From Bacillota bacterium (lineage in GTDB: Bacteria > Bacillota > DTU030 > DUMP01), in contig DURJ01000054.1 of the NCBI GenBank assembly GCA_012837285.1, positions 1 to 36,824 on the forward strand: a stretch of DNA of 36,824 nt. The letters are read 5' to 3'. Positions 1-36,824 of the stretch are shown piece by piece; position 1 is the stretch's first letter; every line of letters begins with the position of its first letter. The notes below the pieces were generated by a model. The model was not told the DNA's origin. It made no database searches and worked only from the letters and a program-made list of their open reading frames with translations. The position numbers and the translations under genes were made by a program.

Positions 1-68
1 GCATCAAGGCCATCTGTTCGGGGCAGACTAGCAGCAGATGGTAGCTGCAAAGGAGAGGATGGCCTGCT

Positions 69-1472
69 GTGCGTTCCTATACTTCTTTAGTCCGACATGA
101 GGGAAATCGTGAGTTGTTCTTTTTTGCTGAACTCGCCGTTATCGGCCTTTCCGCTGGCATACCGATACATCTGCATGTGGAAGGGCTTAGGGGGACGGGA
201 AAGACCACTATTTTGCGAGCTGTCCGCTTCATATTACCCCAATTGGTTCGAATAAAGGGCTGCCAGTTCAATTGCCACCCGGACACTCCTTATTGTCCCA
301 CGCATAGTCTGTTAACTAAGGAACAAGTGAATGCTCTGGAGTCTGAACAGATCCCTGTTCCATATCTTGAGATATCACATTCGGCGAAGATAGGAACAGT
401 GGTGGGAACTTTGGATCTAACCCGGTTAACAAATACGGATCGACCTGAGGCTACCATGCTTCCGGGAACACTACCCCAGGCTCATAGGGGTATAGTACTG
501 GTGGATGAAGTAAACCGCCTGGCCGATACCGCTCCGGAGCTTACGGACATACTCCTCGATGCCATGGGGACCAAGCCCGGGCGGGTACAGATCGAAGAAA
601 ACGGTTTACCCACGCTGGCACTTCCTTTGCAGTTGAGTGTGTGGGCCAGTTCTAACCCGGATGAAGATCCCGGTTCATTAGCCGATATTAGGCGGCAACT
701 TTGCGACCGCTTCGATTTCATGATTCAAATGGGTCGTCCCAGGGAGGTCGAGTCCTTATTGGCTATTTTAAGTCTTAACCCAGAGTTTGGTCCAGTAGCG
801 GAACAGAGAACAGAAGCTGATGTCCAATTGGGCCAGATCCTGGTCGAGAAAGCAAGAAGGGTTGAGGATATAGAGATTCCAGCCGCAATCCTGGAGTCTT
901 TAGCAGAAATCTATCTTAAACATCATTTGGAAAGTCTACGATCTTTGGAAGCTATCAAGACCGGGTCTGTGTTGGCTCGAGCTTGGCGGGGCGGGTATGA
1001 GGTTACGTGGGACGATGTACTGACAGTTACACCGGCTGCTTTGAGGCACCGGCTCAATCCGGAACAATTAGCGGCTGTGCTTCAAGAGCTGCAGCGCGCG
1101 CGCGGGATAATAGCCAGCCCGGCTGTTGCAGCCGGCAGTGGCCTGACTTCTGTATCCACCGAGACACAAAAGGTAGCCCAGGCTAATGGGAGGAGAGAAC
1201 AATCAAAACAGCCGCTTAGATGGTGGAGTAGGGTTGTGGCTTGGTGCCGGCGGTTGCTGCGTCGACGCGACCGTTACCAGGGGAGTGAAAGAGGTGCAGC
1301 AACCAAAGCCAATAATAACCCGGCTGCTGCCGGGCGAGGATCACCTTCCGCACAAAGCAATCCATTGGATATGCCGCTGGTGGCTCCTCCCTTGACTGCG
1401 CGACCATTGTGGGAACTGGATATGGACGATGCCATCGCCAGGGGAGAAATGACCAATGATCCAACCGAATGA
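69..1472 (+). CDS. Magnesium-chelatase ChlI-like AAA+ ATPase
   Basis: This is an AAA+ ATPase of the ChlI/BchI type, 467 residues. The Walker A motif GLRGTGKT is at residues 39-46. It is followed by a Cys/His cluster (C65, C69, H70, C76, H79), the ChlI-type stretch VVGTLDL at about 111-117, Walker B LVDE (D146, E147) and sensor-1 N196. An arginine-finger candidate lies in RRQLCDRF (208-215). After about residue 340 the protein changes to a low-complexity tail. That tail holds a Trp/Arg-rich segment near 383-400 (WWSRVVAWCRRLLRRR) that could form an amphipathic membrane-binding helix. The GTG start is chosen because AGGAGAGG lies at 51-58. It overlaps the next gene, a VWA protein, by 17 bases, so the two probably form one motor/adaptor complex. 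The family inserts metals into tetrapyrroles or remodels protein complexes. No tetrapyrrole gene is nearby, so the substrate is unknown. Confidence 0.85.
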   Translation: MRSYTSLVRHEGNRELFFFAELAVIGLSAGIPIHLHVEGLRGTGKTTILRAVRFILPQLVRIKGCQFNCHPDTPYCPTHSLLTKEQVNALESEQIPVPYLEISHSAKIGTVVGTLDLTRLTNTDRPEATMLPGTLPQAHRGIVLVDEVNRLADTAPELTDILLDAMGTKPGRVQIEENGLPTLALPLQLSVWASSNPDEDPGSLADIRRQLCDRFDFMIQMGRPREVESLLAILSLNPEFGPVAEQRTEADVQLGQILVEKARRVEDIEIPAAILESLAEIYLKHHLESLRSLEAIKTGSVLARAWRGGYEVTWDDVLTVTPAALRHRLNPEQLAAVLQELQRARGIIASPAVAAGSGLTSVSTETQKVAQANGRREQSKQPLRWWSRVVAWCRRLLRRRDRYQGSERGAATKANNNPAAAGRGSPSAQSNPLDMPLVAPPLTARPLWELDMDDAIARGEMTNDPTE

Positions 1473-3141
1473 AAGAGGACGATTGGGGCAGCAGTTGGTT
1501 TCGGCATTAGCGAGTACCGAAGGTGTACGCTTGGGAGAAAGCACGGTGATTAGCCGCCGTGTCCATGTGGTGGCCGTAGACAAACCGGAAGAGGTGCGAA
1601 TCGTTGGGGCTGATGCCGGGCGGGTGTTTTATGGACGAGGCGTGGATGGTACCGTCTATCACATTGACGTTTTTCATCAAGTGGGCTGTGTTGACCATCG
1701 AGCTGTCGCTCGAGTAATAACGGATGTGATGAGAACCGAGACGCCTGATGTTGCCACTGCCTTTTTAGATCGAATGGATATTCAGACCGCTACCGGCGGG
1801 GGCCGGCTTACCGGGAGCTTAACTTTTGGTCGCAAAGAATCACTACGGCGGGCTCATGCTAACCATGTCCACATAGCATCAGAACTAGAGTCCGATCGGC
1901 TACCGCTGTTAGTGCCGGTGGTTGCTGCAGTAGAGGCAGAAATAATTAGGCAGGGTTTGGAAATTCGCAAAGTGGAAAGGGTCATCTTGGATTTACGAGG
2001 ACATAAAGGATCTGAGTTGGATATGTCTGCCTATATGTCTGAGAGCGATTCATTTTTGCGAGAAGAGAAGCTCTCCTCAGACATTACTCGAAAGACCACT
2101 GACAGTACCATAGAAGAAACCCATTGTCTGGTCACTGAGACCTTACCGCCGGCCGAACTCCTACAGTTGTTGCGCTCATTTCCTTTTCGTCCTAACGATG
2201 AACATCGACAGCGCTGGGGAGATCTGGATCATACGCTGGAGACTTTACGAAGCAAAGGCCATATCGCCCGGAAACGAGGCGTATGGACATTAACAGTCAA
2301 GGGTCAAACATTGCTTGATGCGGTCAACTTGTACTTACCGGAGTTGGAAAGCAGGCTGCGTCGGTTCTTGCGTCGCCTTCCGGCCGGGAAGAGCTGTTTG
2401 CGTTCGGCGGTAACCACGAAACCGGGAGTCGGCCGCCAAAGGTTACGGGAGAAATCGAAAGTAACCCTTAATAACCAGGGGGGTCAACTCAATTTAGCAG
2501 CTACTGCTACCCAAGCGGCTTGCCGCTGGATTTCAGGTCAGAGCCAACCAGGTTGCATCCATCACGAGACTTGGCGTTACAGTCGACTGGAAAGGCACCA
2601 GACTGTAAACATAATTTTATTAGTGGACAGTAGTGCTTCTATGGCTGGGGACCGATTGCGTGCTGCTCGTCTCCTGGCTCAACATCTGGTTCTGTCTACG
2701 CGAGACAGAGTGGCGGTAATTGCTTTCCAGGGTGAAAGTGTGCTGGTTCCAACTAATTTCAGCAGCTCTTTGGTTAAGATCCAAGCCCAGTTATTGGCGC
2801 TGAAGGCAGTTGGTCTTACCCCTTTGGCCCATGCTCTGCAAGAGACAATTCTGTTCGTGCGTCAGCACCGAGTCTACAGACCTTTGGTAGTGCTGATCAC
2901 TGACGGTATCCCCACAGTGGCACTGGCCGGCGGCGATCCCAGTGCAGATGCCTTAACTCTGGCGACGCACTTTCGATCGTTACCGTTAGAGTTTGCGTGC
3001 ATCGGTCTTAATCCCAATCAATCGTTTCTGGAAAAACTAAGCCAAAGGAGCGGTGGACAGTTATATGTTGTGGAAGAACTGGACACGTCTGTTTTGGCCC
3101 AATTGGTACATAAAGAACTGCAGCGGCGGCGGGCCCATTAG
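1456..3141 (+). CDS. VWA-domain protein, ChlD-like partner of the AAA+ ATPase
   Basis: This 561-residue protein ends in a von Willebrand factor A domain (about 385-555). Its metal-ion-dependent adhesion site looks intact: DSSAS at 391-395, T455 and D483 in ITDG. A winged-helix-like stretch around 235-300 (RKRGVWTLTVKGQTLL) and a linker to the VWA domain resemble the C-terminal half of magnesium-chelatase subunit D. I do not recognise the first 230 residues. The ATG start has GGGGAG about eight bases upstream, inside the preceding gene, and the 17-base overlap implies translational coupling. AAA+ plus VWA pairs usually act as a ring ATPase with an adaptor that binds the target through the MIDAS. 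No integral chelatase subunit (ChlH/CobN-like) is present in the window, so a chaperone role is as likely as metal insertion. Confidence 0.8.
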   Translation: MIQPNERGRLGQQLVSALASTEGVRLGESTVISRRVHVVAVDKPEEVRIVGADAGRVFYGRGVDGTVYHIDVFHQVGCVDHRAVARVITDVMRTETPDVATAFLDRMDIQTATGGGRLTGSLTFGRKESLRRAHANHVHIASELESDRLPLLVPVVAAVEAEIIRQGLEIRKVERVILDLRGHKGSELDMSAYMSESDSFLREEKLSSDITRKTTDSTIEETHCLVTETLPPAELLQLLRSFPFRPNDEHRQRWGDLDHTLETLRSKGHIARKRGVWTLTVKGQTLLDAVNLYLPELESRLRRFLRRLPAGKSCLRSAVTTKPGVGRQRLREKSKVTLNNQGGQLNLAATATQAACRWISGQSQPGCIHHETWRYSRLERHQTVNIILLVDSSASMAGDRLRAARLLAQHLVLSTRDRVAVIAFQGESVLVPTNFSSSLVKIQAQLLALKAVGLTPLAHALQETILFVRQHRVYRPLVVLITDGIPTVALAGGDPSADALTLATHFRSLPLEFACIGLNPNQSFLEKLSQRSGGQLYVVEELDTSVLAQLVHKELQRRRAH

Positions 3142-3168
3142 CAGGAATAATTCTGTTCAGTGACGAAT

Positions 3169-3203
3169 AAAACCCTCACCGGAGCAATAAGGGAGGGTTT
3201 TTA
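3169..3203 (+). terminator. Terminator-like hairpin that also contains the lapA ribosome site
   Basis: AAAACCCTC (3169-3177) pairs perfectly with GAGGGTTTT (3193-3201) around a 15-base loop, and the 3' arm runs into a T tract (3198-3202). This looks like the intrinsic terminator of the AAA+/VWA pair. Its 3' arm also holds GGGAGGG (3191-3197), the only Shine-Dalgarno sequence for the ATG at 3205. In read-through RNA the same hairpin would mask that ribosome site. Confidence 0.65.
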
Positions 3204-3204
3204 G

Positions 3205-3525
3205 ATGTTGACCTTGGTATTGGCGCTTATCTGTGCCTTACTGGTGGCTGTTTTCGCCGTTCAAAATGCTAAGCCGGTGGCCGTGACTTTTTTAGCCTGG
3301 CATTTCGAAATATCCTTAGTTTTAATTATTCTTGGTGCAGCGGCATTAGGGGCGGTGGCTGCATTCTTGTTGGGAACCATAAGACTAGTTAGACAGGGGC
3401 GAACAGTAAGAGAAGCGACCCAGCGAGCTCAACGCCTGGAGTCAGAGTTGGAGCGGCTGCAACGCGCGGCTGAGTCAAAAGAGAGAATGGAACTACCGGT
3501 TCAGAACGGAGAAACTAGCCAGTGA
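3205..3525 (+). CDS. LapA-domain (DUF1049) small membrane protein
   Basis: This 106-residue protein has two hydrophobic segments, at about 2-18 and 30-56. The motif VFAVQNAKPVAVTFLAW lies between them, which is the hallmark of the LapA/DUF1049 family. A charged, probably coiled-coil tail (about 62-95, rich in Glu, Arg and Leu) should lie in the cytoplasm. In proteobacteria LapA proteins help lipopolysaccharide assembly; the role in Gram-positive bacteria is not established. The start uses GGGAGGG, which lies inside a hairpin. The stop overlaps the GTG of recJ (GTGA), so the two are translationally coupled. Confidence 0.8.
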   Translation: MLTLVLALICALLVAVFAVQNAKPVAVTFLAWHFEISLVLIILGAAALGAVAAFLLGTIRLVRQGRTVREATQRAQRLESELERLQRAAESKERMELPVQNGETSQ

Positions 3526-5855
3526 GGCGGTGGGAGTTAGCGGCACCGCCTCTAAGTGAGCAGGTTGAAGCTCTGAGTTTAAAGCTGAGTATTTCTAAGT
3601 TGCTGGCGGCTGTGTTAGTGCAACGTGGCTACACAACAGAGCAGGCGGCGCGACAATTTTTGTCTCCAGATCTGTCCCACCTTCAGACGCCTTTTGCTTT
3701 AGGCGGCATGACTTCTGCCGTGGAACGAATACGACTGGCGCAGCAACGACGGGAGCGAGTAGGGGTTTTCGGGGACTACGATGTGGACGGCATTGTAAGT
3801 ACGGCCATCTTAGTGCTGGCCCTGAAGGAGCTGGGACTGGACGTTATCTACCGTCTGCCGGAACGCTTGACGGAAGGTTATGGCTTAAGCCAAGCTGGGC
3901 TGATGGATTTGGCCCAACAGGGTGCCAGCTTGATTATTACGGTGGATTGCGGTATCTCTAGCCTGTCGGAACTACATTGGGCTCAGGAGCAAGGGCTGGA
4001 TGTAATTATTTGTGACCACCATCTTCCGCCTCCGATTTTGCCCCCAGCTGTAGCTATTCTTAACCCGAAAGTGGTGCCTAATGATGGTCTGTTTATCGAT
4101 CTATCTGGGGCAGGGGTAGCCTTTAAGTTCGCTTGGGCCCTCCATCAAGATGTGGATCAGCGCTGGTTAGAATTGGCTGCTTTAGGCACAGTGGCTGATG
4201 TGGTGCCTTTGGTGGATGAAAACCGGGTTATGGTAGCTCACGGACTAAAAGCCATGAGCTCCAGTGCTTTTCCTGGTTTGCAGGCTTTGGCAGAATTAGC
4301 TGGAGTGGATTTAGCCGCTCTGAAAGCAGGATCTGTCAGTTTTAGATTAGCGCCCCGACTGAATGCAGCCGGCCGGTTAGGAAGCGCTGTTCCCGGAGTA
4401 GAGCTTTTCCTTACTGATGATGAAACGAAAGCCTACGAAATTGCCCAGCAGCTGGATCACGAGAACCGAGAACGCCAACAGATCGAAGCCGAAGTTCTGG
4501 CCCAGGCCATGGATCAGGTGGAGCGGGATGCTGATCTTGGGCTGGAAACGGCTCTAGTGGTGGCCGGCGAGGGTTGGCACCCAGGGGTGTTGGGTATAGT
4601 CGCATCCCGCTTAGTTGACAAATGGCAACGCCCGTCTCTGGTAATATCGTTATCGGATGATATCGGTAAGGGATCCGGCCGCAGCATACCGTGCTTTTCT
4701 TTGTATGACGGACTGAAGGCTTGCAGCTCGTACTTAACAGCTTTTGGTGGGCATCGTTTAGCCGCTGGCTTCAGTCTAGATAAGAAGCAACTTACAGCTT
4801 TTCGTCAGGCTTTCACAGCAGTTGCCAACAGCCGCTTAACTCCGAAAGACTGCGTTGCTTATTCCCGGGTTGACAGCGAGATAACATTGAGAGAGCTTGA
4901 TTTTTCCGTGGTCCGGGAGCTGGAATTGCTGGCACCGTTTGGTTATGGAAATCCCGAACCGGTTTTTCTGCTTCGGGATGTCGGAACCGAGCGGATCCGT
5001 CAAATAGGAACTGACGGTGCCCATCTACGGCTGGATCTGAATCAATTTGGAGAGGCGCTGCCGGCAGTAGGATTTGGGTTGGGGGATAGGGCCAAGGAGT
5101 TGACAAGCGCGAACAAGGCGGATGTTATTGGACATCTGGCAGTGACGCAGTGGCAGGGGTTGCTTGGCTTAGAATTTCGTCTTCAAGATATTCGAACCCA
5201 AAGCTATCCGGTTGAAATATGTTGCCGGCCGAGTGATTCGACTGCTCCCAGGCTGGTGGATTGGCGAGAGACTGGCCCTGCGTTTGCCGACCGAGAAATC
5301 GCCGCCCTAATTTCTGATTACGATCTTATTCTTAGTACACCGCCGGCCCAGCTAAGTGAGCTACGACTGCATCTCGGCAAGGTCCCGCCGCAGGGACGAA
5401 TCTGCTTACACTTTCGTGCGGACGAGGTAGCTGCAGCTCAAGACAATATTAGAGAAAGATACTTGGATCGTGACTTTGTCGCTAAGGCATACTTATTGAT
5501 TAAACAGGCCGGATCCACAGGAATTTCTAAGGCGGAGATGGCCGAGACACTTGGCAGCAGACAGGAAGAGACAGAAGGTAGAATTCAGCTAGCATTAACA
5601 GTTTTGGCAGAATTGGGTTTGGTCGAAGAACAGCTACCAAATGGCATACCCTACTTTCGCCTGATACGCGGAACGGGTAAGAAACGAGTTGATCTAAGTG
5701 TTTCACCGACCATCAAAAGGCTCGCCCACGAAAAAGCCCAGGCAATGGAGCTACTGGCCTTTTTTGCTGAAGCCCCGCCTGCTATACTAGCCGAAGCGTT
5801 AGGACGTCTGTGGAGAGAGTGCCAAACAATGGCAGAAGATGGCCTGATATGTTAG
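3522..5855 (+). CDS. recJ: Single-stranded-DNA-specific exonuclease RecJ
   Basis: RecJ is a 5'-3' single-strand exonuclease of recombination and mismatch repair. The DHH phosphoesterase motifs are visible: GDYDVDG near residues 83-89, ITVDCGIS near 146 and the eponymous DHH in IICDHH near 164. They are followed by the DHHA1 region with APRLNAAGRLGSA near 280 and AFGGHRLAAGF near 407. At 777 residues it is about 200 longer than E. coli RecJ. The extra C-terminal part is usual in Bacillota homologues and here includes a winged-helix-like stretch near 660-710. The GTG start overlaps the lapA stop codon. relA follows within 40 bases, as in many clostridial genomes. Confidence 0.95.
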   Translation: MRRWELAAPPLSEQVEALSLKLSISKLLAAVLVQRGYTTEQAARQFLSPDLSHLQTPFALGGMTSAVERIRLAQQRRERVGVFGDYDVDGIVSTAILVLALKELGLDVIYRLPERLTEGYGLSQAGLMDLAQQGASLIITVDCGISSLSELHWAQEQGLDVIICDHHLPPPILPPAVAILNPKVVPNDGLFIDLSGAGVAFKFAWALHQDVDQRWLELAALGTVADVVPLVDENRVMVAHGLKAMSSSAFPGLQALAELAGVDLAALKAGSVSFRLAPRLNAAGRLGSAVPGVELFLTDDETKAYEIAQQLDHENRERQQIEAEVLAQAMDQVERDADLGLETALVVAGEGWHPGVLGIVASRLVDKWQRPSLVISLSDDIGKGSGRSIPCFSLYDGLKACSSYLTAFGGHRLAAGFSLDKKQLTAFRQAFTAVANSRLTPKDCVAYSRVDSEITLRELDFSVVRELELLAPFGYGNPEPVFLLRDVGTERIRQIGTDGAHLRLDLNQFGEALPAVGFGLGDRAKELTSANKADVIGHLAVTQWQGLLGLEFRLQDIRTQSYPVEICCRPSDSTAPRLVDWRETGPAFADREIAALISDYDLILSTPPAQLSELRLHLGKVPPQGRICLHFRADEVAAAQDNIRERYLDRDFVAKAYLLIKQAGSTGISKAEMAETLGSRQEETEGRIQLALTVLAELGLVEEQLPNGIPYFRLIRGTGKKRVDLSVSPTIKRLAHEKAQAMELLAFFAEAPPAILAEALGRLWRECQTMAEDGLIC

Positions 5856-5895
5856 ACTTAGTCTAGTGACTGTTCTATGGGAAGAGGGACAGAAC

Positions 5896-8055
5896 GTGAA
5901 ACTGGAGGAACTGTGTGAGAAAGTAAAAAGCTACAATCCTAGCGCCGATCTGGCACTGGTAGCTAAAGCGTATGATTTTGCTGCCATAGCTCATGCTGGC
6001 CAATTTCGCATTTCCGGTGATCCTTATATTCAGCATCCCCTAGGGGTGGCCCATATCCTGACCGAACTCGAATTGGACGCCATTACCATTGCTGCTAGTC
6101 TGCTGCATGACGTGGTGGAAGATACTAAAATCACGCTGCAAGATATCCAAGAGGAATTCAATAAGGAAATCGCCTTGTTAGTAGACGGGGTGACAAAACT
6201 CAGCCGAATTGAGTACAAATCAAAGGAAGAACAGCAAGTAGAGAACCTGCGTAAGATGTTCTTTGCCATGGCCAAAGACATCCGCGTTATTCTAATCAAG
6301 TTAGCCGACCGCTTGCATAATCTCCGTACCTTGAAGTACCTACCAGTTAGAAAGCAGAAAAAGATTGCTCAGGAGACACTGGATGTATACGCACCTTTGG
6401 CTCACCGGCTGGGGATCTTTCGGATCAAATGGGAGTTGGAGGACACAGCCTTTCGCTATTTGGAGCCGGAAAAGTATTATGATCTGGTGGAAAAGGTTGC
6501 CAAGAAACGTCCGGAACGAGAATCCTATATCAACCAAGTTATCGGTATTTTAGAGCCCAAACTAGAAGAGGTTGGTATACAAGCTGAAATCCAGGGCCGG
6601 CCGAAGCATTTGTACAGTATATATCAAAAGATGGCTCAGCAAAATATAGACTTTCGAGAAATCTATGATCTGACGGCTATCCGAGTTATTGTAGACACCA
6701 TCAAAGACTGTTATGGTGTTTTGGGTGTAGTCCATACTTTGTGGAAGCCTGTGCCGGGACGTTTTAAAGACTACATTGCCATGCCTAAAATCAATATGTA
6801 TCAGTCACTGCATACCACTGTGATCGGCCCGCAAGGTGAACCGCTGGAGATCCAGATTCGCACTTGGGAGATGCACAGGACGGCAGAGTATGGCATTGCG
6901 GCTCACTGGCGTTACAAAGAAGGGAGCAAAGACAGCGACGAATTTGATAAGAAGCTACTGTGGTTGCGGCAGCTATTGGAGTGGCAGCACGACTTGCGCG
7001 ATGCGCGTGAGTTCATGGAAACACTGAAAATTGATCTGTTTGCCGATGAAGTCTTTGTGTTTACACCCCGAGGGGACGTGATTGACTTACCGGCTGGATC
7101 GTGCCCCATTGATTTCGCTTACCGCATTCATACCGATATTGGGCATCGGTGCATAGGAGCCAAGGTAAACGGGCACCTGGTACCATTGGATTATAAGCTG
7201 CAAAACGGTGATATTGTCGAGATTGTAACCAGCAAATTAGCTGCTGGACCAAGTCGAGACTGGCTTAAATTGGTACGGACTCCGCAGGCCAAAGCTAAGA
7301 TCCGACAGTGGTTCAAGAAAGAACGGAAAGAAGAGAGTGTAGCCCGCGGACGGGAAACACTAGAAAAGGAAATCCGTAAGTTGGGCTACGAGCCGCATGA
7401 GTTACTGGCTGATGGCCCCCTGGAAGCTGTACTGGAAAGGCTTTCTTTTTCAACTACGGAAGATTTGCTTGCTTCCGTGGGTTACGGTGGCCTGTCAGTA
7501 AACCAGGTAATTACACGCTTACGAGAAGAGTATCGGCGCTTGAATCCAGAAATTGAAGCCCAGATGGCAGTACCGGATCTAAAGCCGCGTCCACAAACTA
7601 CTGATGTCAGCCGTGGAGTCAAGGTAAAAGGCGTCGATAATTTGCTGATTCGGCTCTCCCATTGTTGCAACCCTGTTCCCGGGGACCCTATTATTGGCTA
7701 TATTACCAGGGGACGCGGTGTGTCTGTGCATCGGGTGAATTGTCCTAACGTGGCGTTTTTAAGCGATCCGGAGCGGTTGATTGAAGTTAGTTGGGATCAG
7801 GACCAAGCAGCTTCTTTTGCAGCCGACGTGGAACTAGCTGCAATGGACAGACCTGAGCTCCTTAGCGATGTCATGAATGTACTCAGTGATATGCGAACCC
7901 GTATCAGTGCCGTAAATGCCCGCACTACTCGAGATATGATTGCCATTATTAGCTTACGCCTGGAAATCAGAAATCTGGAAGAGCTAAAAGCCATTATTAA
8001 CCGGCTGAGCTCTATTCGAGATGTTTTCAGTGTGGAGCGGGTGTCGCCTGCTTAA
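5896..8055 (+). CDS. relA: Bifunctional (p)ppGpp synthetase/hydrolase (Rel)
   Basis: This is the stringent-response alarmone enzyme, long RSH type, about 719 residues. Domains in order: HD hydrolase (LLHDVVEDT near 68-76), synthetase ([12 protein letters not shown] near 233, then [10 protein letters not shown] and QSLHT), TGS ([11 protein letters not shown] near 384) and a C-terminal ACT domain (about 650-718). The intact HD motif and synthetase motifs predict both activities. The reading frame opens earlier, at GTG 5866, but that codon has no ribosome site. GTG 5896 has GAAGAGGGA (5881-5889) at good spacing and begins where other Rel proteins do, so I chose it. The gene lies 40 bases after recJ and 14 before dtd, consistent with one operon. 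Confidence 0.95.
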
Positions 8056-8069
8056 AGGAGGAACGAAGA

Positions 8070-8519
8070 GTGCGCGCTGTAATCCAACGGGCGAAAAAGG
8101 CTCAAGTGACTGTTGAAGGGCGAGTCGTAGGGACTATAGGTCCGGGGTTAGTGGTATTGTTGGGGGTTGCTGTAGGGGATATAGAGAAAGATGCGATTTA
8201 CTTGGTTGATAAGATAACCAATCTGCGCATCTTTGAAGACGAAGCAGGGAAAATGAATCACTCCTTGCTTGACACAGGCGGTGAACTGCTGGTTGTTTCT
8301 CAGTTCACTCTGCTGGGCGATTGTCAGAAGGGTCGTCGACCTAGCTTTGTGAAGGCAGCCCCTCCAGAAGAAGCTGAACCATTGTACGAGATTTTTGTCA
8401 ACGCGGCCAGGGCTGCTGGAGTGAAGGTTGGTACAGGTGAGTTTCGTACCGAGATGCTGGTAGAGATTCATAACCACGGGCCAGTGACATTAACCTTGGA
8501 AAGTCGGAGGGAAGAATAG
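8070..8519 (+). CDS. dtd: D-aminoacyl-tRNA deacylase
   Basis: Dtd removes D-amino acids (and glycine mischarged on tRNA-Ala) from tRNA. The 149-residue protein has the usual family length and both active-site motifs: SQFTL near residues 77-81 and GPVT ([11 protein letters not shown]) near the C terminus. The start is GTG with AAAGGAGG at 8054-8061, at the end of relA. The relA-dtd order is conserved in Bacillota. An alanine racemase, a source of D-alanine, lies 4 kb downstream. Confidence 0.95.
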
Positions 8520-8520
8520 G

Positions 8521-9156
8521 ATGGCCATTGAGGTAGAACGCCTATCGGTGGGAATTATCTTGACCAATTGTTATCTAGTCCGTTGTTCGGCTGATGGGGA
8601 GGCGGTAGTAATTGATCCTGGAGCGGAGGGAGAAAAAATACTGGCGGTGGCTGAGAAAAAGAAGCTAAGACTGCGTTACATAATAAATACTCACGGCCAT
8701 GGGGATCATATTGGTGCTAACCGTTATATGAAGGAACAAACGGGAGCCGAAATATTGATCCATGCTGCCGATGCGCCCCTGTTATTGTCGGCCCGCGGCA
8801 ATCTTTCGACTTGGATCCCGGGCGGGATCACCAGTCCACCGGCGGATAGGTTACTTACTGATGGGGACACTATTGTTTGTGGTGAAACCGTGTTTAGAGT
8901 GCTTAGTACCCCGGGGCATACGCCCGGCAGCATTTCGTTGGTTACGCCTGGCTTGGCGTTCACCGGCGATGCTCTGTTTAAGGAGTCCATCGGACGTACG
9001 GACTTTCCCGGTGGTTCCTTGATCGATCTTCTCACCGGCATCAGAGAAAACCTATTCACTTTACCGGAAGATACTGTGGTTTATCCTGGACACGGTCCAG
9101 CCACTACCATTGGTCACGAACAACTCTATAACACTTTCTTTAATAAAGATAATTAA
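8521..9156 (+). CDS. MBL-fold metallo-hydrolase, glyoxalase II-like
   Basis: This is a 211-residue metallo-beta-lactamase-fold hydrolase. The zinc-binding motif THGHGDH is near residues 58-64. TPGHTPGS near 138, FTGDALF near 152 and YPGHGP near 189 complete the usual metal ligands. It resembles the B. subtilis YqgX group of glyoxalase II-like enzymes, probably a thioester hydrolase; the substrate cannot be told from sequence. The ATG directly follows the dtd stop, with GGAGGG inside dtd, so it belongs to the relA-dtd operon. Confidence 0.88.
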   Translation: MAIEVERLSVGIILTNCYLVRCSADGEAVVIDPGAEGEKILAVAEKKKLRLRYIINTHGHGDHIGANRYMKEQTGAEILIHAADAPLLLSARGNLSTWIPGGITSPPADRLLTDGDTIVCGETVFRVLSTPGHTPGSISLVTPGLAFTGDALFKESIGRTDFPGGSLIDLLTGIRENLFTLPEDTVVYPGHGPATTIGHEQLYNTFFNKDN

Positions 9157-9187
9157 CTTTACTTTAGGAAGTGACCATTGTAGGCAG

Positions 9188-9236
9188 GAGTTTGAAAACT
9201 CTTGTAGAATTAATAATACCGCGGGCAGAATTTGCC
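9188..9236. promoter_or_regulatory. Two short inverted repeats upstream of ald
   Basis: The gap between the hydrolase and ald holds the palindrome GAGTTT-GA-AAACTC (9188-9201). Further on is a second, weaker inverted repeat, GGCA-GAATT-TGCC (9224-9236). Both lie where an operator for ald would be expected. AT-rich hexamers around 9192-9217 could be promoter parts, but their spacing is poor, so I do not call a promoter. The assignment as regulatory sites is inference. Confidence 0.3.
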
Positions 9237-9273
9237 TTGAATTGCCAAGATAAAAAGTAAGGGGGATTAGAGT

Positions 9274-10392
9274 ATGATCATTGGTATTCCAAAGGAAATC
9301 AAAGATAATGAATACCGTGTAGGCATGACACCGGCTGGAGTAGCCGCACTGAAAGGGGCCGGCCATCGTGTGGTGGTAGAAAAAGCGGCCGGACTGGGCA
9401 GCGGGATCACTGACGAGGAGTTTATCCAGGCTGGAGGAGAGATTGTACCTGGAGCAGCTGATGTTTATAGTGCTGCCGATATGATAATCAAAGTAAAGGA
9501 ACCTCTCCCGGGTGAATATGATCTAATGAAAGAAGGCCAAATAGTATTTGCGTATCTTCATCTAGCGCCCGAAAAAGAGTTAACACAAGTTTTGCTACGT
9601 AAGAAGGTTGTGGGCGTGGCCTTTGAGACCGTGCAGCTGGCCAATCGGGGTTTACCGCTGCTGGTGCCTATGAGCGTAATTGCCGGACGCATGTCAATTC
9701 AGATTGGCATTCATTACTTAGAGAAACAAAACGGGGGCAAAGGCATTCTTATCTCCGGCGTTCCTGGGGTTCTTCCGGGCAAGGTGGCGGTAATCGGCGG
9801 TGGGACTGTGGGTTATAATGCAGCTCGTCAAGCCTCCGGTCTTGGGGCCGATGTCACCATTGTTGATATTGTACCCCAGCGGTTGGTACAGCTAGATGAC
9901 CTGTTCCAAGGTCGAGTGAAGACCTTAATGTCCAACGCATTTAATATTGCCAACCTGGTGAAAGAGGCTGATCTTGTTATCGGCGCGGTTTTGATTCCGG
10001 GTGCTCGTACTCCGGTGCTGGTAACAGAAGAGATGGTCAAAACCATGAAGCCGGGATCGGTTATTGTGGACGTGGCTATCGACCAGGGTGGCTCTGTGCA
10101 GACAATGGATCGGATTACCAGCCACAGCGATCCCACGTTTGTCAAGTATGGAGTGGTACATTATTCGGTACCCAACATTCCTGGTGCTGTGCCGCGTACA
10201 GCTACATTTGCCCTAGCTAATGCGACTTTGCCCTACGCTTTGCAGTTGGCTAACAAGGGCTGGAAAAAAGCACTGCAGGATGACCCTGTTTTGGCCAAAG
10301 GCCTGAACGTGGCCGACGGGAAGGTGACATTTAAGGCAGTAGCTGACGAACAGGGACTAGAATATACACCGCCGGAAGAACTCCTAAAATAA
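9274..10392 (+). CDS. ald: Alanine dehydrogenase
   Basis: This enzyme interconverts L-alanine and pyruvate with NAD and ammonia. The 372-residue length is typical. The N terminus [20 protein letters not shown] is the family signature, with substrate-binding Lys and Arg. The Rossmann motif [12 protein letters not shown] lies near residues 173-184, and the conserved stretch [16 protein letters not shown] is near 296. The start is ATG preceded by AAGGGGGAT. Downstream are an alanine/sodium symporter and alanine racemase, so the three form an alanine use and cell-wall supply module. Confidence 0.96.
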
Positions 10393-10402
10393 CATCAGAA
10401 GA

Positions 10403-10425
10403 GCCCGGATCAGCCAGATCCGGGC
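10403..10425 (+). terminator. Perfect 9-bp hairpin after ald, without U tract
   Basis: GCCCGGATC (10403-10411) pairs with GATCCGGGC (10417-10425) around AGCCA. No T run follows, so it is not a standard intrinsic terminator. It may protect the 3' end of ald mRNA or attenuate read-through into the symporter gene. Confidence 0.5.
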
Positions 10426-10456
10426 CACGGCACAATCGTAATTAACTGAAAAGTAA

Positions 10457-10517
10457 GGGAGGTGATCATTAGGTAGAATAGATGGAAAGTTACGGTAAGT
10501 GTGAGAAACGGGACTAG
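10457..10517 (+). promoter_or_regulatory. Orphan strong Shine-Dalgarno and possible 11-codon leader ORF
   Basis: GGAGGTGATC (10458-10467 region) matches ten bases of the anti-Shine-Dalgarno sequence, yet no start codon at normal spacing opens a frame. The codons just after it (ATT AGG TAG) stop at once. The nearest ATG, at 10482, opens an 11-codon ORF ending at 10517, which is too far from the site for normal initiation. This may be a leader-peptide or standby-site arrangement upstream of the symporter, or the remains of a lost start. Confidence 0.3.
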
Positions 10518-10557
10518 GCACAATCGCTAACTTTCTGAAGAAGAAAGGAGATGGGTG

Positions 10558-11910
10558 ATGGAAGCTTTAATGGCGTTAAACTCAAAGGTGAACTCTTTTG
10601 TTTGGGGTCCTCCTATGCTTATTCTGCTAGTTGGAACTGGTATTTACCTTACCATAAGGCAGAATTGGCTACAGGTGAACAAGTTTGGCTATTCCCTTAA
10701 AATGACTCTCGGACGGTTAAGGGAAAAAGGAGAAGGCGTAGGTGGCGAGGTTACGCCATTCCAGGCTCTGGCCACGGCCATGGCCGGTACAATCGGTGTG
10801 GGCAACATTGCTGGGGTGGCCACCGCCATTGCTAGTGGCGGACCGGGGGCTGTATTTTGGATGTGGGTGTCGGCTTTCTTTGGTATGGTCACCAAGTATT
10901 CGGAAGCGGTCTTGGCTGTGCATTCTCGTGATGTCCTGCCCGATGGTACTGTCATCGGCGGACCGTTTAAGTATATTGAGAAAGAACTTAACGCTAAATG
11001 GCTGGCTTCGATTTTCGCTCTCTTTGGGGCCCTAGCAGCTTTCGGCATTGGCAATATGACCCAGTCCAATGCAATTGCTCAAGTGTTAAATACGTATTTT
11101 AATGTACCGCATCTGGCAACCGGGATTACTCTGGCTGTGCTGGTAGGCGCAGTGGTTATTGGAGGTTTAAAAAGCATTGTTAAGGTTACTGAAATCCTGG
11201 TACCCTTTATGTGCATCTTCTACTTTTTTGCTGGTATCGTTATAATAATTATGAATATAGGCAAAGTGCCAGCTGCTTTGGGACTTATAGTAAATAACGC
11301 CTTTACCGGGACAGCAGCTGTGGGTGGGTTTGCCGGAACTACTGTCATGATGGCCATGAACAAAGGCGTAGCCCGCGGCGTATTTAGCAACGAAGCCGGC
11401 CTTGGTAGCGCTCCCATCGTGCACGCTGCCGCCAGGGTGAAACATCCGGTCGAACAGGGATTCTGGGGCATATTCGAAGTGTTTGCCGATACGCTTGTTA
11501 TTTGCTCAATAACGGCTCTGTCTATCATTCTCACCGGCGTTTGGCAGACCGGTGAAACCGGTGCCGGCTTAACAGCCTTGGCCTTTGGTCAGGCGCTTCC
11601 GGGAATTGGCCCTTACTTGGTTACTGTCGGTGTAGTACTCTTTGCCTACTCCACTATGCTCAGCTGGGAATACTACGGCGAAAAATGTCTAGAATACTTG
11701 GCTGGGCCAAGCATCCGCCTGGGTTATAGAATACTGTTCATTCCATTCCTTATCGTTGGGGCTGTTGGGGCTCTTGAGGCCATCTGGGATCTAGCCGACA
11801 CTCTAAATGGGCTGATGGCTATTCCCAACTTGATCGGTCTGCTCGGTTGCTCCCCCATTATATTCAAGCTCACCAAGGAGTATTTTACTGAAGTAAGAAA
11901 CTCTAAGTAA
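10558..11910 (+). CDS. Sodium:alanine symporter, AGCS family
   Basis: This is a secondary transporter importing alanine (or glycine) with Na+, about 450 residues and strongly hydrophobic with some ten membrane segments. Family-typical stretches are visible: TPFQALATAMAGTIGVGNIAGVATAI near residues 64-90, FKYIEKEL near 142 and NEAGLGSAPIVHAAA near 277. GTG at 10555 is only four bases from AAAGGAG, while ATG at 10558 has seven, so I prefer 10558. It sits between ald and alr, and import, oxidation and racemisation of alanine fit together. Hairpins on both sides suggest separate mRNA segments. Confidence 0.93.
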   Translation: MEALMALNSKVNSFVWGPPMLILLVGTGIYLTIRQNWLQVNKFGYSLKMTLGRLREKGEGVGGEVTPFQALATAMAGTIGVGNIAGVATAIASGGPGAVFWMWVSAFFGMVTKYSEAVLAVHSRDVLPDGTVIGGPFKYIEKELNAKWLASIFALFGALAAFGIGNMTQSNAIAQVLNTYFNVPHLATGITLAVLVGAVVIGGLKSIVKVTEILVPFMCIFYFFAGIVIIIMNIGKVPAALGLIVNNAFTGTAAVGGFAGTTVMMAMNKGVARGVFSNEAGLGSAPIVHAAARVKHPVEQGFWGIFEVFADTLVICSITALSIILTGVWQTGETGAGLTALAFGQALPGIGPYLVTVGVVLFAYSTMLSWEYYGEKCLEYLAGPSIRLGYRILFIPFLIVGAVGALEAIWDLADTLNGLMAIPNLIGLLGCSPIIFKLTKEYFTEVRNSK

Positions 11911-11926
11911 AGTAAAGTAGACAAGA

Positions 11927-11968
11927 TTCAAACTGAAGGCTGCCCTAGCGGGCAGCTTTCAGTTTGAA
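11927..11968 (+). terminator. 19-bp hairpin between the symporter gene and alr
   Basis: Positions 11927-11945 pair with 11950-11968 over 19 bp, with a single G-T wobble (11938/11957) and a four-base loop TAGC. It is the strongest stem in the window. No U tract follows, so it may act as a factor-aided terminator, a bidirectional barrier or an RNA-stabilising element. Confidence 0.6.
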
Positions 11969-11993
11969 TACCAAGTGCAAGATTGGAACGGTA

Positions 11994-12011
11994 AAGGAGT
12001 TTTGTCTCCTT
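11994..12011 (+). promoter_or_regulatory. Small hairpin pairing AAGGAG with CTCCTT in the alr leader
   Basis: AAGGAG (11994-11999) pairs with CTCCTT (12006-12011). A second Shine-Dalgarno-like sequence is thereby paired with its own anti-sequence about 55 bases before the true alr ribosome site (GGGAGG, 12053-12058). No usable start follows it. Its role is unknown. Confidence 0.25.
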
Positions 12012-12066
12012 AGAGCGAATTATATCACGTATACCACGAAAACATTTGCGGTGGGAGGTATTATTC

Positions 12067-13185
12067 ATGACACTTCGTCCAACTTGGGTCGAGGTGGATC
12101 TAAAGGGGATACAATCCAATCTCAGAGCTATCAAGGAGTTGGTGGGACCTAAAGTCAAGGTGATGGCAGTAGTAAAAGCCAATGCCTACGGTCATGGAGC
12201 AGAGGAAGTGGCGCAGGCGGTTACTGAGGCAGGAGCCGACTCATTAGCTGTGGCCACTTTAGATGAAGCGGTGGCCTTGCGGGAAGCGGGACTGAAGTCA
12301 GCGATCCTAGTGCTGGGGACAAGCATCCCTGGCGGTGGAGCCGAGGCAGCTGTTCGTTACCGCATTACCCAAGCTTTATGTACAGTGGAATTGGCCCAAG
12401 CTTTGTCGGAAGCGGCCGGACAGCTGAGACAACCTGCTTCAGTACATCTGAAGATTGATACCGGGATGGGTCGAATTGGGGTAAGACCCGATGATGCAGC
12501 CGAGTTCATGGACCAGGTGGCTAAGCTGCCTAGGTTGCAGGTAGACGGTGTTTTTAGCCACTTTGCCGCTGCTGACGAAGCCGACAAGGAATACACCCAT
12601 TTACAGCTAAGTCGCTTTCAGACGGCTTTGGACAACTTGAGCCAAAGGGGCTATACGTTTGCTTGGCGGCACTTGGCCAACAGTGCCGGCATCTTAGATT
12701 GTCCGGGAGCTTACTTCGATATAGTTCGACCAGGCTGCATTCTGTATGGTTGCTGGCCCGGCCCGGATACTGGGCGCCCAATAACACTTCATCCAACCCT
12801 GGCCTTCAAGACCCGCGTAGTGTATCTGAAAACTGTCCTAGCCGGAACCTCAATCAGCTATGGCCGAACTTATACTGCTTCTTCCCAACAAGTACTGGCG
12901 ACGTTTCCGGTAGGCTATGCCGACGGCTATCCACGTGCGTTGTCTAACAAAGGATACGTTCTAATTAGGGGTCAGCGTTGCCCGGTGGTAGGGCGTGTAT
13001 GTATGGACCAGTGCATAGTAGACGTAACCGATGTACCAGCGGTAAGCTTGGGAGATGAAGTGGTACTCATCGGTAGCCAAGACAAGGAGACGATAACTCC
13101 GGCCGACCTGGGTTCCTTGGCCGGAACCATAGACTTAGAGATCCTCTGTGGTCTTGGGGCTCGAGTGCCGCGAGTCTATCTTTAG
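12067..13185 (+). CDS. alr: Alanine racemase
   Basis: This PLP enzyme makes D-alanine for peptidoglycan from L-alanine. The 372-residue protein shows the PLP lysine in VVKANAYGHG (K37) and the second catalytic base Tyr in SISYGRTY (Y265, the usual family number). RPGCILYG and VGRVCMDQ are further conserved stretches. The frame is open from TTG 12046, but ATG 12067 is preceded by GGGAGG at eight bases and starts at the normal family N terminus, so it is taken as the start. It completes the ald-symporter-alr module. The hisS promoter begins 32 bases after its stop. Confidence 0.96.
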   Translation: MTLRPTWVEVDLKGIQSNLRAIKELVGPKVKVMAVVKANAYGHGAEEVAQAVTEAGADSLAVATLDEAVALREAGLKSAILVLGTSIPGGGAEAAVRYRITQALCTVELAQALSEAAGQLRQPASVHLKIDTGMGRIGVRPDDAAEFMDQVAKLPRLQVDGVFSHFAAADEADKEYTHLQLSRFQTALDNLSQRGYTFAWRHLANSAGILDCPGAYFDIVRPGCILYGCWPGPDTGRPITLHPTLAFKTRVVYLKTVLAGTSISYGRTYTASSQQVLATFPVGYADGYPRALSNKGYVLIRGQRCPVVGRVCMDQCIVDVTDVPAVSLGDEVVLIGSQDKETITPADLGSLAGTIDLEILCGLGARVPRVYL

Positions 13186-13216
13186 CTGATGTGGAGCGGG
13201 GCCAAGTCGCTGCTGA

Positions 13217-13245
13217 TTGACATCAGCTTCTGAAAGGGCTAGAAT
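13217..13245 (+). promoter_or_regulatory. Sigma-A promoter of the hisS-aspS leader
   Basis: TTGACA (13217-13222) and TAGAAT (13240-13245) are separated by exactly 17 bases, so transcription should start near 13252. The -35 box overlaps the 3' arm of a hairpin, GCTGATGT (13185-13192) with ACATCAGC (13220-13227), that straddles the end of alr. Confidence 0.8.
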
Positions 13246-13251
13246 AAAGGA

Positions 13252-13505
13252 CGACATGAGCATAAGGCTAAAGCGTAGATGGGAACAGTAGGTCGAAAGC
13301 GGATGTTCAGGGAGCTTGTGCCGTGACTGTAAGCGCAGGCCATCGTCGCGCGCCGAAGAACATCCCAGAGTGGCAAACTGAACCAAAGTAAGTTCGCCCG
13401 GTTTATTCCGTTATGATTTAAGTGGGGCGCTATGCCCAAACAGGGTGGTACCGCGGGAATCCTCCCGTCCCTGGCAGGCTTTGGGCCGGGGAGGGGGGAT
13501 TTTTC
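13252..13505 (+). promoter_or_regulatory. T-box riboswitch leader of hisS-aspS; Asn specifier candidate
   Basis: This is a tRNA-sensing transcription attenuator. The conserved T-box AGGGTGGTACCGCG is at 13442-13455. A terminator follows (AATCC 13458-13462 with GGATT 13497-13501, extended by CCC/GGG blocks) and ends in TTTTT. Stem I folds by hand with lower helix TGGGA (13280-13284) / TCCCA (13363-13367) and tandem G-A pairs below it (13278-13279/13368-13369, kink-turn-like). AGTA lies at 13287-13290, and the upper helix begins with GG (13291-13292) / CC (13353-13354). The eight-base 3' loop (13355-13362) matches the alaS leader in size and in starting GAAG. The codon in the specifier position is AAC (13359-13361, Asn). 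It overlaps CAT (13361-13363, His). The variable T-box base is U, which can pair with A73 or wobble with G73 but not with C73 of tRNA-His. Confidence 0.85.
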
Positions 13506-13530
13506 TGCATATTGAAAAAGGAGGGATTAA

Positions 13531-14790
13531 ATGCTGACTACAGCGCCGCGAGGAACACGCGATATTTTGCCGGAAGAAGCAGTCCGGTGGCAGTATGTTG
13601 AGCAAGTTATTCGTGAGTGCTGCAATCTGTATGGTTACGGGGAAATACGCCCACCGCTGTTTGAACATACAGAGCTATTTCAGCGCAGCGTCGGGGAAGC
13701 AACGGATATTGTGGAGAAGGAAATGTATACGTTTAAGGATCGTGGGGGAAGAAGCATTACCCTACGGCCTGAGGCTACTGCCTCCACTGTCCGTGCTTAC
13801 TTAGAACACAATCTTAACGCCGGCCCGCAACCGGTCAAAATGTACTATTTAGGTCCGATGTTTCGCTATGATCGCCCCCAGGCTGGACGCTACCGGCAGT
13901 TTTCCCAATTTGGGATTGAGGCCATTGGAGCTCAGGACCCTACTGTCGATGCCGAGGTTATTGCAGTTGCCTTGGGTTTGTGTTCCCGTTTGGGGCTCAC
14001 AGAATTAGAAGTGGAACTAAACAGTATTGGTTGTCCTCAGTGCCGGCAGGATTATCGCCAGGCTTTGTTATCGTATCTTGGCGAACACAAGGACAACCTA
14101 TGTACAACCTGCCTCAACCGGATGGATCGTAATCCGCTGCGAGTCTTGGACTGTAAGGAAGAAAGTTGCCGTGAAGTAACGGCTAAAGCTCCTCGGATGT
14201 TAGAGTATCTGTGCCCTGAGTGTGCCGAGCACTTTAAGACTGTCCAAGGGTGCTTACAAGGGATAGGTGCCAAGCATGTTCTCAACCCAACATTGGTAAG
14301 AGGGTTGGACTACTACACTAAGACAGTGTTTGAAATAACGTGGTCCGGATTAGGAGCACAGACCGCTATTTGCGGTGGCGGTCGCTACGACGGCTTGGTT
14401 GAAGAATGTGGCGGACCTTCAACTCCGGGCGTAGGGTTTGCCATGGGGTTAGACCGCTTATTGTTAGCCATAGAGGAGACAGGTATAACCCTACCGAGTC
14501 AAAACCAACCGGTAGCATACGTGGTGGCAGTATCTAAAGCTGATAACCAAGAAGCATTTACTATCTTGACCCGTTTGCGCCGCGCTGGCATTGCCAGCGA
14601 CAAGGATTACCGTGAAACCAGCTTACGAGCACAACTCAAAGCAGCCAATCGCTGCGGAGCACGATTTACTGTTCTAGTGGGCGGTGTGGAACGAACCCGA
14701 GGAGCGGTGGCTGTACGCCATATGGTTACCGGTGAGCAGCAGGAGGTACCATTGAGTCAGTTGACAACTTTCTTGCAGGAGGGCATGTAA
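13531..14790 (+). CDS. hisS: Histidyl-tRNA synthetase
   Basis: This class II aminoacyl-tRNA synthetase charges tRNA-His. The 419-residue length is normal. The N terminus [11 protein letters not shown] is the HisRS signature. Class II motif 2 appears as [19 protein letters not shown] near 108-126. The HisRS-specific strings [14 protein letters not shown] (near 254) and GGGRYDGL (near 285) and a C-terminal anticodon-binding domain complete it. The ATG has AAAGGAGG at 13516-13523. It is transcribed from the T-box leader with aspS, whose start follows the hisS stop by two bases. Confidence 0.97.
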
Positions 14791-14792
14791 CT

Positions 14793-16604
14793 TTGGCACA
14801 GCAACAAGAAGATTGGCAGCGCACCCATGTGTGCAGCCAGTTGCCAGAACTTGTAGGACGGGAAGTTATTCTGAACGGCTGGGTTCAGCGCCGGCGGGAT
14901 CACGGTGGTCTTATCTTTGTAGATCTCAGAGATCGTTCCGGTGTGGTTCAGGTTGTATTTAGCCCTGATACAGCTCCGGCCTGTTTTTCCCTGGCGGAGG
15001 AAATTCGCAGCGAATATGTGTTAGCTGTAAAGGGAAGTGTTCACCCGCGTCCGCTGGGAACTGAAAATCCCCGTCTCAAGACCGGGTCCATTGAAGTACA
15101 GGCCCAAAATGCCTGGATTTTGAACACTGCTAGAACGCCACCGTTTTACATCGAAGACAATATCGATGTGGATGAGACGGTGCGACTAAAATACAGATAT
15201 TTGGATCTTCGCCGGCCAGAGCTACAGCGTAATATGGTTTTTCGCCACCGTGCAGCTAAGGCAGTGCGCGATTTTCTCGATGCACATGGTTTTTTGGAGA
15301 TCGAGACACCGATGCTTACCTTGAGTACGCCGGAAGGCGCCCGGGATTTCCTGGTACCCAGCCGGCTGAATCCAGGGCGGTTTTATGCCTTGCCTCAGTC
15401 GCCGCAATTGTTTAAACAACTTCTCATGGTGGCTGGTCTGGAACGGTATTTCCAGTTGGCACGCTGTTTTCGTGACGAAGATCTGAGAGCCGATCGGCAA
15501 CCTGAATTTACTCAGATTGATATTGAAATGTCATTCATTACCGCCAGTGATATTCAGGCTCTTATGGAAGAAATGATGGTTACCATTATGCGGGAGGTAT
15601 TAGGCCGTAGTATCACTGCCCCCTTTCCCCGTATCAGTTATCAAGAAGCCATGGCACGTTATGGCAGCGATAAACCGGATTTAAGGTTCGGCCTGCCACT
15701 AGTGGATGCCAGCACGGCATTTGCCGGTACAAACATTCAAGTTTTCCGGCAGGTGCTAGGCAAAGGAGGTTGTATCCGAGGCTTGAAAGCTCCCGGCTGT
15801 GCCGGTTTCAGCCGTCGAGAAATTGACGAATTGACCGCTGTGGTAACTCAACTGGGTGCGAAAGGGTTAGCCTGGATTGCTTTGAAACCGCAGGGTAAGG
15901 TGCGGTCTCCCTTGGCCAGAGCCTTGACTGAGGAGGAGCTGGCTCAACTGCAAAGTCTATTTAGGGCCGAGGAAGGCGATTTGTTACTTTTGGTTGCAGC
16001 CGATGAGCACGTTGCTGCTATGGCCATGGGTCAGTTGCGCCTCTATCTGGGGCACAAACTCAACCTTATTGATGAAGACTCGATGGTTTTTGTCTGGGTT
16101 ACCGACTTCCCTCTGCTTGAGTGGGACAACGAGGAAGAACGATACGTAGCTGTGCATCATCCGTTCACATCCCCGGTGGACGAGGACTTACCGTATCTGG
16201 AAAGCGATCCTGGTAAGGTGCGTGCCAAGGCCTACGATTTAGTCCTAAACGGAGTAGAGATCGGTGGCGGCAGTATCCGCATTCACAAGCGTGAAGTACA
16301 AGAAAAGCTGTTTGGTGCTTTGGGCTTCTCGGCCGAGGAAGCGAAACGGAAGTTTGGCTTCTTATTAGAGGCATTTGAATATGGTACGCCGCCTCATGGA
16401 GGCATAGCTTTTGGTTTTGACCGCTTGGTAATGCTCCTCACCCAGGAAGAGAGTATCCGAGATGTCATTGCTTTTCCCAAGACGGCTTCAGGCACCTGTC
16501 TTCTTACTGGAGCACCAGGAATGGTGGAACCGCAACAGTTGACAGAAATCAACCTAAAGTTACCAGCTCAGGCAGGGATTTCAAAGTCTATCAAACCCAG
16601 ATAG
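14793..16604 (+). CDS. aspS: Aspartyl-tRNA synthetase, probably non-discriminating
   Basis: This bacterial-type AspRS of 603 residues has an N-terminal OB-fold anticodon domain ([12 protein letters not shown] near 28-39) and class II motif 2 in [22 protein letters not shown] insertion follows, and motif 3 appears as [13 protein letters not shown] near the C terminus. The TTG start is chosen for AGGAGGG nine bases upstream at the end of hisS. His37 and Gly89 align with H31 and G83 of Pseudomonas aeruginosa AspRS; as I recall, substituting those residues there increases discrimination against tRNA-Asn. E. coli AspRS has Leu and Lys at those places. The enzyme therefore probably also makes Asp-tRNA-Asn for GatCAB amidation. 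Paralogue context (asnS, gatCAB) is outside the window. Confidence 0.95.
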
Positions 16605-16618
16605 ATCAATGCTTTCAC

Positions 16619-16647
16619 TTGAAAATTAGTTTTGGTTGTGCTAAGAT
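16619..16647 (+). promoter_or_regulatory. Promoter of 6S RNA
   Basis: TTGAAA (16619-16624) and TAAGAT (16642-16647) are 17 bases apart, so RNA should begin near 16654. The region lies 15 bases after the aspS stop and precedes a non-coding, highly structured stretch. Confidence 0.65.
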
Positions 16648-16653
16648 AAAGCT

Positions 16654-16845
16654 AACTAAGAGATCCCTGCTGTGTACGTGGTGAGTCGGCTAGTTTTGAG
16701 CCAACACCTTTGAAGAGGGAGCTACGGCTCTGACAGTTACGTACATGCCCCTTAGGGGACGTACAACCCTGTCAGGCGGGCACCCACCTGCTTGAGAGAG
16801 CAGCTTCAAAAACGGCCGACCCACGGCATGGTGGGGTATTTTTTT
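16654..16845 (+). ncRNA. ssrS: 6S RNA
   Basis: This stretch of about 190 bases has no coding capacity and a long closing stem. For example, GTCGGC near 16685-16690 pairs with GCCGAC (16814-16819), and GTACGT-containing arms flank the middle. It ends with CCCAC (16820-16824) / GTGGG (16831-16835) followed by a T run (16839-16845). Position is the main evidence: in B. subtilis 6S-1 RNA (bsrA) lies between aspS and the tcdA homologue yrvM, exactly as here. Length, own promoter and rod-like folding agree. 6S RNA mimics an open promoter and sequesters sigma-A RNA polymerase. Exact ends were not determined. A covariance-model search against the 6S family would settle it. Confidence 0.75.
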
Positions 16846-16858
16846 AGGAGTGGCGAAG

Positions 16859-17578
16859 TTGCAGGAAGAGTTTAGTCGCACGGTTTTGCTCATTGGCGAG
16901 GAAGGACTAGACAAGCTGTCCCGGGCTACAGTAGCTGTATTTGGCATCGGCGGCGTGGGAGCTTTTGCAGTGGAGGCCCTGGCGCGAGCTGGTATTGGTA
17001 AGCTGGTACTGGTCGATCCGGACCGGGTGGAACGAAGCAATATCAATCGTCAACTTCATGCTACCCAAAGCACCATTGGTTGTCCCAAAGTCTTAGCAAT
17101 GAAAGAACGGGTAGCGAATATTATTCCGTCGGTGCAAGTTGAGATCAAAATGCAGCGTTATGCACTGGAAACAGCTTCCACGTTGCTGCGGTCGGATTAC
17201 AGCTACGTCCTTGATGCTATGGACGATGTCTTAGCCAAGGTGGATCTCATTATGAGAGCACGACAGCTTGGTGTTCCCATTATCTCTAGCATGGGGGCAG
17301 GCAACCGCTTAAGTGCTGCTCATTTTCGGGTGGCCGACATATCCGGGACCAGAGGCTGCCCGTTGGCCCGAAAAGTCCGGTGCAATCTAAGGGATGTTGG
17401 CATTACCTCTGGGGTTAAGGTGGTGTTTTCACCGGAGCCGGCACTTAAGCCTACATACAGAGCACGGGAGCTAGGAAGCAGACGGCACGTACCAGGTAGC
17501 ATTTCCTTTGTGCCTTCAGTGGTCGGTTTACTGATGGCGGGAGAGTGTATTCGTGATTTGTTGAGCACGGAAAGGTAG
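16859..17578 (+). CDS. tcdA: tRNA threonylcarbamoyladenosine dehydratase
   Basis: This E1/ThiF-fold ATP-dependent enzyme cyclises t6A37 of tRNA to ct6A. The nucleotide-binding motif FGIGGVGAFAVEALARAGIG lies near residues 26-45. VDPDRVERSNINRQ near 51-64 and the adenylation residues (Arg, Asp in DAMDDV) follow. With the TTG start at 16859 (AGGAG at 16846-16850) the protein has 239 residues. GTG at 16850 overlaps the ribosome site and is unlikely. The ribosome site follows the 6S RNA T tract without a gap, and no promoter is visible between them. Expression probably depends on read-through from 6S or aspS. Confidence 0.9.
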   Translation: MQEEFSRTVLLIGEEGLDKLSRATVAVFGIGGVGAFAVEALARAGIGKLVLVDPDRVERSNINRQLHATQSTIGCPKVLAMKERVANIIPSVQVEIKMQRYALETASTLLRSDYSYVLDAMDDVLAKVDLIMRARQLGVPIISSMGAGNRLSAAHFRVADISGTRGCPLARKVRCNLRDVGITSGVKVVFSPEPALKPTYRARELGSRRHVPGSISFVPSVVGLLMAGECIRDLLSTER

Positions 17579-17584
17579 GATCGC

Positions 17585-18172
17585 GTGAATCAGCTTCTGG
17601 ACAAGAGAACCCTGCGCCAGGAAATAATCAAACAGCGCGACGCTCTTAGTGCTTTCGAGCGGGCGCAATTAAGCCTGACGGCGACATACAAGCTACTCGC
17701 TTGGCCGTTGTATCAACAAGCAAAAACAGTTCTTTTGTTTGCCGGTGTACGCTCGGAAATAGACACCAGGTTTTTAACGGAACAATCCCTCCATCTGGGC
17801 AAGCTAGTAGCCATGCCACGTTGTGTGCCCAAGAAGCGAGAGTTATTGTTACTAAAGATTGAATCTTGGCAAGAGCTCCAACCCAGTTACTATGGACTAT
17901 TGGAGCCGAGCTATACAGCAGCAGCTGTTTCACTTTCGGAGCTCGATTTGGTTGTGGTACCGGGTATCGTTTTCTCAGCTGACGGGTATCGGATTGGCTA
18001 TGGGGGTGGTTACTACGACCGCTTGTTGGCTCGGCGCGGGGATATTCCTACCATTGGATTGGCGTTTGAACTGCAGGTGGTGAGGTCGGTTCCACGGGAC
18101 TCTCATGATATTCCGGTGCACTTTCTGGTGACTGAGAAAGGGATCAGAGAGTGCAGAGTTGATCAAGAATAA
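17585..18172 (+). CDS. 5-formyltetrahydrofolate cyclo-ligase
   Basis: This enzyme converts 5-formyl-THF to 5,10-methenyl-THF with ATP, salvaging the folate storage form. The 195-residue length is normal. The family signature GYRIGYGGGYYDRLLA is near residues 136-151, and an N-terminal basic segment (KRTLRQEIIKQRDAL) binds ATP. The start is GTG with AGGTAGGA upstream, seven bases after the tcdA stop. The conserved Arg/Lys and Gly-rich substrate loop are all present. Confidence 0.93.
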   Translation: MNQLLDKRTLRQEIIKQRDALSAFERAQLSLTATYKLLAWPLYQQAKTVLLFAGVRSEIDTRFLTEQSLHLGKLVAMPRCVPKKRELLLLKIESWQELQPSYYGLLEPSYTAAAVSLSELDLVVVPGIVFSADGYRIGYGGGYYDRLLARRGDIPTIGLAFELQVVRSVPRDSHDIPVHFLVTEKGIRECRVDQE

Positions 18173-18194
18173 CGAATGAAGAAAGGAGACACCG

Positions 18195-19241
18195 ATGAAC
18201 GTGGCTCAAAATAGGGCAGATTTTCGCAGTGATACGGTTACTGTGCCTACCCCAGAGATGAGGCAGGCTATGTACGAAGCTAAAGTGGGCGATGATGTTT
18301 ACGGCGAAGATCCAAGCATAAACAGGTTGGAGGAACTAGGGGCCAACCTTTTGGGAAAAGAAGCCGGTTTATTTGTAACTAGTGGGACCCAAGGCAATCT
18401 CATCTCCATACTTACCCACACGGTTCCCGGGCAAGAAATAATTTTAGAGAGCGAAAGCCACGTATTCTACTATGAAGCCGCTGGGGCAGCACTCATTGGT
18501 GGGGTACAGACGCGCACCGTACCGGGAATGAGAGGGGCCATGGATCCAGCTACAGTAGAGGCAGCCATTCGCACTGATAACATTCACTTCCCGTCCACGG
18601 GGCTTATCTTATTGGAGAACACTCACAATCGTGCTGGTGGGGCAGTGGTGCCTATTTCTAACCTGGTATCTTTGGCTGCCATCGGGCAACGATACTCTAT
18701 TCCGCTGCATCTAGACGGAGCTCGTATTTTTAATGCTGCTGCAGCACTAGGAATAAAGGCTAAAGAAATTGCATCGTGGGTTGATTCAGTCTCATTTTGT
18801 CTTTCGAAAGGCTTATGTGCTCCTGTAGGTTCGCTGATTGTGGGTAGAAAAGAATGGATTGCCCGAGCGCGTAAATGGCGGAAACGGTTAGGGGGAGGCA
18901 TGAGGCAGGCAGGAATTTTGGCTGCTGCCGGCATTGTGGCCCTGGAGCAAATGATCGAACGCCTACCCCAGGATCATGACTTGGCCCAGTACTTAGCGGC
19001 AGGCTTAGCTGAGATACCAGGACTAGACGTGATACCGCCGGAGACAAACATTGTTTTGGCCCACATTTCAGACAGTAGATGGAGTGCATCACAACTGCTA
19101 CAGCGGCTGGCAGAAGAAGGGGTTTTGGCTACCGATTTTGGCCCCTCCACTGTTCGTTTTGTCACCCACAAGGATGTGGACCGGGCCGCAGCCGACCGAG
19201 CGGTGTTAATTACAGGAAACATCCTTAAGGGTGATTTTTGA
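18195..19241 (+). CDS. ltaE: Low-specificity L-threonine aldolase
   Basis: This PLP enzyme splits L-threonine or allo-threonine to glycine and acetaldehyde. The 348-residue protein begins with the family signature FRSDTVTVPTPEMR. GDDVYGEDPS and SGTQGN near residue 71 follow. The PLP lysine lies in SFCLSKGLCAPVGS near 205. ATG is preceded by GAAAGGAG. The stop overlaps the rarA start (TGATGA), so it is coupled to rarA. Glycine production beside a folate enzyme fits one-carbon metabolism. Confidence 0.93.
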   Translation: MNVAQNRADFRSDTVTVPTPEMRQAMYEAKVGDDVYGEDPSINRLEELGANLLGKEAGLFVTSGTQGNLISILTHTVPGQEIILESESHVFYYEAAGAALIGGVQTRTVPGMRGAMDPATVEAAIRTDNIHFPSTGLILLENTHNRAGGAVVPISNLVSLAAIGQRYSIPLHLDGARIFNAAAALGIKAKEIASWVDSVSFCLSKGLCAPVGSLIVGRKEWIARARKWRKRLGGGMRQAGILAAAGIVALEQMIERLPQDHDLAQYLAAGLAEIPGLDVIPPETNIVLAHISDSRWSASQLLQRLAEEGVLATDFGPSTVRFVTHKDVDRAAADRAVLITGNILKGDF

Positions 19242-20548
19242 TGACCGGAGAAACTCTATTTTCAGCCATGAACAGAGCAAGGGTTCCGTTGGCCGAGAGA
19301 ATGCGTCCTCGATCGGTGGCAGAATTTGTGGGTCAGGAAGAAGCGTTGGCTTTTGGTTCCCCCCTAAAGATAGCGCTGGACAAGGGCCACTTGGTTTCCC
19401 AGGTTCTTTGGGGACCCCCGGGTTGCGGCAAAACTACCATAGCCCGGTTGCTGGCCAGAGATACACGGGCACATTTCTACTCCTTAAGTGCGGTATCAGC
19501 CGGTGTAGCTGATGTGCGACAGGCCGTACAGCAGGCTAGAGAGCGCTTACACACTTTTGGTCAGCGAACGGTGTTATTTTTGGACGAGATTCATCGCTTC
19601 AATCGAACCCAACAAGATGCCCTTCTTCCTCACTTGGAAGAGGGGCTCCTTATCCTTGTTGGAGCCACGACAGAGAACCCCTATTACAGCCTTACTCCAC
19701 CACTGCTTTCCCGCTGTCGAGTTATCCTGCTACACCCGCTGACCTTGGAGAACATTAAGACCATTGTCAGGAATGCATTGACTGATAAAGAACGAGGCTT
19801 AGGCGCTCAAGAATTATTTCTTACCGACGAAGGAGCCGAAGCGATTGCCCTCCTGTCGTCGGGCGATGCTCGGTCCGCCCTCAACCTCTTGGAACAAGCG
19901 GCTCTTGTTTGTGCGGACAGAGGGGAAGCGATTACTCTGGATCTGGTGCAGCAGGTAGCTGGGAAGATCTTACCTTACGACAGTAAAGGCGATTACCATT
20001 ATGATACTGTTTCGGCTTTTATCAAGAGTCTGCGGGGCAGCGACCCTGATGCAGCCTTGTATTGGTTGGCCCGCATGTTAAGAGCCGGGGAGGATCCTCG
20101 CTTTATTGCCCGACGGCTGGTTATTGCTGCCGCTGAAGATGTGGGCAATGCCGATCCTCAGGCGCTGAAAGTGGCCGTTGCGGCAGCACAAGCCCTGGAA
20201 TTGATTGGCCTGCCTGAAGGACAGATTCCTCTGGCCCAAGCTACTGTTTACGTAGCGGCGGCACCCAAGAGCAATGCCAGTTATGTGGCTTTGAATAGAG
20301 CTTTCGCTGATGTGGATAACCTACCTATTGAGCCAATTCCGCTCCACCTTAGGAACCGGTCTACTCGTGAAGCCCAAGATTCTGGTATCAGTGTAGATTA
20401 TGAATACCCTCACGATTATCCCGGTAATTTCATACGGCAAGATTATCGACCACCAGCGGTTGCCGACAGAATTTATTATCAGCCGACAGAGAACGGCGCT
20501 GAGAAAGACATTAGAGACCGGCTCAAACACTGGTGGCAGCAGGGTTGA
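19241..20548 (+). CDS. rarA: Replication-associated recombination protein RarA (MgsA)
   Basis: This clamp-loader-like AAA+ ATPase acts at stalled replication forks. Walker A GPPGCGKTT lies near residues 59-67, and Walker B FLDEIHRFNRTQQDALLP near 112. The sensor region GATTENP and the C-terminal tetramerisation domain (AAEDVGNADPQAL, YVAAAPKSNA) are typical. It is 435 residues from ATG 19241; the TTG three bases earlier is not needed. It overlaps ltaE by one base and precedes the IscR-like regulator, as in many Bacillota. Confidence 0.95.
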   Translation: MTGETLFSAMNRARVPLAERMRPRSVAEFVGQEEALAFGSPLKIALDKGHLVSQVLWGPPGCGKTTIARLLARDTRAHFYSLSAVSAGVADVRQAVQQARERLHTFGQRTVLFLDEIHRFNRTQQDALLPHLEEGLLILVGATTENPYYSLTPPLLSRCRVILLHPLTLENIKTIVRNALTDKERGLGAQELFLTDEGAEAIALLSSGDARSALNLLEQAALVCADRGEAITLDLVQQVAGKILPYDSKGDYHYDTVSAFIKSLRGSDPDAALYWLARMLRAGEDPRFIARRLVIAAAEDVGNADPQALKVAVAAAQALELIGLPEGQIPLAQATVYVAAAPKSNASYVALNRAFADVDNLPIEPIPLHLRNRSTREAQDSGISVDYEYPHDYPGNFIRQDYRPPAVADRIYYQPTENGAEKDIRDRLKHWWQQG

Positions 20549-20558
20549 GTTTTACCCC

Positions 20559-20620
20559 TTGACAACCCCAGGGGACTGTGCTATGTTAAAACCAAGCAAT
20601 CCTAGTGAATTACTAGGGAT
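20559..20620 (+). promoter_or_regulatory. Promoter and palindromic operator of the Rrf2-nifS-nifU-mnmA operon
   Basis: TTGACA (20559-20564) and TATGTT (20582-20587) are 17 bases apart. Just downstream, around the expected start of transcription, is the palindrome CCTAGT-GAATT-ACTAGG (20601-20617). It extends to AAT on the left and GATT on the right with one extra G. Its place predicts autoregulation by the Rrf2-family protein encoded immediately after. Confidence 0.6.
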
Positions 20621-20636
20621 TAAGGAGAGAGGGATT

Positions 20637-21092
20637 GTGAGACTGTCCACCAAAGGTCGTTACGGCATGCGGGCAATGCTAGCTTTAGCCCGTCGTTACG
20701 GCGAAGGGCCAGTGCCGCTGAAAGAAGTGGCCGAGACCGAGAGCCTGTCGGAATCGTATCTCGAGCAGCTAGTGAGCGAACTGCGAAAAGCAGGACTGAT
20801 TCGCAGTGTTCGGGGCGCACAGGGTGGTTATTACCTAGCGAAAGAGCCATCCATTATCACTGCCGGAGATATTATCCGTGTGCTAGAAGGACCTATTGGG
20901 CCAGTACAGTGTGTAGTCGATCTTCCAGGTATAGACATATGTGACTGTGCTGAATCTTGTGTGGAACGCTTACTTTGGCAGCGGTTGCGCGACAGTATGG
21001 CTCAAGTGTTAGATAGCATTACCCTGGCTGACTTGATGGCCGAGGAGAAGAAGCTTGGCCCCATACAGGATACCGGAGACAGAAGTTGTTAG
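20637..21092 (+). CDS. iscR: Rrf2-family regulator, IscR-like
   Basis: This 151-residue transcription factor begins MRLSTKGRYGMRAML, the Rrf2 signature. A winged helix follows, with SESYLEQLVSELRKAGLI near 38-55 and RGAQGGYYLA near 59-68. C92, C102, C104 and C108 lie in the segment where IscR holds a [2Fe-2S] cluster, so it probably senses Fe-S status. The frame is open from 20400, but GTG 20637 has AAGGAGAG upstream and matches the family N terminus. It heads nifS, nifU and mnmA; a palindrome in its own leader is the likely target. A CymR-type cysteine regulator is the alternative, but CymR lacks these cysteines. Confidence 0.88.
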   Translation: MRLSTKGRYGMRAMLALARRYGEGPVPLKEVAETESLSESYLEQLVSELRKAGLIRSVRGAQGGYYLAKEPSIITAGDIIRVLEGPIGPVQCVVDLPGIDICDCAESCVERLLWQRLRDSMAQVLDSITLADLMAEEKKLGPIQDTGDRSC

Positions 21093-21125
21093 TTCAGTAT
21101 CTAGAAGCGAAAGGAGAAAAGTGTT

Positions 21126-22310
21126 ATGCGTCGCGTGTACCTAGATCACGCAGCAACTACGGCTGTGCATCCTAAGGTTTTAGAGACAATGCTGCCTTAT
21201 CTTCAGAATCAATTTGGTAATCCTTCCAGTATTTACAGCTGGGGTCGGGAAGCTAAAGCTGCCACAGAAAACGCTCGAGCTCAAGTAGCAGCTTTGATTA
21301 ACGCTGAACCAACCGAGATTGTTCTTACCAGCGGTGGCACTGAAGCGGATAATTTCGCTCTGACCGGAGTTGCTGCTGCTTTGGGTCAGCGCGGACGACA
21401 CATTATAACATCGACAATTGAACATCATGCCATACTACACACGGCGGAGGAACTGGAACGAAACGGATTCCAAGTCACTTATCTGCCGGTAGATGCCGAT
21501 GGCCTGGTCGACCCCGAAACGTTAAAACAGGCACTGACGCCAGAGACAATCTTGGTTAGCATCATGTTTGCCAACAATGAGATTGGTACCATCGAGCCCA
21601 TTGCCGAGCTGGCACAGATTACCAAGGAACACGGTGCCCTGTTCCATACCGATGCTGTGCAAGCGGTTGGAAATATTCCCATCGACGTGAAGGAACTGGG
21701 TGTAGATCTTCTGTCCCTGTCCGGGCACAAGGTATATGGGCCGAAAGGTATCGGGGCGTTGTATGTACGGCGAGGAACTAAGATTAGACCTCTTATTCAC
21801 GGTGGGGCCCAAGAGCGCAAGTTCAGGGCCGGCACTGAGAACGTGCCCGGTATTGTGGGGCTGGGTAAAGCGGCTGAACTGGCCAAGCTTGAGCTACCGG
21901 AGCGGCGAGCGCACCTTACCGGGCTCCGTGACTATCTTATCGACGGTGTTCTTAGCTCGATTGATTATGTGCGGCTTAACGGCCATCGGACTCTGCGCTT
22001 ACCGGGAAACGCCAATTTCTCGTTTGAGTTTGTGGAAGGCGAGTCCCTACTTCTGAGCTTGGATTTAGCGGGCATTGCCGCCTCCAGCGGCAGCGCTTGC
22101 ACTTCTGGTTCGCTGGATCCTTCCCATGTTCTCTTGGCTATCGGACTCCCGCACGAAGTTGCGCATGGTTCCCTCCGGCTTACCATCGGCCGCGAGAATA
22201 CTAAAGAAGATATGGATCTTGTCCTATCGGTTCTGCCTAACATTGTTAGACGTCTGCGTGCCATGTCACCGCTGGCACCTGAAGGAGAGGGATTGAGCTA
22301 TGTACACTGA
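21126..22310 (+). CDS. nifS: Cysteine desulfurase NifS/IscS-type
   Basis: This PLP enzyme takes sulfur from cysteine for Fe-S clusters and tRNA thiolation. The 394-residue protein starts VYLDHAATT. The PLP lysine K202 is in LSGHKVYGPKG, and the persulfide cysteine C325 is in SGSACTSG. ATG has AAAGGAG upstream. The 3' end overlaps nifU by 11 bases. With NifU and MnmA it forms a complete route from cysteine to scaffold and to 2-thiouridine. Confidence 0.95.
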   Translation: MRRVYLDHAATTAVHPKVLETMLPYLQNQFGNPSSIYSWGREAKAATENARAQVAALINAEPTEIVLTSGGTEADNFALTGVAAALGQRGRHIITSTIEHHAILHTAEELERNGFQVTYLPVDADGLVDPETLKQALTPETILVSIMFANNEIGTIEPIAELAQITKEHGALFHTDAVQAVGNIPIDVKELGVDLLSLSGHKVYGPKGIGALYVRRGTKIRPLIHGGAQERKFRAGTENVPGIVGLGKAAELAKLELPERRAHLTGLRDYLIDGVLSSIDYVRLNGHRTLRLPGNANFSFEFVEGESLLLSLDLAGIAASSGSACTSGSLDPSHVLLAIGLPHEVAHGSLRLTIGRENTKEDMDLVLSVLPNIVRRLRAMSPLAPEGEGLSYVH

Positions 22311-22668
22311 GAAAGTTATGGATCATTTTACGCACCCGCGCAATGTAGGAGAGATAGATAACCCAGATGGTGTAGGGCAAGTGGGCAACCCAGTATGTGG
22401 GGATATTATGAAAATATCTCTTCGCATCAAAGACGATCGGATCGAAGATATTAAGTTTAAGACTTTTGGTTGTGGAGCTGCCATTGCCACCTCTAGCATG
22501 GTAACCGAGCTGGTGAAGGGCAAAACCGTGGAGGAAGCGATTAAAATCAGTAACCAAACAGTAGCGGAAGCATTGGGTGGGTTGCCTTGTCAAAAAATGC
22601 ATTGCTCTAACTTGGCTGCCGATGCATTGCATGCCGCTATTGCTGATTATAAAGAGAAGCACAAATAA
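22300..22668 (+). CDS. nifU: Fe-S scaffold protein NifU/IscU
   Basis: This 122-residue scaffold assembles [2Fe-2S]/[4Fe-4S] clusters. The three conserved cysteines are visible in NPVCGD, TFGCGAA and LPCQKMHC. The N terminus YTEKVMDHFTHPRNVGEI is the IscU/NifU signature. The residue after the first Cys-Gly is Asp, as expected. It lacks the extra C-terminal domains of long NifU. The start overlaps nifS and has GGAGAGGG at 22284-22291. mnmA follows within 15 bases. Confidence 0.95.
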   Translation: MYTEKVMDHFTHPRNVGEIDNPDGVGQVGNPVCGDIMKISLRIKDDRIEDIKFKTFGCGAAIATSSMVTELVKGKTVEEAIKISNQTVAEALGGLPCQKMHCSNLAADALHAAIADYKEKHK

Positions 22669-22682
22669 GTAGGTGATGTTTT

Positions 22683-23768
22683 ATGGCACGCCAGCGTGTA
22701 GTGGCGGCCATGAGCGGTGGCGTAGATTCCTCTATTGCGGCGGCACTGCTTAAGCAACAAGGGTACGAAGTTATTGGGATTACGATGAAGATTTGGACTA
22801 AGCCCGTAGCTGGTCTTAACGGGGAACAGTCCGGGAGCTGTTGCTCAGTGAGCGCCATAGGTGATGCGCGATCTGTGGCCGATAAGCTCCAGATACCCCA
22901 CTATGTGCTTGACTTCAGGGAGCAGTTTCAACGCGAAGTTGTAGATTATTTTTGTCGGGAGTATGCTTTCGGACGCACGCCGAACCCGTGTATTGTCTGC
23001 AATAGGCAGCTGAAGTTTCGATACCTGTTGGACAAGGCGCTTAGCCTAGGTGCGGCGTATGTGGCCACAGGGCACTACGCACGCCTAAGGCACGATTCGG
23101 ACCGCAATCGGTTCGTACTGCTGGCCGCTAAGGACAAGGGCAAAGACCAAAGTTATGCTCTTTATGGTCTGAACCAGTATCAATTGGCACACACATTGTT
23201 TCCACTGGGCGAGCTGACCAAGGAAGAAACCAGAGCGATGGCGAGCCATCTGAACTTAGCGGTGGCTCGGAAAAAGGATAGTCAAGAAATATGTTTTGTG
23301 TCTGATGATGATTATCGTGGTTTCCTAAGAAACCGCATACCAACAGCAATAAAACCAGGCTTTTTTTTCGATACAAAGGGACAAGTGCTGGGAGAACACC
23401 AAGGACTGCCATTTTACACTGTAGGCCAGCGCCGACACCTAGGGATAGCTTCTTCCAAACGCTTGTATGTTGTTGACATTGATCCGAAACGAAACGCCGT
23501 TATTTTAGGCGAGGAAAAGGAATTGTGGCGTTCACAAATACAGGTGGAGAAAGTCAACTGGACCAGCATTCCTCCGCCCGGGGATCCGGTCGATGCCATG
23601 GTACGAGTACGCTACCGTGGTACGCCTTACCGGGCACGGGTATTACCGGAAGGCGAGTTTGCTGCTAAGGTAAAGTTCTTGGAACCGGCCCGAGCCCCTG
23701 CTCCAGGCCAGGCGGCAGTTTTTTATGACAATGAGGAAGTTCTCGGTGGCGGCATCATCGTCAAGTAG
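22683..23768 (+). CDS. mnmA: tRNA-specific 2-thiouridylase MnmA
   Basis: MnmA thiolates U34 of Lys, Glu and Gln tRNAs with sulfur from a cysteine desulfurase. The 361-residue length is normal. The PP-loop SGGVDSS is at 11-17. The catalytic pair is C103 (in RTPNPCIVCN) and C204 (in SQEICFV). The C-terminal barrel, with GQRRHLGIA, is typical. The start is ATG with a modest GTAGGTGA ribosome site. It is the last gene of the nifS operon and its stop runs into a strong terminator. Confidence 0.96.
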   Translation: MARQRVVAAMSGGVDSSIAAALLKQQGYEVIGITMKIWTKPVAGLNGEQSGSCCSVSAIGDARSVADKLQIPHYVLDFREQFQREVVDYFCREYAFGRTPNPCIVCNRQLKFRYLLDKALSLGAAYVATGHYARLRHDSDRNRFVLLAAKDKGKDQSYALYGLNQYQLAHTLFPLGELTKEETRAMASHLNLAVARKKDSQEICFVSDDDYRGFLRNRIPTAIKPGFFFDTKGQVLGEHQGLPFYTVGQRRHLGIASSKRLYVVDIDPKRNAVILGEEKELWRSQIQVEKVNWTSIPPPGDPVDAMVRVRYRGTPYRARVLPEGEFAAKVKFLEPARAPAPGQAAVFYDNEEVLGGGIIVK

Positions 23769-23807
23769 GGATTTGTTGTCTCAGAACAACAAATCCCTGC
23801 TTTTGTT
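23768..23807 (+). terminator. Intrinsic terminator after mnmA
   Basis: The 12-bp stem GGGATTTGTTGT (23768-23779) / ACAACAAATCCC (23786-23797) has a six-base loop and is followed by TGCTTTTGTTT. Its first base is the last base of the mnmA stop codon. It closes the Fe-S/tRNA-thiolation operon. Confidence 0.85.
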
Positions 23808-23864
23808 TGGAACGGACATCTCCGGGACATACTAGAGGCAAGAACCAGACAAGGAGGAGAGACG

Positions 23865-24047
23865 GTGTCCGCTCGTTGGTCCTGTCCCGTGTGCGGTGAG
23901 CGTCATGTAGGCCGCGTGGGTACGAATCAATACTATTGCCGCAACTGTTGCTTAGAGTTTATGCCTACAGAAGAGGGCTATTTGGTCTACGAAGTGCAAG
24001 ATGACGGCTCACTTTCCGCTTGGGAAGATACCATCATTGGCAGCTGA
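23865..24047 (+). CDS. Small zinc-ribbon protein
   Basis: This 60-residue protein has CPVC at residues 7-10 and CRNC at about 26-29, plus a further Cys. That is a one-finger zinc-ribbon pattern, followed by an acidic tail. GTG start with a strong AAGGAGGAG site. No enzyme motif; the function is unknown. It lies 14 bases before a small membrane protein and the AI-2E permease and is probably co-transcribed with them. Confidence 0.75.
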   Translation: MSARWSCPVCGERHVGRVGTNQYYCRNCCLEFMPTEEGYLVYEVQDDGSLSAWEDTIIGS

Positions 24048-24060
24048 AGGGGGTATCTTG

Positions 24061-24243
24061 GTGAGACGAAGTAGGTTTTGGCCCGGTTTACTGATGGGCG
24101 GGCTCTTGGGAGGAATAATTGGACTCGCTTCCTATCCTAACCTTAAGCCGGAGACAAAAGGCCGAATCATACAGGCTCATCAGAAGATGGGCCGGGCTAA
24201 GACGGTAATGACAGACCTATGGCGCAGAATGGTTAGAGATTAG
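24061..24243 (+). CDS. Small YtxH-like membrane protein
   Basis: This 60-residue protein has one glycine-rich membrane helix (GLLMGGLLGGIIGLASY, about 9-25) and a basic cytoplasmic tail, the layout of YtxH-type proteins. A longer frame opens at ATG 24001, but that codon lies inside the preceding gene without a ribosome site. GTG 24061 has AAGGGGG seven bases upstream. The function is unknown. The stop is one base before the AI-2E permease start. Confidence 0.65.
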   Translation: MRRSRFWPGLLMGGLLGGIIGLASYPNLKPETKGRIIQAHQKMGRAKTVMTDLWRRMVRD

Positions 24244-24244
24244 T

Positions 24245-25294
24245 ATGTTTGGTCGGTTGTGGCGCACGCGCTTGCTTTTTCTTCTAGGCCTGGTGTTGCT
24301 AGGCCTTTTTCTCTTCGTTGTGCGCGCGGCCATAGTCCCTTTTATTTATGCTTCGGTGCTGACATATCTTTTGGTACCGCTGGTAGATCAACTGCAACGC
24401 CGAGGTGCCAGCCGGGTTACAGCGATATTATTCTCATATGCTGCTGTGGCAGCCTTGTTGGCGCTGCTAGTGCTAGGTGTGGTACCGCTGACCATGACCG
24501 AATTAGATGCCTTTGCCAACATGGTTCCCAACTACACCCAAGAAGTCACTTCCCGCCTTAATGAAATACAGCGTTTGTATTCTAGGGTGGCTTTGCCAGC
24601 CGGTTTGCGCCAAGTAATAGATGAGACCATTGTTCGAGTCGAGACTACTTTGCTCAGCTATGTGCGCTCGGTGGCAGAATTTATTGTCGCCTTATTCTCC
24701 CATGCACTAGCGATAATTATCGCTCCTATTCTGGCTTTTTACATGCTGCGCGATCTGTCCCTTATCAAAAGTACTTTTTTGGCCTTTTTTCCCGCCAGTG
24801 CAAATGGAGACATTGGCTACTTGTCACGAGAGCTGAATGTTGTGTTTAGCGGATTCATCCGGGGGCATCTCTTGGTTTCGCTGATCGTTGGCGTTCTTTC
24901 TTTCTTGGGACTGACTTTGCTCCGGGTGGATTTCGCTTTGCTGATCGGAATTGTGGCCGGTATCTTCGACGTTATTCCTTATTTTGGTCCGGTAATAGGG
25001 GCGCTGCCGGCCATTATCATCGCTTTACTGGAGTCACCGGCCAAAGCCTTATATGTGGCAGTCCTGTTTGTGGTGATTCACCAGTTGGAAAGCACAATTA
25101 TTTCGCCCAAGATTTTAGGAGAACGGGTGGGCCTATATCCCCTCACGGTTATTTTTGCCCTCTTAGTGGGGGGACAGCTGGCAGGTATTGTAGGTGTGTT
25201 GCTGGCGGTGCCCCTTACAGCGGGACTGAAGGTTTTCCTCTGTTTCTGGCGCGAAAGGAACCGATGGCCTTTTCAAAAAGTTGACAGGAACTAG
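24245..25294 (+). CDS. AI-2E family transporter (YrrI-type permease)
   Basis: This 349-residue polytopic membrane protein of the AI-2E/PerM family has about seven to eight hydrophobic segments. The family signatures IIAPILAFYMLRDL (near 157) and GIFDVIPYFGPVIGALPAII (near 239) are present. Members export autoinducer-2, act as Na+/H+ antiporters or have unknown cargo. The position before alaS matches yrrI in Bacillus. The ribosome site is weak, suggesting coupling to the upstream small gene. The alaS promoter begins within its last 14 bases. Confidence 0.9.
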   Translation: MFGRLWRTRLLFLLGLVLLGLFLFVVRAAIVPFIYASVLTYLLVPLVDQLQRRGASRVTAILFSYAAVAALLALLVLGVVPLTMTELDAFANMVPNYTQEVTSRLNEIQRLYSRVALPAGLRQVIDETIVRVETTLLSYVRSVAEFIVALFSHALAIIIAPILAFYMLRDLSLIKSTFLAFFPASANGDIGYLSRELNVVFSGFIRGHLLVSLIVGVLSFLGLTLLRVDFALLIGIVAGIFDVIPYFGPVIGALPAIIIALLESPAKALYVAVLFVVIHQLESTIISPKILGERVGLYPLTVIFALLVGGQLAGIVGVLLAVPLTAGLKVFLCFWRERNRWPFQKVDRN

Positions 25295-25309
25295 AGTCTG
25301 CTTTATAAT
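25281..25309 (+). promoter_or_regulatory. Consensus sigma-A promoter of the alaS leader
   Basis: TTGACA (25281-25286), 17 bases, then TATAAT (25304-25309): both hexamers match the consensus exactly. The -35 box lies within the end of the permease gene. RNA should begin near 25316. Confidence 0.9.
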
Positions 25310-25316
25310 AAGGACC

Positions 25317-25556
25317 AATGAAAGAAAAGCGAGGAAGGAAAAAGTACCTTTAGTCTTTCTCTAAGCGAGGGAACCCTTAGGGTGGAAGGTTCCTAGGGTG
25401 TCTAAAGGGAAGGCCGTTCCTGAGCTGGGCGTGAAGAGCGCTCCCGGTGGGCACCGTTAACACTTCTGTGCAGTTTAGCACCTTCTGAGGCTACATGGTA
25501 GCAAATCAGGGTGGTACCACGAGAGGAACCCTCGTCCCTGCGACGGGGGTTATTTG
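25317..25556 (+). promoter_or_regulatory. T-box riboswitch leader of alaS, specifier GCC (Ala)
   Basis: This is a tRNA-Ala-sensing attenuator. The T-box AGGGTGGTACCACG is at 25508-25521. The terminator AACCCTCGTC (25527-25536) / GACGGGGGTT (25542-25551) has one wobble pair. Stem I has lower helix GGAA (25337-25340) / TTCC (25417-25420), the AGTA motif at 25343-25346 and upper helix CCTTTAG (25347-25353) / CTAAAGG (25402-25408). The eight-base 3' loop contains specifier GCC at 25413-25415, an alanine codon. The variable T-box base U pairs with A73 of tRNA-Ala. Specifier, T-box base and downstream gene all agree. Confidence 0.92.
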
Positions 25557-25587
25557 TGCTTAAAACCATTATGAAGGGGTGAAGGCA

Positions 25588-28239
25588 ATGGAAAGACTAA
25601 GTGGTGACGAGATTAGAACCCGGTTCTTAGATTTTATGGAGAGTAAGGGGCACCTTGTGTTACCCAGTGCGTCTTTAGTGCCGGAACAAGATCCCAGTCT
25701 GCTTCTTATCGGAGCCGGAATGGCGCCGTTTAAACGTTACTTCACCGGTCAGGCTACGCCGCCGGCACTAAGGATAGCGACTTCACAAAAGTGCGTGCGC
25801 ACCGGTGACCTGGAAAACGTTGGCCGTACCGCCCGCCATCACACTTTTTTTGAGATGCTAGGGAACTTCTCTTTCGGGGACTATTTCAAGGCAGAGGCTA
25901 TTCCCTGGGCTTGGGAATTTCTGACCGAAGACTTGGGATTACCTAAGGAACATCTTTGGATCTCTGTCTACACTGATGATGACGAAGCCTATGATATTTG
26001 GCACGACCGAGTCGGAATCCCAGCGGAGCGGATTGTGCGGCTGGGTAAGGAAACAAACTTTTGGGAGATTGGCACCGGTCCGTGCGGCCCTTGCTCAGAG
26101 ATCTATATCGATCTTGGTCCGGAGCGGGGCTGTGGCTTACCTGATTGCAAAGTGGGCTGTGACTGTGATCGTTACTTGGAAATATGGAACTTAGTGTTTA
26201 CCCAGTTTGACCGGGATGAAGCCGGCAATTATGCTCCTTTGCCTAAGAAGAATATTGATACCGGCATGGGCTTGGAGCGCCTGGCCTCGGTATTACAGGG
26301 TGTTTCCAATAACTTCGAAACGGATTTGCTTTTTCCCATTATCGAAGCTGCTGCCACAGTGGCCGGGGCAAGATATGGCCGGTCCGAAGATATCGATGTA
26401 GCACTTAAAGTAATCGCCGACCATAGCCGGGCCATTGTTCATCTAATTGCCGATGATGTTTTACCGGCAAATGAAGGTCGAGGTTATGTGCTAAGACGAT
26501 TGTTGAGACGAGCGGTAAGGTATGGTCGTTTGCTGGGAATCAAGAAACCATTCTTAGGCCGGATTGCTTCTGTGGTGGTAAAGGTGGGCTGTACGGCTTA
26601 CCCGGAATTGGTAGGAAAAGAAGTGTTCGTACAAGAAGTAATAAAAAGGGAAGAAGCTCGCTTCTTGTGCACTTTAGACACAGGACTCAGTATTCTAAGT
26701 GAAATGATTGACAAATTAGAAGAGGATAGACAACGGACTCTCACCGGCCATGATGCTTTTCGGCTTTACGATACGTATGGGTTTCCGTTAGACCTCACTA
26801 GAGAGATTCTGGCTGAGCAGGGTTTTGAAGTGGACGAAGCTGGCTTTCAAGCGGAGATGGACGCGCAGCGTGAACGCGCTCGCTCGGCCCGCTTGTCGGA
26901 CACCCCCATGGAAAGCTGGGATTATCAAGATGAACTGTTTGCTGATGTTTGTTCGGAGTTCATTGGTTATGACAGTCTGGCCACAAATGAGGCCTATATC
27001 CAGGCTTTAGTAGTAGACGGATTGCCGGTAACTGAAGCTGGGGCCGGAATGTCTGTACAAGTGGTTTTGGATCGGACTCCATTTTACGCTCAGGGCGGTG
27101 GCCAAGTGGGAGATGGCGGCACTATACAAACAGCAGCGGGAGGCTTAGTGGAGATAAGTGATACCAAACAAGTTGCCTCAGGCGCTATTGTTCACAGCGG
27201 CCAGATAGTCAAAGGCACGATTCACACAGAAGAAGAGGCTATAGCCGAAGTGAGCAAGGAGCGGCGGTTGGCAACGGCTCGGCATCACACCGCGACCCAC
27301 CTGTTGCACCAGGCGTTACGGCAGGTACTGGGCGCTCACGTACATCAGGAAGGCTCACTGGTAACTCCGGAACGACTCCGGTTCGACTTTTCCCATTTTG
27401 GCCCACTCACAGAGGAAGAGTTACGAGCGGTGGAGAAGCTCCTAAATGAAAAGATTTTGGCCAATATTTCCCTGGAAATAACTGTCATGAGCCGAGAGCA
27501 GGCTCAGGCGTCAGGGGCTATTGCGTTGTTCGGAGAGAAATATGGCGATCTAGTACGAGTAGTAAGAATTGGCTCATTTAGTCAAGAACTATGCGGCGGC
27601 ACCCATGTTAGTCGTACCGGGCAGATTGGGTTATGCAGAATCCTAAGTGAGACCAGCGTAGGTGCAGGACTGCGCAGGATCGAGGCGGTAGCAGGAATGG
27701 AAGCTTGGTCCTTGTGGCGGCGACGGGACATGCTGCTGGCAGAAACAGCCGAACTCATGGGTACTACCGAAGAGGATGTTGTGGCCAAGGTAGAAGAGCT
27801 TAGAGCTGCCTTGAAAGAGAAGGATAGAGAGCTGGCACAGCTGAACGAAAGGATGTTGGAACTCGCTGCTCTGAGAGTGTTAGATCAGGTGGAGCAAGTA
27901 GGGGACAGCAAGTTGCTGTCCACGGCAATTACTGCCCACAGTATGGATGATCTACGCACGGTAGTAGATATTCTTAAGGCCCGTCTGCCCAGCGCGGTGA
28001 TTGTTTTAGGTTACCGGAGCCAGGACAGGGTCAATTTCATCGCTTATGTGAGCCGTGATTTAGTCGCCCGTGGCCTACATGCCGGTCAGATTGTAAAAGC
28101 TGCCGCAGCTGTCGCCGGCGGAGGGGGCGGTGGGCGACCGGGACTGGCTCAGGCTGGTGGCAAAGAACCTTCCAAGCTACAAGCGGCTTTGGCTGCAGCT
28201 GTGAGTGCGGCCAAAGAGAAGCTACAAAGTATTTACTAA
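25588..28239 (+). CDS. alaS: Alanyl-tRNA synthetase
   Basis: This class II AlaRS of 883 residues has the aminoacylation domain at the N terminus (SQKCVRTGDLENVGRTARHHTFFEMLGNFSFGDYFK). The editing domain carries zinc ligands H567, H571, C669 (CGGTH) and H673. The C-terminal C-Ala domain is glycine-rich (AGGGGGGRPGLAQAGG). ATG 25588 is chosen because GAAGGGG lies eight bases upstream; GTG 25579 overlaps that site. It is controlled by the T-box leader. ireB follows after a 10-bp hairpin, the order seen across Bacillota. Confidence 0.97.
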   Translation: MERLSGDEIRTRFLDFMESKGHLVLPSASLVPEQDPSLLLIGAGMAPFKRYFTGQATPPALRIATSQKCVRTGDLENVGRTARHHTFFEMLGNFSFGDYFKAEAIPWAWEFLTEDLGLPKEHLWISVYTDDDEAYDIWHDRVGIPAERIVRLGKETNFWEIGTGPCGPCSEIYIDLGPERGCGLPDCKVGCDCDRYLEIWNLVFTQFDRDEAGNYAPLPKKNIDTGMGLERLASVLQGVSNNFETDLLFPIIEAAATVAGARYGRSEDIDVALKVIADHSRAIVHLIADDVLPANEGRGYVLRRLLRRAVRYGRLLGIKKPFLGRIASVVVKVGCTAYPELVGKEVFVQEVIKREEARFLCTLDTGLSILSEMIDKLEEDRQRTLTGHDAFRLYDTYGFPLDLTREILAEQGFEVDEAGFQAEMDAQRERARSARLSDTPMESWDYQDELFADVCSEFIGYDSLATNEAYIQALVVDGLPVTEAGAGMSVQVVLDRTPFYAQGGGQVGDGGTIQTAAGGLVEISDTKQVASGAIVHSGQIVKGTIHTEEEAIAEVSKERRLATARHHTATHLLHQALRQVLGAHVHQEGSLVTPERLRFDFSHFGPLTEEELRAVEKLLNEKILANISLEITVMSREQAQASGAIALFGEKYGDLVRVVRIGSFSQELCGGTHVSRTGQIGLCRILSETSVGAGLRRIEAVAGMEAWSLWRRRDMLLAETAELMGTTEEDVVAKVEELRAALKEKDRELAQLNERMLELAALRVLDQVEQVGDSKLLSTAITAHSMDDLRTVVDILKARLPSAVIVLGYRSQDRVNFIAYVSRDLVARGLHAGQIVKAAAAVAGGGGGGRPGLAQAGGKEPSKLQAALAAAVSAAKEKLQSIY

Positions 28240-28263
28240 AGGCAGGGCAACACGCCCTGCCTT
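28239..28263 (+). terminator. 10-bp hairpin after alaS, no U tract
   Basis: AAGGCAGGGC (28239-28248) pairs with GCCCTGCCTT (28254-28263) around AACAC. Only two T residues follow, so termination is probably partial. alaS and ireB may be joined by read-through. Confidence 0.5.
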
Positions 28264-28333
28264 CCGGCAGGAAAAACGGCCTGACAAACCGAATATAACT
28301 CTAAGCGGGATTTTGCTAAAGGAGTGAGGCCGT

Positions 28334-28591
28334 ATGCTAAAAGACTCGATGGAAGAAACACGGCAGTTTTCCTTGCGCGATGAAACGGCCGAGGCTCGAA
28401 TAATTCTCAAGTCGGTGTACCATGCTCTACAGGAAAAGGGCTATGATCCGATTAACCAACTAGTAGGGTATCTACTGTCCGGTGATCCGGCTTATATTAC
28501 TAACCATAAGAATGCCCGCAATCAGATACGTCAGCTTGAACGCGACGAAATCCTGGAGGAATTGGTGCGCACTTACTTATCCCGAGAATAA
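28334..28591 (+). CDS. IreB family regulatory phosphoprotein (DUF965)
   Basis: This 85-residue protein is of the IreB/YrzL family, a substrate of PASTA-type Ser/Thr kinases (IreK in Enterococcus) that affects cephalosporin resistance. The N terminus [17 protein letters not shown] carries candidate phospho-Thr/Ser residues. [20 protein letters not shown] (about 36-55) is the family signature. ATG has AAAGGAG nine bases upstream. The order alaS-ireB-ruvX is conserved, but here an aldo/keto reductase gene is inserted before ruvX. Confidence 0.92.
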
Positions 28592-28608
28592 GGAGTACGG
28601 AGGCAAAA

Positions 28609-29559
28609 ATGGTAGAGCGGAGGAAATTGGGTCGCTCGGGCCTGGTAGTTTCCCGGCTATGTTTGGGTACACTTACCATTGGTCCCCTGCAGGCTAATTT
28701 GACCCTGGCCGAAGGTGCCAGGGTTATTCGTACTGCCCTGGAAGAAGGTATCGACTTTATTGAGACGGCGGACTCTTATCGGACTTATGACTACATTCGG
28801 CGGGCACTGGTCGGATGGACACAGCCGGTGGTAATTGCCAGTCGTTCCTATGACTACACCTATGACGGTATGCGGGACCGAGTGGAAAAAGCGTTACAAG
28901 AGCTAAATAGGGATTATATCGACTTGTTTATGTTACACGAACAAGAGAGCCGCTTGACGTTACAGGGCCACGCACCAGCGCTGGAGTATTTGGCTGCCGC
29001 CAAAGAAACAGGTAAAGTAAGAGCTATCGGAGTTTCCACCCATGTGGTGGAGGTAGTTCAAGCCTGCGCCGAGCACCCAATCATTGATGTGGTGCAACCG
29101 ATAGTAAACGTTGCTGGCCTGGGAATAAAGGGTGGAACCTTACAAGATATGCTGGCAGCTATGAGTGCATTACGACAGGCTCAGCGGGGTGTCTATGCCA
29201 TGAAGCCTCTGGGTGGGGGGAATTTGCTGAAGCGCTTTAGTCAAGCGTGGGAGTTTGTCTTGAATCTCGATTGCCTTGATGCAATAGCAGTTGGTATGAA
29301 GACGCCAGCCGAGGTCAAGGCTAATGTTAGAATCATCAAGGGCGAACAGAAGCCAGAAGACATCTCAGTTGCTATGGCGGTTAAAGAGAAACACCTGCAT
29401 ATTTCTGATTGGTGCCAAGGCTGTGGTCGCTGCGCCCAGCGGTGCCGCCAGAGGGCGCTCTATCTTCGAGATGGTAAAATGCATGTTGACCATGACCGTT
29501 GCTTGCTCTGTGGCTATTGCGCGGCGGTATGCCCCGAATTTTGTATAAAAGTTGTGTAA
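28609..29559 (+). CDS. Aldo/keto reductase with C-terminal 2[4Fe-4S] ferredoxin domain
   Basis: This 316-residue fusion starts with an aldo/keto reductase barrel (KLGRSGLVVSRLCLGT at 5-20; DFIETADSY near 50; IDLFMLHEQ near 105). It ends with two ferredoxin-type Cys motifs: CQGCGRCAQRC near 267-277 and CLLCGYCAAVC near 298-308. Such proteins are common in anaerobes and are thought to pass electrons between ferredoxin and a substrate; this one's substrate is unknown. The barrel is shorter than the roughly 320 residues of classical AKRs, leaving about 265. The start ATG has GGAGTACGGAGG upstream. It lies between ireB and ruvX in the same direction. Confidence 0.88.
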   Translation: MVERRKLGRSGLVVSRLCLGTLTIGPLQANLTLAEGARVIRTALEEGIDFIETADSYRTYDYIRRALVGWTQPVVIASRSYDYTYDGMRDRVEKALQELNRDYIDLFMLHEQESRLTLQGHAPALEYLAAAKETGKVRAIGVSTHVVEVVQACAEHPIIDVVQPIVNVAGLGIKGGTLQDMLAAMSALRQAQRGVYAMKPLGGGNLLKRFSQAWEFVLNLDCLDAIAVGMKTPAEVKANVRIIKGEQKPEDISVAMAVKEKHLHISDWCQGCGRCAQRCRQRALYLRDGKMHVDHDRCLLCGYCAAVCPEFCIKVV

Positions 29560-29571
29560 AGGGGTCAGGTT

Positions 29572-29991
29572 ATGAGAGTGATGGGGTTAGATGTGGGAAC
29601 GCGCACTATCGGTGTAGCTGTAAGCGATGCCTTGGGTCTTACCGCTCAGGGAGTGGAGGTGATACAGCGTCGTGATCTGGCACGAGACTTATCTCGCCTG
29701 CGCGAGCTCATGGCTGTCTATGAAGTGGAGGGTTTTGTCGTTGGTATACCCAGAAACATGAACGGTACTTATGGTCCAGCTGCTGAAGAGGCTCGCCGCT
29801 TCGGAGAGATAATCAGGGAACAATTACAGAAACCTGTTTTTGAAGAAGATGAGCGACTTACCACAGTGGCAGCGGAGAGAGTCTTATTGGACGCTGACCT
29901 AAGCCGACGACGGCGGCGTCAGGTAGTGGACAAAGTGGCAGCGACTTTAATACTGGAAAACTTTCTCGCTCGTCGAGCAAATAGAGATTGA
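29572..29991 (+). CDS. ruvX: Putative pre-16S rRNA nuclease / Holliday-junction resolvase-like YqgF
   Basis: This 139-residue RNase H-fold protein of the RuvX/YqgF/YrrK family matures the 5' end of 16S rRNA and was earlier proposed as a Holliday junction resolvase. The N-terminal motif GLDVGTRTIGVAVSD carries the first catalytic Asp (residue 7). VVGIPRNMNGTYG (near 57) and EDERLTTVAAE (near 93) follow, with the terminal Asp in VDKVAATLIL. It starts 12 bases after the reductase stop. Its stop codon lies inside the -35 box of the next promoter. Confidence 0.94.
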   Translation: MRVMGLDVGTRTIGVAVSDALGLTAQGVEVIQRRDLARDLSRLRELMAVYEVEGFVVGIPRNMNGTYGPAAEEARRFGEIIREQLQKPVFEEDERLTTVAAERVLLDADLSRRRRRQVVDKVAATLILENFLARRANRD

Positions 29992-30016
29992 CAGCGATTA
30001 CCTCCACAGGTACAAT
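29988..30016 (+). promoter_or_regulatory. Sigma-A promoter of the DUF1292 gene
   Basis: TTGACA (29988-29993), 17 bases, TACAAT (30011-30016). The ruvX stop TGA (29989-29991) lies inside the -35 box. This gives the DUF1292 gene independent transcription with a leader of about 25 bases. Confidence 0.8.
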
Positions 30017-30047
30017 GAGCTTAATTTGAGAAACCGAGGTGATTGGA

Positions 30048-30341
30048 GTGGGTGAAGAACGTAACGACATCATCGTGTTGACTGACGAAGAAGGGGCAGA
30101 ACATGAATTCCAGGTGGTAGACTACTTCAACGTGGACGAGAAAGAGTATGCTATTTTGTTACCTATGAATGATTTTGAGGAAGATGACGAAGAAGGGGAA
30201 GCCCTGATATTTCGGGTAGAAGACGACGAAGATGGGGATCAGATTTTGGTAGAAATTGAAGATGATGACGAATGGGAACGCGCAGCAGCCGAGTGGGAAG
30301 AGCGGCTAGCAGAGGAAGACTACGAAGAAGACGAAGAGTAA
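30048..30341 (+). CDS. DUF1292 (YrzB) acidic protein
   Basis: This 97-residue, very acidic protein is of the DUF1292 family (B. subtilis YrzB). ITVL-like NDIIVLTDEEGAEHEFQVVDYF at 6-27 and EYAILLPMN near 33 are the family core. The last 40 residues are almost all Glu and Asp. GTG 30048 is preferred to GTG 30039 because CGAGGTGAT (30035-30043) then has proper spacing. The function is unknown. Conserved synteny with alaS-ireB-ruvX is kept. Confidence 0.88.
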   Translation: MGEERNDIIVLTDEEGAEHEFQVVDYFNVDEKEYAILLPMNDFEEDDEEGEALIFRVEDDEDGDQILVEIEDDDEWERAAAEWEERLAEEDYEEDEE

Positions 30342-30440
30342 CCGGGAAAGTCGATAATTTACTTGTTTCCATGCATAAATCGCCTCAAGCGGGGCACAAT
30401 GTATGGCGAGAAAAGTTACTTATGGGGGAGCAATTTCTCT

Positions 30441-30468
30441 AGCGGGGTCAATGACAGCCCCGCTTTTT
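30441..30468 (+). terminator. Intrinsic terminator after the DUF1292 gene
   Basis: AGCGGGG (30441-30447) pairs with CCCCGCT (30458-30464) and is followed by TTTTT. The preceding 100 bases (30342-30440) hold no gene or clear motif. Confidence 0.85.
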
Positions 30469-30469
30469 G

Positions 30470-30498
30470 TTGCTTTATAAGGGACAAGGTCGTATAAT
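30470..30498 (+). promoter_or_regulatory. Promoter of mltG
   Basis: A perfect TATAAT (30493-30498) lies 17 bases after a weak TTGCTT (30470-30475), immediately behind the terminator of the previous gene. Confidence 0.6.
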
Positions 30499-30533
30499 TA
30501 CACCAAGGAAGGAAGTAGTGGAGCGTGTAAATT

Positions 30534-31571
30534 ATGCCACCTACGGTGATAAGACGAAAAACAGGCCAACGGGTCCTGGTTGTAGCGTTAGTGGTCATGG
30601 CGTTCTTCTTATTAACGGCCAGTACTCTACTGCAACCACTTGAGCCCAGTACGACCGTCCCGGTAACGATTGAAATTCCTCCGGCGGCGACCGCGGCCGA
30701 TGTGGCTCAGCTATTAAAAGAACAAGGACTCATAAGAAGTGCTTGCGCTTTTCGTCTGTTGGGCAAATTCACTGGTCAGGAAAAAATGATCAAAGCTGGA
30801 CAGTATTGTCTGGCTCCGTCTGAGACACCTCAGGACATTTTGCAGACCTTAGCCAGGGGTCAGACTGTCAATAAGGAAGTCAAGGTTACTATTCCTGAAG
30901 GATATACCGTCAGGCAGATGGCTCGCCTATTGGCTGCCCAAGGGATAACTGACGAGACTGAATTTCTGGCCGTGGCTAAAGATGGCGGCCTGGTATCTGA
31001 TTACTTTGGTAACGTGGCTTCGAGCGAAATAGACTGGCAATGGGAAGGTTTTTTCTTCCCGGACACCTATTTTTTGTTACCGAATACTCCGGCCGAGGAG
31101 ATAGCGCAGAAAATGCTTCGGCGTATGGATGAGGTTTGGGCAGAGGAAATCCAGGGCTTGACTAATCTGCCGGCTGGGCTTTCACCACGGGAATTAATTA
31201 CACTGGCTTCCCTGGTCGAGCGCGAAGCCAAAGTGGCTGCGGAACGTCCACTCATTGCAGCAGTGTTCTATAATCGTTTACATAAGAAGATGCCGCTTCA
31301 ATCTTGTGCTACCGTGCAGTATCTTTTTCCGGAGCCGAAACCGGTGCTAAGTGAGGAAGATACCAAGGCATTGTCACCATACAATACTTATTTACATAGC
31401 GGTTTACCGCCAGGACCTATTGCTGCACCAGGACGGGCGGCTATTAGAGCGGTACTTAGGCCCAGCAATTCCGAAAAACTGTATTTTGTGGCCAAGCCTG
31501 ACGGCAGCCATGCCTTTAGTATTACTTATGAAGAACACCTGGAAAATCAACGAAAATATCAGACTAAGTAA
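30534..31571 (+). CDS. mltG: Endolytic peptidoglycan transglycosylase MltG
   Basis: MltG cuts nascent glycan strands at the membrane and sets their length. The 345-residue protein has one N-terminal membrane helix (VLVVALVVMAFFLLTAST, about 14-31). A LysM-like subdomain follows (about 45-110), then the YceG catalytic domain. The catalytic glutamate is E229 in LASLVEREA. AAVFYNRL and PYNTYLHSGLPPGPIAAPG are conserved. The ribosome site is weak (GGAG 12 bases upstream). It has its own promoter. Confidence 0.95.
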   Translation: MPPTVIRRKTGQRVLVVALVVMAFFLLTASTLLQPLEPSTTVPVTIEIPPAATAADVAQLLKEQGLIRSACAFRLLGKFTGQEKMIKAGQYCLAPSETPQDILQTLARGQTVNKEVKVTIPEGYTVRQMARLLAAQGITDETEFLAVAKDGGLVSDYFGNVASSEIDWQWEGFFFPDTYFLLPNTPAEEIAQKMLRRMDEVWAEEIQGLTNLPAGLSPRELITLASLVEREAKVAAERPLIAAVFYNRLHKKMPLQSCATVQYLFPEPKPVLSEEDTKALSPYNTYLHSGLPPGPIAAPGRAAIRAVLRPSNSEKLYFVAKPDGSHAFSITYEEHLENQRKYQTK

Positions 31572-31625
31572 ACCAGTCTCTTTACGAGACGAGGCAAGTT
31601 TTTAGTAGAGAAAGGTTTTAGAACA

Positions 31626-32309
31626 ATGGTTAATGTTACACCGGTTACAGTCCTCATTCCGGCGTTTAATGAGGAACCACGAATAGGCGCTGTTTTAGAA
31701 GTGATCTGCAACATAGAGCGCCCCCATCGCATTGTAGTAATTGACGATGGCTCTAAGGATGGTACCAGTAAGGTGGCGAGTCAATATCCGGTGGACGTTC
31801 TCCGTCATCCACACAATCGCGGCAAAGGTGCAGCCTTGCAGACCGGAATTGACTACATAAAAGGCTCACCCCTGTGGCTATTTCTGGATGCTGACTTGAT
31901 TAACCTGCGGCCAGACCATGTCGAAGAGCTCCTGCAGCCACTGGAAGCCGATGAGAGCCTGGGGATGACAGTGGGTGTTTTTCAAGGCGGGAAACTGAAC
32001 GTGGACTTGGCCCAACAGTATTTTGGCATTTTGAATGGACAGCGGGGCTTTCGCGGAGTGTTCATCGAGAATGTTCCTTCACTCCACTGGTGTCGTTTTG
32101 GAGTGGAAATCTTCTTAAGTAAATTGGCCGACCACTATAGAGTCCCGGTATCATATCCAGCCCTGAAAGGTATTACTCACCACACAAAAGAGGAAAAGTT
32201 TGGTTTTGCCAACGGGTCATATCAGCGACTCAAAATGTATTATGAATGCTTGTACGCATTATTGAACTGGCGGAAATATTACATCGCCGACTTATACCTG
32301 CCTTGGTAA
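31626..32309 (+). CDS. Family 2 glycosyltransferase
   Basis: This 227-residue GT-A fold enzyme has VLIPAFNEEPRIG at 9-21, VIDDGSKDGT near 38-47, HNRGKGAALQTG near 60-71 and the metal-binding LDADL near 84-88. There is no membrane segment, so it is cytosolic or peripheral. The short length and the N-terminal string resemble soluble sugar-nucleotide transferases such as dolichyl-phosphate-sugar or glucosyl-phosphoglycerate synthases. Donor and acceptor cannot be told. ATG with AAAGG. It lies 54 bases after mltG, perhaps in the same transcript. Confidence 0.85.
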   Translation: MVNVTPVTVLIPAFNEEPRIGAVLEVICNIERPHRIVVIDDGSKDGTSKVASQYPVDVLRHPHNRGKGAALQTGIDYIKGSPLWLFLDADLINLRPDHVEELLQPLEADESLGMTVGVFQGGKLNVDLAQQYFGILNGQRGFRGVFIENVPSLHWCRFGVEIFLSKLADHYRVPVSYPALKGITHHTKEEKFGFANGSYQRLKMYYECLYALLNWRKYYIADLYLPW

Positions 32310-32395
32310 ATTGAATGACGTCGCTTTCTTGATCTCTGGTCAGCCATAGGCGACCCTATCTGTGCTGTCATAAGGCGCCAAGAGGGGGCGATTCA

Positions 32396-33175
32396 TTGCT
32401 ACCTGGCAACGCCATCTTAAGTGTATTGGACTACCTGGAAGGGGAAGTAGGGTTATATCTAGAGGATGTTACTGTTGGAGACAAATTGGCGGTGAATCCA
32501 AATCAGATATTTCCGTCAGCCAGTATTATTAAGATCCCGGTCCTAGCGGCTTTGTTTAAGGCGGCGGCTGAAGGAAAAGTGGATCTTAATGCCAAGACAA
32601 CCCTGAAGGCAGAGAATCGCGTCGGTGGAGGGGGAGTGCTGACTGAGCTCAGCATTAAGTTGCGGCCAACAGTGCTTGATCTGGCTACGCTGATGATTAT
32701 CGTGAGCGACAATGCTGCCACCAATGAACTCATTGACTTGGTGGGAATGGACCAAGTAAACGACTTGGTTCGTAAGTTGGGATTAAAACAAACGGTACTA
32801 CAACGCAAAATGATGGATCGCACGGCTGCCAAAGAGGGTAGAGACAACTTTACTTCGGCCCAGGATATGGGTTTGTTACTCCAATTGCTGGCAAAGGGCC
32901 AAGTAGTTAACGAAGAGGCTTCAACCAAGATAATTGATATCATGAAAAAGCAGCAGCTGCGAAATAAGTTGCCCTCACAGTTACCAAGAGAGGTGATAGT
33001 TGCCCACAAGACGGGCGATCTAGACTTTTTGGAACACGATGTGGGGATTTTCTTCCTGCCCGAGCGCACTTACATTCTCGCTATACTGACGGACAAACTT
33101 TCATCCAATGCTGCCGGCGCACAAGCCATCGCTGATGTTTCCCAAATTGTATACCAGACACTAAGAGAAGAATAG
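32396..33175 (+). CDS. Class A beta-lactamase-like serine hydrolase, no signal peptide
   Basis: This 259-residue protein has the penicillin-recognising serine hydrolase motifs: SIIK (S43, K46), SDN (104-106) and KTG (205-207). Spacing fits class A beta-lactamases. No signal peptide or membrane helix is present, so it should be cytosolic, unlike true beta-lactamases. The omega-loop EXXLN motif is not recognisable; the region around residues 137-152 reads RKMMDRTAAKEGRDNF. Loss of the deacylating Glu would favour an esterase, a peptidase or a slow acyl-enzyme. The TTG start has GGGGG eight bases upstream. Confidence 0.85.
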   Translation: MLPGNAILSVLDYLEGEVGLYLEDVTVGDKLAVNPNQIFPSASIIKIPVLAALFKAAAEGKVDLNAKTTLKAENRVGGGGVLTELSIKLRPTVLDLATLMIIVSDNAATNELIDLVGMDQVNDLVRKLGLKQTVLQRKMMDRTAAKEGRDNFTSAQDMGLLLQLLAKGQVVNEEASTKIIDIMKKQQLRNKLPSQLPREVIVAHKTGDLDFLEHDVGIFFLPERTYILAILTDKLSSNAAGAQAIADVSQIVYQTLREE

Positions 33176-33287
33176 GCTTAAGCAATCTAGGAACATAACG
33201 CTTGGCCGGTTTTTCAGGTGGGATGTAATGGAGTTTGTGGATCTTTACTTAATTCCTTGTCGAGTGTCGGGAGAAAAAGTACAACTA

Positions 33288-33338
33288 AAGAAGCTTTCTC
33301 TGGTTTGATTGGTTCAGGGAAGGCTTTTCTTGTTCTTT
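33288..33338 (+). terminator. Terminator-like stem after the beta-lactamase-like gene
   Basis: AAGAAGCTTTCTCTG (33288-33302) pairs with CAGGGAAGGCTTTTCTT (33315-33331) with wobbles and two extra T residues, followed by GTTCTTTG. Between the gene stop (33175) and this stem nothing else is recognised. Confidence 0.5.
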
Positions 33339-33371
33339 GAATCGTAGAGCTCATTAATGTAGTTAAAACAT

Positions 33372-33694
33372 GTTAACGGTGTAGGTGCCTATACCCCATA
33401 GATGCAGGAACTCGACCAACATATTGTCACTAGAGCAGACAAAAGCTTTGTGAACTAAAAAGAAGCAGTTCTCTCAGAAGCTGGGACTTTATCATACCCA
33501 TAAGAAATGGTGCTATAACTTCAGGCAGAATCAATGGAGAACTAGGAGAGCTAGCATTGGGGCAGATGGCTGGAAGAAAGAACAAGAGCGAAATAACCCT
33601 GTTCAAAACCGTGGGAATTGCGGTTTATAGTGTAGTGACGGCTCACAGAGTTTACACCAAAGCCCTGGAGCAGGGCATTGGAACGGAAACTTAG
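33372..33694 (+). pseudogene. Decayed ornithine cyclodeaminase / mu-crystallin family gene, C-terminal part
   Basis: Reading the plus strand from GTT 33372 gives VNGVGAYTP, a stop (TAG 33399), MQELDQHIVTRADKSFVN, a second stop (TAA 33456) and KEAVLSEAG. After a one-base frameshift at 33485 comes DFIIPIRNGAITSGRINGEL, then GELALGQ through EITLFKTVGIAVYSVVTAHRVY, ending at TAG 33692-33694. This matches the C-terminal part of ornithine cyclodeaminase/mu-crystallin proteins in order and content: the NAVGAYTP loop, an IIPI block, the GELGE block and a TLFKSVG-type block. Two stops and a frameshift show it is dead. The N-terminal half was not recognised upstream and seems deleted. Confidence 0.8.
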
Positions 33695-33769
33695 ATCTAA
33701 GGCAAAACCCCCTTTACTTTGCGGTTGCGTCCGAACTACACTACTTATGAGGTTGTCAATACTAAGTTC

Positions 33770-34909
33770 TTACAGACCATGGGCAAAAGCTACAGCCACC
33801 TTTAGCGCTTGGTAGGCGTCATTTAAGGTGACGGCTGGTTCGTAGTCCGGATTCTGCGCAGCTCGGCAAAGGTCTAGCAGGCCTTCTCGTATGCAGCTGC
33901 GATAAACGGTCCAGCGATCAGAGGACAGTTCAAGACAAAGTCTCAACCGGGCGGTAGCACGAAATTCCTTGTCTTGATTTCTTCGATGGGGTTGCAGCGA
34001 AGGTAGATGTTGGACGTTGCTGGATACTAATTCGATACCTATTCCCGGCAAGAATGTCCTTGCTTCTTGCATAAGCTGGCCCTTAATATAGGCTTCAACT
34101 TCCGGAGTAATTAGGGCATCTAAGCTGAGGTCAGTTGGTATCCATCCGGATATATGAGCATAAGCTTGTTCCCAAACCAGATTAAAGCTAGTGTCTTCAA
34201 ATAGCTCCGGTTTTGTGAAACCATGATAGTAACTGACAATGCAGCCATTATCATGAACAGCGGTACCGACCACACGGTCGATAAGCGTTTCATTTGACCG
34301 TCTGAAGCTGTCGGTCTTTACTTGATTAACGGGACCAAAGAGCCAGTTTGTGAGGTCAAAAAAATGAACTCCGTGTTCAATCCAGATACCACCGCTTGTG
34401 GCTAGGTCCCAGAACCAATGATTAGGTGGCAGGTGGTCATCGTGAGCGTAGTTCTCCAGTAGGGCACGCTCCGCCTGGCCGAAGACGGATTTATCTTGTA
34501 ACTGCTTGAGGATAAAGTAAAGAGGATTTCGCCGCATGACGAAATCAATACTGGCTTTTAGTCCACAGCTGTCAGCTAGCCGCTTAAGTTTAGCCATGTC
34601 GTTTGTATTCAAGGCGCCAGGCTTTTCTAAAAAAAGATGTTTGTTGGCGGCCAAGGTTTGCCAACCGAGCTTAGTATGGAGTACAGGGGGCGTAGCCACC
34701 ACGACCACGCTCAAGTTTTTGTCTCCTAATAGCTGTTCAGCAGCATCATAGGGTCGGACCTCTGGGAATTTCATACCTAACCACTCACGCCGCTCGGGGT
34801 TCGGTTCGGCTATTGCTACCAAGCACAGGCTTGGAGTATTGACGATGGTGTCAGCTATGAGTTCCCCGAACCAGCCAAAGCCAATAATTCCTATTCCTAT
34901 CGTTTCCAT
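33770..34909 (-). CDS. Gfo/Idh/MocA-family oxidoreductase
   Basis: This NAD(P)-dependent sugar or related dehydrogenase has 379 residues. The Rossmann motif GFGWFG is at 10-15. EKPG at 95-98 is the conserved catalytic Lys motif, and GGIWIEHGVHFFDLTNWLFG near 175 is the typical substrate-side His region. The start at 34909 is preferred over 34954 because GGGGAGGG lies just upstream of it on the minus strand. The substrate is unknown. It is transcribed against its neighbours and next to a pseudogene, suggesting a later arrival. The upstream gap (34910-35135) holds only a small hairpin, CCAGCT/AGCTGG at 34965-34979. Confidence 0.9.
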   Translation of the reverse strand: METIGIGIIGFGWFGELIADTIVNTPSLCLVAIAEPNPERREWLGMKFPEVRPYDAAEQLLGDKNLSVVVVATPPVLHTKLGWQTLAANKHLFLEKPGALNTNDMAKLKRLADSCGLKASIDFVMRRNPLYFILKQLQDKSVFGQAERALLENYAHDDHLPPNHWFWDLATSGGIWIEHGVHFFDLTNWLFGPVNQVKTDSFRRSNETLIDRVVGTAVHDNGCIVSYYHGFTKPELFEDTSFNLVWEQAYAHISGWIPTDLSLDALITPEVEAYIKGQLMQEARTFLPGIGIELVSSNVQHLPSLQPHRRNQDKEFRATARLRLCLELSSDRWTVYRSCIREGLLDLCRAAQNPDYEPAVTLNDAYQALKVAVAFAHGL

Positions 34910-35135
34910 TATTGTCCCTCCCCGTAAAGTGTGCACCGGGGAAACGTATTTCATTCCGGTTTAACCAGCTCACAGCTGGCTCACGGCAAGGGCCTCAGCT
35001 GGCTTCACAGAGTATCTGGTAGAAGACCAGGCTAACTATATGATAGAATAGGAGCTGAAAACCTAAGGACAAATGGGAGAACTGGTGTTTCAGTACAACA
35101 TCGCCTGATCTAAGGACGTACATCTGGAGGAAGCC

Positions 35136-35837
35136 ATGAGATCTATTAATTGTTTCAGAAAGTTGATACTGCTAATGTTTGGACTATTCCTGTTCAGCAT
35201 TGGCATCCTACTTACGATTCATTCTCAACTAGGGGCGGCACCATGGGATACATTTCAGATCGGTTTTGTTAACCACACTGGACTTACATTAGGACAAGTA
35301 TCTCAGATCGTAGGTGCGACCATTATCCTGGTCAATATTGTGATGAAAGAAGTGCCAGGTTGGGCCACAATCCTAAACATGTACTTTATAGGTTACTTTA
35401 TCGATCTAATTGAAGTGTTCTGGCTGATTCCCACTGCCCGGGGCCTATTAGGTAAGATAGTGATGCTGCTGGCCGGTATAATCATAATGAGCTGGGGTAC
35501 GTATTTTTATATAAACACCGGGTGGGGTGCAGGTCCGAGGGACGGGCTCATGCTCGGATTATCGAGACGCCTCTCTATTAACGTGGGGAAGGCCAGAACG
35601 GTAATAGAGATTTCTGTTGCTGCAGCCGGATTTGCCTTGGGAGCAAAGCCAGGGATAGGGACGATTTTATTCGCGCTGCTTATAGGTCCGGCAGTTCAGA
35701 TTACTTACCGCCTCGGGGGAAAGGACCCTAAGACAGTCAAGCATCGGACGTTAGTGGACGATTACAACGCGCTTGTTTCCCTGAGAAAAAGGCCTGCGAG
35801 CGTAGAAAAAACACTAAGGATAAGCGAAGACAGCTGA
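35136..35837 (+). CDS. YczE/YyaS/YitT-type integral membrane protein
   Basis: This 233-residue protein has about five hydrophobic segments. The repeated LGAAPWDTFQIG (near 32) and WGAGPRDGLMLG (near 130) motifs are the signature of the YczE/YyaS family (COG2364). B. subtilis YczE supports surfactin production, but no general function is known. The last 40 residues are polar and cytosolic. ATG with GGAGG. It ends just before a strong terminator. Confidence 0.88.
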   Translation: MRSINCFRKLILLMFGLFLFSIGILLTIHSQLGAAPWDTFQIGFVNHTGLTLGQVSQIVGATIILVNIVMKEVPGWATILNMYFIGYFIDLIEVFWLIPTARGLLGKIVMLLAGIIIMSWGTYFYINTGWGAGPRDGLMLGLSRRLSINVGKARTVIEISVAAAGFALGAKPGIGTILFALLIGPAVQITYRLGGKDPKTVKHRTLVDDYNALVSLRKRPASVEKTLRISEDS

Positions 35838-35870
35838 CTGTGAGGAGCGTCAACCGATACCATGCTGTTG

Positions 35871-35914
35871 AGCCCAGATTAAATGGTTGACCATCAATCT
35901 GGGCTGACTTTTTC
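35871..35914 (+). terminator. Intrinsic terminator after the YczE-type gene
   Basis: AGCCCAGATT (35871-35880) pairs with AATCTGGGCT (35896-35905). An inner ATGGT/ACCAT stem (35883-35887/35890-35894) lies within it, and GACTTTTTCC follows. Confidence 0.85.
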
Positions 35915-35932
35915 CTTGTCGAGGTGTGTATT

Positions 35933-36529
35933 GTGTATGCTTTTCTGAAGTGTTTATACAAGTGCCTTTTTAAGTTAACTGGAGGTATAGAGGTTTCCGG
36001 CCAAAACCAGATCCCACCCAAAGGCCCTTTTGTGCTTGTGGCTAATCATCAGAGCTTAATCGATCCACTTGTGCTCATGGTGTGTATCCCGCGTAAGATT
36101 ACTTTTCTCGCAGCAGCTTATGTGTTCAAAATTCCCTTGATAGGTGTTCTTGTTAGGACCGTTGGGGCTTTGCCGGTAAACAGTCCCCGGGGATATCTCA
36201 AAAGTGTAAGACAGTCTCTTTCACAGCTTTCCAAAGGAGGCGTTATCGGGGTTTTCCCTAAAGGGGGAGTCAGCCTTGACGGTCAGCTGAAACCTTTCTT
36301 GCCTGGATGGGCTTATCTGGCCTCAAAAGCAAGAGTACCGGCCATACCGGTAGCTATCTCCGGTACACGGCAGGTCCTACCGGTGGGCAAATATGTTCCC
36401 TGCCGAGACAGAATTAGGGTAAGTATTGGCGAACCATTTCCACCAGTTGATGACTTAAAACTCAGTCGCCACGATATAGAAGAGTTGAATGAGAAAATGG
36501 AGAAAACAATTTCCCTGTTACTGGATTAA
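35933..36529 (+). CDS. PlsC-like 1-acylglycerol-3-phosphate acyltransferase with altered motif III
   Basis: This acyltransferase of the PlsC fold has 198 residues. The catalytic HX4D motif is intact in ANHQSLIDPL (near 37-46). The substrate-binding motif, usually FPEGTRS, reads FPKGGVS (near 105-111), so the conserved Glu and Arg are missing. VPAIPVAISGT (near 135) is the usual fourth block. GTG 35933 is preferred to GTG 35924 because CGAGGTG then has normal spacing. The family makes phosphatidic acid at the membrane. The altered motif III may mean another acyl acceptor. Confidence 0.82.
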   Translation: MYAFLKCLYKCLFKLTGGIEVSGQNQIPPKGPFVLVANHQSLIDPLVLMVCIPRKITFLAAAYVFKIPLIGVLVRTVGALPVNSPRGYLKSVRQSLSQLSKGGVIGVFPKGGVSLDGQLKPFLPGWAYLASKARVPAIPVAISGTRQVLPVGKYVPCRDRIRVSIGEPFPPVDDLKLSRHDIEELNEKMEKTISLLLD

Positions 36530-36594
36530 CCCTCGTTATCACCGCTACTTCTTCCAGAGCGACAAAGACGTGCTCTATGACCATCTGAACTCTA

Positions 36595-36824
36595 TTACAT
36601 ACCACCCTCATCTGCTATCAGTTCTTGGCAGAGTTTAGTTAAGGCTCGTTTTTCGATCCGGGAGACATAGGAGCGGGAGATGCCTAAGATGCGGGCAATT
36701 TCCCGCTGTGTTCTTCTGTGCCCATAAGGGAGCCCATAGCGTAGTTCTATGACTTTGCGTTCGCGCCGGCCCAGGTGCCTTAGCTTTTCGTACAGCTTTT
36801 CTTTCTCACATTGAGCTTCTACTA
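36595..36824 (-). CDS. sigK: Sporulation RNA polymerase sigma factor (SigK/SigE type), C-terminal fragment
   Basis: The minus strand encodes 75 residues running off the right edge, the sigma region 4 of a mother-cell sporulation sigma factor. RRERKVIELRYGL opens region 4. TQREIARILGISRSYVSRIE is the helix-turn-helix, followed by KRAL. The ISRSYVSRIEKRAL string favours SigK, but SigE is close. The stop is at 36595-36597. The gene is convergent with the PlsC-like gene; the 65-base gap shows no clear terminator. Its presence supports a spore-forming host. Confidence 0.85.
   Translation of the reverse strand, partial: VEAQCEKEKLYEKLRHLGRRERKVIELRYGLPYGHRRTQREIARILGISRSYVSRIEKRALTKLCQELIADEGGM

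Follow-up and report, generated by a model that had tools for sequence, protein, structure and literature searches.

The window, i.e., all 36,824 nucleotides of the DNA analysed, is one entire contig (C54) of a 2.17 Mb genome that is 95% complete and divided among 204 contigs. At its start lie two overlapping genes, one encoding a AAA+ ATPase that resembles ChlI and the other encoding a protein with a VWA domain, followed by a lapA-like gene and recJ (Table 1). Both open reading frames of the pair are intact and, as given in the preliminary description of this DNA, overlap; they share 17 nt, with the start codon of the VWA protein located inside the end of the ATPase gene. Because the contig begins 68 nt 5' of the ATPase gene, the gene upstream of the pair is known from relatives alone.

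Table 1 Features of the locus (positions in the window; residues numbered within each protein).
Feature	Residues	Position	Strand	Remarks
AAA+ ATPase of the ChlI-like pair family	467 aa	69..1472	+	GTG start, intact ORF
Walker A GLRGTGKT	39-46	183..206	+	Invariant in 10/10 class members
CCCH site C65, C69, C76, H79	65-79	261..305	+	In 37/37 pair rows
Walker B VDEVNR	145-150	501..518	+	Conserved
Sensor 1 through arginine-finger region	195-199 through 208-215	651..713	+	Conserved
Trp/Arg-rich amphipathic tail helix	382-399	1212..1265	+	Hydrophobic moment 0.69
C-terminal APPxxARPL motif	439-447	1383..1409	+	P440, P441, A444, L447 invariant in 10/10 class members
VWA protein	561 aa	1456..3141	+	ATG start, intact ORF
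N-terminal globular domain	1-205	1456..2070	+	AF2 pLDDT 94.0, pTM 0.91 (modelled alone)
Candidate metal ligands	H37, D53, H69, D71, H74, H137, H139, E160	1564..1935	+	Invariant
Probable winged helix	211-306	2086..2373	+	HTH_45 matches; helices and wing in model
Disordered linker	311-341	2386..2478	+	pLDDT <50
ChlD-like pre-VWA segment	343-384	2482..2607	+	TIGR02442 match over 335-538; helix 347-359
VWA domain with intact MIDAS		2608..3138	+	DxSxS 2626-2640, T 2818-2820, D 2902-2904
lapA-like gene and recJ, conserved neighbours		3205..5855	+	Same order also in genomes lacking the pair

The motifs of the ATPase are those of a AAA+ protein of ChlI type. Walker A, Walker B, sensor 1, the arginine-finger region and sensor 2 are invariant in ten class members, and the Walker, sensor 1, arginine and sensor 2 residues are conserved across 37 sequences of the pair family. 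The VVGTLDL segment, one of the ChlI-type motifs originally noted, is likewise conserved. The nearest PDB structure by profile is ChlI (8osf, E 6.5e-30), and the MoxR model PF07726 (AAA_3) scores the ATPase at 17 bits, under its cut-off of 27. The Trp/Arg-rich tail, which had been called unusual, is indeed present and contains an amphipathic helix having a hydrophobic moment reached by none of 100 shuffled sequences. It is, however, a shared feature: Trp386 is kept in all ten class members and similar ends occur elsewhere, an APPxxAxPL-like C-terminus being found (as judged by eye) in most of 61 ATPase tails. The possibility that the pair is attached to the membrane gained little, as the top 19-residue hydropathy in either protein is 1.74 (in the N-terminal part of the ATPase) and the amphipathic tail helix is at most suggestive.

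The VWA protein is more elaborate than first described. About 380 residues, rather than the 230 or so reported, precede the VWA domain, which begins near residue 384. Upstream of it are an N-terminal globular domain, a probable winged helix, a disordered linker (the pI of residues 306-345 is 12) and a segment resembling that preceding the VWA domain of ChlD. The winged helix is called probable from the helices and wing of the model and from HTH_45, which matches nine of the ten class members (best E 0.00096; the window copy scores 13.6 bits versus a cut-off of 25.5). The MIDAS is intact, as had been claimed, and its residues (D391-S-S393-A-S395, T455 and D483) are invariant in ten class members. 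By profile the nearest PDB structure to the VWA domain is BchD (2x31, E 2.7e-12). The full-length model has a mean pLDDT of 86.9, and when it was searched with Foldseek the top match by E-value was the NorD chain of the NorQD complex (9qhe_G, E 1.8e-8, 278 columns), with NorD chains appearing again at ranks 3, 4 and 7. VIA-align favored generic VWA domains as the best matches to the VWA domain (Z 21.1, rmsd 2.2, 175 aligned) and gave no NorD chain among its best 50. Thus, the likeness to NorD rests on Foldseek together with the domain architecture.

The N-terminal domain contains eight His, Asp and Glu residues that are invariant in all 42 of the domain-bearing VWA sequences and in all 55 sequences of a further alignment (A3). 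The 42 were among 43 VWA sequences taken from genomes found by profile (three genomes being counted twice), and these were chosen independently of the RAHxNHVH pattern that underlies the locus scan described below. S33 and G55 are likewise kept in all 42. A divergent subfamily (L111-L114 and L123-L125) retains the candidate ligand set and mostly lacks D108, R117, H134 and other residues. In the secondary structure of the model H69, D71 and H74 share one strand (HxDxxH) and H137 and H139 (HxH) share another, with H37 and D53 on two further strands and E160 on a helix. Owing to the invariance of these potential ligands, the sequences suggest that the domain holds a putative metal site. At one locus (L118) the N-terminal domain is missing, and the ATPase and the remainder of the VWA protein are retained.

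Searches for relatives of this domain gave no characterized family. Foldseek found no PDB or BFVD match to the domain model at E <= 0.001; the best hit was MscS (E 0.071), and the best VIA match, biotin protein ligase (3efs_A; Z 5.4, rmsd 3.5, 106 aligned), was within background, so that either fold is at most a candidate. By sequence there was no PDB relative (best E 0.82) and no Pfam family was found for the window copy. A resemblance to S-adenosylmethionine decarboxylase was considered and rejected, since the profile-profile probability was 0.4% and at least 8 of 30 column-shuffled controls scored higher. PF02675 touches 3 of the 55 N-terminal domains (best E 0.0082) and was seen in 2 of 20 members scanned singly, over residues 17-84. 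Neither profile nor structure searches found a characterized pair having the same N-terminal domain.

Although it had been considered an orphan, the pair is a family. A VWA profile search of 398 sampled Bacillota genomes gave matches in 178 at E <= 0.001, of which 117 were at E <= 6.1e-39. Given the gap between that value and the next match at 1.5e-24, we took the 117 genomes, many of them deep-branching, as the family. A scan of contigs by pattern plus tblastn gave 59 loci, including those of Thermosediminibacter, Tepidanaerobacter, Symbiobacterium and Fermentithermobacillus, a lower bound rather than an exhaustive count since exact short peptide patterns were required. We take these loci to belong to Bacillota or groups within Bacillota, excepting L035 (labeled only as bacterium) and L037 (Candidatus Acetocimmeria). 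The two genes stay together: they lie within 400 nt of each other in 49 of 54 loci of one set and in 18 of 20 of another, and in the remaining seven the ATPase is on the same strand, its open frame overlapping further with that of the VWA protein in six and being separated from it by a 421-nt gap in L111. Three of the 13 class genomes lack the pair (G011, G003 and G002). As G011 and G003 also lack a recJ match and the G002 contig stops just 5' of recJ, within the lapA-like gene, assembly gaps are more likely than losses. A search of plasmids gave only two VWA-domain matches, annotated as a putative cobaltochelatase and a magnesium chelatase subunit D.

One rival assignment would be that these are divergent I and D subunits of a Mg- or cobaltochelatase that work with an unrecognized large subunit. 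The structures nearest to the ATPase and the VWA domain, ChlI and BchD, argue for this assignment, and the pair has in common with ChlI-ChlD, BchI-BchD and the cobaltochelatase ChlI-ChlD fusions the ATPase core, a Cys-rich insert and a VWA domain with its preceding segment. TIGR02442 matches residues 37-334 of the ATPase (132.4 bits, cut-off 779.45) and residues 335-538 of the VWA protein (89 bits, cut-off 779). The two proteins hence look like the halves of a ChlI-ChlD fusion but are not, and the pair is also far under the cut-offs of TIGR02030 (110.9 bits on the ATPase versus 466.95) and TIGR02031 (76.9 versus 499.55 bits). Unlike the chelatases, moreover, the VWA protein lacks a AAA+ domain and the large subunit is missing. 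The preliminary description had reported no chelatase partner in the window, and this extends to the genome as a whole: no CobN/ChlH (PF02514, E <= 0.001) was found in the 95% complete genome, and the 13 class genomes likewise gave none. The corrin ring synthesis marker CbiD is present in 1 of those 13 and absent from the source genome. In the phylum CobN/ChlH is found in 46 of 396 genomes and co-occurs with the pair in 13, which is the chance expectation (odds ratio 0.93, Fisher p = 1, with genomes treated as independent and the searches covering 398 genomes for the pair and 396 for CobN). Several genomes (such as G080, G180, G228 and G304) carry the pair beside a separate CobN and chelatase set.

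The ATPase sequences themselves also argue against a chelatase. A tree of 84 ATPase domains splits the 37 sequences of the pair from 47 cobaltochelatase-type sequences by a branch of 100% SH-aLRT support, which is very long (about 3.7 changes per column either side of the root). This tree was built by a quick method and midpoint-rooted without an outgroup, and the program warns of long branches in it. Use of MoxR proteins as an outgroup was abandoned, because the PF07726 matches in the class were judged from their open-frame lengths not to be MoxR. The Cys/His cluster seen at the outset is present but is not that of true chelatases: in the same 84 sequences the fourth ligand is His in 37 of 37 pair members (CCCH) and Cys in 47 of 47 chelatases (CCCC). 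Other motifs differ in parallel, with DExNR in the pair versus mostly DExNL in the chelatases at Walker B, SNPDE versus mostly MNPEE at sensor 1, and ES-R versus G-R (mostly GHR) at sensor 2. The pair is related to the Mg- and cobaltochelatase subunits, yet forms a separate lineage, and we consider a chelatase with an unrecognized large subunit very improbable.

The neighbouring genes offered another possible function. In nine class relatives secD/secF lie 5' of the pair and recJ lies 3', mostly preceded by the lapA-like gene; no conserved cobN or chlH was seen upstream in the relatives, where secDF stand instead. Among contig-scan loci having enough flank, secD/secF are upstream in 29 of 41 and recJ is downstream in 38 of 49, the values for 19 further loci being 5 and 8. 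Five loci (L030, L063, L066, L119 and L120) have a cation exporter directly upstream of the pair (PF01545 in the two scanned), and in the class relative L022, whose exporter is the same gene scanned as L030, it lies between secD/secF and the pair. A chaperone that assists SecDF or the cell envelope would be consistent with this position and with the amphipathic tail helix. As a control we used 20 genomes near the top of a 119-entry recJ list that lack the pair, and found secD/secF 5' of recJ in 16 and the cation exporter in 12. Since secDF, the cation exporter, lapA and recJ are grouped in genomes without the pair as well, these neighbours are not evidence of function, and partnership with SecDF or the exporter was rejected. 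The secDF-recJ block is older than the pair, and in other lineages the pair is located elsewhere, among unrelated genes. Hence, a SecDF or envelope chaperone is quite unlikely. In the loci read, no constant third partner or consistently adjacent client gene was seen.

A family of systems in which such gene pairs do occur is that of the MoxR-type couples (NorQD, RavA-ViaA and CbbQO), where, as in our pair, a AAA+ gene adjoins a gene for a VWA protein having an intact MIDAS. RavA-ViaA and CbbQ-CbbO combine a AAA+ motor with a VWA adaptor for the remodelling of a client. The pair is likened to these two by description, with the difference that neither a respiratory complex nor a Rubisco client was seen adjacent to it. 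NorQ-NorD is the closer parallel, having the same layout of an ATPase plus a VWA protein composed of an N-terminal domain, a linker and a C-terminal VWA domain with MIDAS. The differences are that the ATPase of the pair is nearer to ChlI than to MoxR models, that its VWA protein has an N-terminal domain without recognized relatives plus a winged helix, and that no NOR-like client was seen adjacent. The NorQD report describes a finger of the VWA domain that reaches into the pore of the ATPase, with the C-terminus of NorD touching the ring; as ATP is turned over, the linker of NorD is twisted and the client opened so that metal, here iron, can be inserted (PMC13036017). An earlier NorQD study suggests that MoxR/VWA couples in general, and ChlD too, bind in this way, and proposes that the variable N-terminal domain of such VWA proteins is the source of target specificity (PMC9976466).

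Given NorD as the top Foldseek match and the layout shared with NorQD, we propose that the pair is a AAA+/VWA motor-adaptor machine that remodels a client, probably in the manner of NorQ-NorD and with the maturation or metallation of a metalloprotein as its likeliest task, a reading to which we assign a probability of roughly 60%. A ring is predicted for the ATPase, and the VWA protein would dock on it via its VWA domain, the pre-VWA segment (a candidate counterpart of the NorD finger) and perhaps its C-terminus. The client would be held by the MIDAS site and the N-terminal domain, and ATP turnover would then twist or pull the VWA protein and thereby reshape the client, the most likely outcome being a metalloprotein matured or metallated as by NorQ-NorD. 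For the pair itself we infer that the two proteins form a complex, that the ATPase makes a ring with the VWA protein docked on it, that a client is reshaped and that metals may play a part.

The alternative closest to this proposal is a self-contained metal insertase, in which the N-terminal domain would itself be the metal-loading or catalytic module and the ring would drive metal handling within the adaptor. The eight potential ligands invariant across two subfamilies, the confident fold that contains them and the strands that carry HxDxxH, HxH, H37 and D53 are all consistent with such a module, although the domain has no recognized relative and one locus dispenses with it; overall we regard an insertase as a possible but rather doubtful explanation. 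A related and similarly tentative view is of an undescribed class of machine in which a ChlI-like CCCH ring would drive a VWA adaptor with a metal centre of its own in the N-terminal domain, such that the metal loading done by the chelatase H subunit would be built into the adaptor. A component of a ternary conflict or defence system of the MoxR-VWA type would have the same two core components, as outlined in the report on those systems (PMC7159879). However, the PADLOC matches were confined to weak ones to P-loop proteins, with none to VWA, housekeeping genes surround the pair in the class, and no third effector gene was seen, so that a defence role is extremely improbable. The motor-adaptor machine thus remains the best reading, and the remodelling machine suggested by the preliminary description can be retained as undescribed: we found no description of the pair in the open-licence PMC literature and no curated family that names it.

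The putative metal-bearing domain of the adaptor is the part that could set the pair apart from known AAA+/VWA machines. Profile matches put the pair in just under a third of the Bacillota genomes sampled, and its genes are easily misread as chelatase subunits, though most of the genomes that carry it lack CobN. The motor, the N-terminal domain with its eight potential metal ligands and the diagnostic CCCH site together provide a defined target for study of client choice by AAA+/VWA machines and of direct metal handling. The arrangement at two loci of the divergent subfamily, L112 and L111, fits the adaptor role, in that a single ATPase is accompanied by two or three tandem VWA proteins, those of L111 being 73-75% identical.

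In two loci of the pair from other Bacillota, L111 and L112, a single ATPase gene is followed by VWA genes in tandem, three in the former and two in the latter. These tandem genes are an amplification of the proposed adaptor within one Bacillota family (f13).

The neighbors of the pair were also recorded. In five Fermentithermobacillaceae loci (L053, L050, L057, L080 and L081) the ATPase gene is directly preceded by that of a small Cys-rich protein, related among the five loci and LIM-like by eye; a Pfam scan of two of these proteins gave no family above the cut-off. In the L126 lineage PHP-domain genes flank the pair on both sides.

Within the window, the hisS-like and alaS-like ORFs lie downstream of the first and second T-box leaders, respectively, and a 6S RNA is found between an aspS-like ORF and the next ORF (all three gene names were assigned by eye).

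Coordinates of the features (L-numbered loci in their own numbering)
Feature	Sequence	Position	Strand	Basis
ATPase gene, three VWA genes	L111	5170-12343		
ATPase gene, two VWA genes	L112	6594-11622		
Cys-rich protein gene	L053	3722-4405		by eye
PHP-domain gene	L126	7138-7890	-	
PHP-domain gene	L126	11028-11762	-	
T-box leader	window	13267-13475	+	above Rfam gathering score
hisS-like ORF	window	13531-14790		by eye
6S RNA	window	16661-16841	+	above Rfam gathering score
T-box leader	window	25323-25542	+	above Rfam gathering score
alaS-like ORF	window	25579-28239		by eye
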